In this document: one piece after another, positions 1 through 64,000 of the stretch
Numbering within the stretch: position 1 is the stretch's first letter
Layout of the letters: each line of letters begins with the position of its first letter
DNA from: Rhizomucor pusillus
Taxonomy: Eukaryota > Mucoromycota > Mucoromycetes > Mucorales > Lichtheimiaceae
Assembly (NCBI GenBank): GCA_900175165.2
Contig: FWWN02000671.1
Location: 125,198 to 189,197 of the forward strand
DNA: 64,000 nt
Direction of reading: 5' to 3'
Notes under the pieces: generated by a model
Told to the model about the DNA's origin: nothing
What the model saw: the letters and a program-made list of their open reading frames with translations, nothing else
Databases searched by the model: none
Made by a program: the position numbers and the translations under genes

Positions 1-1385
1 CGGTGGCAACACACGAAAATCAGAAATCACTTGTCCCCCAAACACAACAGGGCGTGTAGGGCCTGGCAAATTCGTAAGGACTGCGTGTGGAATATCGGCT
101 AATCTGTCCACCGATCTGTTCATAAGATTTACCAATCCAGGCACTCGGGCCAGCACACGTTGTGCGAACCATTCGTACATAAGACTCGGCATTTTTGACG
201 CTTTGATCGCGAGCATTTCGCGCCAAACTTGACGGAACAAGGTTTTTGTCGAGATTTCTTCCATCGAAAACCATCCCCAGGTTGCACTTACAATGTTTTG
301 GAAACTACAGTCGTCTCGGCTACGTTGTGACATAGGTATGAGCAAACAGACGTGTTTGTCTTTCCTGAGATTCTGCTGTTCCAGATAATCCTTGATACAC
401 CGCGTCACAACAAGTACCATGATGTCATTGATGGCACCTTGCCCCAATGCTCGCTGGACAAGCCTAATGTCCTTAATACGAATAGGCTCTGACCATGCAA
501 TTTGTTTTCTGAAAGCCTGCAGTCCATCGTAGTAAAGGTCGTGATGATGTGACCAACGTCTAGGTAGTATGCAATAAAGAAACACCCAGAAATCATGGAT
601 GAGCGTTCGCAAGAGTGCTTGTCCTTCTATGCAAAGCGCAATAACGCATTGCAGCCAATGTGGCAACAGCAGCCAAATAGGATCCGGTATGCTATCGTGC
701 CTTCTATACTGCTGCTGCTTTTTTCTCCTAGGAGAGCCTGCAGCGTACTTGTCGTTGTTGCTATTATCTGTTTTCTCGTGATCATGAAATTTATGATGAC
801 GATTATGGTGGTTATCGTCTTCGTCACTTGAATGTAATTCTTTTCCTCCGTCAGCGCTGCGATGTGTGATATCCCAGAGGCTGGATATAAAGCTATACCC
901 ATCCGCCAAACAATGATGCGCTTTCCAGAAAAATGCGCAGCGTTCACCGTCGAGTCCGGAGATAGCATGAAGTTCCCATAACGGCTTAGAGTATACGAAC
1001 GGACGTGATATCTATTTTTATTTTGATGGATGTAAAGTTGAGTTATCGTCCGGAAAAGGATGATCAAGTATGTTACCTGATCAGCTACGTAGTCTTGCAA
1101 AGCTTGCTCCGTAGGTTCTTTTAATTGATGGTGCATAACATTCATGCGCGGCTCCCATCCACGTGCAGGCGTCCACTCGGCAGTGTTGATCAACGATGCA
1201 TTGGCGGGCACCATTGCATATCTAGGAAACCGATCACACAACTCGTTGATTGACTGATAAACTCGTCGTGAATCCAGCCTCTTCTCAAACATCCAGAGTC
1301 CAGAAACCGTCATTAACCGTCGTGGATGCTCAACACGCAGCCAGAAATCATCCAACCCTGAGAGGAACCCTTCTTGCTCGTCCAT
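1..1385 (-). CDS. Wax ester synthase / diacylglycerol acyltransferase-like protein, C-terminus beyond window
   Basis: Family role: transfers an acyl group from acyl-CoA to a fatty alcohol or diacylglycerol. Exon 1 (1077-1385, 103 codons) starts MDEQEGFLSGLDDFW, the usual start of the family. An intron at 1012-1076 joins in phase 0 to a second exon that runs to the left edge without a stop. Exon 2 carries the catalytic HHCLADG motif (HHxxxDG), then a hydrophobic stretch, LLIPMSQRSRDD, and LTNLPGPTRPVVFGG near the edge, all in the order expected for the N-terminal acyltransferase domain followed by the C-terminal DUF1298-type domain. A charged His/Asp/Asn-rich insertion of about 50 residues (about 690-840) follows the catalytic motif. 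The start lies about 250 bp from the 3' end of the next gene, so its promoter is short. Family assignment is firm; the substrate is not visible. Confidence 0.88.
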
Positions 1386-1634
1386 TGCAGAGTGTTATCG
1401 GAAAAGGAAGAAGCTTAGCTAAATACCCGGCCATTTCCCCTGCATCTATGTTTGGAAACCCTTGTTTCGAACAAATCTTGCTAACGTTCTCGATATTTGC
1501 CCATGCGTCCGGAAGAAGCATCCGTGTACAGCATTCGTACACAAATTCAATACATATTATGCGTAGAATGAAACCAGTTTTATTTACATATATCATAAAG
1601 CTGCAAACTTACAGTGAAAAGTGTAAGGTGCAAA

Positions 1635-4600
1635 TCATGCAAACTTATTATAATATCCTGAGCATACCCAGTAATGAGTTTCTGCATTTGCATCAATACC
1701 CGAAGGTGGGAGTTTGGAAATTGTGGCCAGACTAGAAAACATTGTAGCTTTGCGGCTTGCAAAAGCTTGACTTCGCAGGATGCCGCGACGAGTCATGTTT
1801 TCAAGGAGTTCCTTCAATTCTGCAAACGTCAACAGGTCTTGCATAGGCCTATGCAACGCACGTTCCGTGATGCCCGGTCGCTGCATGACTTGCTGGAAAA
1901 TATTCTCTTCGCAGCTGGCAAGAACAGCTGTGGTAACGTTGCCTGTTATGCTATTCCACATCCGAGGATCAAGGACGTCTTGTTTACAGACTTTATTGAT
2001 GGCAATTGGATCCCGTTTGACTTCAGCAGCAATATCGGTTGCTGACGCCACTCCAGTCCGTGCATCAATGACCCAATTATCCAGATGTGTCACCAACACA
2101 TAGCGTAGGGATTCGAAGCCAACGCGATGAACCAGTGGAACCTGGCGCTGCATGAGCATATCCAGACAGTTGCGAATCATGACATCGCTTGCTCCAGGAA
2201 CACTTTCAAGAACTTTATCCTATTTTGAACGTTAGCGCAAGATATACAAATAACTTTTATAAAAATTACCTTGATCTCCGGCAACGAGGCACCGCGATCT
2301 TGGACCTTTCGCAGATATTTCACTATCGCATGAAGCACAGGACGACTTTCTGCATCCTTAGTGTGGAAAAATCCAGACCATTCCACTTCAAAGGCAATTT
2401 CATCCAATGATTTGACCTCTGTACTCGATGGCTCGATATCCATCAGTGCCTCATTTGTTGAATTCTCCATCATGGTCATCTCAATTGGAAAGTTTGTCAG
2501 CGATTGATCTATATTTATCGTCAGTCCATCGCAGCATCGTGGTAATTGCTCTACACTGCATACCAAGCATTCGTGCGCGATACATAGGTATCAGATGCTT
2601 TGTCAGCTCTAGACCTTGGTTCATGATATCAAATTGTATCTATTGCTATTGCTAAATAAATTTTATCTTTCAAATATCATCTTCTATACGTACCTTATCG
2701 GTGGATAATAAATCTAGGAGGCATGCCATTATGCCATTGGTAACCAACGTCGCATTAAATTGCAATTGACCTTGGTTGACAAGAGCTTTCTCGTGTTCCA
2801 AGGCCTGAGCAAAGAAGTCTTTGGTAAACCTACCAGCCATGCGATGCTGGTATCTATAACGATGTACATGTCAGGAAATGCTCATTTGCATCAACAAGGC
2901 TTTACTTACTTCCGCGATAGACCATAAGAGCTGACAGGCAAACGACGTGCGTGTCTTATACTGTAGTGAGGCTTGACGAGAACTCCTCGCTTATGCGAAG
3001 TCTCCAGTGCATATTTCTGTGCCTCCTCAGAGTAGCGGCTGAAAAGACTGTATGCGAAAAATGGATCATAAAGCTCCGTAGGAGTCAAAAGGATCATCTA
3101 AGCATATCCTTAGTAGCGCGTAACAAGATTTGACAATATCGAGCGACTAACCCTATATAAGACTTGTAGAAGCTCGTTGATACGATTTTCCGTTTGCAGC
3201 TCTGGCAGTTTCTCGTCAGGCAGATTATCTGTTTTAGCGGATCCGTCCTCCCGGATGGTGAAAGACGTGCTTGACAAGACCTGGTTCCGCTGCAAAGACG
3301 TCGGTGCGTTTTGAAACCTTTCCTCCAAACGTTCATTGTTCCTTTCGTTTATAGGATATTCAATTTCATAATTCGTCATTCCTTCAATGGTACAAGGCAA
3401 TTCAGTTGCTCGATAGTAATCCTTGATCCTAAAATTTAATTAGCAATGAAAAATACCGTCTCATTTCTTTTTTAAAAGCTTACTGTTCTATGCCTTGCGC
3501 CCGTTGTATAAAGTATTCCAATTGATCCAGTAAATTGAAATCAGCCGACCTGAGATCATCTTTGAATACTCCAGTTTTCAAGGCTTCTTCGTAAAGAGAT
3601 GGCCATATCTTAATCAAATTATCAAGTTCTTGTACACGTTCGGGATTTCGTCGCAGCAACGATATGCGATAACGGCATGCTTCTGGCTTACGCCCAGGAA
3701 TAAGTTGCCCGATGGGTTGCCAAGAGAAGCGAGTGAAACGACCACGGTATTTCATTATGACATATGCGTATATCAACAAGTCGTCTTCTTCTTCCTTCCA
3801 GGTGTAGCGAGGGGCACGTTTCAATGGTCCCAATGTAGCATACACGTTATCCTCTACAGAGCCGTCAGAAAATGCCGACTATAGCAGCACAAAAATGCAA
3901 TTCTTACCATCTATCAAAGGTAGATCATCATTTGCTTCCCCTGCCGCCGTCTTTCGTGTCCTGCGTCTCACGACACTTTCAACAGAGTGACCAATGTCCC
4001 ACCGTGCAAATGCTCTCTTAGAGCTCAACTTGACAGCTTTCGATTCCTTCTCTTCGCCGCTTCGCTTCTGACGTCTTCTTGTCGAACCACCGATTCGTCT
4101 CGCCAATTTCTTAGCTGCCTGTATATCCGCTTTTCGCTGAAACGCTTCCTCCATACGCCTGTAATAAGCAGTTACCATAGCCAATGGCATGTCCAACGAA
4201 TCAGCCAACGTTCGACAGAAGTAAATGTTCTTGAGTGGAGTGGTATAAGTCTTTTTGTCGATATACTGGTTCAACACTTTACGTTGCTCCCGAGTGTAGA
4301 CAGTAGTGACGGACCAATTCTTTGCAGTATATAGCGTACAGACAAATGGATCATCCGCGAAATTTTCATGCATCGGCGTTGACTCCAGACGAAGATCGCG
4401 ATGGGAGCATAAATACTGAAGTTCACTCCAATAGATCGCCACATCAGAGCTGCTCTTCAACTCATACGTTGAGATAACTGGAGCATCCGCTTGTCGATAA
4501 TCTTTGATAGAAACGTGGTCCATAACCTTGTACGCGTTGGGCAGCGAAGACACCGAGGTTTCATAATTTGGTTTCATTTCGTCGTTGTAAACTGGTTCCA

Positions 4601-7600
4601 GAAGGCCTAGATTCGTTGCAATATCCAGAACGATTCGCAACCGACGTCTGAAGCTATTCTTGTTGGTGAGGAAAACTTCCTTGACTTCTTCAGGTATGTC
4701 CTTGATTTTTAAGTCCAAGCTTTTAGGATCCCGGAGGAATTCATGGATTACTGGCGTGAGTTGGAAAAATCCAATGATTTGCAGATACAAGGTGACAGAC
4801 ATTTCATTGGCAATGACTGTTGTAGGCAGAGTGTTGTCCGCCAAGATACCATCCACGTTCTGTTGCACCAAGCCAAATAGATATTGATGCAGAAGCTTCG
4901 TCCGAATTAATCTCGCATATACAAATCCGAACTGCATAGCAATCGTAAGCCAGTTTCCACCTGTTGACCTGCCAGGGTATTTTGCTGCGATTTCTGATGC
5001 CATCTCCATATTTGATTGTAATGTCCTGATGCTTTCTCGGAGCTCCTCTGCTGCAGCGCCTTCAGCAGAATCCAGTAAAGCTTGCATACGTGAAAGTCGC
5101 GCATCCAAACTTTCCACATCGTCCGCTTGAACATATTCAGGTTTCGTTATTCGCATGTATCCTCTTGCGAGTATCTTGGATTCCTGCAATTGCTTCTTAA
5201 ACAACTCCATTTCTGGTCCGTTCGCATCGATATCTTTGCGGAAAATGACTCGAGTATCTGACTTGGAACCGCTTAAGTGGAAACTTCTTACAACGGTTGT
5301 CTGTGCCAGACCCTGTGACTCTAATTTGCGGCCAGTGCTCCACAGCGTTTTCAAGCATATCCTATGGGATTGCTTGCTTCCTGGATACATGTCGTCTAAT
5401 CTTTTAGCGAGATCATGTCTCATTCTTGCTCCAACTTCCATAATTGGATGATCTTCAAGCAAAGCCAGCATGGCCTTTGTTCGTCGCTCCAAATAGAGGT
5501 TGGTGGTGGATTTCGGTGCAGCATGCTTCACGAACTTAATGCCTGCTTTTGTGTGGCCGATAACACCTGTATTATCCGCGGAAGCAGTGCCTGGAAGACC
5601 CTCCGTTTGCTGATCACTTTTCATGTTTTCAATGGCTGCAGGTGCTTCAGTGTTTGTAGACTCCTGGCCATCAGCAGCTGGGCTACCCGTAGCGGCCACC
5701 GTCGGACCTGCAGGTTTAGGTGTGGTATTCATATCTGCTCTGCTCCTTTTCGTTGCAGGCTCAGACGCGTTTGATCCTTCAGCTTTGACTTCATCTTCTG
5801 GAAGAGGGCGTTTTTTAGGACGTCCCCTAGGTTTTTTTGGCTTATCCTCGTCTGCTTTTTTCGCTCTGCCTGACTTGACTGCCTTCAGTACGTTGTGGTT
5901 CCGGAAATCGGTTTCAATCAGTTTGGCAGGGCTGATCTCAAATTGGGGCGTCGGTGCATTGATATCAGCAGGAGCATCTTTTCCGAGGAGTTCATTGTAA
6001 GCTTTAAGAGTGAAATACCGATACTGACGTAAACGACCATCGAACTCAATGTGACGAGCAATTTGATGTTTCTTGGCGGCTTTTGCTTGTGAATTAAGCA
6101 TATTATCGACGACTTTCCAAAGGCTCTTGTGGTCGAGATAAGTAATACGTGCCCGGAAATCCTAAATAGCTTCGTTAATATGTCGAAATATGGTCTCCTA
6201 CAACATGCGACATACTCTGGACGTGGCACCCGTCGTACCGAGTTCCGCAATCAGGCTGAAAATCTGCTGATCATACGTGACATCACGCATAAGTCTGTTG
6301 TGTTTTGGTATATTCATCTTGGAAGTTAGAACCAAGCGTCCCTTGAATCGGTTGAAATTGCTATCTTCTTCAGAGATTTCAATATCTGCGGGTACTATAT
6401 CACGATTCATTGTCAGACATTATATCAAGTTGTAAAATATGGTGGTAGCTTACTGTTGGTGTCTTCTGCAGGCTCATCGTCTTTGATAAGCTTAAGACAT
6501 CGATAGTTGCGACCGAGCTTCTTTTTGAGTGCAGCCAGCTTTACAATATTTACGCCTTTCATCCGAATAGTTTCAAGGTTACAATAGAACCATTTGCGTA
6601 CACGTTTCTCGTTATGATTGAAACCCTAAAAAACGATTCAGTAGCCATGTAAGGGAAGTGATAGTTTTAACTTACCAAGGCACTCAAGACATCTTGTACA
6701 AACATTGTATGACCCTTTGCACCTTCAAGGAGTTCGACAAGACTATCTTTTAGCTTAGCATTGGTAAAAAAGACACCAGATGCATTAACATTGATTGGTG
6801 CTTTGGTGCCTTGCGATGCAAAATCAGCTACTAATTCATCCTTATATTCTTTGCCGCAAAATCGTTTGTGAATGCACAAATTCGTATGTATTCCTCGCAA
6901 TGTTACTGGCTTTCGAATGCTGATTTCAAGCAGTTAATATCAACTCTGAACTCGATAGGTAAGGTTGATCCATACATTGCATTAATCTTCTCCAATGCCT
7001 TGACATAGTGTCCAGTCGATCGCGGATCAGTTTCCAGAACTTTTGTAAGACTAGCCTGAGATATACCGCTTGCTCTAGCCTTCAAGATAGCTTTAAGAAC
7101 CAAAGTCTGGTTTTCAGATATGACCCGGCCAGGCTAGTATGGAACAAATTAGCTTTGTAGAATTTCTCATTCAAGTAGGACCATCAATGTACCGCTACAC
7201 CGTAATATAGCTGCTTTTCTTGTAGTTGTTTAGTAGCGAGTATGCAAAGTCGATTTCCATATTGCTCCTTAACGTCTTCGAAGCTCATATTTTCAATGTT
7301 GTGGATCCTCTTCAAATTCTTTTTGATAGTTTCTTTTAAAGCCAGTGTTTCAGCCTATTCGACGATGACACCATCAATCACACGTGAATCTTCGTTCCAA
7401 TTATATCGTCATACCTTAGAAGGTTGACTCTTTTTAGACTTTGCAGGCTTTTCATCTTCTTCTTCTTCCTCCTCCTTCTGCATTTCTTCATCACTTTCGT
7501 CCTCTGGAACAACATCATAGTCATCATAGTCATCATCTTCGGAAGGATTGTCATCGGGCACGAATTCGTCGCTGTCATCGTCATCATCAAATTGTATCTT

Positions 7601-8239
7601 CTTTTTCGGCTTCGTTTTCGCACGTTTGGTTCGTGTCGGTTTTTCAGCTGGCGGTTTCTTTGCAGTACGTTTTGACCCTCTCGAAGTACGTGTATTTATC
7701 GCTTTGCTGGATTGACCATTCTTTTTAGAAGATTCGGCTATGTCCTCATCCGCGGCAGTCTCGACAGCTTCTTCAGGCTTATCGGCTACATCCACGTTCA
7801 TGTCATCTGTCTTATTAGCTTTATCGGACATCGTAACGTCTTCAGGCAGATTATCTTTGCTGGTATCGCCATGTTTGTCGGATTTATCGGCTAACTCATC
7901 AGACTTGTTATTGTCGTCGGCACCTCCAGCCTTGTTAGCTGCCGTGTCGTCAATAGGTATGTCAATGTCTTCGTAAAACTCGAGATCAGGTACAAGCAGG
8001 GTTGGCCATATAAATTTCATGTACGATTCGTCCAAATTGAGTTTGCCCACATCTTTCGCGTTCGATTTCTGTAGCTCTTTGTTCACAGCTTCGCGAACAA
8101 GGTCCCAAAGCTGTGCCAAGTTTACACCTGTTATCTCCAGCGTAAGTATACATGCTTCCGGTCACTTTATAGCGATATTACCATTCTCTCCTTCAAATGC
8201 AATCTCATCCTTTACATGATCGACAATTGTGTCAAACAT
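1635..8239 (-). CDS. TFC3: Transcription factor IIIC, B-block-binding large subunit (tau138/TFC3, GTF3C1 type)
   Basis: DNA-binding subunit of TFIIIC, which recognises the B box of tRNA genes and recruits TFIIIB for RNA polymerase III. Exon 1 (8182-8239) joins across a 54-nt intron (8128-8181) to give FEGENGVNLAQLWDLV, the usual N-terminal winged helix. An Asp/Glu/Lys-rich stretch follows (about 7409-7980). The B-block domain at about 6903-7130 contains GISQASLTKVLETDPRSTGHY. An AT-hook (KPRGRPKKRP) lies near 5820. A large exon at about 3880-6100 holds the middle, and a Myb-like segment (RAPRYTWKEEEDDLL) lies near 3790. Further C-terminal winged-helix pieces reach the stop at 1635 (HYWVCSGYYNKFA). 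Many short introns are present; I did not fix every junction. The last exon could extend a little if another splice site is used. Roughly 1,900 residues, in line with the family. Confidence 0.9.
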
Positions 8240-8400
8240 AATTATCGATAGAAAAGGGTGCGGCGGGCAGGAATTGAAACGGAAATGTCCCCAAATTCTT
8301 GTCCAGCAGCATATCTATGTGACTTGTTTCGCATTTGCTTGCTTGTAAAGTCAGGCCCGCATCGTTTAGCAACGCTTCCTATTACAGAAGAATAACGAAG
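8240..8400. promoter_or_regulatory. Divergent promoter between TFC3 and the NDUFB2-like gene
   Basis: Only 161 bp separate the two start codons, which point away from each other, so both promoters must lie here or inside the genes. An upstream ATG at 8335 is in frame with the plus-strand gene, so part of this interval could instead be coding. No confident TATA box seen. Confidence 0.5.
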
Positions 8401-8651
8401 ATGGCTGCTGGTCTCGGATTCCACCCTCACTTTGCTGGTTTCTGGCACCGTTTTACTGGAAAGGCTCTCGGAGCAACCATGTGGTTTTGGATGATGTACC
8501 GTGCTAAGCAGGACGGTCCTGTCTTGCTTGTAAGTTTTTGAAATTTCGCGAATGACAAGGAAGCGAGCATTGACATGTTCGTTAACTGTAGGGTCTGCAA
8601 CACCCCTGGGACCACCACCACCACGAAGAAGGTCACGCTGAAGAGCATTAG
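8401..8651 (+). CDS. NDUFB2: Complex I accessory subunit, NDUFB2-like (plant B2 type)
   Basis: Two exons (8401-8529, 8592-8651) give a 62-residue protein. Exon 1 encodes GKALGATMWFWMMYRAKQDG and exon 2 GLQHPWDHHHHEEGHAEEH. The core MWFW-YRAKQDGP followed by a HPW and a His-rich tail matches the small NADH dehydrogenase 1 beta subcomplex subunit 2 of plants and fungi, a single-pass membrane protein of the mitochondrial inner membrane. The intron (8530-8591, 62 nt) has a GTAAGT donor. An in-frame ATG at 8335 would add 22 residues, rich in Arg, Ser and Ala, that could act as a presequence. I chose the shorter form because it gives the family's usual start. The gene is divergent to TFC3. Confidence 0.8.
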
Positions 8652-9289
8652 ACTATGTTTACAGTATATTTGTGCCGAAACGTTTCGTAATTCCTTACAC
8701 TCTTGAACGCAATACAATACATAGAAACTCTTCAACGCATCATTTCCCGTTTGCGTCGTTATTTACTATTATTTCCGTCCGCTTGGATGGTTTCGTTTGT
8801 TCTTAGGAGAAAATATAATTAAACTCTCAGCATATCTCATGTCATGGAATATCTCGCTTTACTGTATACGCTGCAACTCAACTATGCTGACAGTAAACCG
8901 GAATGATCCCTGTAAACATACAATGTTTGAGAACATGAAGACCTAATACGCGTATTATATGCTAGATCGATTTGTGTGGTATTTTGGCGCCCTTGCATTA
9001 CTTCAACATTTCTTCTTATTAGTCGGATAATAGAAGACAAGCCTCGAAAGTATATTTGGATGGCTAGATATACTTGGTTTTTATAGATAGCAGAGTACAG
9101 CTATTACAAAGATTACATAATTTTACTGGTTTTGCACACCAGTACCCACTCTGGGACACGATAAAAATGAAGTTATGACTCTGTGGAAATTAAGTTGGAA
9201 CTAGAAGAGGGCTCCAAGTGCGCATTATTTCGTGCCAAGTCCATTTTTCGTGAGGCCCGACTTCATGCCTCTTCATTATATGGTCCTAA
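8652..9289. other. Intergenic, no gene seen
   Basis: AT-rich sequence after the NDUFB2-like stop codon. It holds the 3' UTR and then the unrecognised left flank of the transposon relic. No open frame with recognisable content on either strand. Confidence 0.6.
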
Positions 9290-10580
9290 CGGGACTGTCG
9301 CGATTCGCATAATGGCCCGGCCAATGCAACTAGGTGACGGAAATGAATAACCGTTATACGATAAAGGAAAAAGGTCCACAAGTAACCCTTGGGACAGCGA
9401 ACCTGTGTGAGGTCACAGCCAATGCGGAAAACGAGTGCCGTCAGGCGATTGGTCGGGGCGCTGTAGGCGGGCCTCCGTAACATATTTGGCTGTGGTCAGA
9501 GGCTTCAGAGACTCAAACGGCAATCTCTTCGTGCGAATTAAGGTCTTTGCTTGCAATATGTTGACGCAATCCTTAATGTTCGCGTGCCCTGGCTTCGCAA
9601 AGAAGACCACGCATTGGAAATGACGGTCTACCAATTCCGACGTAGTCTACGACGTTTACGAGGGCCGAATGTGGCATGAATTGATGGAACAGCATAACGA
9701 ATGTTTCGTTGATGACGACAACTCGCTGCTCTCGACGCTGAATGTAGATAGATTCCAGCCATTCTCTACGGGACCATACATTCAGTTGACGCCATTTACT
9801 TAAGCTCCAAAACTCAGAAAGGCAACATGTCGCCAGCGGACCACGCGTTCCTGAGAAGTTTGCAGAGAGGAATAAAGGATTTGGAGAAGAAAAAGTGTGC
9901 GGCGATCAGTTTGCATCGTGCAAGTGAACACAATACCCGCCCAACGTGTCCCAGATGCCTATTGTTCGGGTTCCACCACAAGGTGCTCAAGAAAAATAGC
10001 AAGCACCAGATAAACCACTATCTGAGACCACTTGTTGACGATTTGAAGAAGCTCTATACTGGAGTTACGACATCAGTAAACGGCAAATCCAACACTCGGA
10101 TACAAGCAGCGTTGCTGATGGTCGCTTGTGACATCCCAACAGCCCGAAATGTCTCCGGATTTACAGGCATTGGATCAACCTGGGCCTGCTATAAATGCAA
10201 GCGGCAATTTTCCAGTATCCCTGGCAATCACTTAAAACATGATTTCTCTGGATTCACAACAGAGGACATAGCAGCATGGGAGGAACGATAGTGGAAGTGA
10301 AAACAGAATTCACGCTGAAGCTTGGGCAAATGCCAGCAATCTGGACGAGCGGAAGATGATCGAGAGAGCGCACCCGCTAGACCTCTTTTGACGCCGTCCG
10401 CTGTACAATTGTGGATCCAATGCACAATTTGTATTCTGGCACAGCCAAACATGTCTAGAATCTCTGGAAATCGCCGGTCGATCCGAGCACGAACAAGCCT
10501 TTGCTCGCCGCACAAGATTTTGAAGTTATGGCCGAGCAAATGAAAAACATCATCCTTCCGACAGGCTACGACTTGCCTTG
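9290..10580 (+). pseudogene. Decayed Plavaka-type (CACTA-related) transposase
   Basis: Several out-of-frame blocks in the right order match Plavaka transposases of fungi. Near 9540-9620 is a block ending CPGFAKKTTHW. At 9650-9795 is VVYDVYEGRMWHELM, then LLSTLNVDRFQPF, ending in a stop. At about 9990-10260 are HQINHYLRPLVDDL and DIPTARNVSGFTG, then a Cys-x2-Cys block (CYKCKRQF). At about 10411-10580 is VDPMHNLYSGTAKHV, a stop, then NLWKSPVDPS. The family has Trp at that stop, so TGG appears to have become TAG. Frames change at least three times and several stops interrupt the sequence, so the copy is dead. No terminal inverted repeats were identified. Confidence 0.8.
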
Positions 10581-11815
10581 AGGAAAAGTTTTGTCCGGTT
10601 GTGTCAACTTGATTCGTTTTTGAATGGAGAACGTGGGTCTTGGTTGCCTCCTCGATCTTAATAGACAAATCCATCGAGCTTGAGACAAGCTTTGAAGAAA
10701 GCGAGGAAGGAGATGCGAGATGTTGATGAGAAAACTGAATGGAAAAAAATGGCGAATGTCGTATTTTCCCTCTTGCTCCATTCAAATAACATCATGTTAG
10801 TCCAATATGAATGACCGTACGCATTTTGTTGGGGATCGGATCAAGTTGGCGAAGAACCTGAAAAAAATGTTGAAGAGGATTCTGCTTATGGTTTCCGGTG
10901 ACAGCAAATTGCAAAGGTAGTGACCTTATACAGCCTCGAATTCTATAGTAAGTATCACGGTCCACGTACTGTAATGCACGCGCTTGTACCTTGCAGAGAT
11001 TCGAATGTAGCTATACGGATTGGGTATGTCATTGCATGGTATATCTCTCCGGCTTAGTCAAGGATTTCGAGACCGGTTGTCAATCGAAGATGTTATTCTC
11101 ATTCCTGCCACGTTTTATTAAATATCTATGGAAAGTCAAGGTATGTTTATACTTTCCAGAGCACCTTACCCTTTCTTTATCTGTATTAAATATCTTTGCG
11201 AATTATTGTCAAGAACTCTATTAGTATCTCAATGTTGCCAAACACGACAGTTTGAACATCATACAGTCAAAGTCAATTTCCGTCCATTTCGAACGCAAAT
11301 TGCTTCTGCAAACACGTTTCTCATTTGTTGCGAAAATTGTGTGAAATAAGCGCAAATAAAGATATGCGCAAGTGCGAATATGCTCCATGCTTCGCGCACA
11401 TGTACCGGAAATATCCAATAAAGCAACAACGAAGAGTGTCAAAATTCTATTGTTTTTTACAAGCGCTTCACTCTTCGCTTCACTCGCTGCGCTTAGTTGG
11501 CTTAAGCTCATGGCTGATCTGAGTCTGTAGAATAAACGCGCTTGGCCTTCATAAACCTCCATTCTCCAGCAGTTTTGCATCTTCTTCGCTACTGCAAGCA
11601 CAGCGCCATCGAATTCCGGTTTATTCAGACTGGCGCTCGCCTGAAACGATGTCTGAGAGTATACAACAGTAAAATCTAGCTTCTTGTTTAATATAAAGAT
11701 TATCCGAGAATAAAGCGAGGTTTTTGGAGATTCTATGGCGCAAAAGCCCTGCTTGTCAGCGCAAAATTTATTACAGACGGCGCAAAGTTATCGTATTAAC
11801 CAACGCAACAGTTTT
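10581..11815. other. Gene-poor stretch, probably the eroded end of the transposon
   Basis: Contains open stretches on both strands, the longest on the minus strand at 11221-11601 (126 codons), but none resembles a known family. The part next to the Plavaka relic may be its unrecognisable 3' half. Nothing else could be supported. Confidence 0.4.
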
Positions 11816-13513
11816 TTAGGTAGTGCAAATTGCTGTATGCTTTTTAGGATTTTGCTGTTCATCACTGCTCTGCTCTTGGAACCATGCAGCCAGCAGTCTC
11901 TCGAGGGATGCAAATAACAGTTCAGACTGAATCGCTAACCATTCACGCAATGCGCCTGTAAATATCACCAGATCGTTGTATACAAAGCTAGATAAGACTT
12001 CAGCTGTTTTCTCGAAAGCGCGACGAAGGGCAATGTATAACTTTGGAGCATACGATTCTATGACCCCTAGTACAGAGGAGTAGGCTTGCTTTACATACGG
12101 TGATATTAACGTCGTAATATGTATCATCGCGTTCTTCGTGGCTGCAACAGAGATAGCGATATACGCCGTCGTTACACTCCAAAGTTTAGCAGCGAAGTCG
12201 CATGATAGTATCCAGAGGGCTTTCATCGGTGCTGAGACGAACTCGGAAATTCGTTGGTACAAGGGTATCAGAAGTGGGTATACTCGGCTCCAAAGCGGTG
12301 CTAAGAACCGCATGTAGAGCGGCTGCAATGTTTCCAAAATGCGCCGATATGTAGCTTGTAAGTGAGGATAAAGCTCTCGACGTGTGAATATAACAAATGG
12401 GATTAATAAGTGGTCGACCGTGTATCGTGTGAGTTCGCCCAGGCTGATTGTAAACACAAGCGCCTCCGCAAGGAACCAAGATGCTTGCACTCGCAAATTA
12501 CGTTCAAACACCCTCCATAGTCTTTGAAACCTTTCAGACTGCATCGTACGGACAAGAGCATCGATAGCGGCGACGGTCGTTTCTTGTATGATTCTAACGA
12601 ACGGCGTGAACAGTGCAGACATTTTAAATAGATAGTCGGCACAAGTACGGTAAGCTTGATGCAGTGCTCTGAAAATACGAGTCGAAGCTACATAGTCGTA
12701 GAGAGCCGGCAGCGCTGTTGTGAAAATCCACGCGATATCTTGGCCAACGGATTTGACGGTGCAAATGCTACCAGTATAGACCAGGATAGCAATGCTGTAT
12801 AGCTTTGCAGCGACGTATGACATCGATGGCCAAACGTAGATTGTCCAAAACTCAATGGCATCCTGTGCTACCTGGCGCCAATCGTGTCTCTGTGCAATGT
12901 TGATCCATATTTTGCGCAGAGCAACTCCACTTCGATGGGATAGTTCCCAGATCCTTTTAAGCATAAAGAAGATATTTTCGACGCCAAGGATAATCGCAGG
13001 CAGGATCGTGTCCGTTACATATTTTTTGCTTGTCTGCCAAATATGGATTCCGCGAGTATCCCACCATTTCTCGGCTTGATCCACTTTTGCCGGTAGCCAT
13101 ACCGTGACTTTCTCAAAAAGCCATGCATCGAACGTCGGTGCAGACTTCTCCAGAAACCAGAGTAGGTTATATAGCAAAAATCTCGTAAAATCGATGGCTC
13201 CTCGGAAAAGCACGTACACGGTTGCAAAGGGAAACATCAAGATGTAATTCAAAACACCGAGTTGATTATTTGCTCTGTCGCTGCTGTCGCTATGTTTTTT
13301 TTTCACATCTGGTTTAAAATAACCATCTGAGATACGTGTCTTCCTGGTCTGCTCGGCCGGGTGAGAGGAGGTTGACGATCCTGACTTGACAGCTGCTGTG
13401 GAGATCCGTTTGGATCGCCATTGTGGGTAATCACGTAGTAGCCATAAGAGCACCAGCACAGCAGCAATGTAAGGCAAATTATTGAGTGAAAAGATAGTTG
13501 AAAGGCGAATCAT
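11816..13513 (-). CDS. Uncharacterised membrane-associated protein, 565 residues
   Basis: A single long exon. Residues about 13-29 (LPYIAAVLVLLWLLRDYP) form an N-terminal membrane anchor, followed by a Ser/Thr/Lys-rich linker of about 60 residues. The remaining 450 residues are repeated helical stretches rich in Trp, Tyr, Phe, Leu and Ala, with many Trp and Arg at the ends of hydrophobic segments. This pattern suggests amphipathic or re-entrant helices lying on a membrane. Several hydrophobic stretches (for example AVLVLLWLL, IAILVYTG) could cross the bilayer. I do not recognise the family and assign no function. The start is the first ATG; the stop lies 1.2 kb from the transposon relic. It sits 134 bp downstream of the SNF5 stop on the same strand, but fungal genes this close usually have separate promoters. 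Confidence 0.6.
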   Translation of the reverse strand: MIRLSTIFSLNNLPYIAAVLVLLWLLRDYPQWRSKRISTAAVKSGSSTSSHPAEQTRKTRISDGYFKPDVKKKHSDSSDRANNQLGVLNYILMFPFATVYVLFRGAIDFTRFLLYNLLWFLEKSAPTFDAWLFEKVTVWLPAKVDQAEKWWDTRGIHIWQTSKKYVTDTILPAIILGVENIFFMLKRIWELSHRSGVALRKIWINIAQRHDWRQVAQDAIEFWTIYVWPSMSYVAAKLYSIAILVYTGSICTVKSVGQDIAWIFTTALPALYDYVASTRIFRALHQAYRTCADYLFKMSALFTPFVRIIQETTVAAIDALVRTMQSERFQRLWRVFERNLRVQASWFLAEALVFTISLGELTRYTVDHLLIPFVIFTRRELYPHLQATYRRILETLQPLYMRFLAPLWSRVYPLLIPLYQRISEFVSAPMKALWILSCDFAAKLWSVTTAYIAISVAATKNAMIHITTLISPYVKQAYSSVLGVIESYAPKLYIALRRAFEKTAEVLSSFVYNDLVIFTGALREWLAIQSELLFASLERLLAAWFQEQSSDEQQNPKKHTAICTT

Positions 13514-13647
13514 GGGAAAGAAATGTGGGAAGGGTAGTAACTGTGCATTGTCTGCTGTGAAAGAAAGCGATCCAAGAAAATCTCGGCAAAAAAATTCAGC
13601 ATTTTGATCGTATTTACAAATGGAAATAACATGAAAAAATATTGATA

Positions 13648-15128
13648 TTAAGGAGTATCGTAAGTACGTCTGGAAGGTGTAACTGAAAGGCGGCGTCTCG
13701 AGCGCTTGAATCGTGTTTCTCTTCGTAAACGTCTGGACATGATAGATACGTTAGTGCGATGCCAAGCAATACATTAGCTCTGTTGGAGATATACCTCATA
13801 TTTCGCTCTTGTGCAATGAGCAGTTTCTCTAGTTCCTCGTTTGACAGCATTTCCATCTGTGGTATCCATGTTTCTGCATCCTCCAAGTTGCGGAAACCTG
13901 ATACAAGCGGTTCGGCAATATCCTCGCTCAACGACTAAACGAAATCATTAATATCAGATACACCCATCTACTGGTTGTAAAAATGCTTACTTCGTCGACC
14001 CATTGTCGTTTGTGACGATATAGTTGCTCACGAATTGCGTGTGCAATGATGGATACATATTCGCCTCCAAGTCCAACTTCTGCCGCTAGCTGCTTGCTAA
14101 ATACTTCTGGTGCATTGCTAGCTGTGTTGTCTAAATTCCATTCAAATTTATCTCGTAGGTTTACTTTTCCAATTTGTAGATCGAGCTGAAGCAGAAACGA
14201 GATTATAAACATGTTCTATAAATATCCTTGAACACACTTACATTGATAACTACTCGAATACTTTCAGGCGGTAATTCGACTTCGTGTATCGCTTCGAAAT
14301 CTAGTACTTGGGACCGTATTGACTCTGCAATTGGTGGTACGAATTTATCTAAGGGGAGTTCTAAGTCTTCGCATAATATCTCTGCGAACTTCTCTGGTGT
14401 TAAGAATTGTTCTGTTTTAAAGAACAAGTTCATCAGCATCTGGAACCACGTGAGAAGGAAATAAAAAAGAATGTACCGTTCATATTCCATAGAAAGACAT
14501 CGCGTAATCTAACATCATCCAAGTCGATATCCAGCCGAATAGGCACAAGCACCTCTTCCATGTTGGATGCTCTTTCTAGGTCCTTTTCATTCGGATAAAG
14601 ATGGTTCTTTCTTCGAATGATTTTGCGTAGCTCTGCTCCTTGTCCTCCTCCGGGTGTTGAAGTCTGTGTTGCTTGAGCAGACGATGCTGCCGCGGCTGCA
14701 GAGCGCGTGCGCATGCCTGAGGAAGGAGTGCCCTCCTCTTCTGAGTCTTCATTGTACTCATCAAAGTCGTCGTCGGATTCTGATGCAAATCTCGGCTTCT
14801 TGTTGGTGAGGTAACTGCTAGGTAGGAGCAATGCATTGTCGTCGGATTGCTTTAAACGTGCAGGGTAGGTTGAATACACGCCTTGGGCATTTGGTGGCAG
14901 TCCTCTGTTGGGGAAGCCTGCGGGATAGCCTTGGAAAGGCATCGGCATCCTTCCAACCATTCCAGCCTGCTGTTGTTGTTGTTGCTGCTGGAAGGCATAT
15001 GGATTAGCAAGGAAAACCTGCTGCATTTGCTGAAAGTATTGTTGCTGTTGTGGTGTAAGCTGTCCAACCGGCATACCACCTGGTGCTGCTGGAAAAGGAC
15101 TGTTTTGAAACGATCGGCTTCGATCCAT
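13648..15128 (-). CDS. SNF5: SWI/SNF chromatin-remodelling subunit SNF5/SMARCB1
   Basis: Core subunit of an ATP-dependent nucleosome remodeller. The N-terminus is Gln-rich with poly-Gln runs (about 14970-15050), then acidic. The SNF5 domain begins at VLVPIRLDIDLDDVRLRD and continues, across an intron (14412-14476) whose ends join as WNMN-EQFLTPEKFAEIL, into the first repeat (ELPLDKFVPPIAESI). The second repeat is LQIGKVNLRDKFEWNL followed by a segment ending GEYVSIIAHAIREQL. The last junction skips 57-odd nt near 13735-13795 and gives a basic tail (RRLRRETRFKRSRRR) that ends at 13648. All checked junctions keep phase. It could be the RSC paralogue SFH1; one SNF5-type gene is visible here and I cannot separate the two without a tree. 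Confidence 0.9.
14970..15050 (-). repeat. CAG/CAA repeat encoding poly-Gln in SNF5
   Basis: Two runs of Gln codons, mostly CAG and CAA mixed, in the N-terminal activation-type region of SNF5. The second run encodes eight Gln in a row. Length may vary between strains. Confidence 0.7.
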
Positions 15129-15649
15129 ATGGCTGTACAGGAAAAACAGAGCGGATATACGCGACTATAGCTTTTCTTGTGCGTCGCTTGAGCCTTCATC
15201 TAACTCCGAAAAAAGTCTCTGAATTTGCGTTTTGCCTTTGGCTTTTTCGTAGATACATAGTTCATACAGATATGTTCGACGCGATTAACCGATCAAAAAA
15301 AATGGAGATGAAAAAGCTACTAAATACACAACGCCTATTTAGTAAGTCAAAAGTGTAGACTAGACACTGCCTGTGGTTGAAAGGGAAGTGGCTAACAGTG
15401 GATCAGTCTGGGAAATCCTAAGACGGGCAGTACATGTTTGATAGATCATTACTAAATGTGCGAGCACGGTACGCATCCTACATATAATATGAGATTATTT
15501 AATCGTTATTTGCTTGTTTGCATCACCAGGTTTATGGTCTTCACTTTCCACCGTGTTTGCTCTTTTCATTGTCCGTCGGGGAGCACTACTGTAAATGTCA
15601 AACTAAAAATGCAACGCAGGAACGCATTTTCTTTCTTTGCTACACAAAA
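15129..15649. other. Intergenic region between SNF5 and the Myb/SANT-like gene, divergent
   Basis: Holds the promoters of two genes transcribed away from each other. Open frames here are short and without recognisable content. Confidence 0.5.
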
Positions 15650-16647
15650 ATGACTTCTCAACCTTGGGAGAAAGATTACGGCAATGACAAACGGACCACG
15701 TCAATTGATCTATTACTTCGTTGGATTCTTTCTGAAGGCAATTTTGTACAGTGGCATAGTGGCAAAGATGAGCGCGGTCAACCTGTCTCAAAGACAGCAT
15801 TGATGGAAGATCTGAGACGGGACATGGTGCGTTTTGGAATTACCCATAGGACCACGAATGACCTGCAGCAAAAGCTCCTCTCTATATTGCAAAGCTTCGA
15901 GAAAGCCTATATGTGGATGAAAACTGAAGGCAAAACATTGAGAAAACAAGGAAAAGAGCAGGAATCGCGAGGTACGTCACAGAATACAGGCTGCTTTGGG
16001 TATGAACGTGTTAGTAATAATTATCGATCTATACCGACAGAGCAGGTGAAATCGATTTGTTGTATTACTTCAGTTTGGAGGACATACTCAAGAAGTATGT
16101 ACCGTTTCGGACTCTTCGCAGTCAAAATCGAACAGGCCCTTCTGTACCTGTAGCATCAAAAGAAAGATTACCCGCGCGACCAACGTCATCAACGTCAAAA
16201 CAACCAGCAGCAGCTACCGAAAAGTTATCATCACCTTTGCAAATAGCAAACGCAGAGAAACTAATGGCGATACCTGCCTCACCTAGGAGACAGATTGAAC
16301 ACGTTTCGGGCCACCAATACCAATACCAACACCACAGCAATCGAGCAGTTCATAGGCCCGCAGAGCAAAGCAAACCACAATCAAGCGGCAACAATGCAGA
16401 AGTCGACAAATTTATTCGTCTTGAGGAGCTGCGGATACAAGAGAAGATCCACGAGGATGAAACTGCACTGAAAAAGCGAAAACTGGATCTCAAAGCCCAA
16501 ATGCTTGAAGTAGATATGGATATCAAGAGAAAATGGATGGCATTAGATACTATATATGCGCAGATCGATTTGATCTCAGCATTGAACGCCATGAATATCC
16601 CATCAGCAGAGATCATGAAGCACCTGAAGAAATTTCCATTGCAATAG
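15650..16647 (+). CDS. Myb/SANT-like DNA-binding domain protein with coiled-coil C-terminus
   Basis: Two exons (15650-15971, 16046-16647; intron 74 nt, GTACGT donor) encode 307 residues. The N-terminal part has the layout of a Myb/SANT-like trihelix: SIDLLLRWILSEGNFVQW, then a sK-type turn, then GITHRTTNDLQQKLLSIL, a Trp-containing helix followed by an HR-type recognition motif. The middle is Ser/Pro/Gln-rich and disordered. The end (residues about 235-290) is a charged helix, probably a coiled coil that makes dimers. Proteins of this layout are common in Mucoromycota and many are linked to transposable elements or expanded regulator families. I infer a DNA-binding role; the target is unknown. 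It could be a domesticated element. Confidence 0.6.
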
Positions 16648-16656
16648 CTTTATTTT

Positions 16657-18194
16657 TCAGTTTTCCACTTCATTACTGTGTATGGATTCCAATATATTCT
16701 CTACCTTACTATGTTGTAAATAGCAATAATCAAGTAATTTCCTCCAGATATTATCTTTTGAATATTGAGCCATCGCCAATCGATGCATCTGTGGCAGCGG
16801 ATGTGTTATACAATTTGCCCAGTACTCGCCACTTTTTGGCTTCAAATAAGGACTCAATGCGAGATACAGAGGCGTCCGGCACCCTTCCATTGGAGAAAGC
16901 ATGATAAAGTCAAACAGATATGATAGCAACGGCAAGCCAAAAATTGTTGTGTGCGAAAACAACCCAGTGCGAACTGTTCCTGGATGAAAGCCTAAAACAC
17001 GTTCGGTGTAAATAGGTGAACTTTACCAACTTTTACAAATATACTTGCAGTAAATTTTAACCTTGTCGGTGTGCTTCTCTAACTCATTGGCGAGACACAA
17101 CGTCGATATAGCAACTGCCAGCTTGCTGTGCGCATAGTGTGTCAATCCATCCCACTGATAGCATCTCTTGGCCATATCAACATCCAATTCTCGAACTGCA
17201 TACAGCGTCGAACTCGATGCGAATAATATCCTACTTCCGTCTCGAACGTTCATCCATGGCAGCAGCGATATAGAGAGCAGGAGCGGTGATAGACAATTCT
17301 AAATCCCTCGTGAGCATCATATACGCAGTACATTTCTGCAACGCCATACTTACTATTTGGAACTGTGACTCTAAGTTATCTTCAGTTACTCGATATTTGA
17401 CATTCATGACTCCTGCGTTGTCTTGCTCGATGTCAATGCAAACGTCAAGCCAGTAGGTGGCAGTAATAATACTTACTGATAAGCAAGTCAATTCCACCTT
17501 TGCTCACAGTCTTTTGCAAAGTGCTTACAAACTCCTGTACGCTCGAAAATGACGCCAAATCGACAGTGTGATATTGTATTCGATCGAAATCATCGGTAGC
17601 CTGTGAAAATTTGTCTCTAGCAAATTTTTGCAACTGCTTTTCACGTGATGCTGGTAATGCATGCTAGTCAGTTCGCTTCACTGTCGCTTCGAACAAGAAA
17701 GAAAAACCATTTACCAATGATCACTCTGTATCCCGCCTTCAATAATCCACAAACAATTTCCAAGCCTATACCACTGTCACCGCCTACACTGTGTTTAGGT
17801 TTTTTTCTTTTCAAGAATATCAAATATCGAAAAACGTACCAGTCACTACAGCAAGTCGCGATCCTTTTTGTACATTGTTGCTGTATATAATCTTTTCCAC
17901 GTTACGTATATTATCTCGACGCGAGTAACTACCAAATATTCCTCGTTGCCACAAGATGATCACGATGGTTTCGAATATGCCGATCAGGTACACCTTGATA
18001 AATGTCGGTATAAAAGTGACCAAATTTATAGTCTCGTTAAAGAATCGAAGGTAATTGTTGCCGTCCTCGCTGCTGCAGTGAATTCCATAGCAAACTGAAA
18101 TTCCAAGGAGGATGGTGCAAGCAGCAACAGTTATCAGCATGGACGAAATCGAGTCGGAGCCCCGGCCCGGCTGTTTGTTCCTATGAAACCTCAA
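16657..18194 (-). CDS. Short-chain dehydrogenase/reductase with N-terminal membrane segments
   Basis: NAD(P)H-dependent oxidoreductase of the classical/extended SDR type. The first exon encodes two hydrophobic helices (ISSMLITVAACTILLGISV and a second one around FIKVYLIGIFETIVIILW). The Rossmann motif spans an intron and reads VVTGGDSGIGLEI (TGxxxGIG). NNAG is split across another intron as LLI-(N)NAGVMNV. The SSS active-site serine region is GSRILFASSSTLYAV and the catalytic YxxxK is HYAHSKLA. The closing part reads GFHPGTVRTGLFSHT. The order fits retinol dehydrogenase/WWOX-like fungal SDRs. It probably sits in the ER or lipid-droplet membrane, but that is inference, and the substrate is unknown. 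It ends 10 bp from the stop of the convergent Myb/SANT-like gene, so the 3' UTRs overlap. Confidence 0.85.
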
Positions 18195-18270
18195 AAAGGA
18201 AGTTTCCGGTGAAGCGGAAAAAAAGTAGCACGATGCATGAATTTTACGTCGTTATTGTTATTCACTTTAT
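18195..18270. promoter_or_regulatory. Very short divergent promoter shared by the SDR and the m-AAA protease
   Basis: Only 76 bp separate the two start codons. Both 5' UTRs and any core promoter must be packed here or overlap the genes. The sequence is a purine-rich half next to the SDR and an AT-rich half next to the protease. Confidence 0.5.
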
Positions 18271-20654
18271 ATGTTCTCTCGACTTTCGAGCAAGACCTTG
18301 ACAAGTAGTTACTCCGCCAGGTCTGTCTATTTCAGGCGAGCCGTCCTCACACAGGCTTTGGAGCGATCAGCTTTACGGCATTCCCTCACACGATCAGCCT
18401 CGATGTCGTCCACGATTGTCCAGCTTCGCGGGTACAATGCAGACAATAACAAACCAGAAGACAAAATACCGAAAGGATTTGAGCAATTCTTTGACAAGGA
18501 GCCTCCAAAGGTCTCGCAGAAGGAATCGAAACGGCTGAGCAGCAAAGACGACCCGAACAAGCCGGCGGGCTCGCCGCGTCCACCGTCGACTGGTTTGTCT
18601 ACCTGGCTGTCAGTTCTGCTTTTCACTAGTCTTCTCTGGGCGCTCACTCTACCGAGTGATACTGGAAAAGAGACTACTTGGCAAGACTTTAGAACCTTGC
18701 TGTTAGGTATAACGGCAATTTTGAAGCGATGATTTGAAAGACGACACTGACTAGCATTGTCTGTTTTAGATAAAGGCTTGGTTGAACAGTTGACTGTCGT
18801 TAATGGAAGCCAAGTCCGCGTCAAGCTTCGTCCTGAAGCTTCAGGAATGCTCGGAGTGCCACCAAACGCAACGTACTATTTCAGCATCGGGTCCGTTGAC
18901 TCGTTTGAGCGACGGCTAGACGAAGCACAAGATGAGCTTGGTATACCGAAATCCGAACGGATACCAGTCTCCTACCACAGTGAAGTTTCGCTGCTAGCGG
19001 CTGCTCTTCAGTTCGCGCCGACGCTGCTGCTTATTGGCTTCTTCATCTACATGGGACGACGCGCAGCAGGTGCTGCCGGCGGCGGACAAGGACCCGGAGG
19101 CATATTTGGCATCGGTAAAAGCAAAGCTAAAATGTTCAACAAGGAAACGGACGTCAAGATCAAGTTTAAAGATGTCGCGGGAGCGGACGAAGCCAAAGAA
19201 GAAGTTATGGAATTCGTAAAGTTTCTGAAGAATCCTACTGCGTATGAAAGACTGGGTGCCACCATCCCCAAAGGTGCAATCCTTTCTGGTCCTCCAGGTA
19301 CTGGCAAGACACTGCTCGCCAAGGCAACAGCGGGTGAAGCAGGCGTACCATTCTTGAGCGTTTCTGGATCCGAGTTTGTGGAAATGTTCGTCGGCGTGGG
19401 TCCTTCTCGTGTCCGTGATATGTTCGCTACAGCAAAAAAGAATGCGCCGTGCATTATTTTCATTGATGAAATTGATGCTATCGGCAAAGCCCGTGGACGA
19501 AGCGGTCAATTTGGAGGAAACGACGAGCGTGAAAGTACGTTGAACCAGCTGTTGGTAGAAATGGATGGATTTGAGACAGATCAGCACGTGGTTGTATTGG
19601 CAGGCACGAATCGTCCAGACGTGCTAGATCCAGCACTGCTGCGACCAGGTCGATTTGACCGACACATCCACCTTGATCGACCGGATATCACCGGCAGAGT
19701 ACAAATATTCAAAGTGCATCTCAAGCCGATCAAGCTAGATACCAAAGATACAGACGAACTTGCCCAAAAGTTAGCAGCGTTGACTCCGGGATTTGCAGGT
19801 GCTGATATCCACAATGTTTGCAACGAGGCCGCCTTGATCGCAGCAAGAAACATGGAGGAAACAGTGAAGGAAAAAGATTTCGAAGCAGCCATTGAACGAG
19901 TTATAGCCGGTATTGAAAAGAAATCGCGTGTTCTTGCACCAGAGGAAAAAAAGACTGTCGCATACCACGAAGCTGGACATGCAGTTGCAGGCTGGTTTTT
20001 GGAAAATGCAGATCCGCTACTCAAGGTATCCATTATTCCACGAGGATCATCAGCCCTTGGCTACGCACAATATTTGCCGAAAGATCAATATCTGTATTCA
20101 AGAAAGCAGCTGCTGGACCGCATGTGCATGACTTTGGGTGGACGGGTTTCCGAGCAGATCTTTTTTGATACTATAACAACAGGAGCTGCCGACGATCTGC
20201 AAAAAGTAACCAAGATGGCATACGCTCAAGTTACAATGTATGGTATGAACTCTAAAGTTGGACCCATATCATTTGGTGATCCAAACGAAGATCAGCAACG
20301 GTTTCAAAAGCCATACTCTGAGGCAACAGGACAAATAATCGACTCAGAAGTCCGAAATCTCGTCAATGAAGCCTACGAACGTACAGTGCAGCTGTTGACA
20401 GAAAAGAAGCATAATATTGAAAAGATTGCCGAACTCTTGCTGTCAAAGGAAGTGATTAGCCGCGAAGACATGGAGAAATTAATAGGCAAACGACCATTTC
20501 CAGATAAAAGCCCTCACTTTATTGAAGAGACCAAGAAAGTAAGTGCCAGTGGGATTAGAAATGCAAAGCAATCTTTGCTAACTTGGATCAATTACAGCAA
20601 GTGTATCCTCCAGATTTTCAGGAACGTCCTCAGGATGAAGGACCGGGAACTTAG
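18271..20654 (+). CDS. AFG3: Mitochondrial m-AAA protease subunit (AFG3/YTA12, FtsH family)
   Basis: Membrane-bound ATP-dependent zinc protease of the mitochondrial inner membrane, active on the matrix side, for quality control and processing. Three exons (18271-18706, 18770-20538, 20598-20654) give 753 residues. The N-terminus is Arg/Ser-rich, like a presequence. Two membrane helices follow (around [16 protein letters not shown] and [15 protein letters not shown]). Then the AAA domain: Walker A GPPGTGKT, Walker [11 protein letters not shown], Arg-finger region [10 protein letters not shown]. The M41 protease domain has HEAGH, with the third zinc ligand region [11 protein letters not shown]. 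Spacing and length fit AFG3L2-type rather than i-AAA (YME1), which has one membrane segment. A paralogue, YTA12, would be the likely partner. The last intron places the stop at 20654 rather than in the read-through frame. Confidence 0.92.
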
Positions 20655-21272
20655 AAGAAGAATAACATTGCACTCACTGTACTCCTTGTAGATAGTCCAA
20701 GATGCGTATGTACATTGTATGCAAAGTGTATGTTCATTCTTAGTTTCTAAATAATATGCTAGACTATGATGATGCTTTGCCAGCCAATTGATATTCTATC
20801 GTATACGTGTCACCAACGATAGGCTCAGAGAGAGCGGAAACAAGATCCGATGACCGAGGCTCAGGAAATAAGTCTTTTTGGATGAGAGTTGCTGGACAAC
20901 GTGTATTCTAGTATTCTCAAAGGTTATATATACAGCGTTGGTAGTCAGTGAAGCGTGGCTGAATCCTTCAGATGCGAAGTATGTTGCAATTATTGTTTTG
21001 GATGAGAAAGCTTTCCGTTGTTTCGCACGTCATGCTACTTGTCCCACAACAGTTGTTTCAGGTACCCTTGCATCAAACGTTTACGCCTTACACGCATACA
21101 AGGTCGATTGTCTCTTCAGGGCAAGAGAGAGGTGACCATCGTTTGGAGCAGGAGGAGGGTCTGCAGACGTTTTGACTAGTCTTCTGACATAAGGTTCATG
21201 CGCTAAACAAGCGGTATTAACAGCTGCGCTGTTCCGCCGAACACTTCCTTTTTCTTCTTCCCTTCTTTCAAC
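20655..21272. other. Intergenic, no gene seen
   Basis: 3' UTR of the protease gene, then the upstream region of the 5'-nucleotidase gene. Short open frames show no family resemblance. Confidence 0.5.
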
Positions 21273-22440
21273 ATGTCACTGGCAGCAGCTTCAAAGCTAG
21301 GTACGCTGTCATGAATTTAGATCGTACATGAGTCTAGGCGATGCTAAACTGCAAAGTAGTTCAGAAGTTGCTGGCGAATCCTACCGTCCGGATCAAGAAT
21401 GTAGATGCCACCACCCAGAAACTGGAAAAGATCCTGCGTGAGGGTGAACGAAATCTGCACTTTATTTGTGGTATGTTGTGAACTGCTCATGCCTTTGCGT
21501 TGAAAGGGCCAGAAACTAAGTGCAGAATGCCGTCTAGATTTTGACATGACCATGTCTCGTTACTGGGTCAGGGATACGGTCACAGACGCACTCGTGCGCA
21601 ATCCATCCTGTCATGGCGTACCAGCACGTTACTCAAAGATGGACCCGAACGTAAGTAAAGCAGTGATCTTTGAATATCCATGAATATATACACGTGCTTC
21701 AGGGTCAGAGGATTAACTCGATCAACTTTGTAGTTTAAGAAAGTGACAGACAACTTGCTGAACACGTATTATCCTATTGAAATTGACAAGACTATGACCA
21801 TTCAAGAAAAGATACCCTACATGATAGAATGGTGGACGAGATCTCACAATGCACTTGTGGGCCAGAAATTGACACGAGCAGGTACATGGAAACGAAAGCG
21901 GTTTGGAAAATACGGACTGTTTGCTAACAATGGATTCAAGATATTCGCGGTATGGCCGAAGAGGCACATGTTATGCTTCGACCTGGAATCGATTATGTGT
22001 TGGAGCTATGTCACAGCCGCAACATACCATTCCTTGTATTTTCGGCGGGTATCGGCAACGTCATAGAAGAGATCTTGAAGAAGAATAAGCTCATGTTTCC
22101 GAGCATGCACATTGTCTCCAACATGATGCAATTTGATGAAAACGACGTATGCATTGCCTTCCAAGAGCCACTTATACACTGTTTCAACAAGTCAGAATTC
22201 CAATTGGAGACTACAACATATTATCAGTCGATTAAGGACCGGACCAACGTGATCTTGATCGGTGACTCACTCGGCGACTTGCAAATGAGCCAGGGTATCA
22301 ACCATGACCTGTGTTTGAACATTGGTCTATGCAATCACGATTTCGAGGCGTTGGAACCTCGCTACACAGAAGCTTTCGATATTGTTATTATGCGGGATGC
22401 TAATGTAAACCCTGTACTAGACATTTTGGAATCGCTTTAG
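21273..22440 (+). CDS. NT5C3: Cytosolic pyrimidine 5'-nucleotidase III (UMPH-1 family)
   Basis: Dephosphorylates pyrimidine nucleoside monophosphates; a HAD-superfamily, Mg-dependent enzyme. Five exons (21273-21300, 21357-21470, 21538-21650, 21734-21881, 21941-22440) join in phase to 300 residues with no breaks. The HAD nucleophile motif DFDMTMSRYW (DxDxT) is split by the second intron. The middle has PYMIEWWTRSH and MLRPGIDYVLELC. The cap and core continue with FSAGIGNVIEEIL, and the acidic HAD motif is LIGDSLGDLQMSQG. Length matches the family (about 290-330). Start chosen as the first ATG giving MSLAAASKLVVQKLL. Confidence 0.9.
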
Positions 22441-22945
22441 AGATAGAATGTGGTGCTGGATGTTTGTTCCTGGTTTTGTTCACCTTCCCATGTCCAATTG
22501 TAAAATTGCTAAATATAGCCTGGGTTACATCTTGTCTGTGATCACATTCTCCCACAATGTTATTTATTTGCGAGCGTTTAGCCGGGCCGCTGTTCCGTGC
22601 TTAGCGGTCCAAAACTGAGGAAAATTCAGGTACTATCCAGTGACGTGTTTCCGACGCGCCATGCACACCGAATGGAGCACATGCATCCCAACGATGCAAA
22701 AAGAAAAATGGTCGCATTTGGATATATTTGCTGCTTTTCATCGTCATCACACGTTTCTCGCAGTGATCACCAGAAAACCCGAGCCCGAATCTCCGAATTG
22801 AAAACATTTGAAAAAGTTCGGTTCTCTGTCGCACAAACGGAATTCTGTCAATTCGAAGAAAACCTGCAAGAAAATACGGCGACTGGTCCCTTTCTTTCTT
22901 TCTTCTTTGCCTTCTTTCATTTTTTATCGTCCTCTTCCGTATGGC
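22441..22945. other. Intergenic, no gene seen
   Basis: About 500 bp between the nucleotidase stop and the start of the next gene. An open frame runs through much of it into the next gene, but it lacks protein-like content before the signal peptide, so I treat it as 5' UTR and promoter. Confidence 0.5.
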
Positions 22946-23840
22946 ATGTTACCGTTACTATTTGGTGCATTTTTAGCGGCTTCGTTGGTGCAAGCGACCC
23001 AGGTGGTCGTCAACTGTACGTGGCCGTGTCCTGTGGAGGGACAAGTTTGTGTGGTTACAAATATTTCTGTCCAGTGCGACCGTCAACAAAATTCACAGTA
23101 AGCAACGCGGCACACAAAGCGTTCATTGTTTATTGTAAGTTAACCGTTTGTGCCTTAGATGGGTCCTACCGCAACCTACACGCTCGCCGATCTTTGTGGG
23201 CGAAACTGCTCGCAAGTATACACCGTGCGTCACACCGCCCAACCCGATCCTTCCAGAAACCAACTCGTCATCTACTGCTATTCACGCGAATCAGTCCATC
23301 ATCTCGTGGCCACCAACGGACCACAAACGCCCCTTCGATGCATACCTCAGCGACTGCGTCTCCGGTACATTTTGTTCTTCCTCGCACGTTTGCATCCAGC
23401 ATTACTCAGACGGTGAACCGTGCCAGTCAACAAACCAGTGCAACGCAGAAACCAGCCAATGTTACAACGGCTTCTGCACAAACATGGCTACCGACAATCC
23501 GTGGGCTGAAAAACAATCCGACTCGAAATCACACACAGCCATCATTGTTGCTATCGTGATAGGCATACTCATCTTGCTGGCTGTGCCCGCAGCTGCATGC
23601 TATTATTATCATCGTCGTCGCAAACATCCTCTATCCCAAATCTTTGACAAACAGCATCCTCCTGCATCGTCATCGCCGCCGCATCTGCCACCACCTGCAT
23701 CCCACATTATCCTGTCCGACGAACCAGCCAGCAGCACACCCACCATGCAACAGCAAGCATTGCAGTACCAGCTCCAGCGGTGGCAAAACGCCCATGAATC
23801 AAAGGATATCCATCCACCTCCTCCGCCTTACACCCCGTGA
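22946..23840 (+). CDS. Single-pass (type I) membrane protein, Cys-rich ectodomain, PPPY tail
   Basis: Two exons (22946-23097, 23159-23840) give 277 residues. MLPLLFGAFLAASLVQA is a signal peptide. The ectodomain is Cys-rich in two clusters (CTWPCPVEGQVC and later CVSGTFCSSSHVC, then CQSTNQC with CYNGFC), with several NxS/T sites. A membrane helix lies near residues 185-207 (AIIVAIVIGILILLAVPAAA). It is followed by a basic stop-transfer (HRRRK) and a Pro-rich cytoplasmic tail of about 65 residues. The tail ends PPPPPYTP, which contains a PPxY motif, the known ligand of WW domains such as those of Nedd4/Rsp5 ubiquitin ligases. I do not recognise the family. A cell-surface or vacuole-bound receptor or adaptor is a reasonable guess only. 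Confidence 0.65.
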
Positions 23841-24008
23841 TTGTTACTTTGTTCCTTTACTTTGTAAATTATTGAATGCCCGTACTTCGTTTCTGTAAAT
23901 ACTTTTCGGACGAGCTTTTTCTTTCTCTTCCTCTTTGTGTTGTTTATTTGTGTATGAATGAATTAGAGAAGAAACAAGTTTGTTTTGGTTCCGTTTCCTT
24001 TTTCTTTT

Positions 24009-26447
24009 TTACTTTTTCAATGAAGAATGTGTTGACTGAGGTAGTTTCGGCGTCAGTCCACCGCGGTATCGACTGATGGTTATAGCCAATCCGGATGACG
24101 AGGATGCAGTAGATGCTTGCCTGTCCAGTTTTGGACGTCCGTGGTCGCTCTCGTCCTCGTCATATTCTTGAATATCTGGATAGAAATCATGCTGATGGCT
24201 GTATGACATGTCGTCAGAAAGGCAGGAACTAGGACGATCTTGGTATCTGGGAAAAACAGGTGAAGCTAAAGGGGTGTTGTAGTCATGTTGGTTATGGGCA
24301 GGATACGGAAGCAGTGACGTGGAATATGAGGGCTTTCCATGCATCAGCGGTTCAAAGTTTGGCTGAGCAAGATGCTGGTGGGATGTTCGTCTTGGAGATA
24401 ATGGGACGGGTTGATGGGATACTCGGCGTGATGGAGGTGGTGGTTGCTGGTTATTTGGGTCGGCGTGCGTTTCATTAATTTTACCATTCTTGTTATTACC
24501 GGCGTTCCTATCTAGCTGCGAGACGGTTACACTCTTGGATCTTCGACGAGTAAGACCGTGTGTCAAACTAGACAAAGAGGATGATAACTTTTGAATCGAT
24601 TTACGCAAACGATCCTAATAGATACATATCACTCAATATATGTATTGCAGATTCAAATCAGGAAACGCGTACCATGATGGTCACCGCGTGAGTGACTTCT
24701 TCATCTGTAACTTCCACAGCCTTGTATCGCCGCGGGTCCGCTTCGTCCCACCATGCTTGTGGCTCCTGTAAATCCTCGATAACCCATGGATGATGCTGTA
24801 AATCATTTTAGTATAATCTGCAAATAAACATTGAAGATCCTTCTTGTTACCTTTACATCTTCCAAGGTTATGCGCTCCTCGGGATTTTTGGTCAGCAGCT
24901 TTCGTAAAAGGTCTTTAAGCTCTTCTGGTATATCGAATCCAATTTCCTCTGGGTCTGGAAATTTGAGTGGCTCGTTAGGAATTACGTCGAAAAGTTCAAA
25001 CTCGGTAGCTGCTGTGAAGGGGCATCGTCCAAAAACCAAGCAATATAATGTGACGCCCAGTGCCCATACATCAATGGCTTTTGTGATACGTGGTCGCTGA
25101 TGATTATGTGGTTGCTGTTCTGTGTGACTTTGAATATGATGATCGTTTCCATCGCCGTTGACGTCAAAGGTGGGACTAAGTGGTGTATCTCCAGCTGAAC
25201 AAAGTTCTGGCGCGAAAAAAGCGGGAGTGCCGGCTGTTTCCGCAAGCTCCCGATCGATTCGGTGACAGTTTTCATCTGATCTGTGAGCCATTGCTACAGA
25301 TTCATCGCCAGCTAGTAACTCGTTGAAATATGAAACTCCAAAATCTGAAATTTTGACAATGTGGTCGGCACTAAGCAACAAGTTAGCTGGTTTGATATCA
25401 CGATGAATAATGCCTTGATAGTGCAGATAATCCAGGCCGCTCACGACGTCTCGGAACACAGCGCGAGTTTCGTCAAGAGTAAGTACTGGCATCTCATTCT
25501 CGTCACGCCACTCGATCTCTCCACCTTCCATGTATTCCAGCGCTAAGCAAAGCTAGTATATGAGTAAAATCTGCAATGTAAAAAGGAAATAGAACATACC
25601 CATATAAATTTTTCGACTGGCAGGATCATCAATGACTTCGCGCAATTTGACAACGTGGGGATGAGCGCACTTTTTAAGGATTGCAATTTCTCTCCGTATT
25701 TTCTGTTCATTCTCTCTGTACTGGGGCAGATCTGCAATTTTCTTCAAGTTATCGAGGCCACCTCGCACATGCTGTTGACTGTTGCCGCGGAGTAGGCTGT
25801 AGCCTAGCTGCCGTCGCCGGGTCCGCTTATCGACAATCTTGATAGCCTAAAAGGAAAAGAACGAGTTTAATTTGCTGTCGTGAATGGTAGCTATTAGCAG
25901 AGAAAACAAAATAAAATCATACCACAAGCTCTCCTGTTTCAATATCCTCTGCCAATTTCACTTTTCCATGCACTCCTCTTCCAATTTCTCTAATGATCAT
26001 GTATTTGTTGATAACTTTGTTGCCCGTTGCAGGGTCGTAGTCTTTGTTGATTGTATTTGTCATGACAACGTCGTTGGTATATTGAATTGGTGGTGGAGGT
26101 GGTGGGCGGGGGGTTGATGGTGTGGATGGGTTTTTTGAGAAGGAGAACTTGCGTATGCGCCGTGCAATACCGCTCGTTGCGTCGTGGTCTTCACCCTGTG
26201 CTGACAAATCTTTGGAGCGACGGAGCGAGCGTCTCTTTTCAGTGGTGGAGGAAGGGTTTCCAGGTTTGCCTGGGACAAGACTGTCAGCGCTTCTCCATGG
26301 CGTCAAGGTATGGCCGGTGAGGAGCATTGACAGCCGGTTCTTCTCACCGGTCTCAGCGCCGTCTGGTATACTTGTTCGTCTTTGTGAGAGATATGCTGGT
26401 GATGGTTGCTCTGGAAAGCTGGCAATGTCAGTGGTCGGCTGCTGCAT
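24009..26447 (-). CDS. Ser/Thr protein kinase, CaMKK / SNF1-activating kinase type
   Basis: Likely an upstream kinase of SNF1/AMPK (SAK1/TOS3/ELM1 or Ssp1-like). A disordered N-terminus of about 150 residues is rich in Ser/Pro. The kinase domain then follows in exons: glycine loop IGRGVHGKVKLAED, catalytic loop HRDIKPANLLL, DFG as ISDFGVSYF, and activation segment ETAGTPAFFAPELC with the AGTPAFFAPE signature of this family. A long insertion of about 45 residues (Asn/Asp/His-rich) sits after the APE motif. The domain closes near DLLRKLLTKNPEERITL. The tail (24009-24608) is basic, then disordered, with phospho-site-like Ser/Arg motifs such as SRRVSHQ. At least four introns of about 60 nt. Assignment to the CaMKK group rests on the activation segment; the paralogue is not resolved. 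Confidence 0.85.
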
Positions 26448-27673
26448 CAGCTTCTAAGGAAAGAGGAAGAGAGGGGGAGCAAAGGCGTGGTGACACCATT
26501 TCGTCGATCCCATCTTTTTTCTGGTGTGAAATTGGAATTCAGCAATCTTGTCTGCTTTGTTCTTGCTTTTCCTTTCCAAAAAACCGACGGAAACCGACGG
26601 ACCTGAAGCGTCTGTGGTCAATTCAGCGAATAAGAGTGTGAGAAGTCCAAACATTTTCTAATAGCACTGTAAGACAGTCTGGTAGAATGACGAACTGGAA
26701 CATATTTCGTCGTATAAACTGTGATATTGAGCGACTTCTGGATGCCCATCGCTTGCATACGCGCTCCACAGCTTTCTGTGGAATATCAAAAGTTGCTTTA
26801 TGTATCTCAGCATTTCTTCTTGTTTCGTAAGGAGCGATGCTCTGTCCAACAACTACTTGCCGGAGTGTATAAAATTAATCTCTTGTATTATGTTTTTGAA
26901 TCAAATCAACTTTGAAATCATGACACAGCGGAGAGGTCAAAAGGATAGCCGTAAAGACGCGCAAAAAGTTGACAAGGTCTTTGCTTGAAATTTTACGCGT
27001 CTCTTCCCCGTTCACCTTCTTTATAATGAATATCCTCAAAAGAGAACCTAAGCATATGAATACCAAGAAAAAGCGTATATCACGAACCTCCAAATCCTGT
27101 AAGGGATATGGATACAGCTTCGGTGACGGAACTCGGGATGTCACCCGCACCTGTAGCTTAAAGCCACTTCTAAGGCCACAGTATCATCACTTGATAGTAC
27201 GTCGATATTTGATTTGCAGTACATTTATTTCGTATGAACAGAGTATATAGGATACATTTGTTCAAGTGGCAAAAGGTAATACCTTGTACATGTGCGATGC
27301 TTGGAATCTGGCAAACCTTCATATACGAAAATATTTGGATAATCCAAACGACTTTTCAGTTGATCGCCATTTACATCCCAGACTTTCTTCGCAACGTGCT
27401 ACCGATTGTGCGGTGTGCTCATCGATCACGACGTGGAAGACCTCGTAAGGATGCTTAAGTACATGCCTTGATAAGCTTTGGAACTCACCGCCATCCAACC
27501 CAGCCATCCAGCCGTCGAAGTCCTGCATGGGTCGACGATTTGCACACAACTTTCAGTTCCTTCCAACAATGTCGGAGGCAACCTGATAACGGTGGTTTGT
27601 GAACGATATTTGACATGGAGCTGCAATAAAATGCTGATGGCTAGATTTAGCACCGCTATATGACATTCCAAAC
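26448..27673. other. Gene-poor region between the kinase and the Fanzor gene
   Basis: Holds the kinase promoter and about 1 kb of unassigned DNA. Two pieces look partly coding: minus 26658-26810, a peptide ending HPEVAQYHSLYDEIC before FYQTVLQCY, and plus 27266-27448, beginning LYMCDAWNLANLHIRKYL. Neither can be joined to a gene or placed in a family, so they may be decayed mobile-element sequence. Confidence 0.4.
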
Positions 27674-30391
27674 ATGGATAATACACTTAAAAGTGTTCTC
27701 GCAGACCGGTACGCTCGACAAGTTTTGCAAAGTAATATCTGCATATATTTCGCACATAAAACTAGTTGCTTATATTATAAATGTCTGCAGACGTAAAAGA
27801 GCATATCACCAGAAATATTCCTCGTTATATGCAAAACACATGTGAAAAATATTGCGAAATTATACGTGACAACTACGGAGATCTCTTTCCTGGCACAGAA
27901 CACGCGATTGGTAACGCATGACTTTCTATCATTGATGATAGTGTATTAATCTTACTTGTAGCTAAACAGTGGACCGCAAGCATAATGAATCATTCCGCCA
28001 CACCACCTGCAGAATTCGACGATTATATCAATTTACAAGATGCATACATGTATGTACCAAAATACAGGATGTATTTTTATTAGTTCAATTATTAATCCAT
28101 AAAGGTTTAGGGAAATGCATCAGCAATATGAAGACATTTGACTGAAATTGACCTAATTGCCTACAGCCAAGGACGCTCCAGAGGGATAACGACACAATTC
28201 TTAATTGGTGTCACTCGTTTTAGTCGCTGGTTATCGGAAGTAGTACATGCAATCGAAGGAAGAACCTGGTCCCTGTTCCCCCTGGGAAGCCAGCAGATCA
28301 GGTTCTTTGACATTGATACAAGATGTCTATGGGCGTTACTGCGATCGTCGTTCCTACAGGACAGAAGCCAGGCATTCCCGCCGAGGTTAATAACTGCGAA
28401 CCATAGATTCGTCTCCTTGCCGAACTTCGAACAAGATCATCGATCCCTGGTCCGCAAACAGGAATTCTGGGAAGATATTATGGACATCGATCATATCCAG
28501 CGCCGTCGATGGTGGTATGGAGCATCAGGTATACGTCTTTTTGATATCTGATCGTTTCAAGCGCTAAGATATTTACATGCCTCTACAGCAGAGAACCTTG
28601 CAGGTTCACCGATTAGATTTGCATTCTTCATAAGAACCGACGGTTACACTGCCCACGCTTTATTCGAGAGACCCAAGACGAACAATGGAGGTAAAAATAA
28701 TTTGTTAAAACAGTTGATGTTGCAGCAGCTAATACCTATCGTGGCAGAGGAATATCCCGCAACCAGAAACGAATTACAAAAGCTCCTTAGAGACATGGAC
28801 GTAGGAGCTTGGCAAACAGGGATATATCACTTATCTAAACGGCCTCAGGGTCTCGATGCCATCCACCTTCAGAATAGCCGAATCGTCGGCATTGATCCGG
28901 GTAAGCTTCGATACCGAACGAGAGAGGCATACTTTACGATCTGTCGTGGTTAGGAAAAAGGACCTTTATAACTGGCGTCTCCGACGAGCAGCCAATTGCT
29001 CGCAACAATATCATCGAAATTCCAGGCCGGTTTTATCAGTAAGTAGAAACACATAACTATCTAATCATGTTTCAATTCGTTGAAGCTAACTGCGCTGCTT
29101 AAAGCATCAGATCAAGTAAATAGGAACAAATTACAAGAAAATAAGGATCGTGAAAATCCAATATCGAAATGGAATACGAGCAATTACAGCAGCATCCACC
29201 CAGCGTTCCGACGTTTCTCGAATTTCAAGACTATATCACAACATTGAGCCACTGCCATCAGAAAGTAGTAAAACCTGCTCTAGTTTGGGCATGTTATGTA
29301 CAAATATGATCCAATAGTTACTTACGGATTTGTGTAGCTTGTTGACATTCAACAATCGTTTCAAACATAGATAGCATCGTCAAACCTTGCATTCGGCAAG
29401 GCAGTCCGTTCAAGCGGCCATTATACAGGAATTATTGGGACATACTCCAGCAAACATGCCTGTAAGTCATGTTGGTCTATTTGGAAGCTGATTACAAAAT
29501 TGGTATCTAGCGCTCGCATATAAAATTTATCCATACAACTAGCAAGCGAGACCGGAAACTCGCTCGAAGACTCGAGAGAAGGATAGCTTCAGCGAACGGC
29601 TGGGAGAGAGACCATCGACCGTGCATTATAGCTTTGGGAAGCGCCAACATTCCTCATATGAAGACATTCAGTCCATTACCACAGTGGGTATGTTGGGCTA
29701 CGTAAGCAGGCACTGCATTCATCTAACAAATTGAAAAATCATGATACATAGCTTTTCGCGAAGAATCTGGCACGACACGTGTTGGTCGACTTTGTCGACG
29801 AATACAAGACCAGCATTACATGCGCATTCGACAACAACGAACTAATTCCATGCAGAGACATGAATAGTTTTCAATGCGAACACAAGTACGTACTCAACTG
29901 TTTTGGCTGCTACGAAGTGAATTGACTAACCATTTGGGCGGATAATAGGAAGACAAGATTCCGTTCTCTGGCGGGGTTGAACAATGGAAGAGGAAGGAAA
30001 AAGCTTGCGTGCAAAGATGAGGATCCATCGAGCGAATGCCCGGATGCGAGACTGATACTATCGGATAAGCCTTCCTTTGCACCTTTGGAAAGAGAGCAAA
30101 TCTCATACATTCAAAGGTCAAGAAGTGTACGGGCTAAAAGTATGCCTCAACCACGATGGACGCCGAACAGTAAGCCTATGATGAAATGTTAGTATATGCA
30201 CCGATGGTGACTAACTTGAAGTGGGTCACGTTCTTAAGGTCTTTAATCGAGATATCAATGCCGCTATACAAATTCGGCGAATTCTCCGTCTATACATGGA
30301 GACCAACGGGGCGACTGCAGGCTCTAACGAGAGGACAGTGATGGAGCTGTCCAGAGTTATTAGATGGGCTGTAAGTAACAGAGGATTATAA
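27674..30391 (+). CDS. Fanzor-type RuvC nuclease (eukaryotic TnpB homologue), 13 exons, one apparent 1-nt frameshift
   Basis: Fanzors are eukaryotic homologues of TnpB; characterised members are RNA-guided DNA nucleases carried by transposable elements. Exons following splice phase: 27674-27731, 27791-27910, 27962-28049, 28167-28528, 28589-28900, 28954-29038, 29124-29297, 29375-29461, 29511-29687, 29752-29885, 29949-30008, 30070-30169, 30239-30391. This gives about 636 residues. Motifs in order: QGRSRGITTQFL; FFIRTDGYTAHALFE; RuvC-I VGIDPGKRTFITGV, spanning an intron; PSVPTFLEFQDYI; VDEYKTSITC; a Cys/His cluster with VCLNHDG; RuvC-III VFNRDINAAIQIRRI. Exon 7 is one base short of frame near 29200 (in a CCACCC run), so the copy may be recently broken or the base may be missing from the assembly. 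The last exon may instead splice at 30371. Family assignment is good; activity is untested. Confidence 0.75.
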
Positions 30392-31256
30392 GATCGCAAT
30401 TGCAGTGCTTGACCCCAGATATATTAGAAACGCTTCAAAAACACTAGCATGCTTTGTAGAAAGGTTTATATATTTTCTTACGCTACCGAATTTCATGCAA
30501 TGGAGCCATAGTCATTGTAAATCCATATAGAAAATCGACGTTGCTACCTGGTTTTTTCCTTCAAATTCTGCGCCTGGAATGGGACATTTTGCACTTGGTC
30601 TTTGTCTATGTTTGGGTTCATGGACGAATCCTTTTACGTACCTGTCATATCCATTCTGTAGTTTTGCCCTTGAGAAAAGACCAAGATATGAATCCGTAGG
30701 CTGCAGCGCGATCAACGGATCTCCTGTTTGCAGGTTTCCAAATTACTCTACGGTTTTCGTTACCTATTTTCATTGTTTGTGATATGAGGTCCTGATAAGC
30801 TCCTTGCACGTGAGTCTGCGATGCCCTCTTGGTTGCTAGTTGAACGCATTCATTCAGCTATTAGCAAATAGAGATTATTCCCAACTTTCCATCTACAAGC
30901 TTTTGCAGTGCTTTAAATCATTCCACTGTTAGAGTGCAGTTTTGTGTTGCGGCTTTCGCCTTTCACTAACGGATAAGGAGGATACCATTGACAAGCCAAA
31001 TATATTCATACAATGCGGGTGTCCCTGAGTTTCAGACCACGAACGGCCTTCATAATACTCCATAATTGAAAGCAATTATCTCAAGCAAATTCCTCCAAAA
31101 TTTGTTTGCAGTGGCAAAACCTAAATGTACTGATTTTAAGATATGCATAGCAGTAGTAGTCACGTTCTACATAGTCCAAAGCATTCAATACTATCACTCG
31201 ACAGAGAAATACAGGCAATCACATGTATATTTACAGATTCGTCGATTCCTACTCTC
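30392..31256. other. Downstream flank of the Fanzor gene; possible guide-RNA region
   Basis: About 865 bp without a convincing gene. In characterised Fanzors the guide (omega) RNA is made from the 3' end of the gene and its flank, so if one exists it should begin around or after 30.3 kb. I see no diagnostic structure by eye and no confident terminal repeat. Open frames here (for example minus 30512-30715) have no recognisable family. Confidence 0.3.
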
Positions 31257-33042
31257 TTATTCCAAAAGTTCTAAATGGCCTTTAATGGCGCCGCCAACGC
31301 TAACACGGTCAATTAAAAAGGTATCGTGACCGAACATGGCATCCAATTCATAATATGTCACGTGCTTGTTGCCGCTTGCTCGCAAGCATTCAGCAATTTC
31401 CTTCTGCTGCCACACAGGGAAGAGGATATCCGACTGCGCGCCCAGTACCAACGTTGGCATTTTAATGCCTTTCATGCCGTCAATCAGGTCCTGAACAGCT
31501 GGATCAGTTTGCGACAAGGAAGTCAGCGCTGGTCGCGTTTTCTTTGTTTCCGGAGGTTCGACGACCGCAGCATCATGCATTTCGAGCGCGGACTGCTGGT
31601 TAATAGTTTGTTGCTTGTGGAGGATCTGATCAATCTTGTGCGCGTTGCGTCGTCGCTGTTCCGCTAAAGCATCCGTCGCAGACCGAGACATGTCGAAGAT
31701 ATCCATCGCTTTTGAAATGTACAGGAGAGAATTGGCATCATATTGCAGGCAGAAACGCTCTCCCTGATGGTCAAGGTACGTCTCGATCAAGAAATCAGGA
31801 CACAAGGCTGGTGTTTGGTTTTCCTGTGCCCGCTTTCTTCCAAACCGAAGCTCCCACTCTGGTCCTGATCGATAGCTAGACAGATAACTCGCTTAGTCTT
31901 CACTGTAGTAGAACAATATATGCTTGAATATCGTACCTGATGGTCGCAATTTCTCGAGCAAGCTTCATGCCAATGTGTGGAGGAACACCCTTGTAATAGA
32001 ATCCTTTGTTCCAGTTCGGGTCTGCCATCAACACTGCAAATTCGCGTTTAGTTACCGAAATATGCACGGATATCTCTCATGATCATTGTCTACCTTGCCG
32101 TTGGGTATGTCGCAATGCAATAGAGTATGGATGAGAGCGGGCACATGCTGATACGCTGACGAGTCTCTTTATACGATCAGGGAACAGATGGGCCGCAGCA
32201 ATTGACTAGAATCAAATATATGTTCGAGTTATATACAGGAAAGTCGCTTGCTACAGCAGATCACGATTTACCTGCATTCCACCCATACTGCTGCCTACAC
32301 TTGCATGCAATTTTTCGATTCCAAGGTGATCCAGAAGCAAGAATTGAGCACGGACCATATCAAATATGGTGATGATGGGGAATCTCGTCGCGTACCGCTC
32401 GCCATCAGCTGGATCAATCGAGCTGGGTCCGGTAGAGCCATAGCATCCGCCGATGACGTTCGTACAGATAACGAAGAATTTGTTTGTGTCAATGTATGAA
32501 CCAGGACCGATGAACTCTTCCCACCATCCAGGTTTCATGTTCTTTGCGTGCGATTTAGCGTGCGAGGAAGCCGACAAACCGGTGTGGATTAAAATCGCAT
32601 TGTCTCGTTTTTCATTCAGTTTTCCCCAAGTTTCATATGCAATCTTAAACTTTGGTAAAATGCCTCCGTGGTCGAGAAGGAAAGGGTGAGGGTATTCGAA
32701 CGTCTCGTAGCCCGTAACGACCTTGTCGTAGCTTGGCTCCGGTCCGTTGTCAAGCTCGGCTGTTCGAGAATTTAACTTGTCAATGCAAGGGAAGGAAAGA
32801 GGCGGATTAGAGGAGGAGGAAGAATTCGACGAGGAGTTGTTCTTTGCATTATTGTCTGGAATGCATATTGACTGTGCCACCGTGCTTTGGTATCTGCGAG
32901 CAGCAGCTAATATAAGGTAAGGTTTTGCTGTCAGAACACGCGAAGCAAGAACGTCTGACTAGAGCAACGTACTTTGTACCGCGGGACGTATCAGCACCGT
33001 CATAGGACCTAACGGTCTCTGCAGCCGGGAAAACACTCTCAT
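31257..33042 (-). CDS. MET2: Homoserine O-acetyltransferase
   Basis: Transfers acetyl from acetyl-CoA to homoserine, the committed step toward methionine in fungi. Alpha/beta-hydrolase fold. The first exon (from 33042) encodes an Arg-rich leader, [18 protein letters not shown], that looks like a mitochondrial presequence. The next has a Ser/Asn-rich linker and then [20 protein letters not shown]. The oxyanion/nucleophile region is [10 protein letters not shown], split by an intron. [20 protein letters not shown] residues follow. The catalytic Asp is in [15 protein letters not shown] and the His in [13 protein letters not shown] lid insertion (about 31500-31700) is rich in Lys, Gln and Asn. 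It could be the homoserine O-succinyltransferase-like relative, but the GGMQ and fungal context favour acetyltransferase. Introns are about 60 nt. Confidence 0.88.
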
Positions 33043-33469
33043 GTTACTCAATGCGAGAACGGTGGTGGTGTATAAGAGCGAAATATATATGCCCTTTTTC
33101 TTGTGGGGGAGATGACAAATCTAGAAAATGACGCGATGATCGTCCAATAAAATTCTTCCCACAAAGTATTGCTCTTTTTGACAGCATTTCCACTAAGCAA
33201 TTATAGCTACTTTTCTGATCATTAGGAAGCTCAGATAATGCTCTTTACGATCGTTATAATTTTATAGGTCTATATGATCTTGTGTGCGTTTCTATGGCGG
33301 CATATGTTGCTGTAATTAATGCAGAACTCCTAGAGACGAGAATAAATGTCAAGTTGATTCGGCGCTTGGATTCCCTCTTCTGTCGACATCTCGAACGTCA
33401 TTACGCGCCATCCCCAAACGAATCTCGCGCGATCAGCTTGACAGCATTCCTACCAAATCCTCCAAGCTA
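33043..33469. other. Intergenic, no gene seen
   Basis: MET2 promoter side and flank of the mariner relic. An open frame at 33282-33479 has no family resemblance. Confidence 0.4.
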
Positions 33470-33990
33470 TGCAGAATAAAAAGTCTTCCCGTGATATCGC
33501 GAAGGATTTGAAAATCATGCTACGCGCGAAGCCATAAGGCTGGATGCAAGCCAGTAATCAAGAACAAAACAATCAAATGCAACTTGATCCGACGGATCAG
33601 GCTGGCATTGGATCCAAACGCTACAGAGGCAATGCAACGACTTGGTGCCGAAAACCATGTCTCCGTTAGTCGTACGGACGTTGCGAGACATTATCGGAAG
33701 TCCAGCGTCAAGTCTCGACATAAACGAAAGACCGTCCCGTTGACCAAGGTCCGTCATCTGTTGCGTTTGCGCTAGGTACGTAGATATTGCCAGTGGTCCC
33801 CTGAAGACTGGAAAAAGGTTATCTTCCCGGACGAAATCAAGATGAACCGTTTCGTTTCAGACAGTGCCGACTATACCTGGGTTGACCCCAAGGAGAAGAG
33901 AGCACACTGCAGCAAATGTACCGGCATGATGGAGGCAGCATCATGATCTGGGGTTGCTTTTCGGTGCATAGCACGTTTTTATAAAGCTTA
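33470..33990 (+). pseudogene. Tc1/mariner transposase relic
   Basis: Blocks in different frames match Tc1/mariner (IS630-like) transposases. SSRDIAKDLKI at about 33480 belongs to the helix-turn-helix. A basic stretch ARHYRKSSVKSRHKRK lies near 33690. The catalytic-domain block WSPEDWKKVIFPDEIKMNRF, with its DE-type motif, is at about 33790. GSIMIWGCF lies at about 33940 and is the start of the second catalytic block. Stops and shifts separate them; the C-terminal third is missing. It ends about 250 bp before a Fanzor-like fragment, and Fanzors are known to be carried by mariner-type elements. Confidence 0.75.
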
Positions 33991-34239
33991 TTTTAAGCTT
34001 ATTGCAGAAAACAATGACAATAAATTCCTAGCATCACTGACACTGGTTAGTCCATAATAATGCAATGTTTGCTTTTTCATTTTTTAATTTTCCAAGCGAA
34101 AGGATTGATCGCTGGTATATTTAAACCAAACAACCACACCGTCAGAAACAATTGAGGATGTTGAAGACATTTGGATGTTTATCAGCGAATATTGAGGTCA
34201 ACGATACCAAAGAGGCGAACTTATCATTGGTGCTGTTAG

Positions 34240-34910
34240 CGAAATGAATGCTATGTATGAACAGCATCTAACTGTTACAATCTGGATTCATCTCAAGAAA
34301 GAACTTCTCGAGGTGTTGATGACGTACTCTTTGCAAACATCGTGCAGACGGACGGGTACGCCGTAAGTTTCGTATGCAAGAATAAGGAACAGTCTATGAT
34401 AAATCTCGATCTCGAAGATTTCTCGCCAGAAGAAACGAAGACAACATTTAAGCTTTGGGCATGTGACCCTGGATATAGCTCCCCTTATGTGGCCGTTGAT
34501 GGGCATGGTACAAGCACCTATCAGATCCGGCAGGTCTCAGCCAAAGAATACTACCATTTGGGCTGGCTACGACTATTGATTGCAGAGTTAAAACGATGGA
34601 AGAAGAATAGCAGTTTATCAATTCCGCCTGTCTGGTATCCTTCACCCGTTGGATTACTTCCTCCGCAAGACTATCCGACGAGGAGCTCCCTCTCAGGAGG
34701 ATGCCATCGACTTATCAACATCCTGCACAAACTCCTGGTGGACACGGCATCTTACATTTCATAATTGCGCATCAATAACATGTTCAAGTGTGCGGAGGAA
34801 GATTTGGCAGAATGCTTCGACGACATCCATAATTTCTGGCGAGATCATCATGCAACAGAACATAAAATAACGTTCAGTGGCACTGATTACCGGAAAAGCG
34901 AATATGTTTA
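34240..34910 (+). pseudogene. Fragment of a second, different Fanzor-like gene
   Basis: From about 34275 one frame reads YNLDSSQERTSRGVDDVLF, ANIVQTDGYAVSFVC, DLEDFSPEETKTTFKLW, then ACDPGYSSPYVAVDGHGTST and QVSAKEYYHLG. TDGYAVSF, the DPG of RuvC-I and the EYYHL motif follow the order in Fanzor-type proteins of Mucoromycota, but the residues differ from the 27.7-30.4 kb gene. The usual GIDPG is ACDPG here. After about 34600 the reading becomes unclear, and no RuvC-III NRDxNAA motif was found. The upstream part is missing. It looks like a truncated, decaying copy of another lineage; an extra spliced exon cannot be excluded. Confidence 0.55.
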
Positions 34911-35244
34911 TTGGTAACAGCAGAGCCTAAAAGTATGAACCGTTGATTAAGATCTATCATGTATATATGACATTGTACACTTTATGAACATCGATGTCTA
35001 AGCATGAGCAGTTTCTGAAAAGTCAAATTTTCTCTACTTTACGTTGTTGCCATTACCATTACCATAATGGCTTTCTTTTTTTTTTCTTTTTGAATCCTAT
35101 CTAGCTAAGGAAAGCGCTCTCTTATACATCAAAATATGGATGGAAGATATGCATGGATTTAGAAAGATAAATAGGCTTTCTCTATTGGTTGTCCCTTTCA
35201 GAAGCTTATGCTCTGCGGGAAGAAGAGTCCGCTTGATCTCCACA
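34911..35244. other. Upstream region of the RFX gene
   Basis: AT-rich, with an uninterrupted T-tract near 35080. The RFX gene might have an additional 5' exon here: an acceptor-like CCTTTCAG at about 35200 is followed by a frame that runs in phase into the chosen ATG. Confidence 0.4.
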
Positions 35245-37047
35245 ATGGCATCCGCTCCCGATGCGGCTGAAAACGACATTATTGTTCAATGGTAGCTCGT
35301 TTTCAGTTACTGCGCGTATACTTTTGGTTTAACTTTGGAGCATCGTACTTGCCAGGATTATCGACAATTATGAAATTGATCCGGATTTGAAGGGTCCGGG
35401 CGTACCACGCGGTGATATGTATGATCGTTACGCCAGCTACAGCCGTTCGTTTCTCCGTAAAAAACCTGCCAACACAGCAGTGTTTGGCAAGGTCGTGCGT
35501 ACAGTATTCCCGGATATAAAGACTCGACGACTGGGAAACCGAGGAAATTCCAGGTACCACTATTGTGGTATCATTGACAAGCATCGTCCACAGTAAGGAG
35601 GCATTAGATATTCCGAAACATATAACCGTGGTTGGTAACGTGTGTACTTAAGAAACGCATCGTTTGACGCTTCTTCCTCTGCAACGCACGAACCTACGAA
35701 CGTATCACTACCACCGTTTAATATTCCATTAACCGGCAACGACGAAACAAATCATCTCCTCCAACAAATGTCCAGCACTTATCACCAGCATTGCAGCAGA
35801 CTGTTATCTCTAATAAATAGCAGACAATACAAAGAGGTTTCGTACATTGCACTCAGTCGAAATATGCTTATGGTATGGATTCTAATACATGCCATTGCAG
35901 GCAGATCAATGCATCCTGTTATTTAGAAAATCAATGCCGTCAAACATCCAGCAATTCATATGCACGGATATTTCTGCCTGGGACTTGATATGGAGATGGG
36001 ATTGTATACTATACGAGGTATGTCAAAAAAATCTTGCGTTATTCCTACGAACGGATATGCCACTGATAATTTTAAAGACCATCGTCGCGATGAGCTTTTC
36101 ACCATTTACTGGTGCTTCTCCTATTACTGTCCCTGCAGAGTTGCAACAATGGCTGAACCAGTTGCCCTGTCATCTGAGTAAAGCTTGGGACGGTTTTCCT
36201 CCTGAAGTCATTGAAAAGAAACAGGATGGTATGTCAAGGATCTCAGATTCCAGTAGTTAAAACTAATTTGCACGCAACAATGCAGTGGCCCAGATATTTT
36301 TAGATAAGTTCACTCGATACCTATCACTTTATCAGTTAGCGAACTCGGCTGAAGAAGGCTTGGAAACGTACCAAAATATGCATGCAGATTGGCAAACGCT
36401 TGATACCCAGGAGTTTGCCGAGAAGATTGTATGGATCATGGACGACTGCCTCGTTGAAGATGATACTATACTGGGAACATGTGAGTAATCTAATAATCGA
36501 CGGCAAACAGGCAAACTCAATTCAAACATTTTAAATGCAGTGCACGCTATAGGACGAATGCTAGAGTGTAGGTCATCAATTAAAGAATGGATCAAATTCT
36601 TGGAGCAATGGGTAGAGAACTTCCTGGTAAGCTCGCCGTATTGCGTGCAGGTATGTAATGCCTTTATTAATCCGAAACCTTAAAGACGGAAAGGCCAACG
36701 ATTCAAGCAGCACGGCAAATGATGCAGAAATGGTCCTTATGTAGTTCGCTTGCGATGCGGGAGCTTGCAGTGAGAAATATACAAAGCTTAGGTAATCATG
36801 CGAAGTATCCTGACGTTGATATCTTTGTGGATCTTATCTCATAACGATTATATTAGAGGGATTTAACAAGCTGCAGCTGTTCGTGAATGATTTTCTGACG
36901 TATCTGGCAGAGGAAAGGATAGCGAAAATGAACATCGAAGCTATAAAGTTACATTCAAGGCAAGAATCTTTCATGTTAATGGATGACGCTTCATACGATG
37001 CTGTGCATGAACAGCGATTGTTGTCCGTCGCTGCTCCGCAAGAATAA
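35245..37047 (+). CDS. RFX-family transcription factor
   Basis: DNA-binding regulator of the RFX winged-helix family. In fungi these act in cell-cycle, DNA-damage or morphology control. Eight exons (35245-35291, 35356-35592, 35653-35836, 35901-36228, 36286-36480, 36541-36626, 36686-36791, 36857-37047) add up to 457 residues with phase kept throughout. The RFX domain is at residues about 16-90: WIIDNYEIDPDLKGPGVPRG, YSRSFLRKKPANTAVFGKVV, TRRLGNRGNSRYHYCGI. The C-terminal 330 residues are mostly helical with Trp-rich segments, as in the extended RFX dimerisation region. The RFX domain begins almost at the N-terminus, earlier than in many family members, so a 5' exon may be missing. The next gene starts 92 bp downstream on the same strand. 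Confidence 0.88.
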
Positions 37048-37139
37048 AGAGTTTTGACCCCGCACGCGCTCCTTGTACGCGCCCACATTTTACGCGTTCC
37101 TTTCGTGCTTTGTTTGAAACTCTCCTTCCGTGAAGGCCG

Positions 37140-38092
37140 ATGCAGAATGATGAATATTACGACATTGATGAGATTCTTGCAGAGCATGTGGTACCTGCAG
37201 CAGCTTCAGTTTTCTACTGTGCATAAGTTCTTAATCATAAGGTGCATTGCTAGAGAATACCCGTCTTGTTCCTGCAGGATATCGAGGGATCTGTTAACTT
37301 GACTGGCGATGGCACCGAGGTCAGGAATGCCAAACTGAACCACGACTATGCACATGCTAACTGCAAGCTGTATAGATATCGAAACATTCCAGAGTAGAAT
37401 TGCCCTTTTGGATGGCAAAACCATTGGCGCAGTTCAGGTATTATTATAAACTTTTGACCATTAATCACAAAGCTGTCCTGATCCTCACCATTTTCAAAAT
37501 TGTTTAGCCTTCCTGGAACAAAGTACGTTGGTCTGATCCAACAGATGCGTATTTATGGAGAAGCTAACACTGATACATTGCAGTGATCAGCTCGTGGAAT
37601 TAGAGATACCTCGTACATACGGCAACCGCGTACGTAATTCATTAGATGCAAGTCCTACGGCTGTAGATTTTCGAATTCTTTGCCCATATTTTTATCATTT
37701 TGGCATGAAACTTTTGAGTCTTGTTTTGGATGACCAGTTGCCAGCAATAATGGAAAAGGTATGTTAATCTAATGCATCAATTGCTTTTTTGACGCTGGAC
37801 TGATGTTTGACGTTGTCCTGCTCAGGCTTTCAAAGAACGGTTAAAAGCACTCATGAATTTCTCGCAAACAGGATCCAGCAGTGGACAAGACTTTTTACAG
37901 AAATTGGATGAAACGGAGAGAGAATGTATGTTAACAATCCCTGCCTTTTGGCATATTAGATGCACCCTGAAGCTTAATCAATTTTGTATGATAGTGCTCA
38001 AAGCGGGTCAGGACAGCACTGCACAGTTACGCCAATGGCGTGATAAAGGCCTACGGCAGCTTAAATCTGTAGATATCAATGCACGCAACTAA
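37140..38092 (+). CDS. PSF3: GINS complex subunit PSF3
   Basis: Subunit of GINS, which with Cdc45 and Mcm2-7 makes the replicative helicase. Exon 1 (37140-37190) encodes MQNDEYYDIDEILAEHV; exon 2 (37254-37319) continues RIPVLFLQDIEGSVNL. The next exon (about 37398-37437) holds LPFWMAKPLAQF, then a 15-nt exon (37508-37522), then DQLVELEIPRTYGNRVR, CPYFYHFGMKLLSL and a closing ETERE-LLKAGQDSTAQL. These are the PSF3 landmarks in order. The exon 2-to-3 junction is one base short of a clean phase, so either an unusual splice site is used or a base is missing; other junctions fit. Confidence 0.85.
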
Positions 38093-38656
38093 ACAAGGAT
38101 ACCTTATGCATAAACCATGCTAACTATTGTGGATTCAGAGTTACTGGAACATTTCTGCTGTTCATAGCTATACGGAAGCATTCAGTTACTACTTCTGAAA
38201 CATGGTAATCATTTTTACCAGAGTCGAGAGATATTACGGCAATCATTGGGTTTACAAAAGAGGAAGCCGACGCGCATTTGGATTGGTCAAAATCCTCAAT
38301 ATTTTGGGTATATTCAAAGACACTTAGGTGTTTTCCAAAGCATAGCGGTTATTCAACTATTGAATTCTTTACTACGCATACTACATCTACCACCGTGAAT
38401 GAAAGGAAGTGCATTTAGCATCATACTCTACCGAAAACTGGCCTAAAGACATATAGCTAACAATAAGAAAGGAAAAAAGAAAAACGGTGTCGGCACTTCA
38501 AAAAAAGAGGCAAACACAACATTGAAAAGCTCAACCACCCTTCCTTCCTTCACAAGCCATATTAAGCCACCGAGGTAAGTATGAGCTGAAGTCGTTATCG
38601 GGCACTGCAATGCTGTATCAGACCGAGTTAACAATGCCATGTCCTAGTCATTACAA
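38093..38656. other. Intergenic, no gene seen
   Basis: About 560 bp between PSF3 and the Myb/C2H2 gene, both on the plus strand. Holds the downstream gene's promoter; no recognisable coding signal. Confidence 0.5.
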
Positions 38657-40361
38657 ATGGCGCGAGCACACTTCTCTTCTCGCAAGGACTTTAATAAATT
38701 GACGGAATCGCCGCCGGCACCATCGCCCGTCGAAGTCGATGTCGAAACCGAAGAGAAAGAAGCAACCGATCCAGCCTCGCAGTTGGCAAACCTTGCAGCA
38801 TTGCTGCAAAGTGCACACAGCAATCAAGGTGGAATCAATGACATTGTTGGAGCCATGCTGTCTTCCAACCAAGGTATGCTGGATGGACTGTACATGGGAT
38901 TGATCTTGCCGAATATACTAATGATCTATTTCGTATACAGGTACAAACCGGTCAGCAGAAGAACAGCAGGACCTGTTTCGGCAACTTTTGTCTAACCGTA
39001 TAGAGGATCAGCAAAACCACAACGGATCGCAGCAGAGTGAGCAGCAGGAGCAACAAGCGGCACTTGAGCAGCAGGATCAGCAGGATGGTACAAAGTCCAA
39101 TGCTACAGAGTGGATAGATCAAGCAACCGCAGCTTCTGCGCTGCAAATGCTGAGCGAGACTGAGGAAAAAGAAAACGACAAGAAGATGGACAATGTCATG
39201 TTGGTTGCGAACTATCCTGGGTTGTCGAATCTCGATCTCCGTGTACAGACCACTGTCGAGAGCGATGATGGATGGACAGCGGAGCAAGACGAGCTGCTGA
39301 TAGCTGGCATTAAGAAATACGGCTACGGTCGATGGAAAGAAATTGCAGAAATGATTCCTGGCCGCAAAACCAAAGAGCTGAAGCAGCGCTGGGATAACCA
39401 TCTGGCACACAAGTATATTGACAGTGACTGGCTGCAGAGTAAACTGAATGAAGGTGCAGAACACATTGACGTTGATGGATCAGCTCCGCAATCACCAGAT
39501 AACAGTAATAACAGCAACGATAACGACGATAACAACGGCAACAGTAACCACGAAGCTATTGAAGCCCTTTTATCCCAAGCTCTCCTCGGTACTTTCCACA
39601 ACAATTCCTCTTCGTCATCATCTTCTACTCCTGAACCATCTCCAAACGAGGCAGCACCTCTAAACTTTGCAACCGAATTTGCATTGTATGCCCAACAATT
39701 ACATGACAAGGCAGCCAGCAACCCCTTGGCTGCTCTTGCCAACCATCCCTTCTTCTTTTCACAGCCGAACACTGCTCCCGCTACACCCACCAACGACAAC
39801 GCTGCGGCTGTAGCTGCGGCGGTTGCAGCAATGGCACAGTCCCAGCAGCCGGGATATCGGTCTTCTCTGAAACCTGCACCGCGTGCTGGACCTGGCCAAA
39901 AACGACGACGGTCGGACCCTGCATTGGCCGAAACACAGTCCGATGCCATGTCTATCTATGCATCAGCTGCCCCGATTACCACCACAATTAACAACCAGAC
40001 CCAAACCGTCTATCCCTGCCTTTTTCCAAACTGCGGCAAGACATTTGCACGACTATATAACCTAAAGAGCCACTCGCGCACGCATACCGATGATCGTCCA
40101 TTTGTCTGTCCAATTTGCGACACTGCTTTCAGTCGAAACCATGACTTGAAGAGACACTCAAAAATCCACGGTGGAGACAAACCGCATATTTGCCATGGAT
40201 GCAACAAGACCTTTTCAAGGCAAGTTTGCATTTACATTATTTGTAGAATTTTTCTTTTGGATCGGATGCTTACAACATTTCCTCCCTAATTGTATAGGTT
40301 GGATGCATTAAAAAGACACAAGAGCAATCAGCGTAACAAGGGAAATTGCCTGAACGCATAG
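38657..40361 (+). CDS. Myb/SANT plus C2H2 zinc-finger transcription factor
   Basis: Three exons (38657-38873, 38941-40219, 40298-40361) give 519 residues. After an acidic, Gln-rich N-terminus comes one Myb/SANT repeat, GWTAEQDELLIAGIKKYGYG then RWKEIAEMIPGRKTKELKQR. A long low-complexity middle follows (Asn, Ser, Ala). The C-terminus has zinc fingers: CLFPNCGKTFARLYNLKSH, CPICDTAFSRNHDLKRH, and CHGCNKTFSR joined across the last intron to LDALKRHK. The last intron (40220-40297) uses a GC donor (AG|GCAAGT) instead of GT, and phase is kept only with that choice. Having both DNA-binding modules in one protein is uncommon. The target genes are unknown. The 3' end meets CUL3 convergently with a 37-bp gap. 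Confidence 0.85.
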
Positions 40362-40370
40362 ATTGATGGT

Positions 40371-40389
40371 ATATATATATATATATATA
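40371..40389. repeat. (AT)n tract between two convergent genes
   Basis: An alternating AT/TA run of 19 bp lies between the stop codon of the Myb/C2H2 gene (40361) and that of CUL3 (40399). It may serve in termination or polyadenylation of either gene; not shown by sequence alone. Confidence 0.7.
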
Positions 40390-40398
40390 AACAACCTT

Positions 40399-43366
40399 CT
40401 AGGCTAGATAGTGGTACGCACGTCTGTATTGTACAAAGCATATTAGCATCATTCTTTACATTTTTGCCATCATATAAAACCTTTTTTGCTATTTCTTACC
40501 TATTATCCGTACTTCGTTCAAGGTATTCTCGATCAATTAGTGCCTCGATTCGCTTCTTAATCATTACAGGGCTTGGCATAAAACGGCTGCTCAGTTGTTT
40601 TGTGACTTCGCTAATCAGAGTATTGTGCTCCATCACTTTGCGATCCTTCATGATACGGACGACAGCAGCTTCTATCTGGTGCTTTCTCTCCTCGTCGACC
40701 TTATCCTGCGTTTGCTTGCGTTCGCCCTCTGACTCGACCTTGTTCGCTACTGTCTGGATCTTAATTCTTGCTAGATTCGCTGTGAATCCTTCATTGAAAT
40801 AAAACTTGTCGCCTTGATTAATGTCCCGTCCTTTCGGCTCCTTTGTTAGAATTTTGTATTTGGCACATGCTAAAGATTGAAGCGTGCGCTTAAGATCCTG
40901 CTCTGGAATTTCTGTTTGTGTCTGAATGTCCTCCAGCGTCAAGCACATGTCTTCTGCAAGTTCGTTGAAAAGTAGCAGGACGATCATTGCGAACGTGGAT
41001 ACATTCAACATATGCTTGCTCGCTCGAAAGTGTGCTCGGATATCTGCAGATCCCTTTTGGAAAAAGATGTCAGTAAACAAGCTATCTTCCGTAGGGAGAC
41101 TCGAAACTACATACCATTTGTGGTTGCCAGGTTAACCTTCTTCCGCTATGTCGTCCAAAGTAAAAGTGCTCAAATGACTTGCAAGCCTGCAATGCTTCTG
41201 CTGGTAATATACATTTTGGAGATGACGATAAATTCATGGGCCAGAAAGTGGAGGTTAAAACTGTCACTGAGACATCCAAACTAGGTTTCTAAAAGTGATA
41301 AGATATAGTTGAGACCACGGCTGATTCTGCTGCAGTGTATAAGCACGTACCGTCACAGCTCGATCCAGGGACTCTTTAAACTGTCCGTTCATCTCTGACG
41401 ATAGTCGCATATCGTTGAACATGCCTTCCAACTTGTTTGTAAATTGATATCCACATTCCCGCTGTAAAACAAGAATTTTCTTAGATAAAGCCTGGGTTCT
41501 CAGATTTTTTAATCAATGTACCTTTAGTTTGCCAAGCATTCCCCTTTCGGCATCGTCCGAAACACTGCGATTAAATAATAGACGTTTGGCCAGATGCTGT
41601 TTGTAGTATCGTTCAAAGACATCCTTGTCTCTCAAGAAGCGGAACAGTGTAATTGTCATGTCCAGTACATGATCAATCTCATCTTCAGTTTTCTAAGAAT
41701 GCAGTAACCATGAATCGACAAGCCTCCTCCGTACGGGTTACTTTAGTTATACTTACACCCTTGAGCCCTTTCTTCAAATTATCGTCTATAAATAAAGATA
41801 TGAACTCGGCGGATTTTGGATTTTCATTGATGAAGTGCTCGAATGCCTACTAGGAATTAGTAGCTCATCTCAAAGTAGGCAATTTAAAACGTTATCACTG
41901 ACCTCATTGAAAGCGACCTGGAATGTGCGATCCTTGTTCGCTGCCAATTCGAGGATCTTGTCGAATTTTTCCTGAAGTGCCAGCACCTGCTCTACCCATC
42001 GTATAGCAACCTGGGGTCCACCGCTGCCTGCCGCCGCTCTGTCTGCTGGAGCTTTTGCCTTTGCGGATGCCAAATCCGCATTGATATTCTTGTTGATTTC
42101 CGCGCCTAGCTGCATTATGTATTTGCTAATGCCTTCCTTCATCTCGTCCAGACCAGCTGATACACGAGAAAACAGCTTGTACATTCTCGAAAGATCTGAT
42201 GGTAATCGAATCATTACTAGTCCTTTTCTTTCATCTTTGCAAGAAATTCTGTCAGCTACTCACCTCCATACTTGTCCGAGCTTAGCATGCTCTCCAAACC
42301 CGAGTTTTGCATCTGTGTAGTATAATACATTTAGCTTCCAATTCTATCATAAAAAGAAACCAATCCACAACCCTACCTCCATGACAGTTTTTAAATTATT
42401 AGCAATGAGTTGTGTTTCGACAATATAGCGAATTTTAGGTTCTGTTGTCATGGATAAGCAATGTACTGTTCGCTCAAACTCCTCCTCCAATCTTCGCTCG
42501 ACTTTGCGCATGAACTCTGGTGCGTCGTAAGACGATGCCAATGTCTGGCTTTCGACCTGGTAAAAAGAGGTGCTCATTTCCAGATATTTGCTCTCGAAAT
42601 CGACAACGTAAACGCTCTCTTTTGTAGGTGGGTCCATCAATTCGGATAGTATTGTAACAGCTGCTTTGATAGCGCTTCTGTCGATGACTTCGCCATGCCG
42701 CTCCAGATGTATCTGATTCAGCATGGCCGATATTAGGTGTGACTGAACTGGATATTTTTCGGACCGGATGACCTTATCCCGAAACAGGTCAAGGCCCATA
42801 TCGATGACACGCGGTAGGTCATACTTTGGCAGTTTATCATCCTACAGAGCGCGCAAGCAAGTTAGCTTGTGCTTTAAAAGACATGGTGAAAGAGAGACGC
42901 GTCGGTACCAGGTAATAGAGGACTTTCTGAATCATATCCATGGCCGTTGTGTAATCATCCCAAACCCTTTTCACAGTTTTCAAGAATATAGCGCCTTCGT
43001 CTGCACCACTCTTTTCTGCCGTTGTGCTGCTAAATGCAGGGACAATGACTTGCTCCGCTGTCTGCTCCAAGTATGCTGAAACAACGTCTTTGACGCCGTA
43101 ATACAGTTTTTCTCCATATTGCCGCAGCGTCAAGTTATATGTCGTTCGATAAAGTACTTCATACGATAAGCTTTTGGCATTCTTGTGGAAGATTTCTGTA
43201 ATCGCCTGGCTCAGGAGCTGGAACCCTTCGTCGAATTCCTGCGCACGGTCGACTGTGGGCTGTTTTACACATAAAGGTCATTGTAACTTTCTGTTTGTGA
43301 AGCACTTGTAATAAGAAGCCTTACTGCTCGTTTAGCTGGCCTGATCTTGAGCTTTCTAAAGGACAT
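40399..43366 (-). CDS. CUL3: Cullin-3
   Basis: Scaffold of BTB-type cullin-RING ubiquitin ligases. Exon 1 (43325-43366) encodes [14 protein letters not shown]. The N-terminal cullin repeats include [16 protein letters not shown] text, [20 protein letters not shown] and a middle with [16 protein letters not shown]. The central cullin homology and C-terminal winged-helix parts end in the neddylation region, [18 protein letters not shown] and [20 protein letters not shown]. The neddylated Lys is the K of IMKDRK. The final junction gives [10 protein letters not shown] with a stop at 40399, the YLA ending typical of cullins. Numerous short introns. CUL3 rather than CUL1/4 is indicated by the N-terminal KIRPxxR start and spacing. 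Divergent to the NDUFAF8-like gene. Confidence 0.88.
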
Positions 43367-43496
43367 GAAGGGCGGAAAAAGCCGTTAAGTGGGAGAGTGT
43401 GTGTGTGGCAAGAGAGCCCCGCTGACTTGAATTGCAGGAATTTCTTTTCCTGGTTTTGGCGCAGGTCAGCAGCAGCAGCACTTTTCGCACTAAAAC
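43367..43496. promoter_or_regulatory. Divergent promoter between CUL3 and the NDUFAF8-like gene
   Basis: The two start codons are 130 bp apart and point away from each other. The interval contains a GTGT repeat-like run and a CAG-rich stretch; no clear TATA box. Confidence 0.5.
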
Positions 43497-43750
43497 ATGG
43501 TCAAAGCCAAAGGCGTCCGATTGCTGGCTCAAGGCGTGGCATCTTGCTCAGCTCAGGCAACTGCCTATGGTAAATGCGTGGCTTCACGGTACCAAGATGT
43601 ACATAAAGATTTGTGTGTCAAGGAATTTGAGGCATTCCGGCAATGTGTACAAACCACGGTAAGGTTCTCTAAACGTCACACAGATTTTTGATAAATGTTG
43701 AATGGTAATTCGCGCCCTTTAGCTCAAGAGGAAGTGGTAGAACTGCATAT
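43497..43750 (+). CDS. NDUFAF8: Complex I assembly factor, NDUFAF8-like twin-Cys protein
   Basis: Two exons (43497-43658, 43733-43750) encode 59 residues. The protein reads LLAQGVASCSAQATAYGKC, then DLCVKEFEAFRQC, ending QTTLKRKW. The CxxxxxxxxxC pairs and the CVKEFEAFRQC signature match the small mitochondrial protein known in mammals as C17orf89/NDUFAF8, a partner of NDUFAF5 needed for complex I assembly. Length is close to the mammalian one (about 74). No obvious presequence, as expected for import by the twin-Cys pathway. It is the second complex I-related gene in the window. Confidence 0.75.
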
Positions 43751-44735
43751 AAAGAGATAATGTTTCCTTGCGCTGCGGATACCAAGGTTACCATCATTTG
43801 ATGCTATAGAAAGCACATATTACGCTTTGTCTTTTCAATTGATGTTTGTGGGCATCAAGTAGTAGTACAGATGAACTTTGTGTTCTCACAGCAATATGTA
43901 TAATATACACGTACATGGAACCCAATGGAGAAAGCCCATTCGCTCAAAAGAAGCTAGTGATAGGATAATGTTTGGGCGTTTGTCGATGCTCCCTGATCGG
44001 CAAAGTATGCAGGGGGAGGGACACATTTAGCCTCGCGTGCTTGCTATAGCAAGCGATAAACGAACAACCTGCAAGCAAATGACAAACCTGAAGGTATTCG
44101 GCCACCGCTGTTAGGCTGGGGTTTCTGACATGCTCTGGGATCAAGAAATGCTATCTATCATATTCCCATGGTTTACCAGCCCGATCTAGAAACTCTGGAC
44201 ATGTCTGTCACTGTCGTTCCCGTTCCGCCTGAGTATTCGTCGTAGTGCATAGCATCGTTAACGTCGTCGTTGAAGACATAAAGTATAATATCTAGCATCC
44301 AATCAATTAAACATTCGTGCAGTAATATATCCTTTCATCCTGACCATTCTCGTGATCATGACACGTTTAAAACCCGATGACATTTTGACTTCCAAATAAT
44401 ATGAGAAAAAAATCTCGTTATTAATAATAATATGTATGGCTTATCTGAGAGCATCGAAGCTATATATGAGCAATTAGTAGCTGTCTTTATATTTACAAGG
44501 TAATCTGTGACTTTGGACGTGATGAAAACAACAGATTTCGTTCTTGACATTCCTAGGACAGCGTTCAAAATCAGTTTCAAAAGTGATCAAAACTCAGCGC
44601 CGATGGCGAAGAGCATTGACATCCCGCTGGAGACGGGCCGGCGCTTCAAAGACCCGCCGCAACTGAACACACACAGCTTTTCGAAGGAGTTCGGTTTCCA
44701 TCTCATTTGCGCGACTTCCCGCTTAGCTAGTTACA
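43751..44735. other. Intergenic, no gene seen
   Basis: Nearly 1 kb between two plus-strand genes. It contains a short palindrome, GCTTGCTATAGCAAGC, near 44040. Open frames are short with no recognisable content. Promoter of the RRM gene lies at its right end. Confidence 0.5.
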
Positions 44736-46137
44736 ATGGCAGAAAAGGAACATGCTGTCGAAGAGACCACACAAACCAACGGTAGTGCACCCGCCGTTGA
44801 AGAGAACAAGGTGATTTGCGACAAACGCGCGAGCGAGCGTGTGTGATTGCATCAAACAGTGAGTTGCTCATGTCATCTTGTATCTAGGTTTTTGTGGGCA
44901 ACTTGCCGTTCAGGACTACACAAGACGCTCTGACCAAGTTCTTTGAGAGCGCCGGCAAAGTGTGAGTACTTTTGGTGGAGAGAATCCTAAAGAATATCGT
45001 GGAATCTGACTGACATTTGTAATATTTTTCTTTTGTAAAGTACGGATGCAACGATTATTAAGCATGGCCGTCGTTCCCTTGGCTACGGATTCGTCGCCTT
45101 CGAAACAGCCGAGGCGGCCGAGAAGGCCAAGAAAGAACTCAACAAGAAGGAGTTTGAAGGTCGCGAAGTCAACGTCGAAGTAGCCAAGCCCAAGACCACC
45201 CGGGAAGCCCGCAAGCGTCAAGAACAGAAAGAGGGGTCTTCCGACGAGAGTGAGAAGCCAAAAGCACGCAAGCCGGTAAGAAAGAGGAAGAGGAAAAGAG
45301 AGAGATGGCACGCGTCGCGTGGCAACGTTACTCACGTTAATTTGTATCCAGCGCCGACGAAACAACCGACGTAAGACTCGACGTCAGAAAAAGGCTAGCG
45401 AGGCTAACAAGGAGCAACAGCAAGAAAAGAAGGACGAGTCCGAGAAGACTGAGACTAAAGCAGCAGCGGAAGAAGAAAAGCAACAACAACAACAACAACC
45501 TGCTGCTGCGGTCTCCTCCACCGAGCAGTCAGAAGCCGCCGCAGCAGCTGCTCAGAAACCGTCAAAGCGTCAACGCAGCAAGAAAGGCAAGGCCCCTCGC
45601 CGTCCCCGTCGCCGGGCCGCTAGAATTGACGATGAAGCTGCCGAACCGTCCAAGACCACCTTGTTCGTTGCTAACCTGCCATACTCGACAACCGATGAAG
45701 CATTTTTGGAATTGTTCAAGGAATACAAGGTCAAGTCGGGTCAGGTTGCCAGAATACGCAACGGCCGCTCTAAAGGCTACGGTTTTGTCGAGATGGAGAC
45801 CGAAGAGGAACAGAAGCGTGCGCTCGAGAATATCAAGGATGTTGAGCTGGAGGGTCGCGCTATCTACCTCAAGGTAGCCATGTCTCAACGCTCCGTCAAG
45901 ACTGGCAGCGAGTCTGCGGAGGGAAAGACCGACGAAAGCAATGCTGAGGAAAAGAAGGCTGATGAAAACAAGTCCGATGAGAAGAAGGCTGACGAAAAGA
46001 AGCCCGAGGAAAAGAAGGTAGAAGACAAGAAGCCTGTGGAGAAGAAGGCAGAGGATAAGAAGACTAGCATATCCAAGCCAGAGGACAAGAAGCCTGCACC
46101 GGAAGACAAGAAGGAGGTCGAAAAATCAAAAAAATGA
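44736..46137 (+). CDS. RNA-binding protein with two RRM domains and basic/acidic tails
   Basis: Starts MAEKEHAVEETTQTNG. First RRM: RNP2 VFVGNLPF at 44888, RNP1 LGYGFVAFET. A Lys/Arg/Glu-rich linker with a poly-Gln run follows. Second RRM: RNP2 LFVANLPYS, RNP1 KGYGFVEMET. The C-terminal 80 residues repeat a Lys-Lys-x-Glu/Asp pattern (for example DEKKADEKKPEEKK) and end EVEKSKK. The layout recalls nucleolar or ribosome-biogenesis RRM proteins, such as nucleolin-type or Nsr1-like factors, but no RGG box is present, so I leave the role open. Introns of about 60-80 nt lie inside the first RRM and after it. Confidence 0.8.
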
Positions 46138-46208
46138 AAATGACCTGTTAATATGATAATGAAATACAATACAAGATGTCTGTCTTCTGTTTTAGTATAT
46201 TGTGTAAT

Positions 46209-46898
46209 TTACATTCGTTGTCTTTTCGATAACAAAGGTGTGGAGGAGGAAGAGGAGCGAGGAGATGCAATGCTTGTGGGAGGGTGCGTTGGAAGGCTAT
46301 CAACACGGACCGGCCGATTGCCGTAAATCTCTGCGTCTGCAGCGCGGCAGCGGATCGGCGTCAGGGTGAAGCGTAGTGTCATTTGCCGCTGGCCGCAGCG
46401 GCAAGGAAGGATTGATCGATTATATCGTTTCGTTAGATGCCGCTCACACAATGCAGGGAAACCATCGAACAGCATTTCATCGAATCTGTCAGTCTGCATA
46501 ACCTCGCGCATATAATTCCGGACAGGCCGTGAGTTGTAATATAGCACGCGTTCCAGATAGAGCCCTTGTTGTTGCTCGAACTCGCCGGCTGATATGGATG
46601 ATACTTTGGTCATTGATGTATTGGTGGATGATGGTGCAGGAGAAAATAGCGTGGCGGAGGAACCATCTTTTTCTTCGAAAGACGAGGCATTGCTATCGAT
46701 CTCGCTCTTGGCAGGCGTCGTTGGAGGTGCAGGGTAGTAAAAGTTCTTGTTCAGCTTGTGAGGATATGGGCTAGTTGAATTGTAGTGACGGTACGGCTCG
46801 ATGGGCGATATAAAGTAACGAGACATAGAAGACGGTAATACTATTGCTGTGTGTGCAGAGGAAGGCATTTTTTTCAAGTTGGGAAAACAAAAAGACAA
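46209..46898 (-). CDS. Uncharacterised protein, 229 residues
   Basis: Single-exon gene. The middle has RVLYYNSRPVRNYMREVM, then FDGFPALCERHLTKRYNRS, and CRCGQRQMTLRFTLTPIRCR with three Cys. Both ends are Ser/Thr/Pro-rich. A possible small folded core spans residues 100-190. No family recognised. Convergent with the RRM gene (stops 72 bp apart). The first ATG is used; a later one at SMSRYFISP is possible. Confidence 0.5.
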   Translation of the reverse strand: MSFCFPNLKKMPSSAHTAIVLPSSMSRYFISPIEPYRHYNSTSPYPHKLNKNFYYPAPPTTPAKSEIDSNASSFEEKDGSSATLFSPAPSSTNTSMTKVSSISAGEFEQQQGLYLERVLYYNSRPVRNYMREVMQTDRFDEMLFDGFPALCERHLTKRYNRSILPCRCGQRQMTLRFTLTPIRCRAADAEIYGNRPVRVDSLPTHPPTSIASPRSSSSSTPLLSKRQRM

Positions 46899-48201
46899 GC
46901 TCTGTCAGGGGAAAAGTACCGGCTTTTATAATGCCGGAGATGTCCAAGGATTCGGGAACTATGCCTTACAGACAACTATTGTATTTTTTTCTCTCTCGAT
47001 AATTGGCAACTGCTGTTACTGCTTTGTGTATTTATATCTACATTTGATGGATAAATCTTTTGACAACAATGGTGATAATTTCAAAGTTTCACGGGTGTTA
47101 TTAAGCGTTTTCTGTTGCCAGTAATTGGAGTGCAAGTAGTACGTCGTTACCATGGTGAGCAGTGTCAAATTATGATTTTAAACTTTGCAGCAGTATACGG
47201 ACCAAATAGACAATCTGACTCGTATACTGTTTCACTAGTGATCAGCGAGGTGCTTTATTGTCAAAGCGGTGAAAGCTACTTGACCCTTGAAACTGATCTA
47301 AATTTCTTCGAATTCCCAAAATGACTATAGTTTTGAAAATCAGGGGGTGTGGATGGACTTACATGCATCTCTGACCTCACTGCAAAATGTATGAGCAGGG
47401 CGTGCGTGCGTATGTATAAAGAAAAAGTCTCGTCGTCTCTATCGATGCAATACATATTCGTTCCCTGAACTTGTTGACAAGCTTTGCGCTGGTGTGTCTC
47501 GGTCGCGGTGTCAACTCCAGTCGGTATCGTTGGATCTTGTAGACTCTGGGCTGCACTGCACGGTGACGACGATCGTATTTTTCTGATAGAACTATGTTGC
47601 AGCAGCAAAGGTACTGTAACATGATCAATGAAATTACCTCCGTCTTGTTAACAGTCCAGAATTGATTGTCAACGCAGAGCATTTAGCATTTTCTTTGTTT
47701 CTTTTTAATGTCGGCTTGGATTCAAGCGCGGATATATTCATTGGAATAAGAATAATAATGATTTAAACTGATTTCAACTGTTTGTGGCAGTGTGAGTTTA
47801 TTCTGCACGTGCAAAACAGTCTTTATTGAATGAAAGCGACCTAATACATAGCCAAGCACTGACTACAATGCTTGACTGAACTGCAATGTCTGTTCACTTT
47901 TGAGCTGCCGAGCTTATTTCGCTATCATACGTAGCAAGTCTCCTTGAATTACTGTATCCAGATCGCCTGACCCTTTGTGTTGTTATTTATCATACATACA
48001 AAGGGGGATGTAATTCGATTTTGCCTATCTGGTAATAGGCTGTGTTTTAAGGGGCCAACGATCGAGTATTTTCTTGGTACAATTACATAAAAATGACTGT
48101 TTTAATATTTTTTTTAACAAAGATTCACACAGCTGTCTCGAAAGACAAACAATTTTGTAACTATTTACGAGTAAAGGGAGAGTAGTGACTGTACATCGAT
48201 G
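46899..48201. other. Intergenic, no gene seen
   Basis: 1.3 kb. Open frames on the minus strand (47276-47682) overlap each other in different frames and resemble nothing. AT-rich toward the right end. Confidence 0.5.
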
Positions 48202-50280
48202 CTACTTGTCAAAGTGCTTCTTGAATCGGCCAGAGCCTACGACTTCTTGCAAATGCAGCGGCACGTATCCTTGAAGTTTGTTCCTAGATAAGTGAATACG
48301 GTTAACAACTGCGTGAGAGAGAAGGTCGTCCTAGAAAAGGGTCTTACTTTAATGCGGCAACTGCTGACGATGATGCTGTTTCGTCTAGCCATAATTCAAC
48401 TCGATCACCTCGAGACCTTCTAGAAAGCACAGCGCCTACGGTGCCTTCGTCTGACAGGTTGCCTCCGACGAAAGAAGAGAGAACCCAGTCGAACACTTCG
48501 TCTAGCTGTGCTCTGGCTGGACATATCGTCAGGCGACCGCCGTTCTTATTCCGAGGATCTTCCCACATGGGTGCAACGCCTTTCAAAAAGCAGTACAAGT
48601 TCTGGTTGGGCTGCATCTGTGACGGCCGGTTCACTTGTGTCTTGTATTGTCGCCAACGTGATGCAAACTGCCACACAGTCTCGCACTCGAACATCGTCCT
48701 GACCGAAGACATGTAATTTGCTGTAGCTATTTTCTGATGCTTGGCAGACTGTGTTTCGCTAAAGTAAAATACATATTTGCTGGGAAGTGGCAGTGGCGAT
48801 TGGGTCGATAATCCTTGACGCTTCATGTAGTCGCGTACGTATTGGTATCGAGTGGGGTTCTCCCGAATGCGTACAGGGTCTGCCCATATAGGAATCTCCT
48901 CTCGCTCTGGCTGCTGCTGCTGCTGCTCCTCCTCCTTCTTCTCATCCACGGTGGTGGTCGATGCGCAGGGTGCTGTAGGATCTGCAACAGGGTGCATGAT
49001 GAGCTTAATCACGATGGGAATTTTACACAAGAATACGAGTCCTTACTCGGCTTTGCATCGTGTTCTTCCTCTGCATCACCATAATTGCTGAGCTTCTTTT
49101 CTTCCTGATCCTGATCCTTTTCATGCCCCTCGTTCTCCTCCTCCATCTTGTTCGTTTCTACTATCTCCTCGGTGGGTATGTTGCTGTCGTGCTGCTTGTC
49201 ATCATTTTGGAGTTCGATGTGTTCTTCCTTCTGTTCTTCCTCTTCTTCCTCTTCTATTATGACACTAGAAGCTGCTGTGCTCTGACTGCTGACTAGGCTA
49301 CTTCCATCGCTGAAGCGACGGTAGGTATCTGCAGTGGAAGCGGTTACATTGGTGTCGGAGATAGTGGATGCACGACGGTGCAGGTCGTCAACCACCACGT
49401 CTGTGCGACCATACTCAAAGGAATCCGTGGAGATACGTCGCTGATGATGGGTGTGGAACGAGATGGAAGATGAGGATGACGTTGAGGGAGAGCAGGTGGA
49501 GGTGGAGTTGTAGTAGGGCGGGTGATATATCGGAAGTTGTGAATGCGACGACGCTGCATAATTACAAGGATTATTCGCGACGATGACGACGTGATGTGGA
49601 TGGATCGGGCCGTGTTCTACTTTCTGAGACCGACTGGTACGATGGTCAGGCGCGTTTTGCTGCATCGCATTGCTGTGGTCCCAGTTTTCTACCCATTTCA
49701 AAGGGTCGGACTTGGCGTGACCTCGGATGATGAGCATGTTGTTGACGGCCATGGTATGTTCAGGATTGCTGCTGCTGCTGCTCGCGGACGGGTCTTGACT
49801 CCGAACAGGATCCCAAGGTTCCTTGGAGGTCGTCTCTAAAGTTCCATGGATCGTAGCTCTGCGTGGACAAGAGTTCCTAGCGGCGTTGGTCCGCTTTGGC
49901 TTATGTCTAGGCATGTGGACTACTGTGTGGTTCGATGGTGCTCCAAAGATATTCCGTTCGCTTTGGATCTTTTGGATGGCTGATCCGGGAGTTTCGTCGT
50001 CAAAGTGGCGGTTGTTCGCAGCCTTGTGCGGAGCTTTTGGAGGATACCAGCTACTACGCGGCATCATCGGACAAGGTTCGTTTGGACGCCGCAACGGCCT
50101 GGAACTCTGTTGTGAGTGATAAAATGAAGTATTAAGCATGATGATATGCCTTTGTTTGTTGGATAAAGGAAGAAAGAAAACGTAACCAAGATGGGAGCGG
50201 AGACCAAACCATGTTGTTTCCGTGGGAGACCCGCTGCCCCTGTGATTTGATGGATTTGCAAAACCTTTTTGCACACCCAC
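48202..50280 (-). CDS. eIF4E-family (class II, 4EHP-like) protein with long disordered N-terminus
   Basis: Cap-binding translation factor family. The C-terminal domain has TMFECETVWQFASRW, SQMQPNQNLYCFLKGVAPMW, EDPRNKNGGRLTI and RSRGDRVELWLDE, the order seen in eIF4E. The Trp equivalent to W102 is kept (APMWEDP). The first cap-stacking Trp is replaced by Tyr (ATANYMSSV) and the preceding one by Tyr/Phe (SKYVFYFSET), as in class II 4EHP. The last exon ends HFDK at 48202. Before the domain lie about 400 residues rich in Ser, His, Asn, Pro and Glu, with acidic runs, in one exon joined by an intron at about 49000-49035. The start at 50280 could be shorter (MLNTSFYHS at 50139). The extension is unusual for eIF4E, normally about 200 residues in total. 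Confidence 0.82.
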
Positions 50281-51322
50281 TTCAGAGCCAAAACATGCAT
50301 CTAATAGGTCCCTCTAATGCACAAGCGTATGACTATGTATCCCTAAATGCACCGAGATAGCTCCAGCTCAGTGTAAACAATTAACTAGATATGGATTCGT
50401 CCCAATCCGGTCGGTACTCCGAAACAGCAGATTCCCACTCTCCACGGTGGGGTGATCGCTTGTAATCACTCATTTGTTTATGCATTTGTAAGAGCCGTGT
50501 TGACTCCAGGAGCCTGCCAAGTTATCATTTCTCTATCATTCCCTTGCTTCACTTCACAGTCGTGATTCCGATTCTGATTTTACTTTTGCAGTTAGCATCG
50601 ATATGTCCGTGTCCAAAGTGACACAAATTCAACAGATCAAACAGATCAAAACTCCAGAGGTTCTTCTTAGATCATCGTCATCTAGGAGAGGATAACTAAG
50701 TTGACCATTCTCCTAGAATGTCAGGAAACATGCGTCGTTGCTATATGCGTCTCTTATCTCCAACCGTGTAGCCTGGAAAAACAAGAATGTATAGATATCA
50801 CCAACTAGTGATGAATTGCATGTTTTCTTGCTGCGTACTTATTTGCATATTATCTTGCATTTCCCTCATTCGATTATATTTCGACGTTATTGTCATCTGT
50901 AGATTCGCAATAGATCGACGCGAGCCTCATAGGACCGCAGGAAACACATGTTAGATGTGTATCCGAGTTTTAGGAAGGGCTACATAGGATTTGATGATCA
51001 CGGCTTTGGCCGTGTAACAGTTCCAATCCTGTGTCTGCATCCGGCTGCATATTCCCAAACGCCCGTGCGCACATCATTGCAAGGATGCAAAGCAATGGCT
51101 AAGTATCTACAACCAATGTATATCGAATGATCGATCACAAAACGCACTGGACAACCAAAATCACATTTTCATCATTTTCCACAGCGTATCAGCTTTATTT
51201 GTTATGCAAAGCAATGACAAAGAAACAATGACCAAAATGTTTACTTTTATTGCAAATATCCCGGATTATCACCACAGCCAATACAGTTTACAGCAATGGC
51301 ATCTCCCTGCTTCAAGTTCCTG
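50281..51322. other. Intergenic, no gene seen
   Basis: About 1 kb containing the eIF4E-like gene's promoter. Small open frames do not show coding character. Confidence 0.5.
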
Positions 51323-51630
51323 TCAAGATGAGCCTAAAGTTGTATCCGTCTTTTCTGCCATCTCCTCGGCGCTCTCGGTCGATGCTTTCTTGTCTTGAAA
51401 ACAACACAACGCCGCTTAGTTACACATAGAGGACGGAACATACGAATTGGTCTGTGCAAGCTCCTTCTATGCTGTGTAGATCCGCCAATATGTAGCCGCT
51501 GCAATCTCTCTGCAAGTAGATCTTGAGCCTGGACAGGTGGTAATTTCTGCTGCTGTTTGAAGCGTTGACGACGATGACAACGAGCAAGCAATGTACGAAT
51601 CAAGAACGGTGATCCCGGTTGCGAGGCCAT
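51323..51630 (-). CDS. Possible small protein, reading frame uncertain
   Basis: A short gene starting MASQPGSPFLIRTLLAR, with a small intron near 51400-51450 joining to an acidic tail ending EKTDTTLGSS. Other frames through 51450-51600 look equally coding (for example YILADLHSIEGACTDQF), so the exon structure is doubtful. The first residues are basic and hydrophobic, perhaps a mitochondrial signal. It is divergent to the next gene, starting 147 bp away. Confidence 0.3.
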
Positions 51631-51777
51631 GATGCACACAACTTCGCCATGAGTGTGAGAACAAGATGCTTTATTTGTGTACAAGCACCGTTTCGAATTG
51701 ATAAGGGAAGAAAAACGTGTGGGGCAGCTACGTCTGAGTCAACTTGTTCTTCTCTTTCTTTCCACTGACCTCAATAC

Positions 51778-52400
51778 ATGGCAACACCCGACCGCGCAAC
51801 GACTCCCAGCGCAGAGATTCCACAGTTTGTCGTCATTCGAGATTTAGTGCACAACACTTACAAGCATCCAACGATTCACTATGTGTTTGAGGACGAGCCC
51901 TTTCCGGACGTTCCTCGGGACAAGCTTATCGTGGTAGATCTAGATCAGAATGCACAGTTCAGCAGTGCCGAGAGTTACAGTCCACACTTTCAAGTAACCG
52001 ATTGCCGGCTGGAGCAAAGCACTATAAGTGATCAACTGGACGATCGCGGCGGTACAGGACTCTTGACCGTCGAGGGCGTATCTGCACCGAGAGCGTACTG
52101 TGTCGGCATTACGTCGTTGTTCTAACTTGATCAACTGACAGCAGCTGTTTAGAAATGAGGCTATTGAGAGTCTGCAGCCAATACGCAATCTGGATAATTT
52201 GAGGGAGACAATTTACAACTTTAAGATTAGGTCTGTTGTTGTTATGTCTATTCGAGTTTAATTCGAATGGATTTGTAGAAACTGACATTTCTTTTTGCTG
52301 GAGGAATGAAATGGTCAAGAACGCTTTTTCTGGCAACACACCGTCATCGTCGCCTCCTCCATTACCCACATCATCGCCTTCAGCATCAATGGGCAATTAG
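51778..52400 (+). CDS. Uncharacterised conserved-looking protein, 161 residues
   Basis: Three exons (51778-52077, 52142-52230, 52304-52400) keep phase. The protein reads FVVIRDLVHNTYKHPTIHYV, FEDEPFPDVPRDKLIVVDLD, then FRNEAIESLQPIRNLDN and a Ser/Pro tail ending ASMGN. The folded part looks globular and soluble, with no motif I can name and no membrane helix. The intron structure and even codon-phase pattern support a real gene. Confidence 0.55.
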
Positions 52401-52532
52401 ATAGCGTGTTTGCAATGTGTACATGCTATAATATATCCCGTCCCGTAATAATCATGGATGAATGGTATCAGAACTCTTTAATTACACCGGCTGCTAGTAT
52501 GCAACCCTTTAAGTACATCTATGTAATATATG

Positions 52533-54213
52533 TTACAGACTTTCCCCACTCGAAGGGCTTAATAGATCAAAATCGCTACTCCGGAAATCAACTTCGCGTT
52601 TCACAAGTTCAAACACTAGGAAACCAATGCTTGTTGCAGGCACAACTCGCAGCACTGTCCCGCCAAATTCCTGGTACAAGAATCGTCGCCAGCTTCCACC
52701 GTGCATTTTCACCTGCGTTTTGCATTGCTCCCACGTCCGTCGGTACAGCTCGCCAACAGGTTCGCGTGATCGACGGTTGCTGAACTCTGATTGGCCTTCT
52801 TCAATGTAAAATATACTGTGAATTTTAGATAGAGGATGCTCAATAACTTGATAAGCCTGTTGTTCATTGATCAGCGAGATGTCTGTAAACGATCATATCA
52901 ATATAATTACTTACAATGGCGGCAGCTGCTCCCGCCAAGATGACAAAAAGAGGTTCTAGTAGCAACGGTGGTCGTTCTTTGGATTTCTTCTCCTCCTTGA
53001 CAGGTTCTTGTTGATGCAACGTTTCCAAATCTTTTAAAGATTTTCGAGAATCGACATGCAGACCATACATTTCATCCAAAAAGTAATAATAACCTTGTTG
53101 CTTGACCCATTCAAAAGTAGCAAAGAAAAGACCGCACGATAGTGAATCCTAGTAGTAGAAATTAAAAACTTGTCCGATGCTTCTTGACAAAATATGCAAT
53201 GCTTACCCGCAAAACGGTTAAAGTGAAGCCACGGTAAGCACTTGCGATGCCAAGTTCTTTCAGCGTTGACTTTGCAAATTGGTACATGGAGCGGTGTTTG
53301 CCTTCGAGCAAGTCGCTAACTTCAAAGCGAATCTTGACAGAGTCTAAAGGTGCTGCAACAATCGACTGCATTGCGCCTGCTAAGCAGCCTGGTAAAGCGA
53401 TGGTTTTAGTTATCAGGACCAAGCAAAACCACAATGACTGTTCTCACCTGCCGCGAACACGGATGTGAATGGAGGAGGAGGGAAGGGCCGATGTAGTTGG
53501 AAAGCAGATGGAGGATGGAATATGGGCAAAGTTGCGATGTAGGTCGTATATAGGACAGTACCGATCATGGTGTTTGCAAGCAAAGGTGGGAGTACGTGGC
53601 GAGGTATAAAGCTCCACTAATTGCCACTTGTCAGATACAGAGACTTTTGATGCATAACATCAAATTGTCCTACCCCTTGAATTTTAACTGCATGCGAAAT
53701 CATGCCAATGGATGTGTAACGTAGAGAAAATCGTTTAGCGTTCGTTTCACTGACGGGAGGCATGAGCGCTCGCGCCATGATGAGATAGTCAATACGTAAA
53801 GGTCGAAAAAGCTATGGAAACTTGGTCAGATCAGAATGCTCCTCTTAAAGGATAGTATGTTTCCACGGTTTTACCTTGATAGGAGTCCTGTAAAACAAAT
53901 ATAAACCCTGCATCATTAAGGTACGAGCGATAGCTGTTGTACCACCGACGGAAGTTGCTTCCTTTGCTTTCTGCCGTGTGTTGTGCATGGCGCCATTCTT
54001 GAGCTTCAAAGAATCAACAACGGCTGCTCTGCCAGGCCATTCCGGGGCTCGACTCACGAAGCTGTTCCAAACTGGACGAGTGTTTGTGTGCTGCGTAGAG
54101 ATAACCGGACTGCTATTGTCAGTTGGTGACGATGTTGGTGCAGCACGAGGAGGAGGCAATGTCGATGGAAACGACATTCCCCTTTCTTCTCTTAGCCAGG
54201 GGCGGTGAAACAA
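52533..54213 (-). CDS. Mitochondrial carrier (SLC25) family protein
   Basis: Inner-membrane transporter family. A Ser/Pro/Thr-rich N-terminus of about 60 residues is unusual. The carrier part includes ARALMPPVSETN, MISHAVKIQGW-like helices, CLAGAMQSIVAAPLDSVKIR with the PLDxxKxR signature, KELGIASAYRGFTLTVLR (the matching G-x-YRG-x loop), VILAGAAAAI followed by AYQVIEHPLSKI, and GGTVLRVVPATSIGFLVFE at the end. Only one of three signature motifs is canonical, so it may be a divergent member. It ends SPSSGESL at 52533. Six transmembrane segments are expected. The substrate is unknown. Several introns of about 60 nt. Confidence 0.75.
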
Positions 54214-54730
54214 AAAAGAAGCACGCAGATGAATCTTTTGCCAGCCTCTGCTGCTTGCTGCGAACCATCGAAAAAAGTCCGTCGCCTGACTGATCGGTCA
54301 CACCTTCCATCTGCTATTCATTGTCCTCTGGCCCAAAGGACCGTATATAAAGAAATATCGCCTTGATGCTGGTTGCGAAATAATGGAGTTCATTTAGAGA
54401 TGGATCTTTAGGCTATCATGTATGTAAACTCTATTTTTAATACATATCATTAACCTCCATTCGATTGCAGTCATCCTACTCTTCCGTTAAAAACATAACC
54501 TCCAAAGTAATACGATACTATAGATAGGAAAGTTACTTAGAAATGATATAAATCATGTGGGTTATTTCATACTAGGATGTCTAGGAAAGAAGATAAATTG
54601 ACGTGCATCATGTCCGAGGAAGCACTACTCTTTTAGCTGGGTTTCAAAGTTACGAAATGAGGACGATCCGTGTTAGGTAATAGGTGCAGCGCTTGCTTTC
54701 ACTGCACCGGCAAACCCCTTCTTTCGAAAC
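54214..54730. other. Divergent intergenic region between the carrier and GDI genes
   Basis: About 517 bp with promoters for both genes. A TATATAAA-like string near 54343-54350 could serve the carrier gene on the minus strand as TTTATATAC. No gene here. Confidence 0.45.
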
Positions 54731-56424
54731 ATGGTAGGCATTGCTGGAAATCTATCGCATACCGGGTAGATGACTGAACCCACGTTTCCCTTTAGGATGA
54801 AGAATACGACGTTATTGTACTTGGTACCGGCTTGACCGAGTGTATCCTGTCAGGTCTGCTCTCCGTTGATGGCAAGAAAGTCTTGCACATGGACCGCAAT
54901 GACTACTACGGTGGTGAGTCGGCTTCTCTCAACTTGACTCAGGTACGTTTAGAAGCTTGTCATCTACCAGCATGAGGTTTTTTAAAACTATTTATCTGCT
55001 GTTAGCTCTTCAACAAGTTCAGACCTGGTCAGCCAGTACCCGAAGAACTAGGCCGCGACCGCGACTGGAATATCGACTTGATTCCAAAGTTCATGATGGC
55101 AAACGGCGAGATCGTACGCTTCTTGACTTACACTGATGTCACAAAGTATCTTGAATTCAAGCAAATTTCTGGATCCTTTGTGTACCGAGGCGGAAAGATC
55201 GCAAAGGTCCCTTCAACTGAAGCTGAGGCACTTACTTCCTCTTTGATGGGTATCTTTGAAAAGCGTCGCATGAAGAAGTTCCTTGAATGGGTACAGAAAT
55301 GGAATGACGAAGATCCCTCTACTCATCAAGGTAAGTGATGAGCATGCGCACAGAAAATTAAAGGCTGACAAGACCCTGCAAGGATTGAACATCGATACCG
55401 ATAATATGGCTACCGTTTATAAAAAGTTCGGTTTGGACAGTGGCACCCAGGATTTCATTGGTAAGTTGGATTTGTTGCCCCTTATATACCCTGGTTTCCT
55501 ACTGACAACCATGATATAGGTCATGCCATGGCGTTGCATCTCGATGACGCTTACTTGCAATTGCCTGCCCGAGACACCATCGAAAAGATTCGTCTCTACG
55601 CCGCTTCAGTTTTGCGTTACGGCAAGTCCCCATACATTTATCCTTTGTATGGTCTCGGTGATCTGCCTCAGGCATTCGCTAGGTACTTGGTAGTGCTTCT
55701 CTTTGGCATTTAGTATTGCCTCGCTGCTAACTTTCTCTGTCTCTCTGTGTCTCTGTAAGATTGAGTGCTGTTTACGGTGGTACCTACATGTTGGATAAGA
55801 AGATTGATGAACTTGTTTACGATGAAAGTGGAAAGGTCACGGGCGTCAAATCTGGAGACGAGATTGTCCGTGCAAAGAAAGTTATCTGCGATCCTTCTTA
55901 TGCTCCCACCAAGGTCAAGAGAATCGGCTCGGTTGTCCGTGCCATCTGCTTCCTGACGCATCCTATTCCAAACACAAACAACATTGATTCCGTCCAAATC
56001 GTGATTCCCCAAAACCAGATTGGTCGCAAGCATGATGTGTACGTCGCTTGCGTTAGCAACGCTCACATGGTGTGTGCCAAAGATTTCTACTTGGCTATCG
56101 TTTCCACCATTGTAGAAACCGATACCCCCGAGAAGGAAATAGAGGCTGGATTGAACCTCCTTGGCCCTATTCATGACAAGTAAGTATACGGATGTATCGT
56201 TTGGGAATACTGTTTCTGACGTAATGTGCTCTAGATTCGTATCGGTCAGCCCCTTGGAAGTCCCTGTAGAGGATGGCACAAATGACCAGGTCTTCATCTC
56301 TCGCTCTTACGATGCCACTTCCCACTTTGAAACCGTATGCGACGACGTGCATGATCTGTGGAAGCGTATCACTGGTGAACCACTAGTCCTCAAGAAGCGC
56401 GGTGAGAATGAAGAGTCTGCTTAA
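54731..56424 (+). CDS. GDI1: Rab GDP-dissociation inhibitor
   Basis: Extracts and recycles prenylated Rab GTPases in vesicle traffic. The start codon alone forms exon 1 (54731-54733); a 62-nt intron follows and exon 2 begins [16 protein letters not shown] at 54796. This gives the standard [17 protein letters not shown] start. Then [102 protein letters not shown] and [18 protein letters not shown]. All sequence-conserved regions are present. Length is about 445 residues, normal for the family. Phase is kept at the junctions I checked. Confidence 0.94.
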
Positions 56425-56888
56425 ATCTATTAAAGCATATGTTGTCGAAGTGTTTCTTCTTTCTTTTTCAAATAATTAAAGTAATTAATATCATGGATTT
56501 GTAAGCAACGAATGCTGGTACAAGTGCCTTGTTGTTCATAGTTAGCATATTGGAAAGCAGTTAGAATCATAGAGGACGACTATGCATTGGGGAGCGGAGA
56601 ACACAGCCAGCGGGCGCCAGGATGAAGGTGCCACGGTGCTACGGCGGGAGCAGCGGCATTGAAAGAAGGGTCCAAAAATGGGATTGTGTGCTCGTCACGC
56701 AGCATTTGCAAAACGGAAGACCGACGACCAACGACTGTCACGAACGACTTTGCTGACAACACCCGGCGGATAACACCAGTCTCACCTTCGTTTTCCCTTG
56801 TTTGTATCAAGAAGGGCTGTTGGATTAGAGGTGTTTTCTACAGATCTGCGCGCACCAAAGTCCATATTACCAGTTTCGCTCATCTTAT
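56425..56888. other. Intergenic, promoter of the HECT ligase gene
   Basis: About 460 bp; no gene. Short open frames on both strands only. Confidence 0.5.
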
Positions 56889-59800
56889 ATGGAACATTTG
56901 CCCAAGAAGCCCAAACGTTCAGAGAGCACCAGACGGCGTCCTTCTACTCCCCAAACAGACACTCTTGCTGATTCGATCAACACACAGAGCGACGAAACCG
57001 AGCGATACAACTTAAGGAACAGAAAAATTCCACTTGTGTCCTCATCCAAAGCTTCTGAATCATCTTTGCAGCGACAATCAGTAACCCCAGGGAGTAGTAG
57101 CAGCACCACCAGTCGCCCCAGTGGAAGGTGAATATTTTTCATACCATTCCTCAACATTGTTGCCAATTTTCCCATTAAATATCTTTTACATAAAATCTTT
57201 CTTTAGATCTTCTCAAAAGCGCAAACAAACAGAACAGGCAACTTCTTCCAAACGCATCAGGTTTACAAAGCGTCAATCCTCTAGACTCGCCAAAAAGCTG
57301 ATGGGTAAAGACGATAAGGCTGAAACTGCCAAGACCAAACGCAGCACTGCACGTACCGTTTCAAACAAGTCGTCAGAGGAGGATCTGGAATCCGAATCCA
57401 AATCAAAAGCGAATTCCCAGCGTCAAACTAGACGCGCCGAGGAGTCGGAAGACCAAGATGGCAATGCTAAAAAGAAAGGAAAGGCTAAAGCTAGCAAGCC
57501 GGATTCGAGTTCTTCCAAAAAATCATCATCAAAGCAAAAGTAAGTTTTACAATGCAACACCCGTCCCGATCATTTTCACTTAGAACTTTCCGAATCAGGG
57601 AAACGAAACGAAAACAAATCCAACAACGAAAGCCAAAGAAGCAAGCTGACCCTGAAGAGCTCATGGACTACAATCCTGATTCCGATGTTGAGCCTTCGCC
57701 CGTTTCTTACTTTGACTTCTTTGGAAATAACGATGAAGAATTAGAAGAGGACGAAGAAAACGAGGGACGAGATCACGTAGACTACGACGACGCAGCTTCA
57801 GAAAACGAAGAGGAATCTTGGGACCGTGAACGTTACGACGAAGAAGAACACTACGACGAGGATGACCATGAAGATATGGACGACGACGAAGGGGAAGAAG
57901 AACTCGCCCGAGTGCGTCGCAGCCTCGGTCTGCATCTTCAGGGGTCCTTTGGCGGTCTCATGTCTGATATGACTGGACGTCTGCGATCCATTCTAACGAG
58001 TTTAAAGAACGATGAGCCGACTATGCAACTCGTTGCACTTCAAGAGCTTGCCGAGATCCTATCTGTCAGCAGCGAAGACAACTTGGCGGGATACTTTGCA
58101 AGTGATAGCTTCGTCAAAGAACTTGTGCGTATCATGAAAGGACCTAATGACCTCGGCGCTGGCGGAATGGACATGAGCGACGATATGATGCTCGCGTTGG
58201 CGATGAGTGAAGGTCTCGGAGGTGGCAATCCAGAGTTGACCTTGCTGGCATGTCGTTGTATTTCAAACCTTCTTGATGCAATGCCGACGGCGGTCACAAG
58301 TTTGGTTTATCACGGTGCCATCGGTGTCTTGTGTCAAAAACTCAAGTCCATTGAATACATCGATTTGGCGGAGCAAGCACTCAGCGTAAGCACAGCAAAT
58401 ACCTCGTTTTATTTATACAATGCTATTGACATTCAACGTAGGCTTTGGAAAAAATTGCCAGCCATTTGCCGCGAGCTGTCGTGCACGAAGGTGGTCTCAG
58501 TGCAACGCTCATGTATTTCGATTTCTTCAGCATCCATTCTCAAAGAACTGCCTTGCGCACTGCAGCAAACTGTATGCGTGGAGTAGATTTGGATTCATAT
58601 TCCCAAGTCCAAGAGATTCTGCCCACGATCCTCAACACTGTCACATACCCTGATCGAACCGTCGTCGAATTGACTTGCCTTTGCTGGGTTCGATTGGCAG
58701 AAAGCTATCGTAGCAGCCGCGAGCATTTGGAAAAAGCTGTTTCTGTCGAATTGCTCAAGAAAACGATGGAACTCATACCCCTTCCGGGCAACGTCAATTC
58801 TGTGCGACCTGGTACTTTTGCTGATATCCTACGTCTGCATCGCATTGCTGCAAAGAGCTCACCAAAACTGGGCTTTGAACTCTACAAGCTGAAAATAATC
58901 GATACATTGTACCAAGTCTTGACTGGCACTACAACAGGCTCGTCCGATACAGCTGTCACCGACGTCTCAATCGACAGTAAATGGAGGGATTCAATCCATG
59001 CTATCATGAGGATCTTCGTGGATGTGCTACCTCCTATACCTAAAGGTGCGTAGATGTGCTATTCTTTTACACATACATATATGACATCTTTGCTTACGTT
59101 ATATATTAGATGGCTTGTTCAGCAGCAAACGGTTCAAAGAAGACGAACCTGTGTCGACTCGTACACGTTCTTCGAAAGCGGCTGAAATCGTAAAAGACAA
59201 TACTCCCGAGGCAAACGAGTCTGATCCCAGAATTGATCACTTCGCCGAAAACGCCGATCAACTGGAACATATTGGACGTACACTTATACCGCTTCTGTTG
59301 GAAATATACACATCTACAGTCAATATCCGAGTGAGACAACTCGCCACTCATATATTGGTCAAAATTATCCATTTCTCGAATCCAGAGACTTTGCAGCATG
59401 TTTTGAAGGAAATACCACTTTCAACATTTTTGGCTGGAGTTCTCGCCCAACAAGAACATGCATCACTGGTTATTGATGCCTTGTATCAAGCCGAAATGCT
59501 CATACAAAAGATACCAGAAGTCTATCTATTCCTATTCGAAAGAGAAGGCGTCCTGCATGAAATCGAATCCATTGCAAATGCATCGTTGACCGAGGAAAAC
59601 CAGAACGATGATTCCAAAGATCAGCGGCAATCCAGCAACGACAATAACAACGACCGTTCCGATACGAGTGCCACGTCGGCTCTGTTACGGGCAATGCGGG
59701 AAGCACGCCGCCTGGAGGAAAGCAGCGATGATGATGGCAGTAGCAGAAAGACGGAAGAGAGCAGCAATGAACGCTCGACGAATCGACAGCAGGACGACAA

Positions 59801-62800
59801 GGCTGACGACGACGATAAATCCTTGTCTGCCACGATGGCTGCTCGACGACGTGTCCTGGACCGTGCTGAACTTCACAAATTGCTGAGACATCGATTAGGT
59901 GGAGCAAGCCCTCAAGCGTCTCCAGATCAGCAGGAAAAGGGTCTTGGTCGTGGTTCCACGCGACGGTACATTATCCAGCTTGCGCAAAACTTTGTTCGAG
60001 AGTATCGCTCAATGGGTATGGAAGAAGACTTTAAGAAATCGGGCAATGCATTGGATGAGATCCGCAAGATTAGTAAAAAGCTCGCAGAGGCAGCTGGAAA
60101 GGATTCTGTCGCCGAATCGGCCTTGAACGAACTCAAGACTTACATGCAAGAATCCATTATGGGTATCAGTAGCTTTGAACTCATGAATTCCGGCTTGATG
60201 GATGCTCTTTTGCAATATCTGACGAACGAGTCTGGAGATACCTATGTTAGCTCCGTTGATCAGAGACGTGCAGTATTCCGAAAGTTGTTCTTCCAGCAAA
60301 TGGATCAAGGCAAAGGAATTAGCCCTATACGGACGCTGGTCTTGCGCCTACAGGAGCTACTTAACCGCTTTGAGCCCTTCGATGTTGTGACGCCTTTGGA
60401 ATCGTCAGCATTGGGAGAGAATTTCCGCAATCCAACAAGCATGCTTGCCAAGCAACTTCGGCTACGTCTGACAGGTCAAGGACCTGATATACCTATAGAA
60501 TACCAGCATCTGATGGTATCAACTCACGCCGTTGCGACGTTCAAAGTACTTGAAGAATATTTGCTGACACGAATTGGTAATACTTCATGTGCACCTCCTA
60601 TGTCTAAATCTGGTCGATCTGGAGAAACAGAAGATACTGATAACGATGAAGCCAAGGATACAGCTGCCGATGACGAAGCAGACAATATGGATCTTGAAGA
60701 TACTGAGGATGAGGAGCACGAGATGCTTGAAGACAGCGACGGACAAGTTCCAGAGGAGGACGAGGAAGAAATGTCTTCTCAGAGTGCTACCCGACGTAGT
60801 CGCAACAAGAAAGAAACTAAGAAACAAAAGAAGTCTTACGCCTCAGCGTTGCGCGGCCGGTCTGGAAAATGGCGCATCAAATTCTATCTTAAGGATACCT
60901 TAGTATCCAATGATACAACGGTGTACGGCGCAGTACATCAGTACGAGATGCAAACGAATCGATCTTCGTCGTCCATCCGCAACATTTGGGTCATGTCTTA
61001 CCCTGTCCGTTACGAGAAAGTATGGGAACCTACTGACGAGTCGCAAGATTCTCAAGAGGCACCTTCTTCATCTGAGAGTACAAAGCAGCTGGCGAATATC
61101 GACAGACCTGCTGAATTGCCAGAAGACTCGGTGTGCTCCCGTGTACTCCAATTACTCGCCGTTTTAGCAGATATATCACAGACATGGATCAACAAGGGAG
61201 AAGGAGCATTGCTATCACAGGACTTTGTTAATCGCAAGCTCACCGCGAAAATGAACCGCCAGTTGGAAGAGCCTCTTATCGTGGCAAGTTCATGCTTGCC
61301 TAATTGGACTTACTGGTTGATGCTCAAGGCGCCTTTCCTGTTCCCATTCGAAACACGTTACTTGTTTATACAGAGTACATCGTTTGGATATTCCCGGCTT
61401 ATTGCTAGATGGCAAAGTCTACAGATGCGCAACAATGGCCAGCGTGATGAAAGTCAGCAACAGCAACAGCAGCCTGTGCTAGGTCGAATGGAACGGCAAA
61501 AAGTTAGAATCATGCGTGCACAAATGCTAGAATCGGCCATCAAGATCCTGGATTTATTCGGTAGCTCGCAATCTGTTTTGGAAATCGAATATTCGGGCGA
61601 AGAAGGTACCGGTCTCGGTCCTACGCTCGAGTTTTACGCTGCCACATCCAAAGAGTTCTGCAAAAAATCGATCAACATGTGGAGGGATGAATCAAGCGAA
61701 GGAGAATACGTATCGACATTGCAGGGATTGTTCCCAAAGCCGCTGACAGGCAGTCAAAAAGCACAGAAGAAAGTAATCAATCTCTTCAAGACTTTGGGCC
61801 AGTTTATGGCAAAAGCTATGCTTGATTTCCGAATCATCGATATTCCTTTCAACCCTGCATTCTTCAAAGTTGCTTTGGGACGAGAGCCTCCCAGCGACGA
61901 GCTGATCATGGCAAGTTGATTTGTATGTTTATAAATTCAAACTTGGATGGCTTACATCTGTAACTTTTTAAGGATATCGATCCCGTTCTTGGCAAATCAA
62001 TCCAGAAATTGCGCGCGTACATCGAGAAGAAACAAGCGATCAATGCAGACAAGAATTTGGTAGGCATATGCACTGAGGATGGTAGCGTATCAAACATTTA
62101 CTTATGATTGTCTTTAGACACCAGAGGCTCGACTAGAGGCATTGTCAGAAATCCGTGTGAACGATGCTTCAATCGAGGATCTATGTCTCGATTTCACATT
62201 ACCAGGCGAGCCAGATATCGTGTTAAAGAAGGGCGGAGATGATATCCCTGTTACCATCCACAACGTTGAAGAGTACATTGAACTGTTGGAGGACATGATT
62301 GCTGGTTCTGGCATTGCAAAGCAGATGGATGCCTTCCGCAGTGGTTTCAATGCTTTGTTTGCCATCGACGACCTAAAGCTTCTCACATACCAAGAACTAG
62401 TGTCATTGTTTGGAGTTGCTAACGAGGACTGGAGCTATGCCAGTAAGTGTGAATATACCCTATCAGCAATACCTTCAATAACTCACTCGATAAATTTTAC
62501 AGCGCTCGCCGATGCTATCAAAGCGGATCATGGTTTCACGATGGAGAGTGCCTCGATCAAAAACTTGCTCAGTATTTTGTCCGAAATGTCGGAAGAAGAG
62601 AGACGGGAATTCCTTCAATTTACGACGGGAAGTCCTCGCTTACCGATAGGAGGATGGAAGGCCATGCGCCCTGTATTCACGGTTGTCTGCAAAACGTCCG
62701 AGCCGCCTTTGCAACCTGATGACTATCTGCCTTCTGTCATGACCTGTGCAAACTACTTGAAGATGCCGGATTATTCTTCCAAGGAGGTCATGCTACAACG

Positions 62801-62849
62801 CCTTTTGACATCTATGAAAGAAGGAAAGAACAGTTTCTTACTTTCATAA
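56889..62849 (+). CDS. UFD4: HECT E3 ubiquitin ligase UFD4/TRIP12 type
   Basis: Ligase of the ubiquitin-fusion degradation pathway. The first exons encode basic, Ser-rich disordered sequence (MEHLPKKPKRSESTRR), then a very acidic run and the armadillo-type helical domain beginning about RVRRSLGLHLQGSFGGL. Further helical repeats fill 57.9-61 kb, with a low-complexity insert (59600-59830) and a second acidic one (60640-60790). A central module continues as KWRIKFYLKDTLVSNDTTVY. The HECT domain starts near LEIEYSGEEGTGLGPTLEF. Its catalytic Cys is in LPSVMTCANYLKMPDYSS (TGT at 62745-62747), the TRIP12/UFD4 signature. About nine introns; protein about 1,800 residues. The stop follows ten or so residues after KNSFLLS, the usual end. 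Confidence 0.92.
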
Positions 62850-63646
62850 GACAATCCACCTTACCCTGCACTCGAAATCTTTCCCGCAAATGTTTCCCCT
62901 CGCCCTTCCCCCTATGTCTCCCGTTGTCTCTTTTTACCCTCCCTCGTTTATAGTCTTCTTTTTTTCTTCTCTCACACACACTCACACGCACACGTTTACC
63001 AATAAAGATAAGCTTCTGAATTGTTTATACAAGTTTTGATGTAGTCAACGTTTCTTGACGCAATATACTCTCTGTGCAGGTCAATCTCCCATCGCCAAAC
63101 ACAGTTTAAAGTTCGCGTTAAAGTGTACTATTTTCAACATAGCAGTTAACATGGATCACTTTGAATGTATGCGTTGGCAGATCAGGGGGATGCTCGGATC
63201 GAGTTTCCTTACAGGGAATATGGAGGAGTTGAGTGATATTCACGCAACATGGTGGTACGGATATAGCAAAAAAGAGAAAAAAAAACAGGCAAATCCTGGT
63301 AATAAAGGAACGTTATCGTAAGACTTATGCGTATATCATGTAGCAGGGAAGTTAATTGGCATACTCATGTTAGCGAGCAAGTCTGCACAGGACTTGTCGA
63401 ACTACATAAGAAGAAATTACGGGCAACTCTGCTACATCTAACCTCTCTAATCCAATTGTTCAGGGTATGATTGAGGGCATCAAGGGCATTAAAAGGATAG
63501 TAATATCGGTCCTGAGTACACATTCAAATATCCTCTTCCGTGTGTGGCAACAGAAGGAAATGGTTTACGACAGCAGGTGGCAACAACACCGGACTTGACA
63601 TAATTGCAATGTTCAACCACGGCACCCCGTTTCGATCACCCTCGCG
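62850..63646. other. Intergenic, no gene seen
   Basis: About 800 bp downstream of the HECT ligase, starting with a pyrimidine-rich 3' UTR and a CA-rich run near 62970-62995. Open frames are not gene-like. Confidence 0.5.
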
Positions 63647-63919
63647 ATGTCTGCAGCGCCATCAAGGTCATCGTTTAGGAAGTTTTGGAATAGAGAGAGA
63701 GGGAGAGGAGGAATCGGTAAATCTGTAAATGTATTTACAAGCATCATATTACTTTTTTCTTTTATTCTTCTTCCTGTCTTTTTTATTTCTTTGAGTGCTA
63801 GGATATCCTTCGGGAAAGGTTACAAAATTACGGAGTTTCGAGACCTGACAGGAGTGTATTCAAAAGTGGTGTACATATACACAAGAGGGCTCCGGATTTG
63901 GCAGTGTTATAGGGGATAA
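63647..63919 (+). CDS. Possible small membrane protein, doubtful
   Basis: An unspliced reading gives 90 residues starting MSAAPSRSSFRKFWNRERGR with a hydrophobic helix (FTSIILLFSFILLPVFFISL). A GTAAAT donor and TGCTAG acceptor flank that same helix, and splicing would give a 39-residue peptide instead, so the helix may be intron sequence. It could be the start of a gene whose main part lies beyond the window. Confidence 0.25.
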   Translation: MSAAPSRSSFRKFWNRERGRGGIGKSVNVFTSIILLFSFILLPVFFISLSARISFGKGYKITEFRDLTGVYSKVVYIYTRGLRIWQCYRG

Positions 63920-64000
63920 ATAGTGTTAAGCTTTCCAAAAGGAGCTTAGAACGACTCTTTCTCCAGATGCGATTTAGTTTAACTGGTAAATTTCACGCTT

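Follow-up and report, generated by a model that had tools for sequence, protein, structure and literature searches.

A probable relic of a Fanzor1-lineage gene with a modified zinc ribbon in the genome of Rhizomucor pusillus

Fanzors are eukaryotic RNA-guided DNA nucleases and kin of TnpB and Cas12 (PMC10432273, available text). A Fanzor-like coding sequence of 13 exons lies on the plus strand at positions 27674-30391 of a 64-kb stretch of Rhizomucor pusillus DNA on contig C293 (the window, meaning the whole stretch analyzed), and the question is whether it is a usable nuclease gene or what is left of one. The locus is most probably the remnant of a Fanzor1-lineage gene that is decaying, and the genome of this Mucorales fungus otherwise holds only diverged relatives of it. 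Read in this way, the locus shows how a Fanzor gene ends in a genome holding many others, and it draws attention to a sub-family with a zinc ribbon unlike the C4 pattern by which the family has been described.

The gene model was redrawn exon by exon (Table 1). It agrees with the initial annotation in having 13 exons and 12 short introns, which measure 49-85 bases each and have GT-AG ends in 11 of 12 cases. The blocks TDGY, VGIDPGKR, DEYKTSITC and FNRDINAA, which had been listed in this order, were recovered on the plus strand as the TDG motif and the catalytic Asp, Glu and Asp codons of Table 1. The near-complete frame of about 636 residues described before becomes a summed exon length of 1952 nt, or about 650 codons, with breaks: exons 1-6 join to 352 residues, and exons 8-13 form a single frame reaching position 30391. 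Splice phase had been claimed to be kept except for one missing base in exon 7. This holds for introns 1-10 and 12, leaving aside the internal break in exon 7, but not for intron 11, which starts with AT, or for the last exon, which ends out of frame. The gene is not a chance pattern, since relatives within the same genome match it exon by exon. The reading GQEVYGLKVC.NH (or similar) of exon 12 is confirmed by relatives L040, L042 and L043.

Table 1. Positions of the features of the Fanzor-like locus and of related sequences in the window.
Feature	Position	Strand	Remarks
Exon 1	27674-27731	+	Start ATG; absent from the P0001 model, which begins within intron 1
Exon 2	27791-27910	+	Match in P0001 and in relatives L040 and L041
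Exon 3	27962-28049	+	
Exon 4	28134-28528	+	Start backed by relative L040 (HLxxxDL...SRGI); P0001 join differs
Exon 5	28589-28900	+	TDG motif at 28636-28644; RuvC-I catalytic Asp at 28894-28896 (DPG)
Exon 6	28954-29038	+	KRTFITG...
Exon 7	29124-29297	+	One-base frame break in first part (29124-29162)
Exon 8	29375-29461	+	
Exon 9	29511-29687	+	
Exon 10	29752-29885	+	RuvC-II alternative Glu at 29800-29802; first zinc-ribbon Cys at 29821-29823
Exon 11	29949-30064	+	Cys-containing zinc-ribbon spacer
Intron 11	30065-30116	+	Starts with AT, not GT; splice donor lost; kept in the P0001 model
Exon 12	30117-30169	+	GQEVYGLKVCLNHDGRRT, second half of the zinc ribbon
Exon 13	30239-30391	+	RuvC-III catalytic Asp at 30251-30253; frame broken near 30300-30312; tail up to the TAA at 30389-30391 out of frame
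Hairpin over ancestral stop	30333-30352	+	7 pairs in the window copy
Ancestral-frame stop codon	30339-30341	+	...LTRGQ*
Conserved 3' block	30340-30431	+	Candidate element right end and guide-RNA scaffold
Second Fanzor relic	34261-34761 (best 34318-34647)	+	TDG and DPG regions
Third relic	44121-44277	-	C-terminus and 3' block, same sub-family as the window gene

The closest whole-gene database protein is the hypothetical protein VTP01DRAFT_10036 of R. pusillus (P0001), the sole protein at E <= 0.001 among 5988 candidates in a protein database search. In the parts read in the same frame, it differs from the window by one substitution in exons 2-6 and by none in exons 10-11; in the exon-8 stretch P0001 uses another frame, with one mismatch to the window. 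Such close agreement indicates a host that is R. pusillus or stands very near it. The P0001 model encodes 530 residues, begins inside intron 1, has its exon 3/4 join elsewhere and drops 19 residues of exon 5 as an intron.

The gene had been called nearly intact, which is contradicted by at least three disabling changes. The first is the one-base frame break early in exon 7. The second is the AT at the start of intron 11, where relative L042 has GT. The third lies in exon 13, whose final 26 residues before the TAA are out of frame with respect to the relatives; their C-terminus reads ...RPQALTRGQ or similar, and the same ending is found in another frame of the window, at the ancestral-frame stop codon. 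At best, the present copy would yield a protein ending before the third catalytic Asp. P0001, which comes from another R. pusillus assembly, retains intron 11 and ends with ...TPNSL, likewise before that Asp (RuvC-III), and its model also omits the first part of exon 7. After the retained intron 11, its next donor and acceptor are in our reading the same as in the present model. This suggests that the loss of the intron-11 donor is common to the two assemblies, which on the P0001 side is known from the protein model alone. The main competing explanation is a gene that is intact and in use, in which case the breaks would be errors of sequencing or assembly, or alternative splicing would bypass them. 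The GT-AG introns, the presence of all three catalytic residues and the annotated gene model in R. pusillus VTP01 would suit such a gene, and faults in the assembly could in principle account for the frame breaks. However, three separate lesions would have to be explained in this way, and the VTP01 model itself lacks early exon 7, keeps intron 11 and stops short of RuvC-III. An intact gene is thus improbable, and the patterns of constraint described below bear on it as well.

The initial annotation had also considered the copy to be recent or kept. The genome (24.45 Mb in 353 contigs) was searched for further copies, and DNA searches with both ends of the locus gave no near-identical copy. The 3' query (30100-30900) matched three places, namely the locus itself, C21 (83%) and C235 (69%), and the 5' query (26900-28100) matched its own locus only. 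Searches with the two halves of the protein gave 14 and 16 places, of which 6 and 5 lie in the window copy and the others on C229, C220, C337, C21 and C235. A C-terminal query gave 16 places, with four in the window copy, and added short matches on C301, C20, C332, C198 and C7. Stops, truncations or deletions are present in all five closest relatives (C21, C220, C229, C235 and C337). Of these, the C21 copy lacks its 5' part; over 28836-30382 it aligns in exons as well as introns, with about 81% DNA identity. The genome as a whole is rich in Fanzor sequence: 28 places match PF07282, the window copy not being among them, at least 70 match P0004 (66 of 85 candidates scored), and several Fanzor places have open frames. 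Other Fanzor families in the genome look younger. The sets of places on C21/C196/C261, C67/C121 and C256/C207 share scores or positions near contig ends and look like recent copies or duplicated contig ends.

Constraint on the coding sequence was assessed by comparison with the C21 copy. Differences at codon positions 1, 2 and 3 occur at 45, 30 and 48 of 327 sites each (chi-square P = 0.10), and introns differ at 67 of 466 sites. The ratio of non-synonymous to synonymous differences is 0.53 over 296 codons (bootstrap 0.35-0.80). Neutral simulation at intron rates gave a median ratio of 0.70 (95% range 0.48-1.09), and ratios no higher than the observed one came up in 78 of 1000 runs, or in 94 of 1000 at pooled rates. 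The 73 non-synonymous differences compare with a neutral median of 95.5; numbers as low were reached in 8 of 1000 runs at intron rates and in 98 of 1000 at pooled rates. The ratio of 0.53 also falls inside the simulated ranges for a window-branch omega of 0, 0.1, 0.2 and 0.5. The count of 73 exceeds the 95% ranges for omega 0 (upper end 60), 0.1 (39-67) and 0.2 (44-72) and lies inside that for 0.5 (54-84), which is the best-fitting of the four values tested. This suggests partial constraint at most after duplication, followed by loss, and other histories are compatible with the selection test. Together with the missing near-identical copy, it does not sustain the view of a recent or kept gene. 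For an intact gene, non-synonymous changes fewer than the intron-rate prediction and a ratio compatible with a constrained window branch count in favor, whereas the excess over the ranges for omega 0.1 and 0.2 counts against it. Comparisons with other relatives, which concern older constraint, vary by stretch. Against C235, 34 of 57 differences in one stretch are at third positions (P = 0.0001), and a second stretch has no clear bias (11/48, 10/47 and 17/47; P = 0.32). The C229 comparison shows a weak bias in one stretch (18/70, 10/69 and 25/69; P = 0.04) and none in another (P = 0.37).

Less likely still is that the host has retained a shortened protein, with WED, RuvC-I and RuvC-II and no RuvC-III, for a new function other than cutting. 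The VTP01 model is, with its 530 residues, a protein of that kind, and the weak residual constraint would agree with such a role. Its joins, however, are unsupported by the relatives, as exon 8 is read in another frame and part of exon 5 is omitted. Evidence from a further protein also opposes it. P0017, one of two proteins at E <= 0.01 among 8000 scored, is a reading of exons 4-5 from another source that includes the intervening intron, and 5 of its 122 exonic residues differ from the window. One of these changes affects the Arg before TDG, a site occupied by Arg or Lys in every aligned row that covers it. The same differences count in favor of decay.

The gene was also analyzed for its family. 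In profile-profile comparison, the family profile (alignment A2) matched 15 Fanzor1-type proteins (98.6%, E = 1.2e-15, 346 columns), an E-value to be read cautiously since the profile is thin, with four rows and X at the broken places. The match runs from residue 130 to the end, leaving the N-terminal 129 residues without alignment to the 15 proteins. The TDG, DPG, DEYxTS and RD motifs fall in register, which is a stronger point than the profile statistic. The 15 proteins were collected via another Fanzor of the same genome, and their label as Fanzor1 rather than Fanzor2 is based on a TDG/SDG-type motif and on the match of their profile to the solved SpuFz1 (8gkh, E = 3.4e-8), not on a tree. 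PF07282 (Cas12f1-like TNB domain) scored 21.2 and 17.6 bits over model positions 6-46 of 60, below the curated 26.3. A sequence search of solved structures returned nothing relevant, with a best E of 0.21 for the window protein and 0.18 for the family profile; SpuFz1 and PpFz1 were reached by neither query.

According to the available text of PMC10711439, the Fanzor lineage is marked by a DPG in RuvC1 and an alternative RuvC2 Glu placed six residues ahead of the zinc finger, and Fanzor1 by a TDG motif in the WED domain. The window gene has VGIDPG in RuvC1 and E-YKTSIT-C at 29800-29823, which gives the Glu that same spacing from the zinc Cys, and the TDG of its IRTDGY aligns with that of the Fanzor1-type proteins. 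Bao and Jurka define a Fanzor/TnpB motif that includes D-X(125,275)-[TS][TS]xx and a C4 zinc finger before RD (PMC3627910, in the part available). In the window about 194 residues separate D from TS, taking exon 7 as 58 residues. Because of the profile match and the DPG, shifted Glu and TDG fingerprints, the window gene is judged to descend from Fanzor1. The Fanzor assignment made earlier is borne out by the alignment, and the term putative RNA-guided nuclease is fair for the ancestor, but not for the present broken copy. A TnpB of bacterial origin, brought in by recent transfer or contamination, can practically be dismissed: TnpB has the same RuvC and zinc-ribbon plan, and one of four family members matched the NCBIfam TnpB model (E = 0.35; the window protein did not), but intron positions are common to the relatives, DPG, the alternative Glu and TDG are present beside a strong Fanzor1 match, and the other window frames tested include typical genes of a eukaryote (M41 protease, kinase, cullin, HECT ligase, eIF4E, SNF5 and RRM).

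In its mode of action the Fanzor1 ancestor most likely resembled other Fanzor1 proteins, which combine a WED/REC lobe with a RuvC nuclease whose active site is D-E-D. It would have bound an RNA that is transcribed at the 3' end of the element and draws its guide from the immediately flanking sequence, and would have cut matching DNA; we infer such nuclease activity, a guide RNA and mobility for it. SpuFz1 of Spizellomyces punctatus and PpFz1 of Parasitella parasitica share the Fanzor1 plan with the locus; unlike the broken window copy, those proteins are active (PMC10432273 and PMC11423790, available text). Fanzor1 was reported by Bao and Jurka in 2013 from Rhizopus, Phycomyces and Mucor, and as in their Mucorales Fanzor1 transposons there are several families per genome, with multi-exon genes in some and truncated copies in some (PMC3627910, available part). 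In contrast to the families described there, terminal repeats or a target duplication could not be assigned at this locus, and the C4 motif is absent. A literature search found no paper naming both Fanzor and Rhizomucor; supplementary tables, which lay outside the search, may list the window copy.

What is of remaining interest is the unusual zinc ribbon, together with the conserved 3' block, of a divergent Fanzor1 branch. In the window, the ribbon reads TSITCAFD in its first half and KVCLNH in its second, which gives CxxD...CxxH instead of C4; before RD there is CAFD...CLNH in place of the four cysteines of the Bao and Jurka motif. Similar ribbons are found in the relatives L040 (CPFD/CVNH), L043 (CTTD/CQNH) and L042 (CAFG/CPNH), so that the first half ends with D in three of the four family rows and with G in one, and CxNH occurs in 4/4. 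Other Mucoromycota Fanzor1-type proteins, such as P0004 of Umbelopsis ramanniana and P0002 and P0003 of R. pusillus, have TDG, DPG (DTG in P0004), the alternative Glu and, where covered, RD in the same order as the window family. Unlike it, all 12 ribbon-covering proteins among the 15 aligned carry CxxC in both halves. The spacing also differs, as 69 residues lie between the first Cys and the Cys of the second half in the window, compared with 31 in P0004 (counted by hand). The extra stretch contains one His and one Cys (H542 and C573) that are constant in all four rows. A zinc finger is present in many, but not all, Fanzors according to the accessible text of PMC10711439. Because the relatives share it, the altered ribbon is, judging by the aligned copies, a trait of the sub-family and not decay of the window copy. 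A related Fanzor on C301 (L084/L081), read by eye across frames, apparently has CASC and CPGC pairs and a similar C-terminus.

The 3' side of the gene was compared among copies. Over window positions 30340-30450, the alignments of five of six other copies (C21, C235, C220, C20 and the 44-kb relic) score above all of 300 shuffles; C301 falls outside this set, with a score of 23 against a shuffle maximum of 44. The C21 copy is too close to say much about conservation, and C235, C220, C20 and the 44-kb relic are the informative ones. Similarity stops at about 30431, after CTTGACCCCAGATATATTAGAAAC or a like sequence, in the window, C21, C220, C20 and the 44-kb relic, and C235 is without part of this ending. 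A right end of the element near 30431 is plausible. A hairpin over the ancestral stop codon has 7 pairs in both the window and C235 and 4-6 pairs in C20, C220 and the 44-kb relic, and it is unformed in C21. The folding energy of the block is like that of shuffles, and RNAalifold on five 3' ends gave weak hairpins with slight covariation. For GtFz1, SpuFz1 and PpFz1, guide RNAs of 75-150 nt are reported whose first stem-loop comprises seven pairs (PMC11423790, available text). The window hairpin begins about 100 nt upstream of where the conserved block stops, and the block would fit a guide RNA whose end coincides with the right end of the element. No convincing terminal inverted repeats were found among six pairs. 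For the left end, the DNA search of the genome matched the locus only, and for solo ends a query with the 44-kb relic matched the relic itself only. Rfam gave no matches over the whole window at gathering scores. The short 3' motif AGATGGGCTGTAAG was tried as a genome-wide marker and rejected as useless alone, since with up to two mismatches it occurred 66 times forward and 79 times in reverse, compared with 74 and 55 for the control.

Ribbon and 3' block may together belong to a side branch of Fanzor1, known here from Rhizomucor only, with a ribbon rebuilt to CxxD...CxxH, a Cys/His insertion of about 40 residues, the nuclease triad kept and a guide RNA that opens with the hairpin over the stop codon. 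This reading is put forward tentatively and is rather doubtful. If it applies, other Rhizomucor strains or relatives may hold members that still work, and such a member, if found, would test the need for a C4 ribbon in guide-RNA binding.

Further Fanzor traces and repeats were observed in the window and in the genome. Within 33440-34914, positions 34330-34647 of the second relic match P0008 (E = 1e-13), and this relic opens with residues like those of L040 (DSSQERTSRGxDD). Directly upstream of it, at 33.5-34.0 kb, lie broken frames that presumably resemble a Tc1/mariner transposase; Pfam gave no match on the pieces of this interval. A zinc-knuckle-like N-terminal pattern, CPTC...HSRSS (or HSHSS)...CP, occurs in some Fanzors of the present genome and of others, namely L045 (C109), P0006, P0008 and P0009. 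The stretches at 31229-31507 and 63447-63722 form an inverted pair with 68% identity and are possibly duplicated genes; an alpha/beta hydrolase domain is located near the first of them, at 32251-32880 on the minus strand.
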